From: Polyangiaceae bacterium
GTDB lineage: Bacteria > Myxococcota_A > Polyangia > Polyangiales > Polyangiaceae
NCBI GenBank assembly: GCA_013214025.1
Contig: JABSRN010000007.1
Span: 1 to 64,000 of the forward strand
Direction of reading: 5' to 3'
Length of the DNA stretch: 64,000 nt
The position numbers and the translations under genes were made by a program. Shown here one piece after another: positions 1-64,000 of the stretch (positions are counted from its first letter, which is position 1; each line of letters starts with the position of its first letter). The notes beneath the pieces were generated by a model, which was not told the DNA's origin, made no database searches, and saw only the letters and a list, made by a program, of their open reading frames with translations.

Positions 1-1
1 T

Positions 2-322
2 GTCGATCTCGAGGACGCCGTGATGATCCCAATCGCTCCGTTTCGATATCTCAACCATTGTTGCGAACCCAATTGTGAGCTGCTGCTCGACCAAGACGAG
101 CCTAACCAGCTATCCGTGCTCACCCTTCGCAAAATTCGCCCAGGCGAACAGCTCACGATCGACTACGGCTGGCCCGCGGAAAACGCTATCGCGTGCGAAT
201 GTGGCAGCACTGCCTGCCGTGGCTGGGTCACCGCCGAGGCCGAGCTCCAGCGACTCAGTCGTCGACTCAAGCGCGGACGCCGCGCCGGCGGTCGACCTGA
301 ACGAGTGCGCGCTGCCCTCTAG
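2..322 (+). CDS. SET-domain protein, C-terminal part (cut by the window edge)
   Basis: The frame is open from the first bases, so only about 106 C-terminal residues are visible and the real start lies upstream. Seen: the SET core signature RYLNHCCEPNCE, the segment GEQLTIDYGW with the Tyr that lines the active site, and a post-SET Cys cluster CECGSTACRGW, which in this family binds zinc together with the Cys of the NHxCxPNC motif. The tail is basic (RRLKRGRRAGGR). SET proteins move a methyl group from S-adenosylmethionine to lysine; bacterial substrates are mostly unknown. The stop TAG at 320-322 is followed closely by a lipoprotein hydrolase gene on the same strand. Confidence 0.85.
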   Translation, partial: VDLEDAVMIPIAPFRYLNHCCEPNCELLLDQDEPNQLSVLTLRKIRPGEQLTIDYGWPAENAIACECGSTACRGWVTAEAELQRLSRRLKRGRRAGGRPERVRAAL

Positions 323-368
323 ACAAGCCTCTTCTTACTCAGCCTCCCGCGAGTTATACCTCTCTGCC

Positions 369-1208
369 ATGCAGCGAGCTAACCCGTCAGTAACTCACGC
401 CCTCAGCCTTGCCCTCAGCCTCACCCTGTTGGCAGCAGTGGGCTGCGACGCCGGCGTCGCGCCGAGCCACTCGGGCACCCCACCGCGGCCCCCATCGTCA
501 GCAAAGCCTCCGGCCCCGTCGCACGGCACAGTTGCGGAGACATCCAAGCAACTGCGGGAAGGGCGCGCGGCCTCCCTGCGCTTCTTCGAGACGGGCGATG
601 CCACGCGTTCTCTTCCGATGGTCATCGCCATTCACGGCCTGGGGGATCGACCCCAAAAATTCGGACAGTTGTTCGGCGCCTACCCCATGCGCGTGCGCTG
701 GATATTCCCAGAAGCTCCCATCCCCTCCGGCCGAGGGTTCTCTTGGTTCAAATACTCGGGGCAAACAGATCAACAGGTCGCAACTGGCATCCGTCACGCA
801 GCAGAACAAATCGTCGAACTCGCCAAGGCGCTCCAACGGATTCGCCCAACGCGCGGAAAACCCATCGTGACCGGCTTTTCCCAGGGCGGCATGCTCAGCT
901 TCGCCGCGGCCGCGATTGCGCCGGACGTATGGCACGCCAGCCTGCCCATCAGCGGCTGGTTGCCGGAAGCCCTATGGCCCACGCCGGCTCAGGCTCGAAA
1001 GCTACCGCCCCTCTTCGCGGTCCACGGAGAAAACGATACGCTAGTGGATTTCGGGCGAACTCAAGGTTTTGTCCGCGCGCTCAAATCGCGGGGCGCCGCG
1101 ATCCGCTTCCAGAGCTTCCCCGCTGTTCCCCATCGGGTTTCGAACGAGATGCGCAACGCAGTGTACCAGGAACTCAGTCAGCAGTTGCAACGGCTCAGCA
1201 CGAACTAG
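369..1208 (+). CDS. Alpha/beta hydrolase lipoprotein (esterase / phospholipase-carboxylesterase type)
   Basis: 279 residues from ATG 369. The frame is open further upstream, but this start gives a lipoprotein signal peptide (hydrophobic SLALSLTLLAAV ending in Gly-Cys at residues 25-26) and the upstream part overlaps the SET gene. A Pro/Ser-rich linker follows, then a hydrolase domain: oxyanion region AIHGLGDRP, nucleophile elbow GFSQGG (Ser171), acid HGENDT (Asp223) and His255 in VPHRVS. This order fits the serine-esterase family that cleaves carboxylic esters or lysophospholipids; the substrate cannot be read from sequence. Likely anchored in the cell envelope. The DUF938 methyltransferase gene starts 16 nt downstream and may be cotranscribed. 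Confidence 0.85.
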   Translation: MQRANPSVTHALSLALSLTLLAAVGCDAGVAPSHSGTPPRPPSSAKPPAPSHGTVAETSKQLREGRAASLRFFETGDATRSLPMVIAIHGLGDRPQKFGQLFGAYPMRVRWIFPEAPIPSGRGFSWFKYSGQTDQQVATGIRHAAEQIVELAKALQRIRPTRGKPIVTGFSQGGMLSFAAAAIAPDVWHASLPISGWLPEALWPTPAQARKLPPLFAVHGENDTLVDFGRTQGFVRALKSRGAAIRFQSFPAVPHRVSNEMRNAVYQELSQQLQRLSTN

Positions 1209-1224
1209 CCGAAGTGATACGCCG

Positions 1225-1833
1225 ATGACAAAACTCCACGCCCCCGCCACTCTCCGAAACCGAGAGCCGATTCTAGAAGTTCTGCGCCGTGTGCTACCGA
1301 CTTCAGGCACCGTGCTCGAGATTGCAAGCGGTTCCGGCGAGCACGCTAGTTTCTTCAGCGAGGCACTTCCGCTTGTCCAATGGCTGCCTAGTGATCGCGA
1401 AGCCGATTCGGTAGCGAGCATCACCGCCTACCGGCAAGTATCCAAGAGCGAACAGCTACTGCCCGCTCTCCAACTCGATGTTCGTCAAGAAAACTGGAAG
1501 GTGCCGGAGCTCAGCGCCATGCTCTGCATCAACATGGTGCACATCTCTCCGTGGGGTTGCTCCATCGCGTTATTCCGCGGAGCGGACCGCTACCTACCGG
1601 ACGAGGCTCCGCTCGTGCTCTACGGCCCCTACAGCTTCGCCACTCAAACGCTGGCCCCCAGCAACGCTGCCTTCGATCGATCCCTGCGCTCCCGCAACCC
1701 CGAATGGGGAATTCGCGAGCTCGATCGACTCATTGAACTCGGTCAACACCACGCTCTCCGGCTCGAAGAGACGCTTACGATGCCCGCCAACAATCACATG
1801 CTGGTGTTTCGGAAACTTTTACAGGCGGTCTAG
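1225..1833 (+). CDS. DUF938 family SAM-dependent methyltransferase (METTL26-like)
   Basis: 202 residues. The ATG at 1225 was chosen over an upstream in-frame start inside the hydrolase gene because DUF938 proteins begin a few residues before the HAPATxRNREPIL segment, seen here as residues 5-17. SAM-binding motif I is VLEIASGSGEH, followed by the acidic PSDREAD and the family motif NMVHISPW. The C-terminus (ETLTMPANNHMLVFRK) also matches the family. The substrate of DUF938 enzymes is not known. The stop TAG (1831-1833) overlaps the stop of the convergent Nudix gene within the four bases CTAG. Confidence 0.88.
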   Translation: MTKLHAPATLRNREPILEVLRRVLPTSGTVLEIASGSGEHASFFSEALPLVQWLPSDREADSVASITAYRQVSKSEQLLPALQLDVRQENWKVPELSAMLCINMVHISPWGCSIALFRGADRYLPDEAPLVLYGPYSFATQTLAPSNAAFDRSLRSRNPEWGIRELDRLIELGQHHALRLEETLTMPANNHMLVFRKLLQAV

Positions 1834-2483
1834 CCGTCAATGTCAGCGTAGCGACGGCCCCAGGGCGGCCCATGCGCGACCCCGGCTTCGGGGAGGGCGA
1901 TTCCGTAACTGAGGGCCAAACGCTCGAGCAACTCGTAGAGGACCGCGGCGCTCGCTCCGTACAGAAGCCGATCCGACAACTGAAAATGTCGAATCGCCGC
2001 AGGACGCCCACGCCACTCGCCGTGGAAGACCAGGGATCTTCGCTCTCCGGTCAAGTACGGCAACAGTTCGATCTCGAGCAATTCGTCAATTTCCGTACTG
2101 CAGATTTTCGGAACTACCGATGCCTCCGCTAGCGCCAGGACAGGATGAACCACGTACTTCGCCGTGATCACCGGTAACGCTTGTAGCTCGCCAATGTATT
2201 CGAGCTCAGACGGTTGAACGCCCACCTCTTCGGTGACCTCGCGGAACGCCGCGGCCCGAACACCCTCCGTGCCTTCTACTTTGCCTCCGGGGAATGCCAC
2301 CTCACCCGGATGGTCCTTCATCGTATCTGCGCGAGCGATCGCCAGTACTCTCGCCGGCTCCGGCAGCACAATCAGCATCACACCCGCCAGGATCGCGTCG
2401 GGAAAACTACCGTAGTCTCGGTCGGGCAGGGAAAGGGCGAGGGCTTGCCGGAATCGAGCGGCGTTGAGAGGGGCTAGAGACAC
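1830..2483 (-). CDS. Nudix hydrolase, CoA-pyrophosphatase (NudL) type
   Basis: 217 residues from a GTG at 2483. The frame is open to 2816, but that would overlap the divergent hydrolase at 2640, and NudL proteins begin about 40 residues before the Nudix box. Seen: ADTMKDHPGEVAFPGGK, the NudL-specific lead into the Nudix box, then GKVEGTE...REVTEEVGV, a complete Gx5Ex7REUxEExGU box. The family cleaves CoA and its derivatives to 3'-phosphoadenosine-5'-phosphate and phosphopantetheine using Mg or Mn. No clear Shine-Dalgarno precedes the GTG, so the start is uncertain by several codons. The two flanking genes are convergent (DUF938) and divergent (hydrolase). Confidence 0.85.
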   Translation of the reverse strand: MSLAPLNAARFRQALALSLPDRDYGSFPDAILAGVMLIVLPEPARVLAIARADTMKDHPGEVAFPGGKVEGTEGVRAAAFREVTEEVGVQPSELEYIGELQALPVITAKYVVHPVLALAEASVVPKICSTEIDELLEIELLPYLTGERRSLVFHGEWRGRPAAIRHFQLSDRLLYGASAAVLYELLERLALSYGIALPEAGVAHGPPWGRRYADIDG

Positions 2484-2639
2484 TAGGCGGACTTCGCACA
2501 ACTGTGAGGGCGAACCAACCTTCTCGTGCTCTCGAGAGCGTACTGGCTCGTCCACCGGGACGGCGCTCGGCCCGCAGGAAAGGCGACAATCATACCGCCG
2601 GGCCTGTACCGGACGGGCTGTGCTTGAGAGACTCTCCCC

Positions 2640-3227
2640 ATGGTCAAGCCTCTCTTTTTGTTCGCCCACGGCGCGGGCGCTTCGTCCAACCACCCGTGGA
2701 TGCTCGATTGGACCGAACGCTTGAACCAAATCGGAGTTTGTCACCCCTTTGATTATCCGTATATGGCGGCCGGGAAACGAGCGCCGGATCGTCTGCCCAA
2801 GTTGATTGAGGCCCATCGTGGCGAGTTACAAGAGGCGCGTAAGGGTCATCGCGGCCCGGTGTTCCTCATCGGGAAAAGCATGGGCGGAAGGGTCGGCTGC
2901 CATCTGGCTCTCGAGGAACCCGTCGATGGCGTGATCTGTCTGGGCTACCCCTTGCAAGGCATGGGCAAGAATCCCACTCTTAGAGACCAGGTGCTGCTCG
3001 ATCTCCGAGTGCCCATTCTCTTCGTCCAAGGAACTCGCGATAACCTTTGTCCGCTGGATGTCTTGGACGGCGTCAGGAAAAACATGACAGCCCCCCACGT
3101 TCTCCACGTTGTCGAAACGGGCAATCATTCTCTTGAGACAACGAAGCGACATCTAAAAGAGCACGGCACCAGCCAAGACGCCGTGAACCAAAGGATAGCC
3201 TCGGTGGTTTCCAAATTCGTCAGCTAG
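2640..3227 (+). CDS. Alpha/beta hydrolase of the Tex30/KANL3 (COG3571-like) family
   Basis: 195 residues with no signal peptide, so cytoplasmic. The fold markers are FLFAHGAGASSNHPWM (oxyanion loop typical of this family), the nucleophile elbow IGKSMGGRVG with Ser, FVQGTRDNLC carrying the acid, and ETGNHSLE carrying the His. The protein is compact and lacks a lid domain. The biochemical substrate is unknown for the family; dienelactone-hydrolase-like activity is often written in databases but I see nothing that proves it. It is transcribed away from the Nudix gene. Confidence 0.85.
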   Translation: MVKPLFLFAHGAGASSNHPWMLDWTERLNQIGVCHPFDYPYMAAGKRAPDRLPKLIEAHRGELQEARKGHRGPVFLIGKSMGGRVGCHLALEEPVDGVICLGYPLQGMGKNPTLRDQVLLDLRVPILFVQGTRDNLCPLDVLDGVRKNMTAPHVLHVVETGNHSLETTKRHLKEHGTSQDAVNQRIASVVSKFVS

Positions 3228-3292
3228 AAAAAGTGAGTCCTACGATTTGGTTCTTCGGAGCAATGCCCGTCCGAAGCCGCGACGGTACCCTC

Positions 3293-3620
3293 ATGTTCTG
3301 GAAGAAGAAAAATAGCAGTGCAAAAAAAAGACCGCCGCGCCGAGAGTGTCCGCTGGGCCTCCCAGCTCCGACGACGCTAGGAAGAAGCTTCCTAGCTCAA
3401 CGACGAGTGCTATATCTACAGTCCGAGATGCGGCAGGTCAGCGGCTAGCGCGCCAAGATGCCCAGATCGAAGCCATGAGCGACAAGACTCAAACGCTCAA
3501 GAACGAGCTCATGGGAGCTCGTGAGCAGGCGCCCGTGGACGCACTGACCAAGCTAGACAACCGGGGGGCCTTCGATGAACATGTCGCTCGCCGCCTGCAG
3601 CACGGCGGCGCCCGTACGCG
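3293..3620 (+). pseudogene. Decayed diguanylate cyclase gene (coiled coil plus first part of a GGDEF domain)
   Basis: From ATG 3293 one frame reads MFWKKKNSSAKK up to a run of eight A (3322-3329). Adding one A joins it smoothly to the other frame, which continues with an Ala/Ser-rich stretch, the coiled coil RLARQDAQIEAMSDK and the GGDEF-domain opening VDALTKLDNRGAFDEHVARR (about 3535-3596). After about 3600 similarity stops: no substrate-binding DxxHFKxxND, no GG(D/E)EF and no SLG motif follow in any frame. The gene therefore has both a homopolymer frameshift and a lost catalytic domain. A 9-bp perfect hairpin lies inside it (3376-3396). What remains could not make c-di-GMP. Confidence 0.75.
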
Positions 3621-4105
3621 GTCCCCCGGGTCCGCAAGCATCGGGTTCATGAGCGCCGGGTCTTTGAGCGCCAGGCACAGTTGGCGAATGCACGATCACC
3701 TCGGAGGCTAAGCCAGCGTGCCCCCCCACGATACGGGAAAGCTGAGTATCCCCCAGAAACGAAACGAGTGCCCCGGCTGCAGGGAACGGTGCCGGGACCC
3801 AAGAGTCGTCCAATGCCCGGGAACCACCAGCAGCCGCCTTCGGTTCTCCAGGTCCGGCGACTGACCCCGGAGCTGGGGCGGACCAATGCAACGTGGCAAT
3901 CGGGGGCTGGTCGCTGCTTCGTGCCGCCCCTTCGGTACGGCCCGGGACTCCGTCAGACGTGTTCTCCACCCGAGCACGGCTCGCTACTCCAAATTTAGAA
4001 ATCATCGCCCCACATAGCTTGCCAGTCCTATGAACGGCCGCCCAAGCTTTCTCTGTAAGGAGGAGAGCACTCACCTAAGCTGCGTTGATGCCGGGGCGCT
4101 TCGAC
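3621..4105. other. Gene-free stretch after the GGDEF remnant
   Basis: About 480 bp with several overlapping open frames on both strands, including a 173-codon frame on the minus strand covering 3553-4074. Their compositions (Arg/Gly/Pro/Ser-rich, no motif) are what random GC-rich DNA gives. I see no remainder of the GGDEF domain, no RNA gene and no clear repeat. It probably holds eroded sequence of the old cyclase gene and its downstream region. Confidence 0.5.
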
Positions 4106-5134
4106 TCAGTCGGACTTGGGGGGCCCACCCATCAGAACCGCCACCGCCCTAAACTGAGAGCTATGTTCCATCATGATTTTTACGATCATGGTCAGCGGCA
4201 CGCTCAGCAACATGCCGATGGGTCCCCACAACCAGCCCCAAAACAGCAAGGACAGAAAAATGATCAGTGTGGACAAGCCCAACTTGTTACCCATGAGTCT
4301 CGGTTCAACCACGTTACCCGCCACCAGGTTGATCGCGGTGTAACCTCCCGCGACCACGGCGGCTTCACCTGGTCCAAACTGAATCAACGCGAGCAACACG
4401 GGCGGAATAGCGGCCATGATCGAGCCGATGTTCGGCACATAATTGAACAAGAAGGCGAAGAGGCCCCAGAGGATTGGGAAATCGACCCCGACCACGGCAA
4501 CAAAAACGCCAGCGACGATACCGGTGGCTGCGCTGACGTAGGTCTTTATGACAACGTAGGCGTTGACCTCATCCACGACTTTCGTAAAGCGTCCTAGATC
4601 CGCATCGGGGTCGCCAAGAGCAAGACGCAGCTTCGCGGGAATAACCGTCACCTCGAATAGGATGAACACCACCGTGAGCATGACGAGGGCAGCGTTGCTC
4701 AATACCGACGCAAACTGCCCGACCGCCCTGCCGGCGAGACCGATCGCCGCCCCCGGCTGAATGGCATCCCGCAACATGCCCAAGCTCAGGCCCTGAGCCT
4801 CTGCCAAATCTACCGCGGAGCTAAATAACTCGTCTAGGCGAGCCTGATAGCGCGGAACCGCGTCAGCGAAGGCGTTGATAGAACCTCCCACCAAGGCGAC
4901 GATGCCGCCCATGAGACCACCCATCATAACCACGACAACCAAAACAGCTCCCATCTCGGGAACTCGTCGAGATTGAAGCCAGATCACCGCGGGCGCGGCT
5001 AATACAGCGAGAAAACAGGCTAGCGCCAGCGGTACTAAGAATTCTTCGGCCGCCTTCATGCCCGCCAGCACAACCACTAGAGCCGCGGCGATGCCAAGCA
5101 GTCTTGTCGCCGATCCGTCGCTTTCTGCCACCAT
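4106..5134 (-). CDS. AI-2E family transporter (PerM/UPF0118-like membrane protein)
   Basis: 342 residues from ATG 5134; an ATG at 5191 would add 19 non-hydrophobic residues. Hydrophobic segments cover roughly residues 10-50 (two helices), 60-85, 150-175, and a C-terminal cluster from about 210 to 325 that contains the family hallmarks NYVPNIGSIMAAIPPVLLAL and PRLMGNKLGLSTLIIFLSLL followed by GPIGMLLSVPLT. A soluble alpha-helical stretch (AVPRYQARLDELFSSAV) sits between helices 4 and 5, as usual. The family includes the E. coli autoinducer-2 exporter and Na/H antiporters, so the cargo is not determined. It ends with the charged tail GGPPKSD. Confidence 0.88.
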   Translation of the reverse strand: MVAESDGSATRLLGIAAALVVVLAGMKAAEEFLVPLALACFLAVLAAPAVIWLQSRRVPEMGAVLVVVVMMGGLMGGIVALVGGSINAFADAVPRYQARLDELFSSAVDLAEAQGLSLGMLRDAIQPGAAIGLAGRAVGQFASVLSNAALVMLTVVFILFEVTVIPAKLRLALGDPDADLGRFTKVVDEVNAYVVIKTYVSAATGIVAGVFVAVVGVDFPILWGLFAFLFNYVPNIGSIMAAIPPVLLALIQFGPGEAAVVAGGYTAINLVAGNVVEPRLMGNKLGLSTLIIFLSLLFWGWLWGPIGMLLSVPLTMIVKIMMEHSSQFRAVAVLMGGPPKSD

Positions 5135-5201
5135 GGGGTGAGAATATTCGCTTCGGGCGCGACCGGCTACAAACGCGAGACCCGACGCCACCGAATCGCG
5201 A

Positions 5202-5567
5202 TTAGGCGTCCAGACCGTCTAAATCCGTGCTCAGAAACACCTCATGAACGGTCAAGACGCTCTTTCCGGCGAACATGCCCTCCGGCGGCTTGTTTGCGTG
5301 AGCATCAGCGAATGACGGGCTTTTTGTCCACGCGGCAAAGTCGTTGAAGCTGCGCCACCAGGTTTTGACCTCGTAGAAACCCTGTTGTTCGGGATCGGGA
5401 ACAAATCCCCCTGCCTCATGGTCGAACTTCATCGGCTTGGGACGATGCACCTCGTTGCGGACGAAACCCGGAGATTGGTCGACGAGATGCACCCGCTTGC
5501 GAAAACGGTCCTCGAAATCTATCTCAAAGCCTTCGGAGACCGGAATACGATTCGTAACAATAACCAT
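5202..5567 (-). CDS. Antibiotic-biosynthesis-monooxygenase-like (ABM/IsdG-fold) protein
   Basis: 121 residues. The N-terminus MVIVTNRIPVSEGFEIDFED, the central RVHLVDQSPGFVRNEVHRP and the later YEVKTWWRSFNDFAAWTKS follow the ferredoxin-like ABM pattern of IsdG-type haem-degrading monooxygenases and related small oxygenases. The Trp-Trp and Phe-rich region after EVKTW corresponds to the dimer and ligand pocket. No haem-uptake gene is adjacent, so haem degradation is only one option. It lies between the transporter and the RNA methyltransferase on the same strand. Confidence 0.75.
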   Translation of the reverse strand: MVIVTNRIPVSEGFEIDFEDRFRKRVHLVDQSPGFVRNEVHRPKPMKFDHEAGGFVPDPEQQGFYEVKTWWRSFNDFAAWTKSPSFADAHANKPPEGMFAGKSVLTVHEVFLSTDLDGLDA

Positions 5568-5589
5568 AATGAACTTTCTGTCCCGGAGT

Positions 5590-6849
5590 CTAACTGCGGG
5601 CTAGCCACACCAGAGTTTCGGCGTGGTGGGTGTGAGGGAACATATCAAACAGGACAATTTGTTGAAGCTCGAAGCCCTCGTCGAGAATCACGCGTAGATC
5701 GCGCCCCAAGCTGACGGGATCGCAAGAACAAAGACAGAGGTATCGACTCGCTAGCTTCGCCACCGCTGAAGCGACTTCCTTCAGACCGCGGCGCGGCGGG
5801 TCCGCGATCACTAAGTCGGCAGTGCTGGGGGCCGCGGACGAAGCCATGTCCCGGTCGCTGAGCCATCGCTCCACCGAAGTGCTGGCGAACTTCAGGCTGT
5901 CCAAATCCTGCTCGTCGGCGGCTGCCGCGGCCAAACGAACTGCTTCGGAGTTTTGCTCGACACCCACGCCCGTGAGACCGGCAGCCGCGAGCGGCAGAGC
6001 AAAATTACCGATGCCGCAGTACAGGTCAATGAACTGCTGGCAGGCGCGCGATTCAGCTCCCGCCAGAATTGCCCTGACCAACTCGACGTTCACACCCCAA
6101 TTAATCTGAGTAAATGAGTTCGCAGCGGCTTGGAGAAACAGCCCCCCGTCGAGTGGCCAGCGCTCGGGTTCCGCTCCGTCTTCAACTGCTACCTGAAATC
6201 CAGCGGCCGTCAGTACTTTGAAGGCGCGAGCCGAAGACTGACGCCGCTTGGCAAGCAACACCAGACAGGGGACAGCACCGGGGGCGTGCCGGATTTCGAT
6301 TCCCTCCAAGCAGGTCAGCGCCGAACGTTGAGAACGACTGAGCGCCGAGAGGAGGCCGATCGTGTCAGAGATCTCGTGAGTCGAAATCAAACACTCCTCC
6401 ACGACGACCAGTTCGTGAGATCGGGGTCCGTGGAAACCTACCTTCCCGTAGGCGTCTACGTGCAGCCGCGTCCGCCGCCGATAGCCCAAGCCCTCGGATG
6501 CCACCGTCTCTATCTCCGGCATCTCGCTGATCTTCGCCACGCGTTGCAAGGTCTCCCGCAGAATCAGGACCTTCGATCTCAGTTGAGCTGTGAGTCGCTG
6601 GGACATCCAGTCGCAGCCGCCACAGCTGCCAAAGTATCGGCATGCCGGCGTCACGCGATCCGGCGACGCCTCCACTAAATCCCACGTCGGGATCCTGACG
6701 TAATCGCGCTTGTCCTCGAAGGACTTGGGAGTGATCTTGTCGCCGGGTACAGCGCCGGGAATAAAAGCGGCTCGACCATCTCGGAGGCGGGCGAAGCCAT
6801 CACCCCCGGCAACCCGATGTTCGACTTGTATCTCTCGTTCTAGTGCCAT
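5590..6849 (-). CDS. Class I RNA m5U methyltransferase (TrmA/RlmC/RlmD family)
   Basis: 419 residues. Order: N-terminal TRAM-like beta domain (residues 1-65, RDGRAAFIPGAVPGD), an iron-sulfur cysteine set (CRYFGSCGGC around residues 69-78 with a further Cys downstream), a central domain, then the SAM-binding domain with DLYCGIGNFALPLA, VEQN, and the catalytic region DPPRRGL and CSCDPVSLGRD, where the second Cys is the probable nucleophile. This is the architecture of rRNA uracil-C5 methyltransferases; which uracil is modified cannot be told. C-terminal FDMFPHTHHAETLVWL, with the general-base Glu, is typical and complete. Confidence 0.92.
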   Translation of the reverse strand: MALEREIQVEHRVAGGDGFARLRDGRAAFIPGAVPGDKITPKSFEDKRDYVRIPTWDLVEASPDRVTPACRYFGSCGGCDWMSQRLTAQLRSKVLILRETLQRVAKISEMPEIETVASEGLGYRRRTRLHVDAYGKVGFHGPRSHELVVVEECLISTHEISDTIGLLSALSRSQRSALTCLEGIEIRHAPGAVPCLVLLAKRRQSSARAFKVLTAAGFQVAVEDGAEPERWPLDGGLFLQAAANSFTQINWGVNVELVRAILAGAESRACQQFIDLYCGIGNFALPLAAAGLTGVGVEQNSEAVRLAAAAADEQDLDSLKFASTSVERWLSDRDMASSAAPSTADLVIADPPRRGLKEVASAVAKLASRYLCLCSCDPVSLGRDLRVILDEGFELQQIVLFDMFPHTHHAETLVWLARS

Positions 6850-7166
6850 GGCTTCGATAATCGTTTTCCTGCGCTTGTGTCCCTACACCCGCTCCAGGAA
6901 TCACGCCAGGGGTGTTGGCGGGTCCGAGACAGCGCCGACGAACCGCGACAGTAATGTCCGAGTACAAACGGTGGGCGCGGCCGAGCGCCTCCAGAACGCC
7001 CACGATCCACAGGAAATTCCCCGCGAAAGGCAGGCGGCCCGTGGGTCCATCTCGAACGGCTCAGTTCCTGCAGTGATCCATCACTACGATCGAAAGCTCA
7101 TTTCAAAGAATTATTGAACTGTGAGCCCCTCTCTCGCATCTCATTCCCAAGCTTCTGCAATCCGTA
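6850..7166. other. Intergenic stretch between divergent genes
   Basis: About 317 bp between the start of the RNA methyltransferase (minus) and a small plus-strand gene. It must hold the promoters of both. I see no confident -35/-10 pair, no RNA gene and no strong hairpin. Frames crossing it (for example 6710-7117) look like shadows of the methyltransferase gene. Confidence 0.4.
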
Positions 7167-7514
7167 ATGTCTCACTCAACCCCCCCTCAATCGTCTGCCT
7201 CTTCCGCCGCCTTCGGCGCCTCGCGTCGCTCCCGACCGAGTGCCCGACTTTCCGTAGTGGATGCCGAGGTAAGCAAAATCTACAGCCGCTCCCACCCTCC
7301 CAACCCAGAGTCTCTTCCGCTGACTGATGAACCAGGACAATTGCTAGCTAAAGTTTCCCGCGCGGAAATATTGCTGCGATCTATGGGTATCAGCGACCCA
7401 CGCGCTCGATTGCTTCAAACAGCGATTTGCCGACGGGACGAGGCCCTGCTCGATGCACTGATGCGGGACATCAAACGCATCCGAGAAGCCGGCCACGCCG
7501 GGAACGTCACCTAG
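7167..7514 (+). CDS. Small hypothetical protein
   Basis: 115 residues from ATG 7167. The first 35 residues are Ser/Ala/Arg-rich and look disordered; the second half (LLAKVSRAEILLRSMGI to ALMRDIKRIREAGH) is a regular amphipathic alpha-helical region with Leu/Ile spacing like a real protein. I do not recognise a family. There are no membrane segments, signal peptide or Cys. It is the first gene on the plus strand after the divergent promoter region and precedes the broken FecR-type gene by 89 nt. It may be a small helical adaptor or simply uncharacterised. Confidence 0.55.
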   Translation: MSHSTPPQSSASSAAFGASRRSRPSARLSVVDAEVSKIYSRSHPPNPESLPLTDEPGQLLAKVSRAEILLRSMGISDPRARLLQTAICRRDEALLDALMRDIKRIREAGHAGNVT

Positions 7515-7603
7515 GCCCCCGCCGCCCAATGCCGAACTGGGGCACTTGGGCACTTGGAAAATTCTCGCATCAGGATCAGTGGAGGCCTGCCGTTCATTGG
7601 ATC

Positions 7604-9018
7604 ATGTCCCCTCACAGTTTTCTCATTTGCTCCGTTTTGGCGTTCGGCGTCTTGGTTGCCAGGACCGTCAACGCCAAAACGCCGCGCGGAGTCAAGGTGG
7701 TGTCCGGGCAAAGCGACTTCGCCAACTCCTGGTCCACGGTCGGCACAACGCCTCTCACCCTGCAACTAGCCCCCGGGGCCACCGTCAAGTTGAGCGCAGG
7801 GGCACAGCTCGGTTTCGCCAAATCGCTCAAACTTGCGCTGGGCAAGCGTGGCGCCAAAGTACGCACCTTGGTGCTCCGGGTGAAAGAAGGGCGAGCAGAC
7901 GTATACCTCCCTCCCGACAGCCATAGCCAAGCCGCCCTGCTGGTGCGAGGGCCTTCTCAGCTGAGCGCGGTAATCAAGATGGGGCACGGCGTGGTCGCCG
8001 TTCGAGACGGTAAGGTGACGGCCGCTTCCTACGCCGGCGAAATGCTCACCGCCTACAGGAGTAGTTGGAAAGACCTCGATGAAGGCAAAGCACGGACATG
8101 TGCGGCCGGTCGAGGCTACGGGCCTGAACGAGCGGTGCTCGGCAGACCCAGCGCGCGCAAACTCGCTCACGCGCTGCGGGTCGCCCTGAACACGGGCTCA
8201 AGTTCTTCGGCTATCTCGACAACCCCGTTCGCGGACGCCATCCAATACGTTTTTGAGCTGAACAAGCAGGGCACGCGAATCACAACGGTGGAGACAGAGG
8301 AGCCCAACGCCGAACTGACGGGTGTCACACCCGGGGTCTATACCGTCACGGGACATGGCGTAGATTCATCGGACTGCGGGGGCCCGATTCCCCCGCATCT
8401 TCGTTTCGAGTAATCGGAGTGAAGCTCGCCGAAGGCAGCTACTTCGCGAAGGACGGAACGAACCTCCTCAAGCGTTATCAGAGCAGCGAATTCATCGGAA
8501 TCGAAGGGCTCGAAGCCGGCTTTGGACGATATCCATATTTCGCGCCCGCCGCGCGGCGAATCGGCTTAGCCCGCCACAAGGCCATCACATTGACCCTGCG
8601 CGATCCGGTGACGAAACAGGAAGTCCACATTGAGATGGCCCCTCGAACGGTGAGCACGGAAGTTCAAGAACAAGAACGGATTTTTCTGGCCTAGCAGCGG
8701 ACTGAGGCTGCAGCTCCACCTGAAAGACGAAAGCGGCAGGCCCATGCCGAACGATCTGAAGTTCGACACCGCGGTCACGGTGAACGTGAAGGCGATCCGG
8801 CCCAAGTGGCAAGGCAAGGACGCACCCGGTACACGACTCTCCGTACGCCGAAGGGTGAGGGTCCCTGGCTGATTCGAGTCGACGTGAGAGACCAATGGGG
8901 TGGGGCACTCGGCAGGGAACTGATCGAGCTACGCCGGCCCAACGGAGAGCGGTCCGCATCGATTTCCCGCGCGCGAAAAGTACGAAACGCTCCCGAAAAG
9001 CGCTACGCGAAGCGCTAA
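7604..9018 (+). pseudogene. Broken FecR-domain exported protein gene (three single-base frameshifts)
   Basis: ATG 7604 starts a signal peptide (SFLICSVLAFGVLVARTVNA) and a FecR-like beta domain (VRVKEGRADVYLP-type region, LLVRGPSQLSAV). The frame ends at TAA 8413, but homologous-looking sequence goes on in other frames: from about 8368 the next frame reads GLRGPDSPASSFRVIGVKL and continues through GLEAGFGRYPYFAPAARRIG to about 8660; then the first frame resumes with KNKNGFFWPSSGLRLQLHL to about 8815; then the other frame gives TLRTPKGEGPWLIRVDVRD, ending at TAA 9018. The inferred lesions are one base lost near 8363-8371, one extra T at 8662-8664 and one base lost near 8815-8845. Repaired, it would be a protein of about 470 residues of the kind common in Myxococcota, with a C-terminal beta-sandwich tail. 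Confidence 0.8.
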
Positions 9019-9066
9019 CACAGGCGGCGTAAAACCACAGTGCAAGCGGCGCGCGCCCCGAGGCGC

Positions 9067-9104
9067 TGATTGCCAGGCACTGCGCGCGCCGTGCCTGGCA
9101 ATCA
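9067..9104. repeat. 14-bp perfect inverted repeat (hairpin)
   Basis: Arm 9067-9080 (TGATTGCCAGGCAC) is the exact reverse complement of 9091-9104, with a 10-nt GC-rich loop. It lies just after the broken FecR gene and at the apparent 5' end of the HAD remnant. There is no T-run after either arm, so it is not a classical intrinsic terminator, although a stem this strong would fold in RNA of either strand. It may mark the breakpoint that removed the N-terminus of the HAD gene. Confidence 0.75.
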
Positions 9105-9420
9105 CAGCTTCTGCGAACTCAAGAGCCAGGGGAACGCTTGGTTGGACGACGTTCCGGTATTTGTATGTGGCGACGACCCGCGAATCCACGCGCTGAAACC
9201 GGCTCCGTATCTGTTCTTGCTCGCGGCTTCTCTGCTCTCCCAGGAGCCCGCGGGCTGTCTCATGTCTGAGGATTCACCGGCAGGGTTGCAGGCAGGACTG
9301 GCCGCGGGCATTCAGGTGATCGCCGTCCCCCACGCAATGGCCGACCGCGCTTGCTACACGGAGGGCACCGCCTTTGTTGATAGCCTGATCGATATCACCC
9401 CATCGCGAATCGGCTTCTGA
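9070..9420 (+). pseudogene. C-terminal remnant of a HAD-superfamily hydrolase gene
   Basis: The frame of 116 codons contains VFVCGDDPRIHALKPAP, then FLLAASLLSQEPAGCLMSED and SPAGLQAGLAAGIQVIAVP. These are the HAD motif III Lys (KPAP) and the motif IV acidic pair (EDSPAG) of subfamily IA phosphatases/phosphoglucomutases. The N-terminal half with the nucleophile DxDGT(L/V)xD motif and cap domain is missing; upstream sequence is the hairpin and the end of the FecR pseudogene. Without motif I the product cannot be a working phosphatase, so I call it a remnant even though the surviving frame is clean. Confidence 0.7.
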
Positions 9421-9566
9421 AACGTTACTTTCAGCGTAAAATGTAGGGAGGCCGCCCAACGCGCCAAGGGGGGGATCGGCGACACCGGGCGACCGGATAT
9501 CAGAGCATTCGCAGCCACGGCATCGGCCAACTAACGGGCCAACACCCGATCAGTTGTTAGATCGGA

Positions 9567-11162
9567 TCAGTGGGCACCCGGAGGTGCTGACGGACGTGAT
9601 TCGATTTCCATCCAGCCGAAGAACACGTTCATGCATTCGCGCTGTTCCGCCGGCATGAACTCAAAGTTGCGACCCCTATCGATGATCTCCCAGAAGTCTT
9701 TGCTCTCCACACCTTCGAGCTGCTGGCGAATGGCATAGAGACGCTCACGCGGCTCGTTCTTCATGTCGTCGAAGATCATGAGCGCCTTCGCCTCATCGTC
9801 GTTGAGCAGATAGTACGCCGCCAACTTGACTTGGGCCTTGCGCACACCGAGGAGGCCCTTCTCCTGACTGCGTACCAGCAACGGTCGGTCCAGCTCCAGA
9901 AATTCTGCCAACATCTCGAGCTCTTCGACCGCACCCAGCTCATGGGCCAACTCGCATATCGCAGCGACGTCAAAGGCGGCAGTCTCGGTGACAAAGGTCA
10001 GCTTCATGTCGAAACTCACGTGCCCATAATATTTCATGTGCTTGACGCCTTCGAGGGCTGCCGCGCCATTGCCGTTGTTGAGCATTGCTTCGATCAGCAA
10101 TCGGTACTGGTTCAGCACGTTGTAGGCCGTGCGCACGTCCTTTGCGTTGAGCGTCGCCCGCAGATAGGAGTTCATGAAGCGGAACACCAAGCTGATGAGC
10201 TCCTTATCCCCCGCCTTGACCGCCGCCTCCCCGATGTATCGTGTGTCGATGGCAATCAGGTAGTTGATGTCCCGCATGGTACTGAGAGCTTCGTTGTAGA
10301 TGCCCAGGTACTGGCGCATCACCTTCCACTCCACCCACGAGCGCCGGGTCACAAGATCCGTCAAACTCTCGGAATCCATCGCCACAAAATCTGGATTCCG
10401 CGCGATGCCCTCGCCGACTTCAAACCAAATGTCCGGTAGAGTCGATTTGACGTCTAGATAACCGATAGCAAGATCCTTGAGCGCATCCACCGAACCACTG
10501 GCGATGATCTTATCGCGCCCCGAAATCGAGTTACTCGTGATATCCGTCAGCTCCTCCATGGCCGTCAGTACCGTGGCCTGGTCGTCGTTCCTCGAACCCG
10601 GACTGAGCTCGGTGGCGGCTCCGCCGATGATAGTGAGCGCCTGACGACGAATCCTGATGATGATGTTCATCGGCTCAAGGAACCAGAACACATATGCAAA
10701 ATAAGGCGCCATCAAGACGAGGCCGACGGTGGTCATCATGAGCATCGCCAGCAACGCCGCCCTCGGTACATAGTCGCCTTGCAGCGAAGCGCTCAGCCAG
10801 ACACCGCAGACGCAAACGATGATGTAGTAGGCCATCACCGAGTTGTTCAGACGGTCCTGAAAGAACATCCGCGTCACACCGGTGTACCGGTTCGCGGACA
10901 ACTGCACGATGATGCTGACGACCGTGATGACGATACCGAACACGGCCGCGATCACCCCCGCGAGCGAGCTCACAGCATCGGTCAGGCGATCGGCGTCGAA
11001 CATCAAGTATCGACTGAGAGGATCCGAGGCCGCCCAATCCGCGTCCGCGCCCGTCCAAAAGTGATCGACGGAGTAAAACCCCCAGAACACGACCAGAGCT
11101 GCCCCAGTGAGCCCCGTAATCTGCTTGAGCCACAGCTCTCGAAAATTGGGGCGCTCGCTCAT
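9567..11162 (-). CDS. DUF2254-like integral membrane protein
   Basis: 531 residues. Four predicted membrane segments lie in the first 170 residues: around 15-30, 65-90 (SLAGVIAAVFGIVITVVSII), 110-128 and 133-160. The motif VITVVSIIVQLSANRYTGVT is the DUF2254 signature. The rest is a long soluble alpha-helical domain, probably cytosolic, ending in a Pro-rich tail. DUF2254 has no assigned function. The gene is intact although it lies between two pseudogenes. Confidence 0.75.
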   Translation of the reverse strand: MSERPNFRELWLKQITGLTGAALVVFWGFYSVDHFWTGADADWAASDPLSRYLMFDADRLTDAVSSLAGVIAAVFGIVITVVSIIVQLSANRYTGVTRMFFQDRLNNSVMAYYIIVCVCGVWLSASLQGDYVPRAALLAMLMMTTVGLVLMAPYFAYVFWFLEPMNIIIRIRRQALTIIGGAATELSPGSRNDDQATVLTAMEELTDITSNSISGRDKIIASGSVDALKDLAIGYLDVKSTLPDIWFEVGEGIARNPDFVAMDSESLTDLVTRRSWVEWKVMRQYLGIYNEALSTMRDINYLIAIDTRYIGEAAVKAGDKELISLVFRFMNSYLRATLNAKDVRTAYNVLNQYRLLIEAMLNNGNGAAALEGVKHMKYYGHVSFDMKLTFVTETAAFDVAAICELAHELGAVEELEMLAEFLELDRPLLVRSQEKGLLGVRKAQVKLAAYYLLNDDEAKALMIFDDMKNEPRERLYAIRQQLEGVESKDFWEIIDRGRNFEFMPAEQRECMNVFFGWMEIESRPSAPPGAH

Positions 11163-11291
11163 CGACGCAGGATATCAGGCAATAGCTCAGGCCTAGGGAT
11201 TTCCGCGCGGGCCGCGTATAAGATCTTCTATATCTTGACCGGAGCCCGCCCTAGGGCGAACTACGAAACGATCCGAATCACCTGCAGCTGA

Positions 11292-14200
11292 CTAGGCGAG
11301 ACGTGCCAGGCGCCGAGGAATGGCGGAAGTCCCCCCACCCTGACGGAGGCGCTTGGTCGCGTCCCAACGCTCGCCCTCGGACCGCCGTTCTCCGTCGGGA
11401 AGCGTCTCGTCCAGGTCAATGCGATCGCCCACTTTACGACCCACCAACACACCGTCACGAAACATCAGGCGATTGGCGGTCACCGCGGCAACGCGATCCC
11501 CTGGGAGCCGATCCGCTCATGTTGAGCGGATCGGCTCCGCTCAACACTACCCATTCGCCACGATCCCCACGCCGCCGCGCTTCGCGAATTTCAGCGATAG
11601 CGATGGGCAAAGCGAACTGCTCGCCGCTGAATCCCTCTACAAAACGTCCGCCACGAATGTCCCCTCGGGCTTCTAGCCGACGGTAAACGCGGTGCAGATC
11701 GCGCCACGGGATCAACAAGTTCTCCCGCTGCAATAACTTTCTGAACACGACGCCGTAGCGACGCAGCAGAGTTTGAGCGTAGGCCACACAGTGGGGGTCC
11801 GCGTCGCTGAAAGTCGCTTCGGGTTGTGCCTCACTCACGGGGAGCAGAGACCAGCGCCCGGCCGCATCCAAGCTCGGCCCGCCACGACTTCGGCGGCCTC
11901 GCGAACCACGTGACTTTTTCGAGGCGGGCGATAACAGGGCCGGGAGTCCAGCAAAACTGTCCGAACTCACTCGACCCAAGGACACCAACTCCGCGAGGGC
12001 TCCCTCCACTTCCACTTGCAGTAATCCGGTATGGCTCCGGATGTCCGACAGGAACGAAGCCCCCCGCTCGGACAGTACGGACTCGACACGAGCCGCCTGT
12101 CCGCCGGGCTCGAAGCGCTCGGATTTCTGGCGGGCGCTCAGCGCGTGCAGTGCGGCGAAGTCCTCCCGAGCGGCCAGCGCGACGGGGGTAGAACGCATCG
12201 GGCCGCTCAATCGTAAGCCCGCGGTGGCCGCCAAGGAGGGGGTGAAGCGCGCCCAGACCACCTGCCCCGATAGGCAAGAGTGATATCGTCGTTCACACCA
12301 CTCTTCGGTGTCCTCGTTCCGACTGTAGCGTCCGCGCATCACGATGCCCTCGGACTCTAGAGCCAGCAGCCCCCACTGAATGTCAGACACCGCTAGGCCG
12401 AAGTGTTCACCCAATGTCGAGGCCGTTATCGGTCCGAGCACTTCCAAGCGTGCCCGCAAGATCTGACGCAGGCACTCCTCTTTATCCGCTGAGGTCGGCG
12501 GGTGCGGACAATTCAACGGCGGCTCAACCTTTCTGCTCTCGTATATTTTACCGAATTACCAGACCCGCTCCGCTGGGATCCACAGCTCGAACTGCCCTTG
12601 GCTGAGCACTCCCGCACGTCCGGACTCCGCCAACTTCTGCAAGTCTGGCAACCAGCCTCCGGCCGCGACTTCCGCCGGCGTAAAGAAGCCCTGAAGAAGT
12701 AGGGCATCGTGCAATTCGTCGAGTCCCCAGGGCTCCGGCCATGCTTCTTCGCGGAGCCGGGCGATGGCCGCGCCATCCAACTGTCCAAGAGCCGCCGCCG
12801 TCTCTGGATCCAAAAAGCGTCGGGCACGCACTGCTTGTGTCCGGCGTTCTTCCAGCGGCGCGCCGTCAAGGAAAGCGTAGGGCCCCGCCGTGAGAATTTC
12901 CGTGGCCAGCGGAGACGGTTCTGTCAGATCACGCGCCACCAAACGTTTGTTGCCCGCCGCCATGTCACGCAAGAGCTCAACAAATCGGCCGAAATCCATC
13001 GCTTCCGAGAAACAATCCGCCATGGTCTGGTTCACCAGGGGGTGGTCGACTATTTCCCGAGGGCCGGCGATGTTGTCCTGGCAGGCGACTTGGTCGGGGA
13101 ACACGACGGTCATCAGGTCGTCCGCATCCATTCGCTGAAATCGGGGAGGCATTTTATTGCCTGAACGAAAGCGCAACACGGCCAAGGCTCTTGAGCTGTT
13201 CCAGCGCCAGCGTGTAATAAACATCGAGGCGTTCAGCACAGCTTGTTCCAGCGCGTGACGAGCCGATGCTGCTTGGACGTAGCCGTATACATCCTTGAGT
13301 TCGAAACTGTGGGTCGGTCCCAAACTCAGCACGATCGCATCGTCCCCGACGGCCGCCTGCAGCTCAAAATTGAACCGCTGACAAAATTTCTTTCGGAGAC
13401 TGAGCCCCCAGGCCCGGTTCAGCCGGCTTCCGAAGGGCGAATGCACAATCAGTTGCATATTCCCTGTGTCGTCGAAAAAGCGCTCCATCACCAGAGTGTC
13501 CTGGCTGGGCATCACTCCCAGCGCCGCCCGAGCGCTCGCCAGATACGCCACCAATTGCTCGGCGCCGGCAGAAGAGATCTCGCCCGCCACCAAATCCCGA
13601 ACTGCCTCCGCCATGGCACGTCGTCGGGATTCTGCATCCGCCGAGTCGAACTCTCCCAGATGTTGATCCGCGCGGATGCGTAGCTGCGATACCGCCACCG
13701 AAAGCTCCGCGCTCCGGGAGGGGGCTTCTCCTAGCCAGAACGGAATCGTAGGCGGCTGACCCTGTGCGTCGTGGACTCGGACGACTCCCGGCTCCACCTT
13801 GGAGATTTTCCAGGCATTGTTCCCCAGCTGAAAGATATCCCCCTGCATGCTTTCGATAGCAAAGTCCTCGTTCACGAAGCCCACCTTGTGCCCACTCGGA
13901 TCCAGGGTGACCTCGTAGTCCGCCGTTTCCGGAATAGCGCCCCCCGAAGTCATCGCAGCCAGTCCGGCACCGCGCCGCCCGCGGATTTACCGATTCACCG
14001 CGTCGTAGTGGATACGGGCCCCCCGCCGGCCTCGTCGAGTAGAAAAGCCGTTGGTGAGCATCTCCACGACCGCCCGGAACGATTCGGAACTCAGAGCGCG
14101 GTAGGAGTAACTGCCGCGAATCAGCGCGAGCAGCTCGTCCTCGGTCCATTCATCCGTGGCGGAACAAGCCACAATTTGCTGAGCCAGAATATCCAACGGC

Positions 14201-15420
14201 GCCTCAGGCACTTCCAGCACATCCAGATCGCCGGCACGCACGGCGAGCAACAAGGCCGAACACTCCACCAAATCGTCCCGGCTGAGCGGGAACAGCCGGC
14301 CCTTAGGGGTTCGACCGAGGGAGTGCCCCGCCCATCCGACTCGTTGCAAGAACGACGCAATGCGCCCAGGCGACGACATCTGACACACCAGATCTACGTC
14401 GCCAATGTCGATCCCGAGTTCGAGCGAGCCCGTGGCAACCATGGCTCGAACCTGACCTGAGTTCAGCCTCTGCTCCGCATCCAGTCGACGCTCCTTCGCT
14501 AGGCTGCCGTGGTGAGCTGCCACTTGACCCTCGCCCAGACGTTTCTCCAAATGTCGCGTTAAGCGCTCGGCCAGCTTTCGCGTGTTGACGAATATCAGCG
14601 TGGTGGTGTGCGCTAGCGCAAGATCCGCCAAACGGGTGTACAGCTCTTCCCAGACCTCGCCGCTCATCACGGCCTCTAGCGGCGACTTGGGGAGCTCCAG
14701 CCCGATATCGAGGACGCGTAGATGACCACTCTCGATCACCACCGGCGGCGGTCACGCCGCACCCACGAGGAATCGCCCCACCGTATCGATGGGACGCTGA
14801 GTGGCAGAAAGCCCGATGCGGGTCAGCGGCCCCGCCACCAAATGTTGCAGGCGCTCCAGACTGATCGAGAGGTGGGAACCCCGCTTGTCGGCGATCACCG
14901 CATGGATCTCATCCACGATGACAGTGCGTATGGTGGAAAGCAGGCGCCTCCCGCCCTCGCTGGTGAGCAAGATAAATAGGGACTCCGGGGTGCTGACCAG
15001 AATGAGTGGCGGATGTCGGAGCATGCGAGTTCGATCCCGCGTCGCTGTGTCGCCAGTTCGAACCATGGAACGTATGTTGGCAGGCTCGTAGCCCATCACC
15101 TCAAGACAGCGAGCCGTGCCTGCCAGCGGTCACTCAAGGTTCCTTTCCACGTCCCGGCTCAGCGCCTTCAACGGCGACACGTACAGCACCCGTGTCTCTT
15201 CGGGCAGTGGGCCCTCTTGGGCCTCGCGCACCAGACTGTCGATCGCCGACAAGAACGCAGCGAGGGTCTTGTCGGATCCTGTGGGCGCCGCGATCAGGGT
15301 ATCTCGCCCTTGCCTGATATGAGGGCAAGCCTCCGTCTGGGGCGCTGTGGGTGCCTCAAATTCTTCGCTGAACCACCGAGCCACGGCGGGATGAAATTCA
15401 GCAAGCGATGACTCAGCCAT
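11292..15420 (-). pseudogene. lhr: Lhr-type long DEAD/DEAH helicase gene, inactivated by point mutations
   Basis: About 1376 codons run in one frame from ATG 15420 to 11504, with four stops inside it: TGA 15130-15132, TGA 14752-14754, TAA 13987-13989 and TAA 12556-12558. One extra base (a GGG run at 11503-11505 on the plus strand) shifts the last 70 codons, which continue as ANRLMFRDGVLVGRKVGD to 11292. Helicase motifs are otherwise legible: AAPTGSDKT (Walker A with Asp for the invariant second Gly, codon 15271-15273), [30 protein letters not shown] and QRVGWAGH. These are followed by the Lhr middle and C-terminal domains (HSPFGSRLNRAWGLSL). Lhr helicases act in DNA repair or RNA processing. 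All stops can arise by single substitutions, for example Lys AAA to TAA in VNR*IRGRRGA. Confidence 0.88.
11504..11545. repeat. Two overlapping, mutually exclusive hairpins
   Basis: Arm 11504-11519 pairs perfectly with 11523-11538 (16 bp, 3-nt loop). Alternatively 11521-11530 pairs perfectly with 11536-11545 (10 bp, 5-nt loop). The second arm is shared, so only one can form at a time. The sequence lies in the C-terminal part of the Lhr pseudogene, encoding the ADPLNM region, and its left edge meets the extra G of the frameshift. It looks like a short segment copied in inverted orientation (GAGCCGATCCGCTC/GAGCGGATCGGCTC). Confidence 0.8.
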
Positions 15421-15518
15421 GGGGGCCATAGACATAACCCGACTCAGCCCGGATGCCACTCCGCCATGCGCGTCTAGTGCCGCCGCCCGCCTTCAAGCGG
15501 GTAATGCAACCGCTGCTC

Positions 15519-16385
<867 letters not shown>

Positions 16386-16774
16386 GAGCCCACAAGAATA
16401 ATCCGACCACCGTAGGGGTCAATCTGATGATGGGCCGGCCACCGCGGTTCCCGAAAAATTATCAGAGTCAGATCGGTGGAGTCTCAGCTAATCCGGGGCG
16501 GTCGGCTTCGGGCCCTGGGGACCGTGGCGCCGACGCTCGCCGTCCAATTCGACCCACCGCACCCCTCGTTTCTGGTGACGAAACAGACAAAACTCCCAAA
16601 TATCCCACAAGATAGGAGGCTGCAGCGCGCCGGCTAGCCCCTCGCGTCATTCAGAAGCGCGACTCACTCACGGACCGGCTAGGCGACGATCTCCCACCCG
16701 CGAGGGTCTCGACGGCCGTTTCTTCACCAGCCGGCCGCATTTCTCGAGCAACCCCTTTTATCCCGCAGCTGGGC
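16386..16774. other. Intergenic stretch between two minus-strand genes
   Basis: About 390 bp. Short frames on both strands (for example 16427-16615 plus) have Arg/Pro-rich random-like composition. I see no RNA gene, repeat or strong hairpin. It should contain the promoter of the FHA-GGDEF gene and the end of the glycosyltransferase transcript, but no motif is clear enough to annotate. Confidence 0.4.
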
Positions 16775-18157
16775 TCAATCCAGCAAGGCACACGCAGGCC
16801 CCATTAGCCGCGGGCACGATTGTTCCTCCGCCAACAAGCTCCCCCGCACGTCCAACAACAACCCGCCATCGTCCGGCACGGGATCCATGAAAGGCGCCTG
16901 CTCTATGGCTATCGGCATCGAAAGGTTCGAGGAACCGTTATCCCGCACATGGTGAATGAGCTTGAGTGTGCGGAAGCCATCGAACCATTCCCGGAGCCGG
17001 CGCAGATACGACTCGGAGTTCGGTGCTTGCTGCCCGATCCGTCGCCACGCCTCGCGCGCTCCCTGGGCCATCAAGAACGCCCTCGGATGTTCACCCAAGC
17101 CATCCCAGATACTATCCAGCGATTGGGACCCGGCTTCAGGCTCCGAATCTTTCGACGGCTTACCCGTCTGGGCCAGCGCCACCAGCGCCCGATTGACCTC
17201 CCGCACCACCTCAAAACATCTCGGCGAGTAGAGCTCGAGCGTCGGTTCTTTCAGCAGTTTGTTGGTAGCGGCGCCAGTACCAAAGGGCACGCGATCCGAG
17301 AGCCGACTGCGCAGCACGACGGGATCCCCGGATAGACGCGCGAGGGGACGAATTTTGCTCAGCTTGTCGAGAAAGTAAAAGTCCTCCCCGGCCTGACGCT
17401 GGGGCATACCGCGCACGGCAGCGTAACTTTTTGCACTGACTACGAGGGTGCTTCCCATAGTCTGAAAGGCATAAGGCGACTCGGCCCAACGCAATCCCCG
17501 AGCGTGGTAGCGCAAGCGGATTTCGTACACGGCTGTCGCGCGATCCACCTCCATATCGCCACTCGGGGCGTGCCAAAAAGGAAACATCGCCGCCGAACAA
17601 TCGGCTCCCAAAGCTGCGATGCGTTCGAAGTAGTCCTCCGGCAAGGTCGCATCCGCATCAGACATAGCGATGAATGGCGCGCGCACTTGCTCTCGCACGA
17701 TCAGTTCCAACGCGAGATCGGCGCCCACTTTACGAGCCAAACCGACGCCTTGATCCGCCGGCAGTCGCCGGCCCTCGGTGTAACGGTCGATCACGATCAT
17801 CTGCACGTCACTGTCGGCGCCCCGCCACGCCCCGTGGGCCACCTCCTTCAGTACAAAGCTTTCGCGCAGTCCATCAAAACACCGGCGGTTCCGCTGAAAC
17901 ACAGAGTCATCCGCGTCCGCTCGGCCATTGACCACCACCAATACCAATACCGACTTTCGGGCTCCCTCAGCGCGGGCGATACGACGTACCGCCGCACGAT
18001 AACCGTCCACCAGATTCGGCTCCTCGGCACTCGCGGGGATCGCCAACACATAGTCGACGGGCGCTTGCCCTGACGGGAACAGGTCCGCGGCGAGCTGAAT
18101 CTCCTCCGCAGCGTAGCGGCTGCGGTATTGTAGAGAGAATCGCCCCAGAGCGTTCAC
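16775..18157 (-). CDS. Glycosyltransferase family 2-like protein
   Basis: 460 residues without membrane segments. Residues 36-45 (DYVLAIPASAEE) resemble the GT2 opening strand, followed by SVLVLVVVNG, the donor-binding SDADATLPEDYFERI with a DxD metal site, and the downstream acidic catalytic-type segment GEDFYFLDKL. These suggest a nucleotide-sugar-dependent transferase of GT-A fold. The C-terminal 200 residues are less typical and may recognise the acceptor. The gene is last in a minus-strand run (lipoprotein, yjbQ, miaE, this gene) with spacings of 6, 44 and 32 nt. The acceptor is unknown; envelope or secondary-metabolite glycosylation are both possible. Confidence 0.75.
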   Translation of the reverse strand: MNALGRFSLQYRSRYAAEEIQLAADLFPSGQAPVDYVLAIPASAEEPNLVDGYRAAVRRIARAEGARKSVLVLVVVNGRADADDSVFQRNRRCFDGLRESFVLKEVAHGAWRGADSDVQMIVIDRYTEGRRLPADQGVGLARKVGADLALELIVREQVRAPFIAMSDADATLPEDYFERIAALGADCSAAMFPFWHAPSGDMEVDRATAVYEIRLRYHARGLRWAESPYAFQTMGSTLVVSAKSYAAVRGMPQRQAGEDFYFLDKLSKIRPLARLSGDPVVLRSRLSDRVPFGTGAATNKLLKEPTLELYSPRCFEVVREVNRALVALAQTGKPSKDSEPEAGSQSLDSIWDGLGEHPRAFLMAQGAREAWRRIGQQAPNSESYLRRLREWFDGFRTLKLIHHVRDNGSSNLSMPIAIEQAPFMDPVPDDGGLLLDVRGSLLAEEQSCPRLMGPACALLD

Positions 18158-18189
18158 AGGGCCGTCATCCTAAATCAGCCACTGACGGT

Positions 18190-18765
18190 TCAGTGCACGG
18201 CGGCGCGGTGAGGCAAGGATTCTACCAACTTCGCCTCTTCGTCAAAAAAATAGTCCGCCCGCTCCCGGATCTGGTCAAGCTCAAAGTAATGACGGGCCAG
18301 ACGGAAGAACAATCCATGATGGCGGGCCTCCGCGCGGGTGATCTCCTCGTACAAAGTCTTGAGCTTGGGCTCCGTGATGGCGCCAGTGACCATGCGCAAA
18401 CGCTCGCAACCCCGGGCCTCGACGATCCCGGGAATGATCAGACGGTCGAGCAACAGGGCATCTCCGCCAGATTTGCACGCGAGCTGTCGCAGACCGTTGA
18501 CGTATTCGTCTTTGGAATCGGAATTCAAACGTAAGCCGCGGGCGGCCAACACCTCGTACATGATCCGAAAGTGCTCGAGCTCCTCCTGGGCGAACTCGAT
18601 CAGCGGCATCACCAAAAGGCTTCGGTCTGAGTACTTCGCCACCAGGCTCATGCCCATGGCGCTGGCTTTCCGTTCGCACAGGGTGTGATCCACCACGAAG
18701 GCGTCGAAATCTGCCATCACCACCTCCAACCACTCGGGGGACGTGCTCACCCTCAGCTCGAACAT
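18190..18765 (-). CDS. miaE: tRNA-(ms2io6A)-hydroxylase MiaE
   Basis: 191 residues from ATG 18765; the frame is open to 18888 but the extra 41 residues would overlap yjbQ and do not match the family. The di-iron ferritin-like ligands are visible in DHTLCERKAS, EFAQEELEHF, PGIVEARGCERL and ITRAEARHHGLFF. The enzyme hydroxylates 2-methylthio-N6-isopentenyladenosine at position 37 of tRNAs, an O2-dependent step, so the cell should also make ms2i6A by MiaA and MiaB. Those genes are not in the window. Confidence 0.93.
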   Translation of the reverse strand: MFELRVSTSPEWLEVVMADFDAFVVDHTLCERKASAMGMSLVAKYSDRSLLVMPLIEFAQEELEHFRIMYEVLAARGLRLNSDSKDEYVNGLRQLACKSGGDALLLDRLIIPGIVEARGCERLRMVTGAITEPKLKTLYEEITRAEARHHGLFFRLARHYFELDQIRERADYFFDEEAKLVESLPHRAAVH

Positions 18766-18809
18766 AGGTTTTTCTTTGGGGATCTCCGACACGGCCACCG
18801 TGCTTAGCA

Positions 18810-19220
18810 CTACTCCCCAGTCAAGTGCACGACGATCTGTCGCTGGTGCATTCGGTCCCGGTGCTCCCACAAGTAAATCGCCTGCCAAGTGCCGAGAGCC
18901 AGAGCGCCGTCGAGGATCGGTATCGTTTCGGACGTCGACGTCAGCACACTGCGAACGTGTGCGGGCATATCGTCGGGGCCCTCGTCATCGTGCTCCCAAC
19001 CCCGATCCCGGGGCACGATGCTTTTCATGAATCGCTCCAGATCACGCAACACCGCGGGGTCCGCGTTCTCTTGGATGGTCAGGCTCGCCGAACTATGTTG
19101 AACGAAGAGCGTGCACAGCCCGGAAGCGAAACCGGATTCGCTGACGAGTTTGTCGACGTCACGGGTGATGTCCACAAAGCCGCAGCCCGATGTCTCGACT
19201 GAGAGAACCCGCTGGAACAC
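18810..19220 (-). CDS. YjbQ family protein (UPF0047; secondary thiamine-phosphate synthase type)
   Basis: 136 residues, the normal family length. The hallmark LFVQHSSASLTIQENADP and the later ending GTWQAIYLWEHRD and RQIVVHLTG match YjbQ proteins. In this family the conserved His and Asn line a pocket; E. coli YjbQ has weak thiamine-phosphate synthase activity, but the physiological role is not settled. The gene begins 6 nt after a lipoprotein gene ends and is followed by miaE after 44 nt. Confidence 0.92.
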   Translation of the reverse strand: MFQRVLSVETSGCGFVDITRDVDKLVSESGFASGLCTLFVQHSSASLTIQENADPAVLRDLERFMKSIVPRDRGWEHDDEGPDDMPAHVRSVLTSTSETIPILDGALALGTWQAIYLWEHRDRMHQRQIVVHLTGE

Positions 19221-19226
19221 GCCCCG

Positions 19227-20342
19227 TCATTCCCGACGGTTGGCGCTAAGACCGGCGGTGGATCCGACGCACACGCCCACATCGGTAAAATCTCCGATGC
19301 GCTGACACTGGCCGGTCCCGCACACTAGGGACTCGGTGTCCTTCGTGTCGCACAGTCGCAAACAGACGTCACTGGACTGGCTGCACAGATAACCTGCCGC
19401 GCAGGGGCAGGACTCGCCCTCTTGTCCCGGACCCGGCGGTACGCAGGCCGTCACCCCAGCATTGACGATGCTGCACACGGTCCCTTCAGTGCAGGTGCAC
19501 TGTTCGCCGACGGGGCAGGGATAGGGCTCAGCCAAGTTGCAAGCTTCGGCGACTACACATACCGGGATCTTGTGCTCTGGCGTGCCCCGCAACACGGCCT
19601 CCCCGCAGTAGCTGCCTTCCCCGCAAACGTCTGGCCCTTCACAACAGGTGGGCAGACATTTTCCAACGCTGTCCGGTCCTTGCCCTGCCATGTCGACACA
19701 CGCCAGGCCCGCCGCGCACTCCGCCCCGGAGACACAAGGCTCGCCGACTTCGAAACGCCCGGCGATCTGGCAGCTCGCTTGGGCGGTGCCCTCACGCACC
19801 GTCAACTGACACGACTGGCTCGCGTAGTGAGGAGCGCCAGCGTCAGTGCGGCCGCTTCCCACTGGGACGCCAGCCTCGGTTGACACGGATACGTCTGCGA
19901 CACCCGCATCAACGGCTCCCGTGTCGTTGACATCGCTCGCATCGCGCTCGCCGGCGTCCGTAGCCGCGTCCGTAGCCGCGTCCAACAGAGCGCCGCTATC
20001 GCTCACCGGTTTGTAGCCACCAGCGCCGTCATAGTCGTAGATATCGAGAACGCCCCCGTCCACCCGACGGTCCTCGCAAGCGAAGATGTCATCGAGAGAA
20101 CAACCGGCAATCGGGCCGCCGCAAGCCAGCGGCAACTTGGGTACCTCGGCGATAGCTTCCGCCTCCCGGGACAAGGGATTCATCGAGTCGGTTGAGTTGT
20201 AACTTCCCGAGTCGTTGGTGCCACACTGATCAGGGCCACACTGGCCCGCGCCCACTTCGACTCCGGATTCCGCGCACGCCCCCGCACCGGCTAGCGCCAT
20301 CAGCGCCGCCCAAGGGAAAGTACGTGAAAATCGGTTACGCAA
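19227..20342 (-). CDS. Cys-rich exported protein, probable lipoprotein
   Basis: 371 residues. Signal sequence TFPWAALMALAGAG runs to Ala-Cys (residues 22-23), a weak lipobox. A low-complexity Asp/Ala/Gly/Val linker (about 115-165) follows, then a C-terminal region with about 30 Cys in disulfide-rich units such as GEPCVSGAECAAGLACV and GESCPCAAGYLCSQ. This is the common myxobacterial pattern of surface lipoproteins with EGF-like or Dickkopf-like cysteine repeats. No enzyme motif is seen. It heads a minus-strand run with yjbQ, but the functions do not look related. Confidence 0.75.
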   Translation of the reverse strand: MRNRFSRTFPWAALMALAGAGACAESGVEVGAGQCGPDQCGTNDSGSYNSTDSMNPLSREAEAIAEVPKLPLACGGPIAGCSLDDIFACEDRRVDGGVLDIYDYDGAGGYKPVSDSGALLDAATDAATDAGERDASDVNDTGAVDAGVADVSVSTEAGVPVGSGRTDAGAPHYASQSCQLTVREGTAQASCQIAGRFEVGEPCVSGAECAAGLACVDMAGQGPDSVGKCLPTCCEGPDVCGEGSYCGEAVLRGTPEHKIPVCVVAEACNLAEPYPCPVGEQCTCTEGTVCSIVNAGVTACVPPGPGQEGESCPCAAGYLCSQSSDVCLRLCDTKDTESLVCGTGQCQRIGDFTDVGVCVGSTAGLSANRRE

Positions 20343-20619
20343 TGAAGCGCCTCAAGAAAGCCGGCAAAGCCGACGGGAATCGGCGGTTAAGAAAAGACGC
20401 CCGAGAGCCCCGAAGGACCTAGGAAATCGCCATGTACCTTAGCATCCCCCGGCCGAGAGCACGAAGATGGGGCACGCCAACCCAGGTTCGCCCCACACCC
20501 GGGTGATTCTGTGGTCAGCGAAAGCATTCGAGATCGCGCAATTCCCCGGATGTTTCCAGGTGTTTTGGCAATATTGGTCCGTCCCAGCAGTGCCCCAGCG
20601 AACGCTCTGCGGATGTGGG

Positions 20620-22695
20620 TTATTTGAGGGTGATGTTCCGCACAACGTAGTTGTTGGCCTGATCGTAGGCTCGAATCGCCAACATGACGCGCCCCTGAGG
20701 CGCCAAAGCGGCCACGTCCGCGTCTAGCTCCTCGCGCTGCTGATCAAAGACGCCGTCGCGGGGGTAGTACGGATACCACTCGTCTGTCCCCGCCACGGAG
20801 ATTTCGAAGCGGGCGATAGGTCCAACGCCATCGGTCGCGGTCGCCCTCACAATTCGTCCAGTGACGCGCAACTGAGACAGGGACGGCGCGGTGTTGTCCA
20901 CCAACACAACGTCGCTCTCTAGTTCATGTTTCTTCACCCGCTTCGGCGGGTTCGCCAGCTCATCGCTAGCCGCCACGCGTACCCGGTAGCGGCCCTCGGG
21001 CAAGCCGGAGGTATCCCAGCTAAAACTCTTCTTCGTCAGCTTCTTGCGAGGGGCGAGCATCTCGTACCAATGGGTGGTCCCTACCAGCCGGTACTGCAAT
21101 CGGTAGCGTAGCTCGTCGTCGTCGGGGTTCTCCACCATCCACTTGAGGCTGAGCTTCGTCTCCGCCTTATCCGTGATGGGGCCCCCGCTGGCCTTGATGC
21201 CATCGCCGCGCTCGCCGGCGGAGCTCGTGGTGATGCTGGTCACCAGGGCCCTGAGGTTATCTGTAACGAAGGGGATCGTGACCTCGCTGAGCACGGCTTT
21301 GGGGTCCCGCGCGAAGCGAGCCCGAACCTGAACGTAGCGGGCAGCCGGACTCTTGATCAATCCCGCAGCCGCCAACCCCGGGCTCCAAGCACTCCAGGTA
21401 TCGTCCGGCTCTTTGCTATTCCCAGAGCGAGTAGACAGGTCCAACTTACCTTGAGCCTCCCAGCTCAATCGGCCAAAATGCGCACGGAGGCCTGCGTCCA
21501 AAACCTTGCTCGTCCACACCGCGTCGGCCCCGCCCACGCTTCGGACCGGATGCAGCACCGCCGGATCGCTCGAAGCTACGTAGTGGGTCTTGCCACGCAT
21601 AAGTAGCGCGCCAATTTGTCGCTCTTCGGTGTCCGCCAGCAACACGGAATTGTGGCCGGCGTCCACGGTGTAGACACGACCTTCCACCCCTGTGCCGATA
21701 TAGGGGAGCCCGTCGGCGCCCAGCTCGAGGGCCGTAAAGTGTTCGCTATTGTCTTTGTACAGTTCCTCCGGGGTCCCATCGGAACTGAAGCGCAGCAAAA
21801 TCCCTTTGCCCTTGCCCTTGGAACCCGATTTCACGGGAGCCGCACTCCCGCTACCGGCTTTTCGAGTCGGCGCACGACGGCTGGACTTGATTGCGTTGGC
21901 GATGGCGAAAACATCGCCGTTCTTGGCAATGCGAATCGCGCGCACTTCTGTACGGCCGAAATCGTGCAATACGCCGGCCCGGCCGGGGCCCGTGATCTTG
22001 TATAGTTTCGCGGTGTCGCTCGCCCCGGCGTACACCTCGGTCGTGCTCGCCACCGCGACGCTCATCAGGTGTTCTTCCTCGGCATCGAAGTGAACCTGGG
22101 CGCGGCCCGTTGCATCCACACGGTACAATTTACCCTGGGGTCCGGTCGCCGCGAATACGCTGCGGCTCGCCTTGTCGTAGGCGACATCCCAGATGTGCTC
22201 GGTGTCCGGCAGCTTGACCAGCTGAGTCAGTTTGCCCTTGTGCCATTTGTAGAGCTCGCCATCGGGCAGGGTGCCCATCACGACCGCGCCGTCCCACGCT
22301 TCCACCATCGAGGTGATCACCAAAGAGCCCGTCTCTGACAACACCTTGGATTTCGCACCGCGAACTTCGACCAGTTTGCCCTCGTTGCCCGTGCCGAGCA
22401 GGACCGAACCATCCGGGCGCGCCAAGGCACTCCACACGGTTGTGCCGTCCGTCACAGTAACGGCGCCCAGACTGAAGCCTGCGCGAACACGGCCGGCGGA
22501 ATCCACCGCCACGCCCTTCAGATCGCCACCCTTAAAGTCTTTGGCCCGCGTCAGTTCGATGCGGCGGGTACCCACAGCTACCGCGTCGGTGACGGCGGTG
22601 ATGCCGCTAACCAACACCGCGGCCAGCATCACGAAACGGACGGGACGGAGCCCGGCTGGGATTCGCACTCGGCTCTTGCTCATTCGAATATTCAT
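20620..22695 (-). CDS. Exported beta-propeller protein with C-terminal Ig-like domains
   Basis: 691 residues; start at 22695 or the nearby ATG 22683. A signal sequence (VRFVMLAAVLVSGITAVTDAVA) precedes repeated blades such as LPDGELYKWHKGKL, TGPQGKLYRVDATG and ASDTAKLYKITGPG over residues 70-400, typical of an NHL/YncE-like propeller. A Lys/Gly/Ser-rich insert (RRAPTRKAGSGSAAPVK) interrupts the propeller. The C-terminal 250 residues look like fibronectin/Ig-type beta sandwiches (GLPEGRYRVRVAASD). It starts 34 nt after the S55-peptidase gene, so they are probably one operon and may act together outside the cytoplasmic membrane. Confidence 0.75.
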   Translation of the reverse strand: MNIRMSKSRVRIPAGLRPVRFVMLAAVLVSGITAVTDAVAVGTRRIELTRAKDFKGGDLKGVAVDSAGRVRAGFSLGAVTVTDGTTVWSALARPDGSVLLGTGNEGKLVEVRGAKSKVLSETGSLVITSMVEAWDGAVVMGTLPDGELYKWHKGKLTQLVKLPDTEHIWDVAYDKASRSVFAATGPQGKLYRVDATGRAQVHFDAEEEHLMSVAVASTTEVYAGASDTAKLYKITGPGRAGVLHDFGRTEVRAIRIAKNGDVFAIANAIKSSRRAPTRKAGSGSAAPVKSGSKGKGKGILLRFSSDGTPEELYKDNSEHFTALELGADGLPYIGTGVEGRVYTVDAGHNSVLLADTEERQIGALLMRGKTHYVASSDPAVLHPVRSVGGADAVWTSKVLDAGLRAHFGRLSWEAQGKLDLSTRSGNSKEPDDTWSAWSPGLAAAGLIKSPAARYVQVRARFARDPKAVLSEVTIPFVTDNLRALVTSITTSSAGERGDGIKASGGPITDKAETKLSLKWMVENPDDDELRYRLQYRLVGTTHWYEMLAPRKKLTKKSFSWDTSGLPEGRYRVRVAASDELANPPKRVKKHELESDVVLVDNTAPSLSQLRVTGRIVRATATDGVGPIARFEISVAGTDEWYPYYPRDGVFDQQREELDADVAALAPQGRVMLAIRAYDQANNYVVRNITLK

Positions 22696-22729
22696 TTCTT
22701 CCGGACTCGCTTCTGTTTCGGGCCGTTCA

Positions 22730-24598
22730 CTATCGCAGGATCGAGTTGACTCGGATCGAAGCGGTATCTTTGCCGATGACGAACTTCGACATCGGAATTA
22801 CGTGGTGCACCTGGCTGTTGTAGGGCTCGGGGGCAATGGTGGTGGAGCTGGGCTGCAGAGCGTCCAGGGCACCGGGCGGCAATCGACTGGCAACACGCCC
22901 ACGGAAACTGACTCCGGTTCCGGCCGAATAAGAGACGACCACGCTCTGGGGCGGATAGATGGGATTTTCCAGGTTCGCTATCAATTCGCTGAGACTATCG
23001 GGAGCCGCACGCGGTCGCTGCACGGTGTAGCCGGGGGCGATGCTCAGACTCAGCTTTCGGCCGCTGAGGTGTCGCGGAATCGGGATCGCCACCACCTGGT
23101 GACTGGCGTCGCCAGAAAACTGCAGGAAGCTAAGCCGGAGCCGGGCCTTGCCGCCCTCGTCGACGACCTTCTCCAGCGCCGTGACGCCGCGCAGTCGCAG
23201 GATGTCCCGGGAGTACTTCAGATTGATCTCGGTTTGGATGCTCTCGATAAAGATCGGCTTCCAGGGATTGTTCAGCAGGGCGCCCACTGCGCGCACCACG
23301 TTGGTGCTGGAAAACTCCCGGGGATCTGGGGTGCCGCCAACGGACACGCCGAAATCTTCCAATTCGATCTGTCCAAGACCGCGGATCTTGATCACGCTCT
23401 TGGCCTGCCAACTCACGTCCTGCCGATCGGCGGCGGTCGCCTGCACTGAGTTGCCCAAGGTCACCGCCACGAAGGTCGGAGTCATGAACTTTTCGTGGCA
23501 CAGCTCGAAGTTCCACTCGGTCTTAGGAGCGCCCGGAGCACCGTTGATCTTGACCCTCATCGGGACGGTGGGAGCCGTGATGCTTTGATCCACCACGATG
23601 CTTGCCTGCCGGTCGTTGACCAGCGATCCCACGGTGCGAGCGGGCATGCCCAACTTAAACGAGCGGTACTGACTGGCCAGGAACCAAACCACGCGGCCAA
23701 TCGCAGCGGGCAACGCCGTGACGCCCGCGTTCATCATCGGGTGACCAAAGGCGGACACCTTGTTGCCTTCTACCCGAGTCACGGTGCCCAGCCCCATCGC
23801 GCTCATATCGCCGCGCACCATCTGGATGCCGACCGCGCCGCCATCGACGTAGGCGGTGGGCGCATTGGGATCGGTTCCCCCGCCGCCGCCGGCCTGCAGG
23901 GGATCCATGCCAAAGGGACTGAGTAAATCACTCACCAAGGCCATGCCTCCGGCGCCGATGCCACCCATCAACAAGGGGGTGCTAACCGGTCGCAGCGGCA
24001 TACCTGCGTGCTGGGTTGGGGTGGGTTGTGATTTTGCCAGCTGGCTGGCGTGCTGCTTTAGATCGTAATCATCAAGCCGTCCGGTATAGCGATTCTTCTG
24101 CGACTGCGTCGCCACCGGTTTTGCCTTCATGCCCTTCGGGATGAAGCGCAGCGGGAATCCGTTGATCCAATTGGGCAAGGGGCGCTCCAAATCGTGAATC
24201 ATGTTCTTGATGGGGGTGACTCCTGCCACCGGCTCCGAACCGAAGGTCCAGCCGTAGGCGTAAGCCCCCGCCATCTTACCGTTGAAGAAGATCGGGCTGC
24301 CGCTCATGCCTGCCACTACCTTCACTATCTCCAATCGCGGATGTGTCGTCTTCACCAGGATCAAATCCTGCCCGGGTCGGAAATTCTTCAGAATGTCGAT
24401 GACTTCCACATCGAACTTTTCCGGGGTCGTGCCCTCGAACACGGTCAGGCCGTAGCCCTTCATCCCGCGCTTGATCTCTTCGACACCAATGGTGTCTTTA
24501 CGCAGACCAGAACCCGCCCAAGTTTCGTCCACGGTCAGAGCCAGGGAGCCACAGAAACCCGCGAGGGCCGCACACACAATTAGAGAGCTAGGACGCAC
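22730..24598 (-). CDS. SpoIVB-type S55 peptidase-domain protein, exported
   Basis: 622 residues with signal peptide SLIVCAALAGFCGSLALT. Residues 30-160 match the S55 domain: EEIKRGMKGYGLTVFEGT, then VAGMSGSPIFFNGKMAGAYA with the nucleophile Ser of GMSGSP, then PVAGVTPI. The middle has a Gly-rich insert (GAGGMALVSDLLSPFG), and SAFGHPMMNAGV is a second region typical of this family. In Bacillus the domain cleaves SpoIVFA during sporulation, but S55-domain proteins are frequent in myxobacteria and other non-endospore formers with unknown targets. The downstream beta-propeller partner suggests an envelope role. Confidence 0.85.
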   Translation of the reverse strand: MRPSSLIVCAALAGFCGSLALTVDETWAGSGLRKDTIGVEEIKRGMKGYGLTVFEGTTPEKFDVEVIDILKNFRPGQDLILVKTTHPRLEIVKVVAGMSGSPIFFNGKMAGAYAYGWTFGSEPVAGVTPIKNMIHDLERPLPNWINGFPLRFIPKGMKAKPVATQSQKNRYTGRLDDYDLKQHASQLAKSQPTPTQHAGMPLRPVSTPLLMGGIGAGGMALVSDLLSPFGMDPLQAGGGGGTDPNAPTAYVDGGAVGIQMVRGDMSAMGLGTVTRVEGNKVSAFGHPMMNAGVTALPAAIGRVVWFLASQYRSFKLGMPARTVGSLVNDRQASIVVDQSITAPTVPMRVKINGAPGAPKTEWNFELCHEKFMTPTFVAVTLGNSVQATAADRQDVSWQAKSVIKIRGLGQIELEDFGVSVGGTPDPREFSSTNVVRAVGALLNNPWKPIFIESIQTEINLKYSRDILRLRGVTALEKVVDEGGKARLRLSFLQFSGDASHQVVAIPIPRHLSGRKLSLSIAPGYTVQRPRAAPDSLSELIANLENPIYPPQSVVVSYSAGTGVSFRGRVASRLPPGALDALQPSSTTIAPEPYNSQVHHVIPMSKFVIGKDTASIRVNSILR

Positions 24599-25015
24599 GA
24601 TTTGCCGAGTCTAACACTGGCGGGCAGCTTGCCCAGCCGCCCGGAGTATCTGAGGTTTCGCTAACCACGTGGTCAACGCCCGAGGTCAATGCCCAACCGC
24701 CGTCATCTATTCCCCATTCCAGCCCGGCCCGACACAAAAGCTCGACTTTTTCAGCCTCCAGTCCACGCCTCGAGAAAAATCCACCAGAGAGCCGGCGTCC
24801 GTTCCGTGGGCCGGTCGCCTGCTCGCGCTGCCAGATTCCGGCGGCGCCAACCTAGCCCCCCGCCCCAACAGAGCCCACGGCCCTGACCCCCTGCCGCCAC
24901 TTCGGTTTCGATTGATCCGCCCTGAGCGGCTCGGACTCGCGGGTGGTTTTCTGACCGGGCGACATCGAGCGCACTCCGTCAGTCCGCCCAGGACCCAGTA
25001 TGCTGCTCGCGCGCC
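24599..25015. other. Intergenic stretch, no gene seen
   Basis: About 417 bp between the start of the S55 gene (minus) and a small membrane protein gene (plus). Both promoters must be here. The sequence is Pro/Arg-coding in most frames with no motif, no tRNA and no strong inverted repeat. Confidence 0.4.
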
Positions 25016-25261
25016 ATGTGGACCCTAGCCCAGCTCTCGTTGTCCTTCGGCTGTCTACTCACCGCCCACCTGATGATCGTTGCAGGCCTCGCCACCCGCC
25101 TACCCCGTTGGCGCGCTCTAGCGATCCTAGTTCCACCGGGCTGCCTGCTCGCGCCCTATTGGGCACACAAGAGCGGCATGCGTTTACGCTGCTACGCCTG
25201 GTTGCTCGGCTGTATGGTCTACGGAGTGTGTCTCGGTATCGCCACTTGGAGCAGTCCCTAG
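25016..25261 (+). CDS. Small membrane protein
   Basis: 81 residues with three hydrophobic segments: LSLSFGCLLTAHLMIVAGL, RALAILVPPGCLLAPYWAH and YAWLLGCMVYGVCLGIAT, separated by short Arg-rich loops (RLPRW, KSGMRLR). Positive-inside spacing and the Pro-Tyr-Trp segment support a real inner-membrane protein. No catalytic motif is present and the function is unknown. It is convergent with the lipoprotein gene at 25309-26163. Confidence 0.6.
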   Translation: MWTLAQLSLSFGCLLTAHLMIVAGLATRLPRWRALAILVPPGCLLAPYWAHKSGMRLRCYAWLLGCMVYGVCLGIATWSSP

Positions 25262-25308
25262 GCTTCAGTAATCCGAATTCTGTTTGCCGGTCCGGCGTCA
25301 AAACGAAA

Positions 25309-26163
25309 CTAGCGACCCGCCAGCGACTCCCGACGATACGGCGCTTCTTTCGTCCGGGGATGAATGCGCGGTGCCACATCAACCAACCAGCGCTCCACTA
25401 CATCGCGAGCGAGCTCCGGGTTGTCCCGCCACAGCACCACCACGGAAAAGATCAGACACGCTCCCGGGTACGCCGGGTAACCGACCCAGGCTGCCGTAAA
25501 GTGCTCCGACGTGAATCCGATGTTGACAAAACCGTCCACGGTCTTGGCGTCCAGCCGCTGACCGCGCCAAGTCACCTGACGTTCTTTCATCGGCTCCAGC
25601 CGGATCTGGTAGCGCCGCACATTGGGGCGCGCCCATTTCTCTGCCAGGCGCATGCATTTCTGACTCGTGGGGTGCTCAATGCCCGGTGTCTTGTTCACGA
25701 AGGCAACGTTCAAAGCGTGGTAATCCTTGCCGTAGCGGAACCCCGTAAAGTGGTTGATCAGACGAAAGCGAACGCGGCGCCAATTCTTCCAATCCGCCAG
25801 CGGCACGATCAACTGGTTGTCCTTGTCCCGCTGAGATCCCACCGATTCCGTGAGCTGTCGATTGAGGGCCGCGGTATGAGGATCTATGGCGTCACCTCCC
25901 GGTGCGTCCTGGGTCACGCTCGTCGGTGTCGGCGGTCGGCCGTCTCGCACAACGGCTTTTGGTGCACCACAGCCCAGAACACTCAGCGCCACCGCCCCCA
26001 AGAGTGCTCGCCACCACGCTGACTTCGCCAGGCCGCGATGGGTCTCGACCGCTCGAAGCCCAGAACTGGATGCCGAACGCTGACGTACCTTGAAGCCGCC
26101 AAAAACACAGGGGGACAGGACAGACGGGCGAAAGGACACAGGGGGGGAACTCAAATAGGCCAC
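25309..26163 (-). CDS. Lipoprotein of unknown function
   Basis: 284 residues in the longest frame. A convincing lipoprotein signal lies well inside it: SAWWRALLGAVALSVLGC (Cys at about residue 65), so the true start is probably later than ATG 26163, perhaps a CTG or TTG codon near 26031. I found no ATG or GTG at the ideal place. The mature part has no recognised family; segments such as RVRFRLINHFTGFRYGKDYHA and VGYPAYPGACLIFSVVVLW look like a globular beta-rich domain. No partner gene is clear. Confidence 0.6.
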   Translation of the reverse strand: MAYLSSPPVSFRPSVLSPCVFGGFKVRQRSASSSGLRAVETHRGLAKSAWWRALLGAVALSVLGCGAPKAVVRDGRPPTPTSVTQDAPGGDAIDPHTAALNRQLTESVGSQRDKDNQLIVPLADWKNWRRVRFRLINHFTGFRYGKDYHALNVAFVNKTPGIEHPTSQKCMRLAEKWARPNVRRYQIRLEPMKERQVTWRGQRLDAKTVDGFVNIGFTSEHFTAAWVGYPAYPGACLIFSVVVLWRDNPELARDVVERWLVDVAPRIHPRTKEAPYRRESLAGR

Positions 26164-26285
26164 AACAGTCGACAGTCAAGATACGGCATCGGTCGTTCTA
26201 GGCTTCCCCGAGCCTGTCACCCGGGCGTTCGCACAGTCAGGAGCATCCGCTTCGAGCGGCCGTTCAGCACGACCGCCGCTGGCCA

Positions 26286-26346
26286 GCATTCGCCATTTCG
26301 ACGCAACTCCGACAATTTGTCGGAGTTGTGTCGAAATGGCGAATGC
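26286..26346. repeat. 61-nt near-perfect palindrome
   Basis: Arm 26286-26315 and arm 26317-26346 are reverse complements over 30 bases with one G/T mismatch (G at 26302, T at 26330, which still pair as G-U in RNA). One T at 26316 is the centre. The inner part is CCGACAATTTGTCGG and the outer part GCATTCGCCATTTCGAC. It could act as a bidirectional transcription stop, a protein-binding site, or be the relic of a small mobile element. Confidence 0.85.
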
Positions 26347-26381
26347 AAACTATGTCTTTACATTTCCATAGCTTACCACAG

Positions 26382-26416
26382 GGCCGAGCCCGGATCGATC
26401 CGAACTGGGCTCGGCC
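26382..26416. repeat. 10-bp hairpin with a palindromic loop
   Basis: GGCCGAGCCC (26382-26391) pairs with GGGCTCGGCC (26407-26416); the 15-nt loop contains the palindrome GGATCGATCC. It lies about 100 nt downstream of the DUF362 stop codon on that gene's strand and may end its transcript, though no T-run follows. Confidence 0.6.
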
Positions 26417-26452
26417 GCGGGCGCGGCGGAGCTGAGCACGGCAACTCACAAC

Positions 26453-26498
26453 AGCGTGACCAATGACAACGAGAGCGTGACCAATGACAACGAGAGCG
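26453..26498. repeat. Tandem repeat, 21-nt unit, about 2.2 copies
   Basis: Unit AGCGTGACCAATGACAACGAG occurs at 26453-26473 and 26474-26494 without mismatch, and the next four bases restart it. It lies directly behind the DUF362 stop codon. In the plus direction the unit keeps an open frame (SVTNDNE-type repeat), but no gene encloses it. Confidence 0.85.
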
Positions 26499-26516
26499 CG
26501 CTGAAGGGAATGCTCG

Positions 26517-27635
26517 CTAGAGCGCGACGTGCTGGAGGCGGATGCGATTGAGATCGGCGATGCCGATGCCCATGTCCGAGGCGATGTTCACATAGCTGGG
26601 CTCTCGACCGACTTTAGCGAGGGAGGGCAGGCCGTTACTTTTGCGCGCGGCCTCGATGACGTCGATGCCGATACGATCGAGGGCCACAGGATCCGTAGCG
26701 ACATAAACGGCACCGTGGGGCAAGCGACGATCGGGCAGCTTGTCCAAAGGGCCGCCGTCGTAAATGATCTTGAACGCGTCAGTGATGTGCAACCGCACGC
26801 GACTCTGCAACACCGGGTGGTTGTACAAGACGGGGATTTGCGGGCTGCACAGGTGCGCGTGATGTTTGTGCGGGTTCACGATCTGCCCGTGGGTCATGTT
26901 CTTGAGCGCACCGGTGAAGCCGCAAATCGAGTGATCCTTCATCATGGTCATGTCGATGATGGCGGTCGCGTCCGTCACCGCCGTGACAAACCGTGTCTTG
27001 ATGTTTTGGTAGATGGCCACCTCGGGCATCTTGGTTCGGAAGTTGCCGTGAAAACTCGTGACCACGCCGGCGGGCAAGTCATAACCGTCCACGCCAATTC
27101 GCGTGCCCTTGAGGAAATCCGGAAACTGTTCGAACAGGTGGATGTTGGGCGCCGGTACGCCGAGTGTTATCAACGCTTCGACCAGCGGCAAGATCAGCTC
27201 GAAGTTCACCGCCACCGTGTAGCCGTGCTGCCCGGCGATGCCGTTCACCTTGATCGCGACCTTATCGTCCTTGTGAATGAAGCGGCCGACTGCATCAACC
27301 ATGTTGGGCGCGCCGGTAAATTCCATGAGCGCGCGCTCGAGCATCATTTTTGCGACTTCGGCTTTGGGCCACAGCTCATTCTTTTGCATCAAAGACGCGT
27401 AGTCGTTGCCGCGAGTGATCTTGACGACCTTGCCGGGTACTCGAAACGGCACGAAACCTGCCGGAGGAGCCGCGTTCCATGCCGCCAGCGAGTCGCCGCT
27501 AGTCAACGTCGCAGTCGTTCCCGCCACCACGGCCAAGGAGCGAGCCAGCCAGCTACGCGAGCCCATCGCCGCCCCCAGCCCCAACGCGCCGGAGACAAAC
27601 TGCCGACGACCGACGGGCTGATGAAGACTGGACAT
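26517..27635 (-). CDS. DUF362 domain protein with twin-arginine signal
   Basis: 372 residues. The N-terminus has GRRQFVSGALGLGAAMG, a Tat-like twin-Arg motif and hydrophobic stretch, so the folded protein is probably exported, perhaps with a bound cofactor. The DUF362 body shows DDKVAIKVNGIAGQHG, MTMMKDHSICGFTGALKNM, GQIVNPHKHHAH and VATDPVALDRIGIDVIE. The C-terminal Cys-rich ferredoxin domain found in some DUF362 proteins is absent. Function unknown. It is transcribed divergently from the FAD-SelD fusion gene, sharing a ~100-nt promoter region. Confidence 0.88.
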   Translation of the reverse strand: MSSLHQPVGRRQFVSGALGLGAAMGSRSWLARSLAVVAGTTATLTSGDSLAAWNAAPPAGFVPFRVPGKVVKITRGNDYASLMQKNELWPKAEVAKMMLERALMEFTGAPNMVDAVGRFIHKDDKVAIKVNGIAGQHGYTVAVNFELILPLVEALITLGVPAPNIHLFEQFPDFLKGTRIGVDGYDLPAGVVTSFHGNFRTKMPEVAIYQNIKTRFVTAVTDATAIIDMTMMKDHSICGFTGALKNMTHGQIVNPHKHHAHLCSPQIPVLYNHPVLQSRVRLHITDAFKIIYDGGPLDKLPDRRLPHGAVYVATDPVALDRIGIDVIEAARKSNGLPSLAKVGREPSYVNIASDMGIGIADLNRIRLQHVAL

Positions 27636-27735
27636 GCGGGGATGATACTCGAAGCTGGGCTTGATTATCCAAGGCTTTGCGGCCCGGGAACGTCGTGGCA
27701 GGGTCGCTCGCCCACCGATTTACGGCCTTCTGCCC

Positions 27736-29967
27736 ATGCTCGCCCCAGCCAAAAAAAAACAGCTCGTGCTCATCGGCGGGGGCCATGCTCATATCCAGGT
27801 GCTCAAGCGCTTCGCCATGAAGCCGCTAAGCGACATGGCTATCACGCTCATTAGCGACCGTGACGTGGGGATTTACTCCGGCATGGTGCCGGGCCTGATC
27901 GCCGGAAGCTACCAAGCCGAAGAGCTGCAGATCGATCTCGTGCCCTTGGCGGCCTTGGCGGGCGCGCGTTTCGTCCGAGACGCCGCTACCAGCATACAAA
28001 CAACAGAGCGGCAGATCACCTTGGGCAGCCGTCCCCCGATAAACTACGATATCGTCTCGCTCAATCTCGGGGCCCCCATCGCCGGCGCCGACTTGCCCGG
28101 AGTACGAGAGTTCGCCTTGCCAACACGGCCCATCGCGAAACTGACGGACGCGCTGGGTTCTCTGGACAAACGAGTGGCTCAGGGCGAGCCCGACGCGCCC
28201 GTCGTGGTCGTGGGCGGCGGCGCGGGGGGCGTGGAAATTGCGTTTTGCGTGGCAGCGCGTTTGGCTTCTGGGGGCGTGAAGGTTCGACTGATCGCTGCCA
28301 GCTCGCGTCTGTTGCCGGATCGAGCACGCGCTGTCGCCGACGCCGTGATGGCAGCGGCTCGGACTCGCGGCATCGACATCGTGCTTGGGCAACGCGTGAC
28401 TTCCGTAAGCGAAAACCAGCTCGGCCTGCAGAGCGGCGAACACATGCCTCACCGGGGTGTATGCTGGACTGTCGGCGTGACGGGCCCGGAGTGGTTCGCG
28501 GACAGTCAACTACCGGTGGATGCCGGTGGCTTCGTGCTGACAGATTCCTTCTTGCGCGTCGTGGGCCACAGCAATGTGTTCGCCGCCGGGGACTGCGCCA
28601 CTTTGCAGGAACACCCTGAGTTACCCAAAGCCGGTGTGTACGCCGTTCGGCAGGGGCCGGTACTGGCGGACAACCTACGAGCGAGGGCCAACAGGACGGC
28701 ACTAAAACGCTACGAGCCCCAACAAGACTATTTGGGATTGCTCGATCTCGGGGACGGCACCGCCATCGGAACCAAGTGGGGCCAGGTCCGTCAGGGACGC
28801 TGGGTGATGCGACTCAAGCGACGTATCGACCGTGCCTTCATAAAAAATTTTCAGGCGCTCGATAGCGAGGGCCGCGTGCAGCCCAGCTTTCGAAAACTCT
28901 TCGAAATGGACGAAGAGATGAGCTGCGGAGGATGCGCCGCCAAGTTGCCCGCTCAGAGCTTGGAGCGAGCGCTGCGAAATGTTGCGGGCTCTGACGCCGA
29001 GCATTTGGGCAGCGCCGATTCAACAGTGCTACTCGGTCTCGATCTCGCCGATGATGCCGCCGCCTATCGCACTTCTAGCGGCGACATCGTGGTGCGCAGT
29101 GTCGATGTCTTCAAAGCCTTCAGTGACGACAGCTACGTGGTTGGCCAGGTCGCTGCCATGAACGCCATTAGCGATCTCTACGCTTGCGGGGCAACGCCCC
29201 GACACGCCCTGGCTCTGCTCAGTCTGCCGGAGCACGAGAGCCCCCGTCACAATGAAGCCACCCTCAGCGAGGTGCTGGCCGGCGCCCGCGTGGTATTCGC
29301 GCACGAAGGCGTCCACCTGCTGGGCGGACACACGACGATCGCCAGCGAGCTATCCGTAGGGTTTTCCGTGGATGGCAGCATCGATGAGGAGAGCCAACTG
29401 CTGCGCCTGGATGCCATGGTACCGGGTAACGCCCTCGTGCTCACCAAAGCCTTGGGCACCGGCACGTTGTTGTTAGCGGATCGCCTCGGCCGGGCCCGCG
29501 CCTCGGACCGAGCCGCTCTGTACTCTTCTATGTTGCGTAGCAACGGTCCTGCCGCAGCTTTGGCGGTAAAAACACAGCTTGTGGCCGCCACTGACGTTTC
29601 CGGATTTGGTTTGGCCTACCACCTGCACGAAATGGTCGCAAAAAGCGGAGTCAGCGCCACACTGTATTTGAGCCGCTTGCCGCTATTGCCGGGGACCGCG
29701 TCGCTCATGCAAGACGGTCTGCGCAGTAGTGCCCATCCTTTCAACAGCCAGGTGGGCGCCAAGCTTCGTGTTGATGACGCAGCCAGGCAACACCCGGTAC
29801 TGCCTACCCTGTACGATCCCCAAACCTCCGGCGGCCTGATCATCGCGCTGCCCCAAGCTCAAGCGAAAGATTTTGTGAATCAGCTTCACGAGCTCGGGGA
29901 TCCCTCGGCCGCAGTTATCGGCGAGGCAATGTCGTCGGAGCCCCCGACCCTCCGAATCTCCGTCTAA
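27736..29967 (+). CDS. selD: FAD-dependent oxidoreductase fused to selenide, water dikinase (SelD)
   Basis: 743 residues from ATG 27736. Residues 1-380 form a pyridine-nucleotide-disulfide oxidoreductase-like module: FAD site LVLIGGGHAHIQVLKRF, NAD-like VVVVGGGAGGVEIAF, and VFAAGDCATL. Residues 390-743 are SelD: MSCGGCAAK with Cys400 and Lys403 in the spacing of E. coli Cys17/Lys20, then SVDVFKAFSDDSYVVG, LLGGHTTIASEL, TKALGTGTLL and LYDPQTSGGLI. SelD makes selenophosphate from selenide and ATP; the oxidoreductase half may reduce the selenium source. This fusion type is known from cyanobacteria and other bacteria. No selA, selB or tRNA-Sec is seen in the window. The start was chosen because homologues begin just before the Rossmann motif. 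Confidence 0.93.
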   Translation: MLAPAKKKQLVLIGGGHAHIQVLKRFAMKPLSDMAITLISDRDVGIYSGMVPGLIAGSYQAEELQIDLVPLAALAGARFVRDAATSIQTTERQITLGSRPPINYDIVSLNLGAPIAGADLPGVREFALPTRPIAKLTDALGSLDKRVAQGEPDAPVVVVGGGAGGVEIAFCVAARLASGGVKVRLIAASSRLLPDRARAVADAVMAAARTRGIDIVLGQRVTSVSENQLGLQSGEHMPHRGVCWTVGVTGPEWFADSQLPVDAGGFVLTDSFLRVVGHSNVFAAGDCATLQEHPELPKAGVYAVRQGPVLADNLRARANRTALKRYEPQQDYLGLLDLGDGTAIGTKWGQVRQGRWVMRLKRRIDRAFIKNFQALDSEGRVQPSFRKLFEMDEEMSCGGCAAKLPAQSLERALRNVAGSDAEHLGSADSTVLLGLDLADDAAAYRTSSGDIVVRSVDVFKAFSDDSYVVGQVAAMNAISDLYACGATPRHALALLSLPEHESPRHNEATLSEVLAGARVVFAHEGVHLLGGHTTIASELSVGFSVDGSIDEESQLLRLDAMVPGNALVLTKALGTGTLLLADRLGRARASDRAALYSSMLRSNGPAAALAVKTQLVAATDVSGFGLAYHLHEMVAKSGVSATLYLSRLPLLPGTASLMQDGLRSSAHPFNSQVGAKLRVDDAARQHPVLPTLYDPQTSGGLIIALPQAQAKDFVNQLHELGDPSAAVIGEAMSSEPPTLRISV

Positions 29968-30230
29968 ACGCCCAACCTGGGCCACAAGCTCCAGCGCGAT
30001 TCCACATTCACTGGAACATGGAGGGCGGGAGCCGGCACGTCCGCCGGCCACGCCCCACCACCGTCGACCGAGCATCGTCCTAAGGGCGCGGAATCCCGTG
30101 ACTGCCGCGTCGGCACGCTCCTCGCACTAGGGGAAGGGCAACAGCGGGAAGCTCCCGCACACACCGTTGAACGACACGGTCGACAGACAACGTCGGACAA
30201 CACATCGCAAACAACACACGGAGAATCATC

Positions 30231-30446
30231 ATGGAATCTAAGAAAATGAAAATCGTTTACGTAGTCACCGAGCGCAACAACAAGAACTACTGGAACCGTG
30301 TCGGCGTCGCCTTCACCAACAAGGATGGCTCCCTCAGCGTGCGTCTCGAAGCTATCCCCGTCAGCGGTGAGATGCAGATCCGAGACTACGTGGTTCGTGG
30401 AGAACTAACCGATACAGCCCCCGTCAGCCAGCAACTAGCCGCCTGA
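30231..30446 (+). CDS. Small conserved-looking hypothetical protein
   Basis: 71 residues from ATG 30231, preceded by a good ribosome-binding site (ACACGGAGAATC). Sequence KMKIVYVVTERNNKNYWNRV and VRLEAIPVSGEMQIRD suggests a small beta-sheet protein with the pattern of single-domain proteins seen near DNA-binding or plasmid-type genes. It carries no signal peptide and no Cys. The family is not one I can name with certainty. The AT-rich leader and strong RBS suggest good expression. Confidence 0.7.
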   Translation: MESKKMKIVYVVTERNNKNYWNRVGVAFTNKDGSLSVRLEAIPVSGEMQIRDYVVRGELTDTAPVSQQLAA

Positions 30447-30501
30447 AAGCAACCAGAAACACCTACTGAGTGAACACCGCCGCATAAGGGACCCGCCAAC
30501 G

Positions 30502-31338
30502 ATGGACTTTGTCAACCTACAGCTTCAGCCAATCACCGCAGGTACCCCCACGCGACGTGCGCAGGACGGAGAGCTCCGGACTCCCCGTCCTGCGACAGCT
30601 CGGTTCCGAAAGCGGAAGCTCGAACCTGTCACGGACAGCTCCCGGGCCGTCGCACTGACCCAACACGAGCTCGGGACCACACGCTGGGAAGTGTGGAAAC
30701 CCGTCGCGACCAAAAGCATCGGCGTGTTCGCTACCTTGTTGGGGCTCGCCGCCGTGGGACATTGCGCCCTATCGAGTGGACCCGGCATTCCCCACGACCC
30801 AGCCGACCACTCCGTTGCTCAACGGGCGGCCACCACCATCGCTAGCTGGCTAGCTCCGCCGCGCCAAAAGTCCCAGGCCGCTTTCGGCCACCAGCCGGGC
30901 GCCGGCGCACAACACGCGGGAGCCGCAGCAGGCCTGCCGTCACCCAGCGAGCTCGAGGGCACTAGCCATAGCGGTGCCGGCCCCGTCGCGCCCTCACGGC
31001 GAACGCCGACCAGCAAAACTCCGACTCCCGCCGCCACCCCTCTGACCGCGCCGTCCGATACCGAGCTGACTGAGCCAGCGGGTCCCGTAGCGCCACCGGG
31101 CGTCACCGCCGACGGGAAGATCATTATCAATACCGCTTCGGCGAGCGAACTCGAGCAGCTGCCCGGGGTCGGCGCCAAACGAGCGGCCGCCATCATTAAG
31201 CTACGAACACGGATGAAGAAGTTTCGGCGAGCCACGGATCTCCTGCGCGTGCGCGGAATTGGGGTACGGACACTCCGGCGAATGCTGCCGCTGCTGGTCG
31301 TCGATCCGCCAGCTCCCGAGAGCCCTGCACCTGAGTGA
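30502..31338 (+). CDS. ComEA-like helix-hairpin-helix protein with membrane anchor
   Basis: 278 residues. A cytoplasmic N-terminus (1-70) is followed by one hydrophobic segment (SIGVFATLLGLAAVGHCAL), a Pro/Ala/Thr/Ser-rich linker of about 100 residues, and a C-terminal double HhH domain: IIINTASASELEQLPGVGAK, RAAAIIKLRTRMKKFRRATD, LLRVRGIGVRTL. This is the DNA-binding domain of ComEA, which receives DNA during natural transformation; here the linker places it outside the membrane. The first codon is uncertain, because the residues before the membrane segment are unlike ComEA. No other competence gene is next to it, but a CinA-type protein lies at 38.9 kb. Confidence 0.85.
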   Translation: MDFVNLQLQPITAGTPTRRAQDGELRTPRPATARFRKRKLEPVTDSSRAVALTQHELGTTRWEVWKPVATKSIGVFATLLGLAAVGHCALSSGPGIPHDPADHSVAQRAATTIASWLAPPRQKSQAAFGHQPGAGAQHAGAAAGLPSPSELEGTSHSGAGPVAPSRRTPTSKTPTPAATPLTAPSDTELTEPAGPVAPPGVTADGKIIINTASASELEQLPGVGAKRAAAIIKLRTRMKKFRRATDLLRVRGIGVRTLRRMLPLLVVDPPAPESPAPE

Positions 31339-31558
31339 GCCCGAGGGTCCGTCAGCTGACCCGAGACGAAGCTAGCCTCTCAGGCTCGCATCCGCATCGG
31401 CGGCCCACGGCTCACGTACCTAGTCCCAACTGCCCCCTGATGTGGGACACCGCGCGGGCACTGGCGCTGCGGGGGGACCTCTTCAGTATCAGTCGTGCTG
31501 ATAGCGACAGTTGCCCCATTCTTGGCGTCGAGCGGTTGTCTCCCGTACACTTTTGTTC

Positions 31559-32308
31559 ATGACTCAAGACGAATTCTGCGAAGCCCTCCTGAGAGTGATG
31601 GAGAACAAGCATCACTGGGCGTGGGCGGGATTCACCCAGGGTCTGGTTCCCAAAGACCGCCTGCACTGGCACTTGGAGCAAGAGTACGGCACCTATGTTC
31701 GAGACTTCGCGGTGCTCCTCGGTCGGGCCTACGTGCAATGCCCCATCGATCCGGTGCGGCGCCTGCTCGCAGAGAACATCTACGAGGAAGAGACCGGCGG
31801 GCTCTCGGGTGGCATAGCTCACGCGGAGCTCTTCTTGGACTATCCACGAGGCTTGAGCATGGATCTCGATCGCTTTGCGGCCGTGGAGCTGCTTCCGATG
31901 GCCAGCGCCTTCCGGGCGGCTATCGACGACGCGACACAGAAATCCGGTTGGTCCGTCGCGGTCGCCGTGACCACGCTCTTTCTAGAGGGAACGCCCTATG
32001 AGCGCGGCGAGATGGACAGTCAGGCACCGAAACGACCCAAGCCGGATCTCGCCGATCACCCTTTGGTCAAACACTACGGGCTGCAGGTAGATCAACTGGC
32101 CCTGACCCGCGCCCACCGCGAAGTCGAAGGCGACCACCGGGGCGCTGCCTGGGACATCTTGCTCAACCACATTCCCGAAGACGATCGCCGTCAGGTCGTT
32201 GGCCGCATGCAATACGTGCTCGGCAAATGGCGCGCCTATCGCGACGAGATCGCCCACGTCTGCGGCATCCAGCGAAGCTCTGCGGGTCAACCCGTGCTCG
32301 CCGCCTAG
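31559..32308 (+). CDS. Iron-containing redox enzyme family protein (haem-oxygenase-like fold, PqqC/TenA relative)
   Basis: 249 residues from ATG 31559; upstream in-frame codons lack protein-like composition. The protein is all-helical. Residues such as NKHHWAWAGFTQGLVP, LEQEYGTYVRDFAVLL, ENIYEEETGGLSGGIAHAEL and EVEGDHRGAAWDILLNH carry the Glu and His ligands expected for the di-iron haem-oxygenase-like oxidases (CADD, PqqC, UndA relatives). Substrates in this superfamily range from PQQ precursors to fatty acids, and nothing here fixes it. There are no PQQ or pABA synthesis genes nearby. Confidence 0.82.
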   Translation: MTQDEFCEALLRVMENKHHWAWAGFTQGLVPKDRLHWHLEQEYGTYVRDFAVLLGRAYVQCPIDPVRRLLAENIYEEETGGLSGGIAHAELFLDYPRGLSMDLDRFAAVELLPMASAFRAAIDDATQKSGWSVAVAVTTLFLEGTPYERGEMDSQAPKRPKPDLADHPLVKHYGLQVDQLALTRAHREVEGDHRGAAWDILLNHIPEDDRRQVVGRMQYVLGKWRAYRDEIAHVCGIQRSSAGQPVLAA

Positions 32309-32345
32309 GCAGGTCTCTCGCCGACCGTCCGAAGCCGGCGGAGCG

Positions 32346-32969
32346 TTAGCCCTCTACGGCGTCTTGAAATCGCCGCAGTATGGGGGATATCTCTTTGTGG
32401 CGCAGTTTGAACAGAGCGCGGTTGGCGACCAATACGCTGGAGATCTCACAGATCGTTTCCCGCTCCACCAGGTTGTTCTCCCGCAGGGTCGCGCCGGTCT
32501 CTACGAGATCGACGATCACATCGCTCAAGCCGACTAAGGGAGCAATTTCGACCGAGCCCTGAACGTAGATGATCTCGGGCTGCACCCCCTTGGATGCGTA
32601 GAATTCCGCGGCGATGCGCCGGTACTTCGTCGCGACGCGCGGGACCGCCGGGATGTCAGCGCCGTCGGGGGCTGCCACAACCATGCGGCACTTGCCGATG
32701 CCGAGCTCCACGGGTTGATACAGATCGTAGGCACGCTCCATAAGAGTGTCCCGTCCGCTGATCCCCAGCTCGGCCACGCCGGATTCCACGTAGGTGGGGA
32801 CGTCATCCGGCTTCAGCAAGAGGAAGCGGAGTCGTCCGTCGGCGCTCTCCCGGATCAGCGTTCGATCGTCCGTCAGCAGTACGCTGCCGTCGAGCCCGGC
32901 TTTCTCGAAGAGCGGTACCAGTACTTTGCTAACTCGGCCCTTAGGGACCGCGATGGTGATCGGTTTCAC
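32346..32969 (-). CDS. hisG: ATP phosphoribosyltransferase, short form
   Basis: 207 residues beginning with GTG 32969, which has a Shine-Dalgarno AAAGGA 8 nt upstream. Motifs ITIAVPKGRV, DDVPTYVESGVAELGISGRD and the PRPP-binding VGLSDVIVDLVETGATLREN are complete. It catalyses the first step of histidine synthesis (ATP plus PRPP). The length and lack of the C-terminal ACT-like regulatory domain make it the short HisG form, which needs a HisZ subunit for activity and feedback; hisZ is not in the window. It lies 41 nt after murA on the same strand and is probably in the same transcript. Confidence 0.96.
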   Translation of the reverse strand: MKPITIAVPKGRVSKVLVPLFEKAGLDGSVLLTDDRTLIRESADGRLRFLLLKPDDVPTYVESGVAELGISGRDTLMERAYDLYQPVELGIGKCRMVVAAPDGADIPAVPRVATKYRRIAAEFYASKGVQPEIIYVQGSVEIAPLVGLSDVIVDLVETGATLRENNLVERETICEISSVLVANRALFKLRHKEISPILRRFQDAVEG

Positions 32970-33010
32970 AGGATGTGTCCTTTTCGCGCTAACCGTTCCG
33001 GCGCCCGAGG

Positions 33011-34282
33011 CTAGTCGATATCCCCATCGTCAGCAATTCGCTCGATGTCAGCGCCCACGGCACGCAGCTTCTCTTCGATGCGTTCGTAACCGCGGTCCAA
33101 GTGGTACACTCGGCGAACGATGGTCTCGCCCTCAGCGCGCAAACCGGCGACCACCAAGGAGGCGCTCGCCCGCAGATCCGTGGCCATCACGCTGGCGCCA
33201 GACAGCTTCGGCACCCCGCGCACCAGCGCCACCTGATTGTGGGTGGATACATTCGCTCCCATGCGCCGCAGCTCGGGCACGTGCATAAAACGGTTCTCGA
33301 AGATGGTTTCCGTGAGTTGGCTCGTGCCCTCCGCCAGACACATGAGGGCCATAAACTGCGCCTGCATGTCGGTGGGGAAGCCCGGGTGCGGTTCGGTCTT
33401 CACGTCGACGGCCCGGATGGGACCTTCGCGCACCACCCGAACGGCTTCGCCGTCTCGTTCGATTTGCAGGCCTGCCTGCCGCAGCTTGCCCACGGCTGCC
33501 GCTAGATCCTCTAGCGGCGCGTTTTCCAGCAACACGTCTCCCCCCGCCACGCCCACAGCTGTCATGAAGGTGCCCGCTTCGATGCGGTCAGCGATGATGG
33601 CGTGATCGAAGGGCTCCAGCTCGCTCTTACCCACGATGTGCATGGTGTGGGTACCGGCGCCTTGCACCTCCGCCCCCATTTTGTTGAGCACACGACCCAG
33701 CTCTTCGATTTCGGGCTCTCGGGCACAGTTCACCAACGTGCTCCGCCCCCTGGCGAGGGCAGCCGCCATCATCAAGTTCTCGGTGCCCGTAACGGTCGGC
33801 ATGTCGAAGACAATTTCGGCGCCCACCAAACGTTTGGCTTCGGCCACCACGTAACCGTGCTTCACCGTGATCTTCGCCCCCAAGGCTTCGAGCCCCTTGA
33901 GGTGCTGGTCGACCGGTCGCTCACCGATGGCACAGCCACCGGGTAGCGAGACCTTCGCGCGTCCGTAACGCGCCACCAGAGGACCCAGCACGAGCACGCT
34001 CGCTCGCATCTGCCGGACCAGCTCGTAAGGCGCCTCAGGTCGCACTGGGGAGCTGGGGGCCAGGACCTTCACGTCCGGGCAATTCACCTCGACCTCACGA
34101 CCCAAAAACCGCAACAGCGCGGCGGTGGTGTTGATGTCCCGCAGTCCCGGAACGTTGCGCAAGTGGCTCTCGCCTTCGCTCAGCAGCGTCGCGCACAGAA
34201 TTGGCAGCGCGGCGTTTTTTGCACCGCTGACGTGAAGCGTACCCTTGAGAGGACCGTTTCCACGAATCCGTATCGCATCCAT
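33011..34282 (-). CDS. murA: UDP-N-acetylglucosamine 1-carboxyvinyltransferase
   Basis: 423 residues, full length. The first committed step of peptidoglycan synthesis: transfers enolpyruvate from PEP to UDP-GlcNAc. Catalytic residues are visible: Lys22-Asn23 in [12 protein letters not shown] and Cys117 in [14 protein letters not shown], the Cys alkylated by fosfomycin, so a sensitive enzyme is expected. Later motifs [21 protein letters not shown] and [11 protein letters not shown] also match. It is divergent from the TSP3 outer-membrane gene with a 317-bp gap. Confidence 0.97.
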
Positions 34283-34599
34283 GATGCTCCGGCCGTACGC
34301 CGAGCACGGCGTCGAGGCAAGCTCTCGGCCATTCGCGGACTTTCTTGAGCTATCGAGGCTGGGCCACGGGCCGCCCGACCTTGAGCCAGCTCAGGGATAC
34401 TGTCAGCAACAGCCGAGCCCACTGTTTTCGCCGATATTCGCCACATTGGGTGGGAGGTCGGCCCCGCCACCCAATGTGGCGCCCCCTGGCGCCTCGATGC
34501 TTGAGCCACAGCCGTGGCTTGTGGGAATCGGACGATCCGTCAGCGGGAAGCGGGCACGAACCGTAGCCTATTGCAAGCGCCTGAATTAGGCTCGCTTCC
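34283..34599. other. Divergent promoter region between murA and the TSP3 protein gene
   Basis: This 317-bp gap should carry promoters for murA (minus) and the TSP3 protein (plus). It contains the 15-bp hairpin at 34439-34481 in its centre. No coding frame has real protein character, and the frames crossing it are GC-rich artefacts. Confidence 0.5.
34439..34481. repeat. 15-bp perfect hairpin between divergent genes
   Basis: CGCCACATTGGGTGG (34439-34453) pairs with CCACCCAATGTGGCG (34467-34481), loop 13 nt. The position, midway between divergent starts, suits an operator or an insulator; no T-run is present, and a terminator would be unexpected between two divergent starts. Confidence 0.75.
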
Positions 34600-36546
34600 A
34601 TGGTGAGTAGGGGTCCTCAATCGACGAAACTCGTAGCGGCGTTGGTCGGACTGGTCGCGGCTATCGCGCCTCGGCACAGCGCAGCGCAATCCCTCGACTT
34701 GCGAGGTGCACTCGTGCCAGTTCACCCCACCGGGACCAGCTCCACAGAGCCAACAGAGACCCAAGGTCATCTAAATTACAACGTGGGAGCCTGGTTCTCC
34801 CACGGTTATCGCGCCCTGACTCTCGAGGACACCAACGGGAACACCGTCGCCACTCCGCTTGAGCACCAGAGCACTGTCGATATGGTTGCGGGTTTAGGCC
34901 TCGGAGACTCTTTCGATGTCAGTCTAGTGCTGCCGACCGCGGTGTATCAGCGCGGCGATGAGATGCCGGCTGTCACCGGCAAGGGCGCGATGCCCTCGGC
35001 CGCCATCGGAGATCTATCGTTGCGTGCCAAAGTGGAACTCATCGGGCTCGACAAACTCGCGGGTTTCAGCCTCAGCGCCATCGCGGATGTAACGGCCCCC
35101 ACTGGCAGTGCCGATTCCTACCTAGGAGACGGCGAGACCCGCTTTGGCAGCCGAGTCTTGGGCGAACTGTCTCTGCTGGTGATCTCGCTGCGGGGTTCCG
35201 TCGGGAGCCAATTTCGTACCCATCACGAGGACTACTTGGGCACCCGCTTCGGCGACGTGTTGCCTTGGGCCGCCGGATTGTTGATTCGACCCCAGGCCTT
35301 CGGTCTCGACGACGAGGGTCGTTGGGAAGCATTCCTCGACACCCGCGGTCAGCTCGCGATGCGACCGGACTTCGCCGATAGCAACGCCTCCAACGCGTTT
35401 TGGAGCGCTTCGGCCCGTTACACCGTGGGGGATTTCTCCACGCTGCTCAGCGCGGAGCTACCCATCACCACCTCCGTCGGCAGCCCCGCGGTCCGGGGCA
35501 CTCTCGCCCTCGGGTGGTCACCAAGATTTTACGACGTCGACCAAGACGGCCTCGGCGACGAAGAAGACGAGTGCCCGGAACTAGAAGAAGATCTCGATGG
35601 CTTCGAAGATGAGGACGGCTGCCCCGACTGGGACAATGACAACGACGGCGTCGGCGACGAAGAAGACAAGTGCCCCGACGAGCAAGAAGACGAAGACGAC
35701 TTCGAAGATGAGGACGGCTGTCTGGACGCCGACAACGACCAGGACAAGATCCCGGACGAAAGGGACGAATGTCCCGATGAGCCCGGCGAGGCCGGAGCCT
35801 CTCGCCTGGGTTGCCCCATCGGCGACACAGACAATGACGGCGTCCCTGACAATCAGGACCGCTGCCCCAAGACGGCAGAAGATCGGGACGGCTTCCAAGA
35901 CAACGACGGCTGTGTCGATGCCGACAACGACAACGACAACATCATCGACACACTCGACGCTTGTCCGGACAAAGCAGGGCCACCCCAATCTGACGCTAAG
36001 CAGAACGGTTGTCCCAATCCCGACACGGACGGCGACACCTGGCTGGCACCCGACGATCGCTGTCCCAACGAACCCGAAGACTTCGACGGCAACGACGATA
36101 GCGACGGTTGCCCGGATGCGCCCAGCCCTGCGACCGCCTGGGTTCGATGGACTGACAGAAGCCTTGGCGACTCCCAGCTGAGTTGGAAACAAGCGCCGAG
36201 CTTCCAGAGCGCGAACAGCGCTGAGCTCAGCGCTGACGGGATCACGATTTTGCGTGCCGTCGTGACCGAGTTGAATCGGCACCCGGGGCACGTGCTCGGT
36301 GTCGGCGTCAAAGCCCGCGGCGTCGCCCCTGAGCCAAGCCAACTAGCCCTCACCCGCTCCTTTGCGATCGTGCATCAGCTTCGACGGCTCGCCCATTCCG
36401 ACACGGCTGCTGAGTCCCTCAGTTTCGCAGCCGTAAGCGACTTGCCCACGGCCCGCCGGGGCGGTATCGGGCTGCGAATCATGAAAGCCACAGGCTCTCC
36501 CGCCCGTGCGCAAAAGGCGGGAACCAGCCCGTCTGAGAAACGGTGA
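34600..36546 (+). CDS. Outer-membrane protein with thrombospondin type-3 repeats
   Basis: 648 residues. Signal peptide LVAALVGLVAAIAPRHSAAQ is followed by a beta-rich region of about 280 residues (barrel-like alternation, GLGLGDSFDVSLVLPTAVY). Then come about nine calcium-binding TSP3 repeats from residue 310 to 510, each with the pattern DxDxDGxxDxxDxCP (for example DNDNDGVGDEEDKCPD). The last 140 residues resemble a worn OmpA-like domain (ILRAVVTELNRHPGHVLGV) that normally binds peptidoglycan; its conserved Asp/Arg pair is not evident. The stop overlaps the start of the next gene by four bases (GTGA), so the two are translationally coupled. Confidence 0.85.
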   Translation: MVSRGPQSTKLVAALVGLVAAIAPRHSAAQSLDLRGALVPVHPTGTSSTEPTETQGHLNYNVGAWFSHGYRALTLEDTNGNTVATPLEHQSTVDMVAGLGLGDSFDVSLVLPTAVYQRGDEMPAVTGKGAMPSAAIGDLSLRAKVELIGLDKLAGFSLSAIADVTAPTGSADSYLGDGETRFGSRVLGELSLLVISLRGSVGSQFRTHHEDYLGTRFGDVLPWAAGLLIRPQAFGLDDEGRWEAFLDTRGQLAMRPDFADSNASNAFWSASARYTVGDFSTLLSAELPITTSVGSPAVRGTLALGWSPRFYDVDQDGLGDEEDECPELEEDLDGFEDEDGCPDWDNDNDGVGDEEDKCPDEQEDEDDFEDEDGCLDADNDQDKIPDERDECPDEPGEAGASRLGCPIGDTDNDGVPDNQDRCPKTAEDRDGFQDNDGCVDADNDNDNIIDTLDACPDKAGPPQSDAKQNGCPNPDTDGDTWLAPDDRCPNEPEDFDGNDDSDGCPDAPSPATAWVRWTDRSLGDSQLSWKQAPSFQSANSAELSADGITILRAVVTELNRHPGHVLGVGVKARGVAPEPSQLALTRSFAIVHQLRRLAHSDTAAESLSFAAVSDLPTARRGGIGLRIMKATGSPARAQKAGTSPSEKR

Positions 36547-38648
36547 AGCCCGCTAAGAAGCGCTCTGGGCTGCGGCTCCTCTCCCGTTCCGGCGAGGGCC
36601 CCCTGGGTGCCCTCGCCTGCCCGCTCGCAGGGGCCGCAGCGCTGTTGCTGAGCCCCCAGGCTTCCGCCGAAGACTCCGAGCAAGCTTCTCTCCGAGAGTC
36701 GCTCGGTGAGGCGCGAGCCATCGCCGAACTCGAGATTCCGAGTCGTGCAGACGCCGCCGTCATCAGACTCGGAGGCACAGCCAGTCTCGCCGCATCCGAA
36801 GCTCTGCTCCGGGAGCTCGGCAGCGATCCTTCCGAACTAAGCGGTGACACCCAACTCCGCCTCGCCGTCGCCCTCTCCCAGCACACTCATCGACCCAAGG
36901 TGATCCGAGCCTTGGGTCGCCTGATGAGCCGCAGTGCGCCGCAATCGGACCGAGTGACCGAGCAGCAGGCCGCCCGGGCTCGCTCGACGGCAGCACTGGC
37001 TCTGGCAGCTAGTGGACGCAGCGCCGCCCTCACGGCGTTAGCTCGAGCACTGGGTCGACCGGGCGAAACGAGTCGTATTGCCCAAGACGCCTTCTTGGCG
37101 CACCCGCCGAAAGATCTAGGACCGCTCCTGCGTTCGGCTAGCTCGCCCTCCGTCGCCCTCGTCGAGACATTGGACGAACTGGCGGATCAGCGCTCGTTTG
37201 GCGCCCTCCGACAACTGGTGCGTTCCGGAAGCAATGCCGTCCGCGGACGTGCCGCAGTCGCCCTAGCTAGACAAGGCCACTTGGAGGTGGTGCCCTTGGC
37301 GCTGCGTTGGCTCGAGAAAAAAACCGCCCCCGCACTGCTGCTCCCCAGCGTTGAAATATTGAGCCTGGCGCAAAGCCCCGGCGGCGCGGCCACGCTAGGC
37401 TCATTACTGAAGGAGCCCACTACTAGGAGTGCCGCGCTCGATCTACTGTTGCGCGCCCCGTCACGACTCTGGACGCGCGTCGTCGGTTCTCAATTGCGTC
37501 AGGCACAGTCTTGGAGCGATCACGATGCGGGACGCCTGATTGCGTTTTTGGCAATCAACGGCGGGCCCGCGGCGCTCGAAGCCCTGGAGTTCGGCTTAGG
37601 GGAGAGCCGTTGGAGCTGGCGCACAGCCGACGCCCTCGCCGGCTGTGCGGATCCCCAAGCAGAGCACATCTTGCTGAACGCCATGGCAGCGCCGAACGAC
37701 AGCGCCTCGGCGTCGCCCTCGACGAGTCACCTGGCCACCCTGGCACTCATTCTACGCGCGAGCCGCTCAGGTCTCCGGCGCGAGGGCATCCGTCCAGCGG
37801 GACTGACGACACATCTCATGGCTCTCTGGCGCTCGGCTGATCCAGCAAAGCAAGAACTCGCCGCCTTCGGTTTGGGCAGCTTCAGCCGGCACTGGCAACG
37901 CGCCCTACTCGCCTCTAGCCCGAACCATCCCCGTCACCTGGCGGCGGGTCTACGCAGCTTGTTAGTCCACGACGCTCCCGAATTTATCTCCGCAGCCGTA
38001 CGCCTGCGCCAGGAGCCCGACCGCAAAAGGCGTCACCTGCTCGCTCTGGCATTGCTCGATCTCGACGCCGCGGCCCATGTTCCCCAGGCGCTATTGATCG
38101 CCCTGATCGACGATCTCGGGCCCGGCAGCGCGTTGGCCGCCCGCGCCCTCGCCAGCCGCGATGACGACGCCGCCCTCGAACACGCCCGAGAGGTATTCTT
38201 CTGGTCCAACACCGTTCTCAGCGCACATATTGCGCTCGGACTCGCACACAATCCGCGAGCTTCGGTCACTTCTTGGCTCACACGGCGGTATCGAGCGGAA
38301 CACCGCGTAACCGTGCGCCGCGCCATCATCCGCGCCCTGAGTCAACGCCCGGGACCCCTCAGCCATTCCGTGCTCCGGCTAGCCGCCAAACTCGACGGCG
38401 ATGCTGTGACACGAAATCTAGCCCGCCGGGTGCTGCACGGCGAGCGCCGTGCCCCCCATCCCCGAGGGGATGCCACAACGTGGCTAAAAACCCGCGGACC
38501 CGACGCGGAAAAAGCGGCCCTCCGTCTCCTGACGAACAGCGGGATTGCGCTGCCCTTCGGCAATGATACAGAGGGCATGGCCGCCGTCCTCGGACTGCGG
38601 TCGGGGCCATTTATCGCAGAAGCTCATATTTGGCCGCTGGGCACTTGA
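36543..38648 (+). CDS. Exported alpha-helical HEAT-repeat-like protein
   Basis: 701 residues from a GTG overlapping the previous stop. Residues 1-42 form a signal sequence (ALACPLAGAAALLLSPQASA). The rest is built of helical pairs rich in Ala/Leu/Arg, for example RGRAAVALARQGHLEVVPLA and SRLWTRVVGSQLRQAQ, fitting a HEAT/PBS-lyase solenoid for protein-protein contact. No catalytic motif is present. Coupled translation with the TSP3 outer-membrane protein suggests a periplasmic partner. The sequence is unusually rich in Ala and Arg codons but matches the local style. Confidence 0.75.
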   Translation: MKPAKKRSGLRLLSRSGEGPLGALACPLAGAAALLLSPQASAEDSEQASLRESLGEARAIAELEIPSRADAAVIRLGGTASLAASEALLRELGSDPSELSGDTQLRLAVALSQHTHRPKVIRALGRLMSRSAPQSDRVTEQQAARARSTAALALAASGRSAALTALARALGRPGETSRIAQDAFLAHPPKDLGPLLRSASSPSVALVETLDELADQRSFGALRQLVRSGSNAVRGRAAVALARQGHLEVVPLALRWLEKKTAPALLLPSVEILSLAQSPGGAATLGSLLKEPTTRSAALDLLLRAPSRLWTRVVGSQLRQAQSWSDHDAGRLIAFLAINGGPAALEALEFGLGESRWSWRTADALAGCADPQAEHILLNAMAAPNDSASASPSTSHLATLALILRASRSGLRREGIRPAGLTTHLMALWRSADPAKQELAAFGLGSFSRHWQRALLASSPNHPRHLAAGLRSLLVHDAPEFISAAVRLRQEPDRKRRHLLALALLDLDAAAHVPQALLIALIDDLGPGSALAARALASRDDDAALEHAREVFFWSNTVLSAHIALGLAHNPRASVTSWLTRRYRAEHRVTVRRAIIRALSQRPGPLSHSVLRLAAKLDGDAVTRNLARRVLHGERRAPHPRGDATTWLKTRGPDAEKAALRLLTNSGIALPFGNDTEGMAAVLGLRSGPFIAEAHIWPLGT

Positions 38649-38678
38649 GCTAGTGCCCCCCCTATCCCGGAGATCTAC

Positions 38679-38942
38679 TTGGCAAGCCGCAAGAAAAAGA
38701 CAGACAAAGCAAACGCTGACGACAGCTTTGAACGGGCGGTGAACCGTCTCGGCGAGATCGTTGAGGGCCTGGAGTCGGGAGACCTGCCGCTCGAGGAGTC
38801 CCTCAAGTTGTTCGAAGAAGGCGTGACCCTAGCCAGAAGCAGCCAAGCCACTCTCGACGCCGCAGAAAAACGCGTGGAAGAACTGCTGAGCGTAGACGAC
38901 GACGGAAACCCCATCGTGAAAACCATCGGGACGGATGAATAG
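38679..38942 (+). CDS. xseB: Exodeoxyribonuclease VII small subunit
   Basis: 87 residues, start TTG 38679 preceded by CCGGAG. The core NRLGEIVEGLESGDLPLEE and SLKLFEEGVTLARSSQATL is the XseB signature and forms the helical bundle that binds XseA. The large subunit gene is not in the window. The 3' end overlaps the CinA-type gene by 8 nt (ATGAATAG), so translation is likely coupled. Confidence 0.93.
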   Translation: MASRKKKTDKANADDSFERAVNRLGEIVEGLESGDLPLEESLKLFEEGVTLARSSQATLDAAEKRVEELLSVDDDGNPIVKTIGTDE

Positions 38943-39714
38943 CGCTGGCTCTTCCCCCGGCGCTGAGTCTCCCTCGGGTGATGAGGTTTCCACTGCCGGC
39001 GCTATCTTAATCGGTGATGAACTGCTTAGTGGGAAAATCCAAGACAGCAACCTCTACCCCCTTGCCGGCACACTCCGACGGCTCGGGATCCGGCTGCTCC
39101 GGGTCTCCATCATCGGTGACAACGCCGCCGTCATCGCGCGGGAAGTGAAACAGTTCAGCGCCGACTACGACGTCGTATTTACCAGTGGCGGCGTGGGACC
39201 CACCCACGACGATCTCACGCTGGAAGCCGTCGCTGACGCCTTCGGTGTCTCGACTCACATAGACGATGTGACGCGAAAAATGCTGGAGGAACACCAAGGC
39301 AAGCAGCTCACCGAAGCGCAAATTCGCATGGTGCGGGTGCCCGACAGCTCTCGATTGGTCTCCACCAAAGATGTGCCATGGCCCACTGTGGTGATGCGCA
39401 ATGTCTGGGTGTTGCCAGGAGTGCCGCAAGCCTTCGCCATGAAGCTGAGCGTGATTCACCATGAACTGAAGGGCAGTCAGTGTCTTCTCAGTAGCAGTGT
39501 TTACCTGCGAGACGACGAATTGGATTTGACCGAGAAGCTCAACCAACTCGTAGAACGCCACCCTCAAGTCAGCATCGGCTCGTATCCGAGATGGTTTGAC
39601 ACTCGCTACAAAACGAAAATCACCTTCGATGGAGAGGACGCGGCTTTACTCGATGCAGCACGCGACGACTTGCTCTCCCTGGTCCCCGCGGAATCCGTCG
39701 TCAACATCGAGTGA
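38935..39714 (+). CDS. CinA-type molybdopterin-binding domain protein
   Basis: 259 residues. After a 20-residue low-complexity leader the protein matches the MoaB/MogA-like domain of CinA: AILIGDELLSGKIQDSN, FTSGGVGPTHDDLTLEAVAD and VLPGVPQAFAMKL, the last being the nucleotide-binding loop. The C-terminal nicotinamide-nucleotide deamidase domain of full CinA is absent, so this is a short CinA/YfaY-like form, whose relatives hydrolyse ADP-ribose or act on NMN. Overlaps xseB by 8 nt. Confidence 0.9.
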   Translation: MNSAGSSPGAESPSGDEVSTAGAILIGDELLSGKIQDSNLYPLAGTLRRLGIRLLRVSIIGDNAAVIAREVKQFSADYDVVFTSGGVGPTHDDLTLEAVADAFGVSTHIDDVTRKMLEEHQGKQLTEAQIRMVRVPDSSRLVSTKDVPWPTVVMRNVWVLPGVPQAFAMKLSVIHHELKGSQCLLSSSVYLRDDELDLTEKLNQLVERHPQVSIGSYPRWFDTRYKTKITFDGEDAALLDAARDDLLSLVPAESVVNIE

Positions 39715-39832
39715 TCGGTGAGGCGCCGGCGATAGCTGGCCCCCGCCCATCGCCCGGCCCCCCAAAGCCGTTGCCCCGGCGAAACTTCGGCATGAGGAAC
39801 CGACGGCACGAGTCGTGCAGGTCAGGCGTTGT

Positions 39833-40576
39833 ATGCCCAGCCCACTCCAGCACTCCACCGCCAATCCACAGCTCCGTCAACAGAACCGTCGTCCCCTCTC
39901 CGGCCCCCAACGGCTCCGACACCGAGCCATCCTCGACGGTCTTGCCACCTTGGCGGACATCGAACTCATCGCTCTAGTGCTGGGCTCCAGGTCTCGGGAC
40001 GCTTGCGCGAGCCGGTTGCTGGACGATGCCGGCAGTCTAGAGACGCTGACTCGGCGCAGCATCGCCGAGCTTCAACGTTTCCCAGGATTGGGCGCAGCCA
40101 CCGCCTGCCGCCTGGCCGCCAGTTTGGAGCTCGGCCGCCGTGCTCAGATGCAAGCCAGTCAACTGCCGGCTCCGCAGATCACCAGCCTCGCGGATGTAGA
40201 GCGCTGGGCAGGCCCGCGGCTCTCCCATCTTGAGCACGAAGAGGTCTGGCTGCTCTGCCTGGATGCCAATAGCCGGCTACGCGCCGCCCGGCAAATCGCC
40301 CGCGGGGGACAACACGCTTGTGCCTTGACCGCCCGCGACATCCTCCGGCCCGCGTTGCAACAGAACGCCGCCGCCATTGTTTTGGTTCACAATCATCCCA
40401 GCGGTGACTGCACCCCCAGTGCCGAGGACACTGCCATGACCCAGAGGGTTCAAGCCGCCTGCGTTAGCCTCGGCTTACTGCTACTCGACCATGCCGTCGT
40501 GGCCCGACGCGGTGTCTGCTCTGCCCTCAGCCCGCCCACATCCTTGCCGGACGGCGAGTCCCAACTCGCGGCCTGA
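39833..40576 (+). CDS. RadC-like JAB-domain protein
   Basis: 247 residues from ATG 39833; the GTG 39815 is six codons upstream. N-terminal helix-hairpin-helix-like region (LQRFPGLGAATACRLAASLE) and C-terminal JAB/MPN metalloprotease-type domain with HNHPSGDCTPSAEDTAMT, whose His-x-His and Asp are zinc ligands. This is the UPF0758/RadC family; despite the name, a repair role is not proven, and links to natural transformation and mobile DNA exist. A ComEA-like and a CinA-like protein are in the same 10 kb. N-terminus before residue 30 is divergent. Confidence 0.9.
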   Translation: MPSPLQHSTANPQLRQQNRRPLSGPQRLRHRAILDGLATLADIELIALVLGSRSRDACASRLLDDAGSLETLTRRSIAELQRFPGLGAATACRLAASLELGRRAQMQASQLPAPQITSLADVERWAGPRLSHLEHEEVWLLCLDANSRLRAARQIARGGQHACALTARDILRPALQQNAAAIVLVHNHPSGDCTPSAEDTAMTQRVQAACVSLGLLLLDHAVVARRGVCSALSPPTSLPDGESQLAA

Positions 40577-40771
40577 GGCCCGGGGCACGCGCCGCCCACC
40601 GTACTTTCCCGAGGGCCGGACCGGATCTAGTGCCCGGCCCGCGCTCACTCCACGCATCCCATTCCCGCCATGTGAGGGTATCAAATCACATACCTATCGT
40701 GCATGCTAGCGGCGCCGGCTAGCGGGGTCTTTTGTAGCCCCGACGGCTTTCGTCCGGTATTCTGGCTGTAG

Positions 40772-42130
40772 ATGTCGATCACTGAGGCGCTCAGTTTCGC
40801 GGCCTTGACGGACGTCGGGAAAAAACGGGAACACAACGAGGATAACTTCCTCGTTGACCGCAAGTTGGCTCTCTTCATCGTCTGCGACGGAATGGGTGGT
40901 CACGCAGCGGGCGAAGTCGCCAGCGCAATGGCCGTGCGCACGGTGCACGAGGAGATCAAACGAGAGAAAGAGCTGCTCAACGACTACGTAGCGAACAAGA
41001 CGGGAGTGGACCGCGTCAACAAACGCGACATCACGAATATGCTCGAGTTCGCGGTCAACCGCGCCTCCAGCAAGATCCACGCCGAAGCAACGCAAGATGC
41101 CAGCAAACGCGGCATGGGGACCACCCTCGTCGCCGTGATCTTTCTGGGTACGCAGGCCTTCGTGGTGCACGTAGGCGACAGCCGCATGTACATGATGCGC
41201 GGCGGAGTGCTCGAACAGATCACCGAAGATCACAACGTTTATAACGAGCTGCTCAAGCGCAAGAAAATGACGCGCGCCCAGGTCGAGAAACTGGCGCCAA
41301 AAAACGCCATCACACGCGCCGTCGGAGTGTACGAGCACTGCGAGCCCGACACTCTGGTGCTCGATGCCGCTGTCGGTGACCGTTTCCTGTTGTGCTCAGA
41401 CGGACTCAGCGAATACTTCGAGCCGCCACTGGGGCAACTCGAGGAATTAGTCGTCCTGCTGAACGAAACCGACGCCGACAAAACCACGAAGAGTCTCATC
41501 GACACCGCCAACGAACGCGGCGGCAAAGACAACATCACAGCTCTTCTCGTCACCGTCGGCAATGTGAGTGCCCGGGACGAGAAGGTCGTGCAAAGGCTGC
41601 AGCTGAAGCGCGACATGCTCGCACGCATGCCCCTCTTTCGACCGCTCAACGACCGCGAGATTCGCCGGGTTCTCCAAGTCACCGAGGTGCACGCCTACAA
41701 GAACGACGACTTGGTCATCACCGAAGGCGAGAAGGGCGACGAGCTGTTCATCGTACTGAGTGGTCAGGTGATGGTGTCGCGTTCCGGCGCCCACGTGGCC
41801 GTGCTCAAGCCCGGCGAGCATTTCGGCGAAATGAGCTTGATTCGCACCCAGCCCCGGTCAGCCACCGTGGTCTCTTCGGGAGAAGCCGAGCTGATGGTGA
41901 TCCGACGGACCGAGTTCTTCGAAATCCTCCGCAAGGAACATCAGTTGGCGGTCAAGCTGCTCTGGCAGTTCACGGGCGTACTCGCCGATCGGCTAGCGGA
42001 GACGACTGCGGATCTCGGCGACGCTCGCGACGAGCTCGCTGCCGAAGACTTGACCGTAGACATTTTCGCCGAAGAAGAAGGCGACCGAATGACGGCAAAA
42101 TTGCCAGCACCTCCTTCCACGGATCGCTGA
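40772..42130 (+). CDS. PP2C-type Ser/Thr phosphatase fused to a cyclic-nucleotide-binding domain
   Basis: 452 residues. Residues 1-250 are a complete PPM/PP2C catalytic domain: GKKREHNEDNFLVD, VCDGMGGHAAGEVAS, RGMGTTLVAV, HVGDSRMYMMRGG, LLCSDGLSEYF and GGKDNITALLV, with all metal-binding Asp residues. Residues 285-410 are a cNMP-binding domain with GDELFIVLSGQVMVSR and the phosphate-binding cassette GEMSLIRTQPRSATV. A tail of about 40 residues is acidic. The fusion should dephosphorylate proteins marked by Hanks-type kinases under control of cAMP or cGMP. It is 16 nt ahead of a lipoprotein gene. Confidence 0.95.
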   Translation: MSITEALSFAALTDVGKKREHNEDNFLVDRKLALFIVCDGMGGHAAGEVASAMAVRTVHEEIKREKELLNDYVANKTGVDRVNKRDITNMLEFAVNRASSKIHAEATQDASKRGMGTTLVAVIFLGTQAFVVHVGDSRMYMMRGGVLEQITEDHNVYNELLKRKKMTRAQVEKLAPKNAITRAVGVYEHCEPDTLVLDAAVGDRFLLCSDGLSEYFEPPLGQLEELVVLLNETDADKTTKSLIDTANERGGKDNITALLVTVGNVSARDEKVVQRLQLKRDMLARMPLFRPLNDREIRRVLQVTEVHAYKNDDLVITEGEKGDELFIVLSGQVMVSRSGAHVAVLKPGEHFGEMSLIRTQPRSATVVSSGEAELMVIRRTEFFEILRKEHQLAVKLLWQFTGVLADRLAETTADLGDARDELAAEDLTVDIFAEEEGDRMTAKLPAPPSTDR

Positions 42131-42146
42131 GAGCCCCCGGGTCCCC

Positions 42147-43049
42147 ATGAAGATATCAGCGCGCCTCGGCGGTTCTCCCTCGGCTACGCCGGCGTGGGTT
42201 CTCGCAGCTCTGCTGGTCAACATCACCGGCTGTGAATCAACGCCAAACAAGAGTGTACCGGTCCCGCCGAGCTCGGCTTCGGTCACGGCCCCAGCCGCGA
42301 GTGCACGGCATGCCCCCGATCGACCGGGCAGTCGACACCGCTCGGCCAAAAGTTTGAGCTCCGGCGAATGTCGTGCCCTGACGGTGAGCGGTCGCGTTCG
42401 GACGGGGGACAAATCAATCCGATCCGGTGCTCCACTTCCGCCAGATCAGTGGGTGACGCTCGAAGACAAATCTCGGGCGAGTTTTGTCAGCCGCACCGGC
42501 CGTGAATTCACGCTTCACGGACCCGCTACCGTGTTGCCCTGTTTTCAAGCGGAGGAAGTCGTGTTGATCTCGGCCGGTCGACTCACCACCGTCGCGGGTC
42601 CGGGTGCTCGTCCCGGCGCCAGCGTAGTGCTCGCGACCCCCGGAGGCGCTGTTCACTATTACGACGCCAGTCTGACCTTCACCGTGACCGCGAGCGAGGC
42701 CCAGATCGAGGTAACAAAAGGGGAGATCAGCGTCCGAATACCAGGTCGGGAGTCCGAAGCCAGAAAAGCTGGTCAGTCGGCCAAAATCCCCATTCGCCGC
42801 TCCCCTGGACAGACCCTCTCCGACTGCGAAGAAGCTGCTCAGAGCGCCGCTCAGCTGGGCAAGCAAGTGCTGAAGGCGCCCAAAGGCGGGCTCGGAAAGG
42901 TCGCTGCAGCCCACCTGGTGGCTCGCAAAAAAAGCCGCCTGCTGTGCGCGGTGGCAGCTGCTGGGGCGGCCGGAGTCGATACAAAACAGGACTTCAGCAA
43001 GCGCCTCTCCCGCGCAGACGCACTGTGGCGCGGTAAGCCAGCGCCCTAA
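42147..43049 (+). CDS. FecR-domain-like lipoprotein
   Basis: 300 residues. Lipoprotein signal AWVLAALLVNITGC with Cys at residue 29, a Ser/Ala/Pro linker, and a FecR-like beta domain at about 75-200 (TLEDKSRASFVSRTGREFTL, GEISVRIPG). The C-terminal part is Lys/Ala-rich and helical. FecR proteins are anti-sigma or ligand sensors, but myxobacteria carry many FecR-like lipoproteins of unknown role with no sigma gene, as here. It follows the PP2C fusion gene by 16 nt. It is an intact relative in domain type of the broken gene at 7.6 kb. Confidence 0.8.
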   Translation: MKISARLGGSPSATPAWVLAALLVNITGCESTPNKSVPVPPSSASVTAPAASARHAPDRPGSRHRSAKSLSSGECRALTVSGRVRTGDKSIRSGAPLPPDQWVTLEDKSRASFVSRTGREFTLHGPATVLPCFQAEEVVLISAGRLTTVAGPGARPGASVVLATPGGAVHYYDASLTFTVTASEAQIEVTKGEISVRIPGRESEARKAGQSAKIPIRRSPGQTLSDCEEAAQSAAQLGKQVLKAPKGGLGKVAAAHLVARKKSRLLCAVAAAGAAGVDTKQDFSKRLSRADALWRGKPAP

Positions 43050-43323
43050 GCTCAGCCGAGCCGCAGGACATAGATAGCGCCTCCGGCCCGACGGTCGCCG
43101 CCGCTCGGCGTCGCTCGCCCGCCAGCTAACCGAAGCCGTCCCAGCTCGCCTACGTCAGCGCGATCCTGCGCCGGCCTCCCAAATCCCTCGCCAGACGAAC
43201 TTTCGTTGCAGTTTCGCCCTCATGACAGTAGCTTCGACACCTAAGATGACGCTATTTCGCGGCCCAAACCTTCCGTTGTCACCACCGCAGTTGTCACCAT
43301 CAATGCTGATGCCATCCATGCTT

Positions 43324-44871
43324 ATGAAGGCCAACGTTCGAGTCGGTCCCGTTCTAGCGGCGCTGCTGACGCTCAGCCAAACGGCCGCCGCCGACGAACC
43401 TCGAAAAGTCACCGAACCCATGGTGATGCGAGAGCCCGGCAACATCGTCAACGTCGTCGACGCCTTTGACGGCCCCGACGATTTCGACATGAATATTAGC
43501 CTAGGCTACGAACGGATTTGGAAAACCTCCAAACTGGTTCGCGAGACCCACATGTCCGAGCTCGAGGGGTCCAGTGGCGGCTACACGGCCGCCAACACCA
43601 ACGTCGGTACCTATACTCAAGACGTTTCGAAATTGAACACTCGCGTCGACATCGGGCTCTACCACGACGTCGGCCTCGTATTCCGCATGCCCATCGTACT
43701 GTCGGACGACCGCAAGATCGAAGCGGTCGACGGCAGCGACACTCGCCAGGCGTTGATTCTCGAAGGCGCGGTCGGCGAGCAACTCTTCCAGCTCCCTTTC
43801 GAGTCCCCCACCCGAAGCGGTATTGAATACCTCGCGGTCGGGCTGGACTTCGGCATCATGAACCAATGGCGAGACCCGACGAAGCCCACCTGGGTCTTCG
43901 GCATCGAGGGGCGCTTCAACGTTTCAGAGCCCATGCATGCGTGCGGCAAGTCCGGTTTCGTCACAGGCGAAGACTGCGCCTTTCCATCCGACCTCAACCG
44001 AAACGGCATTCAGGATGCCCCCGACGGCAGCGCGGTGGACTCCGGCAATAACCCGATTCAGCTAGAGGGCACGAACATCGGTTCGTCTCGCGCAGCGGGC
44101 ATCAGTCGTGGCACCACTTTGCTGGAGGGGCACAGCTTTCTGTCCAAACGTATCCAGTACCTTGAGCCCTACGCCGGCATGCGTGCCTTCTTCGAGTTTC
44201 AGAACAAGAACAGCGACTTCGGCAAAACTGACCTCCAGGGGGCGCTGGTCAACCACCCGCCTTTCGGCGGCACCATGGTCGCCGGTATGTACATCATTCC
44301 CTGGGAGGTCTACGACCGCTTCCAGAGGATAGCCTTCGACGTCCGACTCAAGGGCACCTACCGCTCCCAGGGCCGCGACTACACCGAGCTCTTCGACGCT
44401 CTCGGCAGTAGCTCATCGCCCTCCCTCCGTCGCCCCAACTACGCTCAGTACCAAGGCTTCAACCCGGCTGACGGCGCCTCAGGCACAGATGCGGCAATCG
44501 AGTCTGTGGTCAACACCAACTCTCAGAAGGTCTACTTCACGGGAATCACCGATGTTCAGCAGCACGGCATCTACGCCGTCAACGGTTCCTTCCTGTGGCA
44601 GGCAGGCGAGTACATCAAGTTCGATCTCGGCGGAGGCCTGACCTGGGTCCAGGGGCACCTGATCACTTACGATCAACCGTGTAACCCAGACTTCGCTGGC
44701 GGCACGGACGTCGCGGGACCCTGTCGCACCTCGTCGGCATCCGGCGACGCAGTGGCCACCGGCATCCCGAACCCGAACTACCGACCCGGCATCAACGTGC
44801 CCGGCCGCCGCTTTAAGGTCGAGTCCTCCACAGAGCTGAACGCCTGGGTGAACGCCACAGTGATGTTCTAG
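43324..44871 (+). CDS. Outer-membrane protein, beta-barrel-like
   Basis: 515 residues if the ATG at 43324 is used, which gives a good signal peptide (MKANVRVGPVLAALLTLSQ to AAA); the frame starts 34 codons earlier at ATG 43222. The mature protein is rich in aromatic and alternating residues (FDMNISLGYERIW, GIEYLAVGLDFGIM, IKFDLGGGLTWVQGH) and ends in VNATVMF, a C-terminal Phe typical of barrels assembled by the BAM complex. No family name is certain. It lies between a FecR-like lipoprotein and a multi-span membrane protein. Confidence 0.75.
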   Translation: MKANVRVGPVLAALLTLSQTAAADEPRKVTEPMVMREPGNIVNVVDAFDGPDDFDMNISLGYERIWKTSKLVRETHMSELEGSSGGYTAANTNVGTYTQDVSKLNTRVDIGLYHDVGLVFRMPIVLSDDRKIEAVDGSDTRQALILEGAVGEQLFQLPFESPTRSGIEYLAVGLDFGIMNQWRDPTKPTWVFGIEGRFNVSEPMHACGKSGFVTGEDCAFPSDLNRNGIQDAPDGSAVDSGNNPIQLEGTNIGSSRAAGISRGTTLLEGHSFLSKRIQYLEPYAGMRAFFEFQNKNSDFGKTDLQGALVNHPPFGGTMVAGMYIIPWEVYDRFQRIAFDVRLKGTYRSQGRDYTELFDALGSSSSPSLRRPNYAQYQGFNPADGASGTDAAIESVVNTNSQKVYFTGITDVQQHGIYAVNGSFLWQAGEYIKFDLGGGLTWVQGHLITYDQPCNPDFAGGTDVAGPCRTSSASGDAVATGIPNPNYRPGINVPGRRFKVESSTELNAWVNATVMF

Positions 44872-44875
44872 TTCC

Positions 44876-46588
44876 GTGCGCGGCTATCCAGACGCGCTCG
44901 CGCCCCGTTGCCTCTGGCAGCGTTGCCTCTCGAAGCGCACGCTCCACCGCTATCCCTCTCCCCAGAATCGATTCTCCGGACAACTGGCGATGCTCGCCAT
45001 GGTGTCGAGCATACTGCTAGCGCCGAAGGGCAACGCCCTCCCAGCGACACCGAACTCAGTGGGCAGCGACACCACCAGTGCCGTGGCAACCCACCCGCCC
45101 GCTACCGAGCCCACCTCTGCCGGTGATCCGACAGCGGCCCCCTCAGCCACGGCTGCGGCGTCTTCCCCGACCCTCAGCTCGACAGTAGACGAATCGGTCG
45201 CCGTCAAGCTGTCTCCTAAGGACGCGGACGAGTCCAGCGTCCCGGACGAGGTTCTCCGCGAGATCGACGCGGGCCCGGAGGAACTCAACGATTCTGCGAA
45301 CGACGGCGCCCCGCCCCTCGAACGGATTAGCGTACTGCCTTGCCAGGCAGAGCTCGCGGACGAAGAAAACGTCGTGCAGTGGCGGGCTCCGACCACTGCA
45401 GACATCGAAGCTCGTCGAATCTGCCGGCAAGTGAGCTTCGTGCTGCGAGAGGCGCTCCAAGATCTCGGCTTCACCCTCGTAGTCGCCGACACCGGCCGTA
45501 CGAATCACAACAGCCTAGACGAACAGCTGCTCGCGGTGGCCGAAACCCGCTGGGCCATCGTCCCTCGAATCGAGCTAATCGGCGAAGAGGTGCGCATCGA
45601 ACTGTTAGCGGCCATCCCCAAGTCGCGCGTATTGCTCAAACGGGTCGAACTAGCCGACCTCGAACACTTGGACGTTCGGACGGTGGTGATGATTCGTGAC
45701 ATCACGCGAGTAGCCTGGCCGGTACAAGCGACCCCGCAAGTCGGTGAAACGGTGCAGACGCCGGCTGTCGTCTATCACGCTCGCTCTCCTGGGCGCTCGG
45801 TACTGGTTCTCGGCTCCGCACTGCTGGGCGGCTACGCGGGCTTCACTCTTCAGCGCGCCGGCGACTCCAACGATGGCCGCCTGATTTACCCGATGATCGC
45901 CCTCGGCACGGGCATCGGCGTCGGAGCCTCCATGGTGATCGCCGAAGAGTGGGACGTCGGTCTCGGCGATGCCTGGTTCCTCGCGGCCACGACGCTTTGG
46001 CCCACCAGCAGCGCGGTCTTGTTGTCAGAGCATCACGGCGCGTCTAACCGTGAACGGCTCATGTACGGTCTCGCCGGCGCCTTTGGCGGCGCGGCACTCG
46101 GCACGGGGGCACTCGGCTTCGGCGGGATGAGTACAGGCGGCGCCTTGGTCACCCACTCCGGCGGTGCCTACGGAACCCTACTGGGCGGCATGGCCGAACG
46201 AATGATAGCCGGCGGCAACGACCTACCCCGACGAGGACTCGCTTACGGCGGCATGGCGGGCGTGGTGCTAGCTGGAGCCTGGGCGGCCCAGTTTCGATCT
46301 CCGTCCCCCTCCCGAATCCTCTTCATCGACATGAGCGCCGGTCTCGGCGCGTTGGCGGGAGCCGCGCTCGCCAGCCCCTTAGTTTTCGACGATTCGGGGG
46401 AAGACAAACAACGACTCTTCTTTGGCAGCGTCACGACTGGCTTGCTCGCCGGCGGACTGATCGGCGCCTGGATGACGCCGTCTGAAAAGTCGCCGTCCGA
46501 CAGCTCCCTTCAAATGACTCCGTTCTTCGACAGCACAATCGAGTCAACGCACACCCGCTACACTCTCGGTTTGCGCGGGTCTTTTTGA
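44876..46588 (+). CDS. Membrane protein of unknown family with exported N-terminal domain
   Basis: 570 residues from GTG 44876, 4 nt after the previous stop; a later ATG at 44990 would shorten the leader. A hydrophobic signal (GQLAMLAMVSSILLAPKGNA) is followed by an Ala/Pro/Ser/Thr-rich linker, a mixed alpha/beta domain at about 150-300 (AEDEENVV-like region to RVAWPV), and then about eight Gly/Ala-rich hydrophobic segments from residue 310 to 545 (SVLVLGSALLGGYAGFTL, GMAGVVLAGAWAAQF). The Gly-rich segments resemble outer-membrane or Gly-zipper helices. Function unknown. Confidence 0.65.
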   Translation: MRGYPDALAPRCLWQRCLSKRTLHRYPSPQNRFSGQLAMLAMVSSILLAPKGNALPATPNSVGSDTTSAVATHPPATEPTSAGDPTAAPSATAAASSPTLSSTVDESVAVKLSPKDADESSVPDEVLREIDAGPEELNDSANDGAPPLERISVLPCQAELADEENVVQWRAPTTADIEARRICRQVSFVLREALQDLGFTLVVADTGRTNHNSLDEQLLAVAETRWAIVPRIELIGEEVRIELLAAIPKSRVLLKRVELADLEHLDVRTVVMIRDITRVAWPVQATPQVGETVQTPAVVYHARSPGRSVLVLGSALLGGYAGFTLQRAGDSNDGRLIYPMIALGTGIGVGASMVIAEEWDVGLGDAWFLAATTLWPTSSAVLLSEHHGASNRERLMYGLAGAFGGAALGTGALGFGGMSTGGALVTHSGGAYGTLLGGMAERMIAGGNDLPRRGLAYGGMAGVVLAGAWAAQFRSPSPSRILFIDMSAGLGALAGAALASPLVFDDSGEDKQRLFFGSVTTGLLAGGLIGAWMTPSEKSPSDSSLQMTPFFDSTIESTHTRYTLGLRGSF

Positions 46589-46672
46589 GCCCCTTGCCTC
46601 CACAGCCGCGTCGATATTCGGGCTTCCGCTCACAGCTCGTGTCGTCGATATCCTGCCCCCACCCCAATCCCC

Positions 46673-47590
46673 ATGACCGCTGAAGATCCAAAATTGTACT
46701 TCGACGTTCCAGACGAACTGTCGGGCACGAGGGCCGATCGGTTCCTCGCCGATCAGCTCGAAGAATTGGGGCGCCGTGGGGTCGCGCGACTCTTCGCCCA
46801 AGGTGACGTTCGTATCAACGGGCGACGCTGTGCCAAGGGCGATTGTGTGGCGGTGGGCGATCTGGTGGAAGTCCTAGCCCCGGATGTCACAGCCCAAGCC
46901 GATCCCAAAGCTCCCTTCTCCCTGCGACACGAAAACGAGCACTACGTTGTGATCGCGAAACCCGCAGGTCAAGCAAGCGCTCCGTTATCCATCGGCGAGC
47001 TTGGCACCGCCGCCAACGCCTTGGTCGCGCGCTACCCCGAAATGGCATGCATCGGGTTTCGCCTCCGTGAACCCGGCTTGCTGCACCGGTTGGATACGGA
47101 TACGTCCGGGCTGTTGTTAGCCGCCCGGACGACCGAGGCGTTTCAAATATTGCTCGACGCCTTCGCAGACGGCAGCCTGCACAAGACCTATCTCGCGATC
47201 GTCGAAGGGACCGATTTCCCTGATTCGATCGTCGTCAACACGCTGATTCGTCCGCACCCAAAATCCCCTCGGAAGGTAGAGAGCCTCCCCGCAAGCGAGA
47301 AACCGAGCGCGAGGCAAACGGAGTTTCGCATCGTGAAACGCTCTCAGCGCCGGTGTCTCGTCGAAGCCACCGTCACCCGAGCCTACCGTCACCAGGTGCG
47401 CGTGCAGTTAGCCGGACTCGGCTACCCCATCGTGGGCGACGAACTGTACGGCGGACACCCCATCCCGGACGCCGGCAGCCGGCACGCCCTTCACGCCAAT
47501 TGCCTCCGGTGGAGCGGAACTCAAGCGCTGGCTGGGTTCACTTGCGAAGAAGAACTGCCGGCGGACATGCTAGAATTGCTCGCCGACTGA
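46673..47590 (+). CDS. RluA-family RNA pseudouridine synthase
   Basis: 305 residues. An S4 RNA-binding domain (TRADRFLADQLEELGRRGVAR) at 20-80 precedes the catalytic domain: VVIAKPAGQASAP and the active-site motif LLHRLDTDTSGLLL with Asp141, later KTYLAIVEG and YRHQVRVQLAGLGYPIVGD. Converts specific uridines in rRNA or tRNA to pseudouridine; the site is not assignable. The last 70 nt overlap the 3' end of the convergent membrane-protein gene. Confidence 0.95.
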   Translation: MTAEDPKLYFDVPDELSGTRADRFLADQLEELGRRGVARLFAQGDVRINGRRCAKGDCVAVGDLVEVLAPDVTAQADPKAPFSLRHENEHYVVIAKPAGQASAPLSIGELGTAANALVARYPEMACIGFRLREPGLLHRLDTDTSGLLLAARTTEAFQILLDAFADGSLHKTYLAIVEGTDFPDSIVVNTLIRPHPKSPRKVESLPASEKPSARQTEFRIVKRSQRRCLVEATVTRAYRHQVRVQLAGLGYPIVGDELYGGHPIPDAGSRHALHANCLRWSGTQALAGFTCEEELPADMLELLAD

Positions 47591-49353
47591 GGCCGGGAAG
47601 CCGACCGGGCAGCGCCCACGGCGCGGGGACCGGACCCGGCGGACGTCTCGTCTTGCACCAGATCGAGGATGCGTCCCAACAGTTCGATGGTGGACTCTAC
47701 GTCCGGCAGTGCAGGACGCAGCAAACAGGCGCGTTGCTCGCTGGTTCGACCACGGGCCCAGGCCAGACGCTTCGACAGTACCTGGTGACAAGCCGAGCCT
47801 TCGCGCACGCGTAAGATGATAACCGGTAACGGAACTCGTCCCACCCCGTTCATCTGATTTTCGACCGCCAGCTCGATACCTTGAAAACCGTTGTGCACCC
47901 GCTGCGGTGACAGACGGATTCGAAGTTCATCGGGTACCGCTCCGGCTTCGGACACTCGACCCAAGAGTTCCGCCTCGACCTCCTCGCTGCCTTCCACTCG
48001 TTGCCAACACTTGCGCAACAGACCGAGTCCGCCCGCGCCCGGCTCCGTGGGGAGCTCGGTGGCACGCCCCGTGCAGAAGATGGGCAACAGCAAAGCAATG
48101 CCCATCCCACAGATGATGCCCTCATAGGGCGAGACGGCGAATCGAATTCTGGCCAAGCCCAGCAGTCCGGCAGCCTGGGCGAAGAAGAACAGAAAGCCTT
48201 GCCAGCGTCCCATGTCCAGCCAGGCTCCCGGCGAACGGATAGATGACTTCTGAGCCAAGCATGCTGGATCCTGCCGCGCCCACTCGCCGGGTCCGCGCAG
48301 TCTGGGGTGCAGGCGGGGCTCCAGATGAGAGGCCAGCAACAAGTACAGTACAGCCAGCCCCGCGCCCAGCGCCGGGAGCTGTAACTCCAACGCGACAGCT
48401 CCTCCAGCGAAGGCCAGCCAGGCGCCGATGAGCGCACGTGCCCAAAGGGGAAGCCTCACCAGCGGACGAGCAGACGCGCCACGCTGCTCGGCAGCGACCG
48501 CGACCGAACGACCCTTGACCCATAGCATCACCGCCAATACCAGTGCCGATGCCCCCAAAGCACCCAAGCGCCGCCACGAAGGCTCACCCATGGCGGCCCG
48601 CCGACTCACGCCCGAGCGAAGGTGAGGCGTCGGTGTGGGAGCCACCGCAGGAGCAAATCCGAAGAGCTCGGGATCCACCTTCGCCCGCCAGGTGACGGTT
48701 TCACCGCGTGCAACATGAGGGCGCACGATTTCCAGCGTGTCACGCTCACTGGAGCGACGCAGCTGCGCCAAGAACACGCCCTCGTTGCGGCCGTCGGCTC
48801 CGTTCGCCGCTGGAATGCTGGGGGCCGACGCTGCCCGCGGTAGGCTCAACACCAATTTTGCCGAGTCGAGACCCTGATCGAATCGCGGCCCCGTCCACTG
48901 AAGCTCGGCATGCCCACCCCGGTCGGAGATCCCGCCCAGGTTCGCCAGATTGGTCTCGTAGGTAAATCGAAACAGGAAGGTTCCTCGCGATACGCCCTTC
49001 TTGGCGTTTATCACGAGCCGAAGCACAGTGCCGTCCAACTCCGGCACCAGCGGTATCGGGTGCCCGGCGCCCGCTCCACTCTTCGCACGCACCAGCGAGG
49101 CGTCCGGGAGCGGGGAAGCGTCAGCATCTACGCCGTCCACCACGAATTCTTTCAGGGGGCCACCTCGAACGCGCACCAACATTTCGTGGCGAACCTTCGC
49201 CATGCCGCTGGAGTCGACCTCAAGCCACACATTGTCGCTTTTCAGCGTCGTCTCGACCCAGGCATGAGCCACCGAGGGCCAAGCGAGCAGGGCCCCCAAC
49301 GCGAACCACCGGCCGATCGGAAAGAACAAGGACTGAACTGAAGACTTCGACAC
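47521..49353 (-). CDS. Membrane protein with exported beta-rich N-terminal domain
   Basis: 610 residues from GTG 49353. Signal peptide GRWFALGALLAWPSVAHA is followed by a beta-rich domain to about residue 240 (DSSGMAKVRHEMLVRVRGGP), then three to four hydrophobic segments from 255 to 420 (ALGASALVLAVMLWV; FLFFFAQAAGLLGLARI; ICGMGIALLLPIF), and a cytoplasmic C-terminal region with an Ala/Ser-rich tail. No family is recognised. The start codon lies inside the loop of a 10-bp hairpin, and no good Shine-Dalgarno is seen. The 3' end overlaps rluA by 70 nt on the other strand. Confidence 0.65.
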   Translation of the reverse strand: MSKSSVQSLFFPIGRWFALGALLAWPSVAHAWVETTLKSDNVWLEVDSSGMAKVRHEMLVRVRGGPLKEFVVDGVDADASPLPDASLVRAKSGAGAGHPIPLVPELDGTVLRLVINAKKGVSRGTFLFRFTYETNLANLGGISDRGGHAELQWTGPRFDQGLDSAKLVLSLPRAASAPSIPAANGADGRNEGVFLAQLRRSSERDTLEIVRPHVARGETVTWRAKVDPELFGFAPAVAPTPTPHLRSGVSRRAAMGEPSWRRLGALGASALVLAVMLWVKGRSVAVAAEQRGASARPLVRLPLWARALIGAWLAFAGGAVALELQLPALGAGLAVLYLLLASHLEPRLHPRLRGPGEWARQDPACLAQKSSIRSPGAWLDMGRWQGFLFFFAQAAGLLGLARIRFAVSPYEGIICGMGIALLLPIFCTGRATELPTEPGAGGLGLLRKCWQRVEGSEEVEAELLGRVSEAGAVPDELRIRLSPQRVHNGFQGIELAVENQMNGVGRVPLPVIILRVREGSACHQVLSKRLAWARGRTSEQRACLLRPALPDVESTIELLGRILDLVQDETSAGSGPRAVGAARSASRPQSASNSSMSAGSSSSQVNPASA

Positions 49354-49367
49354 CGTCGTCTTCAGTT
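49336..49367 (-). repeat. 10-bp hairpin around the start codon of the 47521-49353 gene
   Basis: AACTGAAGAC (49336-49345) and GTCTTCAGTT (49358-49367) are perfect reverse complements with a 12-nt loop that includes the start GTG (complement of 49351-49353). On mRNA this would put the initiation codon in a hairpin loop, which may reduce or regulate translation. Confidence 0.65.
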
Positions 49368-49443
49368 AACGAAGGGGACCGCTTGAGGCCAACAATCGTG
49401 CGTGCCGTACCCGTCCGTCCCAGAGAGCTATCAGCGGCTGAGT

Positions 49444-51342
49444 CTAGTGCCGCACGCGACGCACTTCATGATGTCGTTCTTTAGCCGCCCGGAGCGCTGC
49501 GGCTAAATCTTGCACAGCCCCCTTCGGGATCGTGATGGTCGCGCGTACGCTGGGGCCCGCTTCGCTCGCCGCCACCGCCATGAAAATCTTGTCACGCCCG
49601 CGGTTGGGCAAGCTCTGCATCATGGCCTGTGTCCATGTTTGGATCTCGGCGCTCGACCGACCTGGGGACTCAAACAGGCTCCTGACAATCGATGGGACCA
49701 TCGACGATACGGAGAAGAAGCCGCCGGAATTCAGCTTGGTGGTACGAAAGTGGGCCAGCTCGGGCAGCTCTGCGAGCGCTCGGGGCTTCTTGCCGAGTAG
49801 GTCCCGAAGCAACAGCCCCATTCGCTTTTCGTCGGCCGAAATGCCCACCCAGGTGACATCGCCTCCAGGAACGACGATCACAGTAGTGTGGATGCCGACT
49901 CCGCTGGAACCAGAGCCCCGAGCACCGGGCGTCCACTGGACGTCGTAGGCCCTCACATCGCGCGGCAAGCCGTTCACGCCGCGCAGACGATGCTCGCTGA
50001 TGCTCGGCATGGCGTCGTGGCTATCGCCCCACTGATCCGCCAGAAATTTGATTAAGTGTCGGTCGCCGAGCAGCCCGTGTAGCGCGCCGAGTCCTCGAGA
50101 GAAACGGCCATCATCCGCCACCAGCACCCAGACTTGGTAACCCTGGGCTGAGTCCAATGCGGCTGCCCCTTCTGACTTCGGGACCGAGGGTCCGTCGGAC
50201 AGTGTCCCCGACGCGAATGCCATCGGGCCGGGACTCGCCAGCACCTCTCGCAGGCTAGCGCCCACGGCGCGCCGTGTGGGCTTCGACACCGAGACCTGTC
50301 CCAAAAGCCCTTCAACCAGGCGTGAGAGCAACTTGGCCGCGCCTTCGATTCGCGCTGGCTGCCCGGGACCTGCGTAGCTCGCCGACTGCGCGTCCGCTGG
50401 CAATCGCCAGAAGATGTCCGGTGCCACTGTCATACGAGTCGCAGCAGCCGCCGTGCCCTGGGCAAGAAACGACAGGCGCGAGCGAAACCGAATCTCGGCG
50501 TGGCCGAAGCATTTCGTGTGGGCGGCATCCATAGCCAACTCGAACGAAATCTCATCCAGATCTTCCGCGAGGGCGAGAAGCTCGTCGGCGAGAGCGTGCA
50601 CAACGTCTGTCGTCGCTCCGTCCAGCTCAGGATCATTTCGGCGTAACTCGCTGAGCGCCACCGGGATAGCGTAGGATTTCGCAGCGCGAAGTTTTCTTCC
50701 GTAGCGCGTCCTCAACTCCGACATTTGCAGGCGCAAGCTGATGTCTGAGTCGGACAATCGCTCGGTCGGCATGCCACGAGTCATGTAGGGGTACAGCGCC
50801 AGGACCGCTTCTTCAGTGGCGCCGCAAACCAGCCGGTGTGCGGTCGCTCCGAAGGAGGGCGCCACCACGCAATATACCTTCTGGGTGGCTTGTCCCCCGT
50901 AGACCCTCGAAGCGATGCGGGCCAGCCCGATGCCATGCTTGCGAAAATATTCGGTCGCACCATCGCCGGACGTAAGCCCAATCGATACCGCTGAAAAAAA
51001 TCGCGGAGCGCTGATCGCGCCAGGATCCAACATCACTGCCAGATCCAGGGGAGCTGTGGGAGTCAGCAGTGCGGCAATTTCAGGAAGTTCGCCACCCAGC
51101 AGCTCGTCGTAAGAAACGGGTGCCCCCACCCACTGGAAAGCAGACTTCAGAAAGTCGTCCACGGAGCGGATCCTTCCCACGGATACCAGCCCGGTCGGAG
51201 CGGCCACCACGTCGAGCGCAGCCGGGACAGCCGACACCTCGGGTGACACGGACTCGGGCTCGGCAGTCTCGGGTGGCACCGCAGAACTGCAGCCCAGCTG
51301 AGCTATCAGCCACAGCGCAACACTCGTCCCCCTCGTCAGCAT
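49444..51342 (-). CDS. Large lipoprotein of unknown function
   Basis: 632 residues from ATG 51342, chosen because it gives the signal SVALWLIAQLGC with Cys at residue 18; an ATG at 51378 adds 12 polar residues. A Glu/Ser/Val/Pro linker is followed by a globular region that repeats features such as APLDLAVMLDPGAISAPRFF and PMAFASGTLSDGPSVP, consistent with two related halves. This type of protein is frequent in Myxococcota and has no assigned function. It follows dnaK on the same strand after a hairpin, and is probably transcribed separately. Confidence 0.7.
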   Translation of the reverse strand: MLTRGTSVALWLIAQLGCSSAVPPETAEPESVSPEVSAVPAALDVVAAPTGLVSVGRIRSVDDFLKSAFQWVGAPVSYDELLGGELPEIAALLTPTAPLDLAVMLDPGAISAPRFFSAVSIGLTSGDGATEYFRKHGIGLARIASRVYGGQATQKVYCVVAPSFGATAHRLVCGATEEAVLALYPYMTRGMPTERLSDSDISLRLQMSELRTRYGRKLRAAKSYAIPVALSELRRNDPELDGATTDVVHALADELLALAEDLDEISFELAMDAAHTKCFGHAEIRFRSRLSFLAQGTAAAATRMTVAPDIFWRLPADAQSASYAGPGQPARIEGAAKLLSRLVEGLLGQVSVSKPTRRAVGASLREVLASPGPMAFASGTLSDGPSVPKSEGAAALDSAQGYQVWVLVADDGRFSRGLGALHGLLGDRHLIKFLADQWGDSHDAMPSISEHRLRGVNGLPRDVRAYDVQWTPGARGSGSSGVGIHTTVIVVPGGDVTWVGISADEKRMGLLLRDLLGKKPRALAELPELAHFRTTKLNSGGFFSVSSMVPSIVRSLFESPGRSSAEIQTWTQAMMQSLPNRGRDKIFMAVAASEAGPSVRATITIPKGAVQDLAAALRAAKERHHEVRRVRH

Positions 51343-51375
51343 GGCCGGGAATCTAGCACACCCCCCCCCACGCGC

Positions 51376-51410
51376 CATCGCCCGACGGCCACAGGGGCTG
51401 TCGGGCGATG
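51376..51410 (-). terminator. Probable transcript end of dnaK (hairpin)
   Basis: CATCGCCCGAC (51376-51386) pairs with GTCGGGCGATG (51400-51410), and four further inner pairs (one G-U) leave a 5-nt loop. The hairpin lies 34 nt beyond the dnaK stop on its strand. No T-run follows, so it may be a Rho-independent-like pause site or an mRNA 3' stabiliser rather than a textbook terminator. Confidence 0.5.
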
Positions 51411-51443
51411 AGGCACTGCTCTCCGAGGAGAGCGGCGTCAGAT

Positions 51444-53354
51444 TTAACTGGTCTCTTCGAATTCCGCGTCGATGACGTCGGCCTTCTTATCTTCCGCACC
51501 GTCGTCTGCGGAAGCCTCAGCCGCCTCAGCCGCCTCGGCCCCGGCAGCCTGCTCGCCGCCCGCGCCGTACATCTTGGTCGCCATCTCGTGAGCTGCCTTC
51601 TCAAGGGCCTCCAGGACAGACGTGACCTTTTCATCATCTTGCTTCTCGACGGCTTCGCGGCCCTCTTTGATCAAGCCCTCGATGGGACCGATCTCGACGC
51701 CCTCCAGCTTCTCTTTATTCTCAGAGATTTGCTTTTCGAGCGTGTAACACATGTTGTCGAGCTTGTTGCGACGCTCCACTTCCTCTCGACGGAGCTTGTC
51801 GGCTTCCTCGTTGGCAGCCGCTTCATTGACCATATTGTCGATCTCGTCTTCAGACAGACCGCTGCTGGCGGTGATGGTGATCTTTTGATCCTTACCGGTC
51901 GCCGTGTCGGTCGCCGTCACGCTGAGGATACCGTTCGCATCAATATCGAAACTGACCTCGATCTTGGGCACACCGCGGGGCGCTGGCGGCAACCCATCCA
52001 GGTGAAACTTGCCGAGAGTGCGGTTCGCGCTCGCTTCAGCGCGCTCACCCTGGAGCACATGGATTTCCACCGAAGGCTGGCTGTCCGCAGCTGTCGAGTA
52101 GGTCTCTTTCTTCTGGGTGGGGATCGTGGTGTTTCGCGAAATCATTACGGTGTTCACGCCACCGAGAGTCTCCACACCCAGGGAGAGCGGTGTCACGTCC
52201 AACAAGACGACGTCTTTGACTTCACCGCCGAGCACACCGCCTTGAACGGCGGCTCCTACCGCGACGACTTCATCAGGGTTCACTCCCTTATTCGGCTCAC
52301 GCCCAAAGAAGGCCGTGACCTTGTCTTGCACCATCGGGATTCGAGTCGAGCCGCCCACCATGACGACCTCATCGATGTCACCAGTCTTCTTCTTGGCATC
52401 CGCCAGGGCCTTCTTCACCGGCACCATCGTGCGATCCACGAGGGATTCAATCATCTGCTCGAGCTTCGCTCGGGTCAGGGTGCACTGCAGATGCTTCGGC
52501 CCGCTGGCGTCAGCGGTGAGGAAGGGCAGATTGATGTTCGTCTCCTGCTTGGTGCTGAGTTCAATTTTGGCTTGCTCCGCTGCGTCCTTCAGACGCTGGA
52601 TGACCATCTTGTCCCCGGTAACGTCGAGTCCTGAGTCCTTCTTGAACTCTGCGGTCAGCCAAGCCATGATTTCGTGGTCAACATCGTCTCCACCCAGCTG
52701 GGTGTCACCGTTGGTCGCGATGACTTGAACCACGTTGTCCCCAACTTCGAGAATCGAGATATCGAAGGTGCCGCCGCCAAAGTCGTAAACAGCAATCAGC
52801 TGGTTGTCCTTGCGATCGAGCCCGTAAGCGAGAGCCGCGGCGGTGGGCTCGTTGATGATTCGCTTGATCTCCAAGCCGGCGATTTTGCCGGCATCTTTGG
52901 TCGCCTGACGCTGGGAATCGTTGAAGTACGCCGGGACAGTGACCACCGCTTCGGTGACCTCTTGACCTAGAAAGTCCTCTGCCGACTTCTTCAACTTTTG
53001 CAGGATCTTCGCAGCCACCTCGGGCGGCGCCATTTCCTTACCCCCAGCCTTGACCCAGGCATCCCCCGCCTTGCCTTTGACGATGCCGAACGGCACACGG
53101 TCGACGTGGTCCTGTACCTCGTCGAATCGACGGCCAATGAGCCGCTTCGCCGAGTAAACGGTGTTTTCCGGATTGGTAACCGCCTGGCGCTTGGCAATCG
53201 TGCCCACCAAAATTTCGCCCTTGTCGTCCCAAGCGACGACTGACGGAGTGAGGCGTGCCCCCTCCTCATTGACGATGACTTTGGGCTCTTTGCCCTCCAT
53301 AACCGCAACTACACTGTTGGTAGTGCCGAGATCGATACCAATAATCTTGCCCAT
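51444..53354 (-). CDS. dnaK: Chaperone DnaK (Hsp70)
   Basis: 636 residues, complete. ATPase domain motifs [58 protein letters not shown] and [11 protein letters not shown]; substrate-binding domain from about 390; Ala/Glu-rich lid ending [11 protein letters not shown], close to the usual EEVKD-type tail. An AGGAG ribosome-binding site (complement of 53361-53365) lies 6 nt before the ATG. I see no CIRCE element upstream. grpE and dnaJ are not adjacent. Confidence 0.98.
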
Positions 53355-53622
53355 CTGAGTCTCCTAAGGTGCCGTTTTTCAGGGAAAAGTAATGCTTTGG
53401 ACCGCATTCAGAGGCCCGACGAGCGAGCTGGCCACAGGTCCGAAAAGGGTCGCCATATGCGACTTCGGGCCAAGCCGACGCAACTTAACCACCGCCCGGG
53501 TCCGGTCAAGCGCCGAGATGGAAGTCGGGCCGGAAATCCGCAGAACAGCGACAGAAATTCAGCCGATGGGAGTAGTTGACAGGAGATTTTCGATGGGTAA
53601 CGTCCCGACTCCCAAGCCAATC

Positions 53623-53695
53623 GGGGCCGTAGCTCAGCTGGGAGAGCGCTGCGTTCGCAATGCAGAGGTCAGGGGTTCGAACCCCCTCGGCTCCA
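53623..53695 (+). tRNA. tRNA-Ala (anticodon CGC)
   Basis: Acceptor GGGGCCG pairs with CGGCTCC, the D-arm is AGCTCAGCTGGGAGAGC, the anticodon arm is CTGCG-TTCGCAA-TGCAG with CGC at 34-36, and the T-arm is AGGGG-TTCGAAC-CCCCT, all with standard spacing. A discriminator A follows and CCA is not encoded. One G-T pair (position 3-70), the G3-U70 identity element of tRNA-Ala, is present. Confidence 0.95.
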
Positions 53696-53827
53696 CTCAA
53701 TATCATCGTCACAAAGATTTCGCAGAAGTGTTGGCGAATTCTTGTTCATACTTTCCTGCCGTCAGCTTGCCTCCCGCTCCACGGATAGGGATGCATGGCG
53801 CCCGCTCCCCAGCCATCACGAGTTGCA

Positions 53828-54613
53828 ATGACCACCCGCGAGTTGATTGAGCTCGAACAAACGATAGACGCCGATCCCGATATAATTTGGGAAGCGTGCT
53901 CAACTCCGCGGGGTCTCGAGCGTTGGCAGGCCGACGAGGTGGAGGGCGATGTGGTCCCAGGCCGAAACCTGACCCTACATTTCGCGGCCTTCGACACCAC
54001 GATTGAGCTCGAGGTACTGGATGTCGTTCCCGGCGAGTCTGTGCGAATGCGCAGTGGAACATCCATCGTTGAATGGATCGTCGGACCCAACAAGATCACG
54101 CTGCGCCACACCGACACCGAACCCAGCGAAGATCCTGAAGGGTTGGCAGCTTCCTGGCGGCTCGCCCTGGTTCAATTAGCCCACGCCCTTGAGAAACATC
54201 CCTACCAGGCACGTCAGGTCACATGGGTCGTTCGCGAGGCGAGTACGAGCGCCGAGCAAGCCCATGCATTTTTCTCCGATCGCACCGCCCTCAATCTGTG
54301 GCTGACTTCCGAAGGCGAAATTGGGGGAACTGGCAGCGAGTACCAGATTCGTCTCAAGAACGGCGAGACCCTATCGGGGGAAGTTCTCAGCAACGACGTG
54401 GGTCGCGATGTGGCCCTCAGCTGTCGCGAGTACAACGACGCACTACTCGTGTTGCGCACTTTGCCGTCGCAGAACTCTGAACAGGACCGCCTGGTCTGCA
54501 TCGTGTGGAGCGATTGGGGGCTCAGCGACGAGGTCGCGGACGTTATCGCCAGTCGCTTCGAAGAAGCCGTAGAGCGGCTCGGACACCTGCTCGAAAACAC
54601 CGGGCGCGCTTAG
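53828..54613 (+). CDS. SRPBCC (AHSA1-like) domain protein, two copies in one chain
   Basis: 261 residues from ATG 53828; the frame is open to 53795 without protein-like residues. Residues 5-130 (ELEQTIDADPDIIWEACSTP, GLERWQADEVEGDV) and 140-255 (WVVREASTSAEQAHAFFSD, LNLWLTSEGEIGGTG) are two similar START-like halves, each beginning with the beta strand and helix of the SRPBCC fold. It is soluble, with an internal ligand cavity expected. Function unknown; AHSA1 relatives assist Hsp90, and dnaK lies upstream across the tRNA, but that link is only positional. Confidence 0.8.
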   Translation: MTTRELIELEQTIDADPDIIWEACSTPRGLERWQADEVEGDVVPGRNLTLHFAAFDTTIELEVLDVVPGESVRMRSGTSIVEWIVGPNKITLRHTDTEPSEDPEGLAASWRLALVQLAHALEKHPYQARQVTWVVREASTSAEQAHAFFSDRTALNLWLTSEGEIGGTGSEYQIRLKNGETLSGEVLSNDVGRDVALSCREYNDALLVLRTLPSQNSEQDRLVCIVWSDWGLSDEVADVIASRFEEAVERLGHLLENTGRA

Positions 54614-54746
54614 GGGCTAGAGCCAGGCTCTGCTCCCGGTCGAATTCGGAGAACCGCGACCAGAATACTCCGGCAGGAGCAGCGCCAGCTTGACCTCGCT
54701 AGCTGGCGCCGCGGGTGCTGTGAGTTGTTAGTTTCACCGCGCCCCC

Positions 54747-55655
54747 TCAGTCGGCCGGCGCGCTCGGGCTTGCATTTTCGCAACAGCGAATTCCGAGGGA
54801 GTAGTCGTAGTAAGCCTTCGAATGATTCGTGACTTTCGCCTCACAGCCTTGGGTCGTGGACCGAGCGTAAAAGCCGCCGCGAAAGACCGCGCGCCGACCG
54901 CGCTCCTCGTCCACCCATTCATCCAGATTGCCGACCATGTCATAAATTCCATCGTCGCCCCATTCGCTCCTACAGCCGCGAGACGACCCTGTCGTCCACA
55001 GCACTGAGTCGTCCCCAGCAATGGTCAACAAATTCAATCGCGGATCAAGATGACCCACAGACGACACGCCGTGCAACACAAATCCCGGGTGCAAGAAGCG
55101 GTACACATTGCAGCGGCCTCTCCGAAACTTCGTGCCGTAAGGATGTTTGCGAGCCGTCTGGCCGTGGCAGGCGGTGGTCCACTCTGATTTCGTGCACAAG
55201 CGCTTGCCCGCCAGCGCGCACGCCGACTTCGCCGTATGAAAGCTAACGTAGGCCTGAGGGACGACACCCCGCAGAGACACTGCCATGGCTTGGAACTCGT
55301 GACCCCGCTGCCAGTCGCTCAGCTCCGGCAATGGCATGCGCTGGGCCGCCGCATCTCCCGAAGCGAATCGGCCAAGATCCCAGTAGTCGTAAACCCGCCG
55401 CAACAAACGATATTCAGGTGGGTAGTACGGAGATAATCGCTGTCCGCTCTGCTTGTCGACTGTCGATGATTCATAACGGTCGACGCAAAAATCTTTGACG
55501 CGCACCATTTCCGGTCGACAGCCAGTCCTGGGCTTGCGCTCGGCACCGGCGTCCGCGGCCCCACAGAGCACTGCGAACTGAGCCCCCAGCAACAGCACAC
55601 CCGCCGTCATGCGCGGGGAGGAAATAAATATCCGTCGAAGGCTCGAGGCGTGCAC
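54747..55655 (-). CDS. Formylglycine-generating-enzyme-like (SUMF1/FGE-sulfatase domain) exported protein
   Basis: 302 residues from GTG 55655. Signal sequence MTAGVLLLGAQFAVLCGAA. The domain shows VRVKDFCVDRYESS near the start, YVSFHTAKSACALAGKRLCT, SEWTTACHG, DMVGNLDEWVDE and the end AVFRGGFYAR, matching FGE-sulfatase proteins. The catalytic Cys pair of true formylglycine synthases is not confirmed; many bacterial members have lost it and serve as sugar or protein-binding modules. Its GTG start follows the yqgE stop directly with no spacer. Confidence 0.82.
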   Translation of the reverse strand: MHASSLRRIFISSPRMTAGVLLLGAQFAVLCGAADAGAERKPRTGCRPEMVRVKDFCVDRYESSTVDKQSGQRLSPYYPPEYRLLRRVYDYWDLGRFASGDAAAQRMPLPELSDWQRGHEFQAMAVSLRGVVPQAYVSFHTAKSACALAGKRLCTKSEWTTACHGQTARKHPYGTKFRRGRCNVYRFLHPGFVLHGVSSVGHLDPRLNLLTIAGDDSVLWTTGSSRGCRSEWGDDGIYDMVGNLDEWVDEERGRRAVFRGGFYARSTTQGCEAKVTNHSKAYYDYSLGIRCCENASPSAPAD

Positions 55656-56228
55656 TCAGGCAGAGCCTACCACGCGCCCCGCAAAAGCCATCGGTGTCAT
55701 CCCGATCCGGGCGTAGGAAGCCCGCCAGATCTCTTCCCGCGGCACATCGAACACGAGGGAACCCGAGAGGTCAGTCGGCAACCAAGCGCCACAACTGATC
55801 TCGTCCTCGAGCTGCCCGGGGCCCCATCCCGCGTAGCCCAACACGGCAACCAGTTCCGTCGGACCTTTTCCGCTCGCGACGTGCTCGAGCATGGTGCGGG
55901 AAGCGGAGGCACTGAGACCGCCCCCGATCTCGCTCGATCCCGGCAGATCGCTCGGCGAGGCAGATGTTGGAAAAATTAGCCAGATTTGATCCTGGCCTAC
56001 GGGCCCCCCGAGACGCACCGTACCGGTGATATCCGCATCCGATGCACATTCGACGTCGAACTCACCGCCTTCGATCAATTCCGAAACGGTCATGATCTGG
56101 CGCCCGTTGATGATCCAACCGAAGGCTCCTTGATCGCCATGGGAAGCGAGTAATACAACGGACTGCTCAAAGTGCCGATCGCCGAGTGGCGGAGCCGCCA
56201 CAAGAAAACCCGGAGCTAACAATCCCAT
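55656..56228 (-). CDS. YqgE/AlgH family protein
   Basis: 190 residues, full family length. Start LLAPGFLVAAPPLGDRHFEQ, then VVLLASHGDQGAFGWIINGR, VRLGGPVGQDQIWLIF, ELVAVLGYAGWGPGQLEDE and GAWLPTD are the YqgE signatures. The function is unclear in all bacteria; a transcriptional role in alginate control was once proposed. Its TGA is immediately followed by the FGE-like gene, so the two are probably cotranscribed. Confidence 0.93.
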   Translation of the reverse strand: MGLLAPGFLVAAPPLGDRHFEQSVVLLASHGDQGAFGWIINGRQIMTVSELIEGGEFDVECASDADITGTVRLGGPVGQDQIWLIFPTSASPSDLPGSSEIGGGLSASASRTMLEHVASGKGPTELVAVLGYAGWGPGQLEDEISCGAWLPTDLSGSLVFDVPREEIWRASYARIGMTPMAFAGRVVGSA

Positions 56229-56381
56229 TCACTTGATTCTACGCTGTCACACGGGGCTCGTCGAGCCTGCGCAGGCCCGCAGGCCCCCAGTCAGCCCATT
56301 AAGGGCGGCGCCAGAAGCCCTCTACGGCAGAACGAACACTCGGCGCTTAAGTCACGGCCGACAGCGCCGTACTGAACTGTA

Positions 56382-56564
56382 ATGTCGCTGGAGAATCTCA
56401 TGACCGTCAAGGAGGTGGCAGCGCTACTTCGCGTGTCACCACAAACCCTCTACAAGATGCTAGATCAGGGAGAGATCCCGGCAGTCAAGGTCGGCAGCCA
56501 GTGGCGCTTCGACCGCAACCGCATCCGCGACTGGCTCGAGGGGCAAAGCTCCGAAACCGGCTGA
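56382..56564 (+). CDS. Helix-turn-helix (excisionase/MerR-like) DNA-binding protein
   Basis: 60 residues from ATG 56382. MTVKEVAALLRVSPQTLYKM and LDQGEIPAVKVGSQWRFDRN form the winged HTH_17 fold used by excisionases and small regulators. No effector domain. There are no phage or integrase genes around, so it is probably a stand-alone regulator; its target is unknown. It is convergent with argJ. Confidence 0.85.
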   Translation: MSLENLMTVKEVAALLRVSPQTLYKMLDQGEIPAVKVGSQWRFDRNRIRDWLEGQSSETG

Positions 56565-56607
56565 CGGGGTCTCACAGCCATCTGCCCTTTCCACTGATGC
56601 CGAACTA

Positions 56608-57837
56608 TCAGGTGGTGTAGTCCGCGTTGATGCGAATGTAGCCCTCGGTCAGATCGCAGCCCCACGCGGTGGCCTGGTGGCCGCCTAATCCCAGCTCCAC
56701 CGTGACGCGGACCTCGGACTGTCTCATGGTGTCGCTGATGGTCTTGAGATCCAGCTCGGTGGGTGTCCCGGAGTGGAACGCCTCATGCTCGCCAATCCAG
56801 ATACCGACGGATTCAACGTCCAACTGAGCCCCCGATCTGCCGAGCGCCATCAACACGCGGCCCAGGTTGGCGTCCTTGCCGGTGATCATGGTTTTTACGA
56901 GTGGCGAAGACGCGATGCAACGAGCTGCGCGCCTGGCGTCTGATTCTGAGCTCGCTCCTTTGACAACGACTTCGATGAGAGTTTCCGCTCCTTCGCCATC
57001 TCGACAAAGGTCCCGACTCAACTCGATCGCCACGTCCATCAAGGCTTGCTGGAAGGCGACACCCAAGGGCTCGCCGCCGGACAAGAGCTCACCGCCGGCC
57101 GCTCCATTGGCCAGTAACAACATGGTGTCGCTCGTGGACGTATCCATGTCCACATCTGTCATATTGATGGATCGGTCGGCTGTGTCCTTCAACAAAGGTG
57201 CTATCCACGAAGGCGCGATGGGCGCATCGGTAGTCAGAAAACAAAACACGGTCGCCATGTCGGGGTGCACCATGCCCGATCCTTTCGCGGTGCCCCCCAC
57301 CACATAGCTTTGCCCTCCCACGCTGAATCTAATGGCTCGTTCTTTGCTGACGGTATCAGTGGTCATGATGGCGCGCGCAAACGAGGCACCACCATCGTCA
57401 GTGAGCTCGATCTCGCCGATGCCCTGTTCTATGACCGGCATCGGCAACGGACGCGCAATCACTCCCGTGGAGGCCACCAATACTTGGTCCGCCGAGACAT
57501 GGAGTCTCGCAGCAGTGATCGCGGCCATCCGACGCGCGTCTTCGAGACCGCGGGCCCCCATGGCCACATTGGAACAACCGGAATTGGCGACCAACGCGTG
57601 CGCCCGACCATCCGCGAGGTTTTCTCGGCACACCGCCACCGGCGCACCACAGACCTTGTTTCGGGTAAACACCCCGGCGGCAGTGGCCAGGCGTTCACTC
57701 CAAAGCAATCCCAGATCTAACCGCGGTTCCGTGCCGTACCGCTTTATGCCCACATATCGCGCGCCAGCTTGCCACCCCCGGGGGCTGGTTACCCCTCCGT
57801 CAGGGAGGAATTGGGGTTGGGTCGGGACTGTAGCCAT
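56608..57837 (-). CDS. argJ: Bifunctional ornithine acetyltransferase / N-acetylglutamate synthase
   Basis: 409 residues. ArgJ transfers the acetyl group from N-acetylornithine to glutamate in arginine synthesis. Autocleavage site in KGSGMVHPDMATVF, with Thr after MA as the N-terminal nucleophile of the beta chain, and the oxyanion pair in ASTGVIA are present. One segment that is usually NSGNANA reads NSGCSNVA, an uncommon variant near the active site. The C-terminus INADYTT is typical. Other arg genes are not in the window. Confidence 0.93.
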   Translation of the reverse strand: MATVPTQPQFLPDGGVTSPRGWQAGARYVGIKRYGTEPRLDLGLLWSERLATAAGVFTRNKVCGAPVAVCRENLADGRAHALVANSGCSNVAMGARGLEDARRMAAITAARLHVSADQVLVASTGVIARPLPMPVIEQGIGEIELTDDGGASFARAIMTTDTVSKERAIRFSVGGQSYVVGGTAKGSGMVHPDMATVFCFLTTDAPIAPSWIAPLLKDTADRSINMTDVDMDTSTSDTMLLLANGAAGGELLSGGEPLGVAFQQALMDVAIELSRDLCRDGEGAETLIEVVVKGASSESDARRAARCIASSPLVKTMITGKDANLGRVLMALGRSGAQLDVESVGIWIGEHEAFHSGTPTELDLKTISDTMRQSEVRVTVELGLGGHQATAWGCDLTEGYIRINADYTT

Positions 57838-57944
57838 TTGAAAAAATCCTCAGAGAACCGCCTAGAACCGTTCCGGCACGAAACTTAGCACTTTAGCGCT
57901 GACCAGATCTTCCGTTCTGCGGCAGTAGTCGCTCTCTCTCGCCA

Positions 57945-59076
57945 GTGCACCACAAACGCCGGATGAAACTCGGTCGCCGAGTCCAACAGAGAAAGTGCGC
58001 TCGCGCCGAAACCACCGCCGGGAGTTCGGTAGTCGTCGAGGCGCCAGCCCATCAAACTCGTATACTGATCGCCGACGACGACGGGGTCACCCGGCGCTTG
58101 CTCAGCCTTCACCTACAGGACTGGGGTTACGAAGTGACCGAGGCCCCGAACGGCGCGTCGGCCCTCAGCGCTCTGGCGGGGAGTACCGCCCCTCGAATCG
58201 CCATCATCGATTGGGAAATGGCGACACAGAGCGGCGTTCCAGCGTACCGCATCCTGCGTGGCCGTCCAGGTCCTTAGGTCTACGTGATGTTGCTCACGAG
58301 ATTTATTGATGAGCGAAGGCTCATCGAAGGCCTCAAGTCGGGCGCCGACGATTTTGTCACCAAACCCTTCCGGCCCGCGGAGCTTGAAGCGCGATTTCGA
58401 GCAGGCATCCGCGTCATCGAACTCGAAGAGCGGCTTCTGCAGGTTCAGCATCATGTGCAACAACGCGCGCTCTTTGACGCCCTCACTGGCGCGAGCACTC
58501 GCCAGTCAATCTTGGACACATTGGTCACCGAGTTCGAGCGCGCTCAGCGAACCAAGACACGACTGAGCGTCATCTATCTGGATCTGGATCTATTCAAGCA
58601 GATCAACGACACCCACAGTCACCGCGCTGGCGACGAAGTCCTCAAGGAAACGGCGCAACGGATTCAGGCAACGCTACGCACCTACGATTCCTTTGGACGT
58701 CTCGGCGGCGAAGAATTCTTGCTCATTTCCCCCGGCTACGGACTGGAACGGGAGCGAGTGGTGGCCCGAGCGCCTTCGAGTCGCCATCGCGGCTGAGCCC
58801 ATCCATACCGGCCCTGGCTACGTTCCGGTGACCGCGAGTATGGGGGTCGCCGCCACCGTGCAAACGTATCATTCCGGCACGGATATGATCGAAGCTGCGG
58901 ATGGAGCCCTTTACGTCGCGAAGCACAACGGCCGTAACCGTGTAAAGCTAGCCGAGGACCGCACCAGCCCAGTCACACGATATTCTCAACTCAGCCTCCC
59001 GCCGGGCACCAAGCAACAATTCTCAACTCAGCCAATCCTGTCACCCGACGAATTGCAATCTCTTAGAGAGGTACCC
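57945..59076 (+). pseudogene. Receiver-GGDEF diguanylate cyclase gene with an amber codon and a frameshift
   Basis: One frame reads a receiver domain (ILIADDDGVTRRLL, phosphoacceptor in IIDWEMAT) up to TAG 58275-58277, where ...GRPGP*VYVMLLTRF suggests Tyr TAC changed to TAG. The same frame then continues through GADDFVTKPFRP, a linker helix and a GGDEF domain with LDLDLFKQINDTH, an I-site RTYD and GGEEF. At 58765-58767 a run CCC (expected CC) shifts the frame: the text goes from LERERVVA to ERLRVAIAAEPI in the next frame, which contains TASMGVAATV and runs on without a stop into the Hpt domain. Without repair, no active cyclase can be made. The start before the receiver is uncertain (57945 or 57963). 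Confidence 0.85.
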
Positions 59077-59481
59077 ATGTCTGACAAACCCGCAGTCCCC
59101 AAAGAAGAGCATTGGGCCGAACTGCCTGTCTTCGACTGCTCGACACTAGAACAACTTGGTGAACTAATCGACGAGGGGGACAGCTCGTTTTTGACCGAAC
59201 TGTTTCAAACCTACTTGGAGAGTGCCAAAGAAAATATCGTGTTCATCAGAACGACTGGCGAAGAATACAATCGAGATGAATTGCGACGAGCCGCCCACAC
59301 GCTCAAGGGCAGTAGTCTCAACGTCGGTGCCACCCAGGTCGCGACCACCGCCAAAGAGTTGGAGAATGACCTACGCAAAGGCGGCGTACCGGACATGAAC
59401 TACTGGGCTGGCGTTCTGGACAAGCAGGTCACGCTAGTGAGCGAAGGCTACGCCGCCGCCATCGAGCAGCTCGTCAGTTAG
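59077..59481 (+). CDS. Histidine phosphotransfer (Hpt) domain protein
   Basis: 134 residues from ATG 59077, which has a strong ribosome-binding site AGAGAGG 5 nt upstream and so can be translated on its own. The core RRAAHTLKGSSLNVGA carries the phosphorylated His; the rest is a four-helix bundle with LGELIDEGDSSFLTELFQTY. The frame is continuous with the 3' end of the broken cyclase gene, so the original protein may have been a receiver-GGDEF-Hpt fusion. Hpt domains pass phosphate between a hybrid kinase and receivers; no hybrid kinase is in the window. Confidence 0.85.
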   Translation: MSDKPAVPKEEHWAELPVFDCSTLEQLGELIDEGDSSFLTELFQTYLESAKENIVFIRTTGEEYNRDELRRAAHTLKGSSLNVGATQVATTAKELENDLRKGGVPDMNYWAGVLDKQVTLVSEGYAAAIEQLVS

Positions 59482-59506
59482 CCGACGGGTCGCGACAGCC
59501 CGCGGC

Positions 59507-60043
59507 TCACTCCTCCAGAATCAATCGTATCTGCCGATCTAAGTCGGCTTCGTCACCGTCAGTAAATCCAGTGTGCACATGCCGGATGAGCCCGGCTCGA
59601 TCAATGATGTAGCTCGTAGGCATCGTCTCGATACCAAAGCTACCCGCCACTGACTTGTCCTCGTCCCACGCGATCGGAAAACTTACGCCGGTCTCCTCAA
59701 CGAACTTTGCGATGCCGTCCGACTCATCGTTTTCGTTGATGCCGATGACCACCAACTCCGGGTAACGCTCCGCCAGTTCTTGATACTTGGGAAATGAAAC
59801 GGCGCAGGGCTGGCACCAAGTCGCCCAGAAGTCGACCACCACGATCTTGCCCTCTAAGGCCGCTAGGCTCAGCTCGGAACCATCCGTCGCGGTCAGTTCG
59901 AAGCTCGGAGCCGGTTCGCCACCGCCCTCGGTTGCGGAACTCACGCCCGGAGAAAGCAGCGCGCCCTTGCCGCAGCCCAACAGCAGTCCAGGAACCAACA
60001 GGCACAGTCCGATCCACGCCGGCGCACTCATCTTCATTGCCAA
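59507..60043 (-). CDS. TlpA-family thioredoxin-like lipoprotein
   Basis: 178 residues. Lipoprotein signal WIGLCLLVPGLLLGC with Cys at residue 24, then a thioredoxin fold with DFWATWCQPCAVSFPK (active-site WCQPC) and cis-Pro in ETMPTSYIID. It reduces disulfides in the periplasm, for example in cytochrome c maturation; the substrate is not shown. The gene is convergent with the Hpt gene. Confidence 0.93.
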   Translation of the reverse strand: MAMKMSAPAWIGLCLLVPGLLLGCGKGALLSPGVSSATEGGGEPAPSFELTATDGSELSLAALEGKIVVVDFWATWCQPCAVSFPKYQELAERYPELVVIGINENDESDGIAKFVEETGVSFPIAWDEDKSVAGSFGIETMPTSYIIDRAGLIRHVHTGFTDGDEADLDRQIRLILEE

Positions 60044-60215
60044 TCAGTAGCAAACTGCCGAACAGAAGTCGTTTCAACTCGGGGCGGACTGCGACGCGAT
60101 CGGCCGGCCGTTGCGCTGGTTCAGAAGCCGAGCCCGGATTCAGTAGGCCAGCCTTTGGAGAGCAGTCGGGCACCGACAAGAGAGGCTGAAAGCCTCGTTA
60201 TTACTCGGGAATGTC

Positions 60216-60290
60216 TGGAGGTGAGGACCGGATTCGAACCGGCGTATAACGGTTTTGCAAACCGTTGCCTAACCATTTGGCTACCTCACC
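60216..60290 (-). tRNA. tRNA-Cys (anticodon GCA)
   Basis: On the minus strand the acceptor GGTGAGG pairs with CCTCACC, the anticodon stem is ACGGT/ACCGT with loop TTGCAAA (GCA at 34-36), and the T-arm is CCGG-TTCGAAT-CCGG. The CCA end is encoded, unlike the tRNA-Ala here. All arms have normal spacing. Confidence 0.95.
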
Positions 60291-60451
60291 AATACCGGGG
60301 ATTCCCGGTAGGCCGCACCCTAGTTCACGGAAGCCGGCGGTCAAGACCAATCCCATAGAAAGCACTCTGGGACGCGGAATAGCGCGCTGAGACGAGAGCT
60401 GCACGGGGCCGGGTCGCTGTGTAAACTCGGCATTTCGGGAGTCGAAGCGAC

Positions 60452-60904
60452 ATGTGGGTAAGTATCGGATCGGACGACGGCGGCCCCCTGCTGGACGCAC
60501 TCAAAGCCGCGCTGCGGGCCCGAGGTTACGAGCTATCGGAACATGGCGCCGGAGCCCTGCGCCCGGAGCCCTGGGCCCAAACGGCTCTCAGCGTCGCCCG
60601 TGAGGTCGCCAGCGGTCGCTCCCAGTTCGGTGTCGTGATGTGCTTCACCGGAACCGGTGTTTCCATCGCCGCGAACAAAGTACCCGGAATCCGGGCAGCT
60701 CTCTGCGGCGACGCTGAAACGGCACGAGGGGCTAGACTCTGGAACAACGCCAACGTGTTAGCTTTGAGCCTTCGTTCTACCACCCCGCAGCTGGGAGCAG
60801 AGATCCTCGAAGCCTGGCTGAGAGCTGACTACAGCGGCGAGGAACACGACAGCCTTCGAATTCTAGAGCTCACCGATGACGCCCAGCGGGATGGCACCAG
60901 TTAG
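60452..60904 (+). CDS. rpiB: Ribose-5-phosphate isomerase B
   Basis: 150 residues, normal RpiB length. MWVSIGSDDGGPLLDALKAA gives the N-terminal phosphate loop; FGVVMCFTGTGVSIAANK with the catalytic Cys, GIRAALCGDAETARGARLWN and NNANVLALSLRS follow. It interconverts ribose- and ribulose-5-phosphate in the pentose phosphate pathway. The usual CGTGIG reads CFTGTG, a one-residue shift but with the base Cys kept. The gene stands alone behind tRNA-Cys. Confidence 0.9.
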   Translation: MWVSIGSDDGGPLLDALKAALRARGYELSEHGAGALRPEPWAQTALSVAREVASGRSQFGVVMCFTGTGVSIAANKVPGIRAALCGDAETARGARLWNNANVLALSLRSTTPQLGAEILEAWLRADYSGEEHDSLRILELTDDAQRDGTS

Positions 60905-60954
60905 TCCCAGCTGGCGGACAGCTGGGCGAGCGCGGTAAGGCTGCGCAATCGTGA

Positions 60955-61551
60955 TCAGTCGCTGTCCTCGGAAATGTAGCTAAGAACGACGTCGTCCAAA
61001 GTAGGCGCGGATTCTTGGGTGGGTTGTCCAAAAATCGATTGCTGACTTTCCGCCGGCTGAAAAATCGCCGCCGGTCGTGGCGCAGCATACGTGGCTTCAC
61101 TGCCGTCCGCGGGCGGCGAGCTTTGCGTGGCCGCAGGCGTGCCAAGAGCTGGTGTTCCCCGACGATGCTCGCCTCCGGAGTCCGCGATCTTTTGAGTCGG
61201 ATTGTCCGCTGCTTGCATTTCACTCTTCGGAGGCGGCGGAGCCTTACCTCTGACGACCGCGCCGGGTTTTCCCTCCACCAGATCGTCCAAGCTACCGTCG
61301 CGGAGAGCGATGAACATCGCCTTGTGCTGGTCCTTCATCATCCGCCGCACAATTTTCGTGAGATCGTCGCTATCGATGTGCTCGGTGTAGTCCGTCCGGC
61401 TGCTGTGAACGATACGTCCGCCGTCCGCAAAAAGATGCGTGAGGATGTGCGGGTGCTTGACGCCAGAGTCTTCCGTCTGGACGTGGAAGAGACGTCCCTT
61501 GTGTTTCACGTTGTTGTTGAAACCCAGCAGAGGCGATAACGGCTTACCCAC
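60955..61551 (-). CDS. Hypothetical protein with conserved N-terminal domain
   Basis: 198 residues. Residues 1-100 (FNNNVKHKGRLFHVQTEDSG, KHPHILTHLFADGGRIVHS, IVRRMMKDQHKAMFIALRDG) form a compact alpha/beta domain of a family common in Myxococcota; the rest is a Pro/Ala/Thr-rich disordered tail ending LDDVVLSYISEDSD. No signal peptide, so cytoplasmic. Function unknown. It could be an adaptor whose tail is recognised or phosphorylated. Confidence 0.8.
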   Translation of the reverse strand: MGKPLSPLLGFNNNVKHKGRLFHVQTEDSGVKHPHILTHLFADGGRIVHSSRTDYTEHIDSDDLTKIVRRMMKDQHKAMFIALRDGSLDDLVEGKPGAVVRGKAPPPPKSEMQAADNPTQKIADSGGEHRRGTPALGTPAATQSSPPADGSEATYAAPRPAAIFQPAESQQSIFGQPTQESAPTLDDVVLSYISEDSD

Positions 61552-61806
61552 GAAAATATTTCCTAGTAACCACTTGAGTATAGCGTGTCAGCGCTTAGTG
61601 AGTACGGGATCCCCCCCCGGATCGAAAATAGTGTCGAATCATTCCGACTACCGGGTCTGTTCTCGAATAATACAATCGCAGCAAATGCACCATCGCGCGG
61701 CAATCTTGGCGCACCGCGACGAAAGCCACTACCGCTGGAAGCTTTCTGAGAATATGGGTCGATGTACGGCGCCGGTCTCGCAACACCGACACCATGGCGA
61801 ACGCGG

Positions 61807-63756
61807 CTATATCACGCCCTCTTCGTCCAGTCGCCTCATTCCCTCGAGCAGCAATGCCTCGGGGCTCTCTTCGATCAACTGTTGGGGGGCCTTAAAAGTC
61901 GGGTCGAGCATGAACTCTCCTTTGACTAGTTTGAGCATGCCGTACACAGCATCCTGGCCTCGAAGGGTTTCGTAGAGCGCATTGTAGATTTTTCCATCCA
62001 CAAAGTGAATTTCACCCTTGCCGCTCTTGGAGGTGATCTTGAGCGAACCCGTCTTGCGCCCATGCCACAACACTTGAACGATCTCCGGCAGGCCCATCTC
62101 TTCTAGGGAACCGGAAACACCTCGCGTGCGTCGTTGGCCGCGCGCCTCCCGCTCCATGATTTGCTTGAGCTTCGCCACCAAGATATCCGTGGTGACGGGT
62201 TTGGTCATGAAATCCGCAGCGCCCATTTCGAATGCCTTGGTGGCATCTGCTCGGGCAGTCCGCCCGGTTACAAACACCCAGGGCACTTTCTCTCCCCACT
62301 CATGCTTCCGAGCCTCCGCGAGCAGCGCGAAGCCATCTTGCGGCTTGAGGTCGAGTTCGCTCACTACGATCTCGACCGCGCCCTTCTCAAGAATCTTCAC
62401 CGCCTGATCGACGGTACGTGCAATCGCGACTTCGAAGCCCTGCTCAATCAGCCGCAGCTCGAGAACCGTGGTCTCCTCCGGATCCGGATCCACAACGAGA
62501 GCGAGATGACGGTCTGCCAGTAGGCGAGCCTTCAGGTCCTCGCCGGTGACGGTGTGTTTGAACAAGTCGACGAGGTTCGGGTCAAAAATCGATCCCTTGT
62601 AACGTTCCAAGACTTCGCACGCCTGAATCGGGCGAAGTGTCTTCCGGAAGGGATTGCGCGGGTTCTGCGTCAGGTCGGCGTATGTGTCGGAAATCGCCAA
62701 GAGCCTCGCGCCCAGGGGGATATCTTTGCCGGAGGCTTCGCCCGGGATGCCCTTGCCATCGAAGCGCTCGTACATGCTTTCCAACGTGTGAATGGTGTCC
62801 CGCGGCAGATCCACGGACTCCATCAAACGAAGCGGCGAGCGCACCGCTTTGGCGGCCGAGGTACGATGCCCCTCGTACTCAGATACATTGAGTGCGGTCA
62901 GATGGTAGGCACTCATCTTGCCGATGTCGTGCAAGTGCGCGGCGATGGCAAACGCTGAAGCTTGGGTGTCCGATACGCCGATGCGCTCGGCAATTTTTTT
63001 GATCAATCTCGCGACCTGCGCGGAGTGTCCACGCAGGTCTGCCCGCGCGTTCTCGATTAGACTCACCAGTACGTTGAGCGTTTCAGCGTAAGCTTCACTG
63101 GCAATGCCACGCGAACCGGCGGAGCCCGTGGCGGATCCGCCTTGGGATAGATCGCCCTCAGACAGTACGCGTTCTCTACTGGTCTCGTCCGCCAGGGAGA
63201 CCGTCATCGACTCCTCGCTGACCAGGTTTCGCTCGAACACGTTGAGCATGTTCGTGAACTGTTCGTGTGCGCCTTTGTCGAGCACCGCGAAAGCGTGGAT
63301 ATCTCCGCCGTAGGCCTTACCGATCGCAGCTTTCACCGCCAGCGGCCGTCCAACGAAGGCGTTGACCTTCCGAACGCCAGAGCTCATCTGGATTTCTTGG
63401 AGAGCTTCTTTGTTATCCGGATCCGGCGTAACAACGCTCAGAACAGATTTCTTGCTGTCGAATAGAACAGGGAAGATGGTCTGAGATTCGGCGATCGCCT
63501 TCGGAACTTTTTCCAACGTGAGCCGATCGATATCAGCCTTGGAAAGCTTCTCGGTGGAGACGAAACGAGTGTTGTAGATGCCGGCAATAAACTTCAGCAG
63601 TACGGCCTCATCGACAACGCTGGTGTCGATGAGCGCCTCTTCAATTCGCCCGCCCATCATCTGGTGATGGTTAAGCGCGCCTTCTTGTTGCTCGGCAGTG
63701 ATCACTCCCTCTTTAACGAGAGAGTCGAGGAGCCGGACATTACCAGTCGGATGCAT
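61807..63756 (-). CDS. Signalling protein: MshEN, HD-GYP-like, receiver and DUF4388 domains
   Basis: 649 residues. Domains in order: MshEN/GSPII_E N-terminal domain (about 8-160, LLDSLVKEGVITAEQQEGAL, binds c-di-GMP in relatives); HD-GYP-like phosphodiesterase (220-400) with AIAAHLHDIGK and ERFDGKGIPGEASGKDIPLG, where the GYP of the family reads GIP; a receiver domain (430-550) that keeps the Lys region DFMTKPVT but has SELDL instead of a clear phosphoacceptor; and a DUF4388/PATAN domain (565-649). It probably senses c-di-GMP and may hydrolyse it. Intact and uninterrupted. Confidence 0.88.
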   Translation of the reverse strand: MHPTGNVRLLDSLVKEGVITAEQQEGALNHHQMMGGRIEEALIDTSVVDEAVLLKFIAGIYNTRFVSTEKLSKADIDRLTLEKVPKAIAESQTIFPVLFDSKKSVLSVVTPDPDNKEALQEIQMSSGVRKVNAFVGRPLAVKAAIGKAYGGDIHAFAVLDKGAHEQFTNMLNVFERNLVSEESMTVSLADETSRERVLSEGDLSQGGSATGSAGSRGIASEAYAETLNVLVSLIENARADLRGHSAQVARLIKKIAERIGVSDTQASAFAIAAHLHDIGKMSAYHLTALNVSEYEGHRTSAAKAVRSPLRLMESVDLPRDTIHTLESMYERFDGKGIPGEASGKDIPLGARLLAISDTYADLTQNPRNPFRKTLRPIQACEVLERYKGSIFDPNLVDLFKHTVTGEDLKARLLADRHLALVVDPDPEETTVLELRLIEQGFEVAIARTVDQAVKILEKGAVEIVVSELDLKPQDGFALLAEARKHEWGEKVPWVFVTGRTARADATKAFEMGAADFMTKPVTTDILVAKLKQIMEREARGQRRTRGVSGSLEEMGLPEIVQVLWHGRKTGSLKITSKSGKGEIHFVDGKIYNALYETLRGQDAVYGMLKLVKGEFMLDPTFKAPQQLIEESPEALLLEGMRRLDEEGVI

Positions 63757-64000
63757 GAGCTAACTGAGGAGTATAGTTCATACTTTTCGTCTGTGGGCCG
63801 AGAACTCGCACCGCTTTGGGACGCACGCACGCGCGGTTACGGTCGGCGACGATTCGGCCGCTGCCGGGGGGTGGCCGGACGTAACCGCTTCGTGGCGCCT
63901 GTGCAGGCACCCTCCGACCATCGCGTCCACCGTCGTCGGGCTCGGTTCCGTGTGGACGACGGACCGATCTAAACAAAGGTCGGCATTTCACTCGGAAATT
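63757..64000. other. Upstream region of the MshEN/HD-GYP gene, to the window edge
   Basis: About 244 bp. A plus-strand frame (63664-63972) runs through it but is Arg-rich and overlaps the start of the signalling gene, so it is probably not a gene. The promoter of the minus-strand gene should be here; no clear motif is seen. An Arg/Gly-rich open stretch near 63900 has no recognisable protein. Confidence 0.4.

Follow-up and report, generated by a model that had tools for sequence, protein, structure and literature searches.

A 61-nt palindrome in a Polyangiaceae genome and its possible origin as a mirrored intergenic repeat

Between two genes of a Polyangiaceae bacterium lies a long, near-perfect palindrome. 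Is it a regulatory site, a transcript end, a copy of a dispersed element, or an error of assembly? The window that we analysed (a whole stretch of 64,000 nt) holds this 61-nt sequence, GCATTCGCCATTTCGACGCAACTCCGACAATTTGTCGGAGTTGTGTCGAAATGGCGAATGC, at 26286-26346, and its surroundings contain the following features.

The palindrome and its neighbourhood

26517-27635, minus strand: DUF362 gene
25309-26163, minus strand: lipoprotein-like gene (reading frame; true start probably lower)
26164-26516, no strand: lineage-specific intergenic stretch (comparison with six relatives)
26382-26416, no strand: second inverted repeat, G+C-rich, with 16-nt arms that are 88% alike, located after the DUF362 stop and before the palindrome (no T-tract)
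26448-26489, no strand: a 21-nt direct repeat, present twice in tandem within the gene-free stretch

The palindrome consists of two 30-nt arms (26286-26315 and 26317-26346) around one central base, with 29 of 30 positions forming Watson-Crick pairs and a single G-T pair at 26303/26329. An earlier note had described this pairing as complete if the G-T was counted, and had placed it in a gene-free stretch. The arm coordinates, fold and hairpin scan bore out the former, and the latter was made precise by its placement between the DUF362 and lipoprotein-like genes. Folded as RNA, the palindrome reached -53.5 kcal/mol (z -14.3), which no shuffled sequence equaled. In a hairpin scan of the window it scored 29 against 16 for the runner-up, and ten random controls of the same trinucleotide make-up contained no hairpins scoring 13 or more. 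The 61-nt palindrome is thus a real observation, far beyond chance. The note's further remark that long perfect palindromes are normally unstable was overstated at 61 bp; palindrome instability in E. coli concerns much longer palindromes.

The window contained other structures. Strong hairpins at 11504-11538 and 9067-9104 (scores 16 and 15.5) were unrelated in sequence to the palindrome, and diverged direct repeats, 73-75% alike with spacings of about 100 and 190 nt, occupied 35539-35943. A single plus-strand reading frame at 27661-29967 matched a pyridine nucleotide-disulphide oxidoreductase followed by AIR synthase domains, and resembles an oxidoreductase-selenide water dikinase fusion.

We asked whether the palindrome belongs to the neighbouring genes. 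The order of DUF362 followed by the lipoprotein gene was kept in six relatives, none of which had a strong hairpin between the two. Measured from the DUF362 stop as far as residue 75 of the lipoprotein, the gap was 575 nt here but 113-202 nt in the relatives. The longer gap and the missing hairpins imply that the palindrome lies in DNA that this lineage has acquired or lengthened. A copy conserved upstream of the same gene, which the earlier note had named as the sign of regulation, was therefore not found, and a regulatory site of the gene pair kept in the same place was present in none of the six. A gene-specific role at the window site is not indicated, and we infer that there is none.

A two-dyad motif family within the genome

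The full 30-nt arm was single-copy in the 5.77-Mb draft genome. However, the inner ~40 bp of the palindrome recurred at seven other loci of the same genome, found by searching with up to three mismatches and then with a sequence profile. The parts of the palindrome and the other copies are as follows.

26286-26346, no strand: 61-nt palindrome, two mirrored ~40-bp motif copies with a common central dyad (arms, fold, hairpin scan, profile)
26308-26324, no strand: unit 1, central 17-bp dyad TCCGACA-ATT-TGTCGGA, the best-conserved part of the family (motif comparison)
26327-26343, plus strand: unit 2, right outer unit, its centre 19 bp away from that of the central dyad; weakly matching, yet in family register (profile; score reached at 0.04% of positions)
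26289-26305, minus strand: left outer unit, which repeats the right outer unit in inverted orientation with a single C/T difference (arm comparison, profile)
C11:43421, C183:1523, C46:70215, C145:56317, C145:15033, C43:19672 and C56:623-662: other motif loci (mismatch search and profile)

The family follows the pattern TYCGACA-NNN-TGTCGGA-GTTN-YGNCA-NNN-TGKCGNA, that is, two 17-bp dyads 19 bp apart. The motif starts with CTCCGACA, and the palindrome ends in GCATTC. Half-sites were conserved around variable, A/T-rich dyad centres, while the linker GAGTT, with its conserved GTT between the dyads, was kept as well as the half-sites. A third dyad at equal spacing was present at C183 and C46. As a control for circularity, the profile was rebuilt without the window copy, and it still recovered both window arms (E 1.5e-6 and 2.5e-6). 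Scored alone over 272,146 positions, the outer part reached the highest 0.04-0.07% at the very place expected for unit 2, a figure that is rough given the small training set.

Three of the eight loci (C183, C46 and C145:56317) were duplicates, two of them truncated, that are alike over ~300 nt of DNA downstream and in the opening part of a DUF1016 gene, which leaves about six independent placements. Flanks were otherwise unrelated among loci, and no target-site duplications were seen in the flank comparison. The alternatives raised by the earlier note, small inverted-repeat elements on the one hand and an operator on the other, fared differently. It had named many genomic copies with flanking duplications as the sign of a mobile element. 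The recurrence of the inner ~40 bp speaks for a repeat family, but flanking duplications did not appear, and a conserved operator is contradicted by the six relatives that have the gene pair and lack the site.

An assembly artefact is extremely improbable. Although a fold-back or chimera might be suspected in a draft genome of 184 contigs, the arms differ at one base, the flanks are not mirrored, and related motifs exist at other loci.

Outside the source genome, none of the remaining 182 genomes of the order contained the exact motif, and among 377 genomes of the phylum (376 besides the source) the profile had no match there at E 0.001 or better; the genomes searched (183 of the order, 377 of the phylum) included no genus-mate. 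A weak profile match in one relative within the order (G138:C31:146; E 0.003 in that genome, with 183 searched) was left uncounted. Plasmid and phage collections had no match, nor did a collection of genome contigs contain the exact 20-nt arm. Several other candidates were set aside. Matches to a looser motif in gut Bacteroidales, one Clostridia and one Colwellia were judged unrelated, having unrelated flanks and being mostly one repeated Bacteroidales sequence. A viral contig match was attributed to chance (19 nt within an open reading frame, with no dyad), as was a single Rfam snoRNA match below the gathering score and away from the palindrome. Inspection by eye at C183 did not find the features of integron attC boxes.

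Genomic placement and competing readings

Copies of the motif occupied mixed positions relative to genes. The C11 copy was ~20 nt past an XRE-type gene and ahead of an opposite-strand reading frame, the C43 copy ~50 nt past a beta-helix gene, and the C56 copy ~30 nt past a gene of no known identity; all three were 22-54 nt beyond stop codons. The C145:15033 copy was upstream of two divergent genes.

The genes near some copies have features of their own. At C183 (L022, 1729-2532), a DUF1016_N domain is fused to a staphylococcal-nuclease-like domain adjoining a Fic/Doc gene, and truncated copies of this gene were found at C46 and C145. A 47-nt direct repeat (87%; L022 1484-1529 and 2590-2635) was present on both sides of the DUF1016 gene, and a sequence resembling it was also found at L073 713-756. 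A small gene and the XRE-type gene after it, at L023 7857-8401, resemble a HigBA-like toxin-antitoxin pair; the motif lies immediately downstream.

Positions past stop codons are consistent with a hairpin ending or stabilizing transcripts in both directions, as are the great stability of the palindrome as RNA and the substitutions in the central dyad, which changed pairs mostly to G-U on the same strand. However, no pair of the central dyad was changed on both sides among family copies, so RNA-level pairing is only hinted at. No T-tract follows the palindrome on either strand, unlike the stem of an intrinsic terminator, and other copies are upstream of genes. We consider this role very improbable.

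Phage and antitoxin repressors bind operators built of tandem 17-bp dyads, a resemblance that raises the reading of the sites as an operator array for a dimeric DNA-binding protein, such as an XRE-type repressor or antitoxin, with three dyads in the window. The conserved half-sites, variable A/T-rich centers and constant 19-bp spacing would suit such a protein, as would the three successive dyads upstream of DUF1016 genes at C183 and C46 and the proximity of copies to toxin-antitoxin-like genes at C183 and C11. Unlike those operators, the sites also occur at gene ends, their linker is conserved, and the partner protein is only putative. None of the C11, C56 and C43 copies stands at a promoter: the first is flanked by convergent frames, and the other two come shortly after stop codons. 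Relatives sharing the gene pair lack the site. With some copies upstream and some 3' of genes, the mixed locations appear a poor match for a promoter operator and would suit dispersed repeats. We consider an operator array unlikely.

A third reading treats the motif as the transposase-binding end of a lost or unassembled transposon, with TGTCGGAGTT... as the terminal repeat and the window copy as two ends placed head to head across a 3-bp spacer, like an end-to-end junction. TGT opens the putative ends, the motif is where the copies of the duplicated DUF1016 region become homologous, and insertion sequences are often absent from draft assemblies. However, no second inverted copy was found within the several kb searched around sites, no motif-flanked transposase occurred in the loci read, and the outside half TCCGACA was also present at the sites, which places the boundary elsewhere than at TGT. 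These observations make transposon ends improbable.

We favor a different explanation, to which we assign roughly an even chance: the palindrome is a copy of an intergenic repeat that is short, confined to this lineage and present in few copies, and that behaves like REPs or MITEs; one half of the palindrome was most likely mirrored by a template switch. The basic unit would be ~40 bp, in which the conserved GTT linker joins two dyads, the first of 17 bp and the second at 19-bp spacing, and it may have spread between genes in this genome by copying. A linker as well kept as the half-sites suggests common descent by copying over independent binding sites, and it is why a repeat family was preferred to an operator regulon. 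The repeat looks to have spread recently. Against this explanation, no mobilizing enzyme was found, tags and target duplications were not seen, placements are few, and half-sites around variable A/T-rich triplets would equally fit protein-binding sites.

The window copy would be the motif plus its own mirror image with the central dyad in common. The outer unit flanked the central dyad on either side in this copy alone (29/30 alike); elsewhere, sequence to the left of that dyad was unrelated, except that C56 prolongs the palindrome by a few bases. The two window arms were identical save for one position in 30, yet their outer units stood much further from the family, as is expected of a late inverted copy. 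The left half probably arose when replication switched template at the central dyad, so that one side was copied in inverted form onto the other. Template switching is documented as creating and perfecting hairpins (PMC8794818; PMC7202029). The hairpin could form in single-stranded DNA or in RNA.

Comparison with described repeats

REP elements are GTAG- and CGTC-tagged palindromic repeats (PMC3733652). Like them, the motif is palindromic, falls in the 20-40 bp range, is dispersed between genes, and occurs as dimers and hairpins. It differs in its two-dyad build and low copy number (eight loci only). No GTAG or CGTC tetranucleotide stands at the stem end, and the RAYT transposase of GTAG-type REPs (Y1_Tnp, PF01797) was not found in the 97%-complete genome; CGTC REPs have no dedicated transposase. 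Lacking both tag and Y1_Tnp match, the palindrome was not filed as a REP. Bacterial MITEs and small mobile sequences (PMC2229807) are likewise short, non-coding, intergenic and built of inverted repeats, but no matching transposase is known here, and the palindrome is an inverted repeat throughout, with no common flanks, rather than a sequence bounded by terminal repeats. Since no target duplications were seen, MITE status is not shown. Quasipalindromes produced by template switching (PMC7202029, PMC8794818) share near-perfect arms around a pre-existing imperfect inverted repeat, whereas the present case comes without an ancestor sequence showing the event.

A more far-reaching possibility is that the sites represent a new family of lineage-specific mobile palindromes, with a pair of 17-bp dyads as their build and no Y1 transposase behind their spread, or else mark the ends of a transposon not yet described, one that would have duplicated the DUF1016-nuclease genes and whose end-to-end junction the palindrome would be. 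We regard this as decidedly unlikely. Under the favored explanation, a striking lone palindrome becomes explicable as the mirrored copy of a small repeat. Eight defined sites in one genome may offer a testbed for how short palindromes spread when no RAYT is known, or for a small operator regulon.
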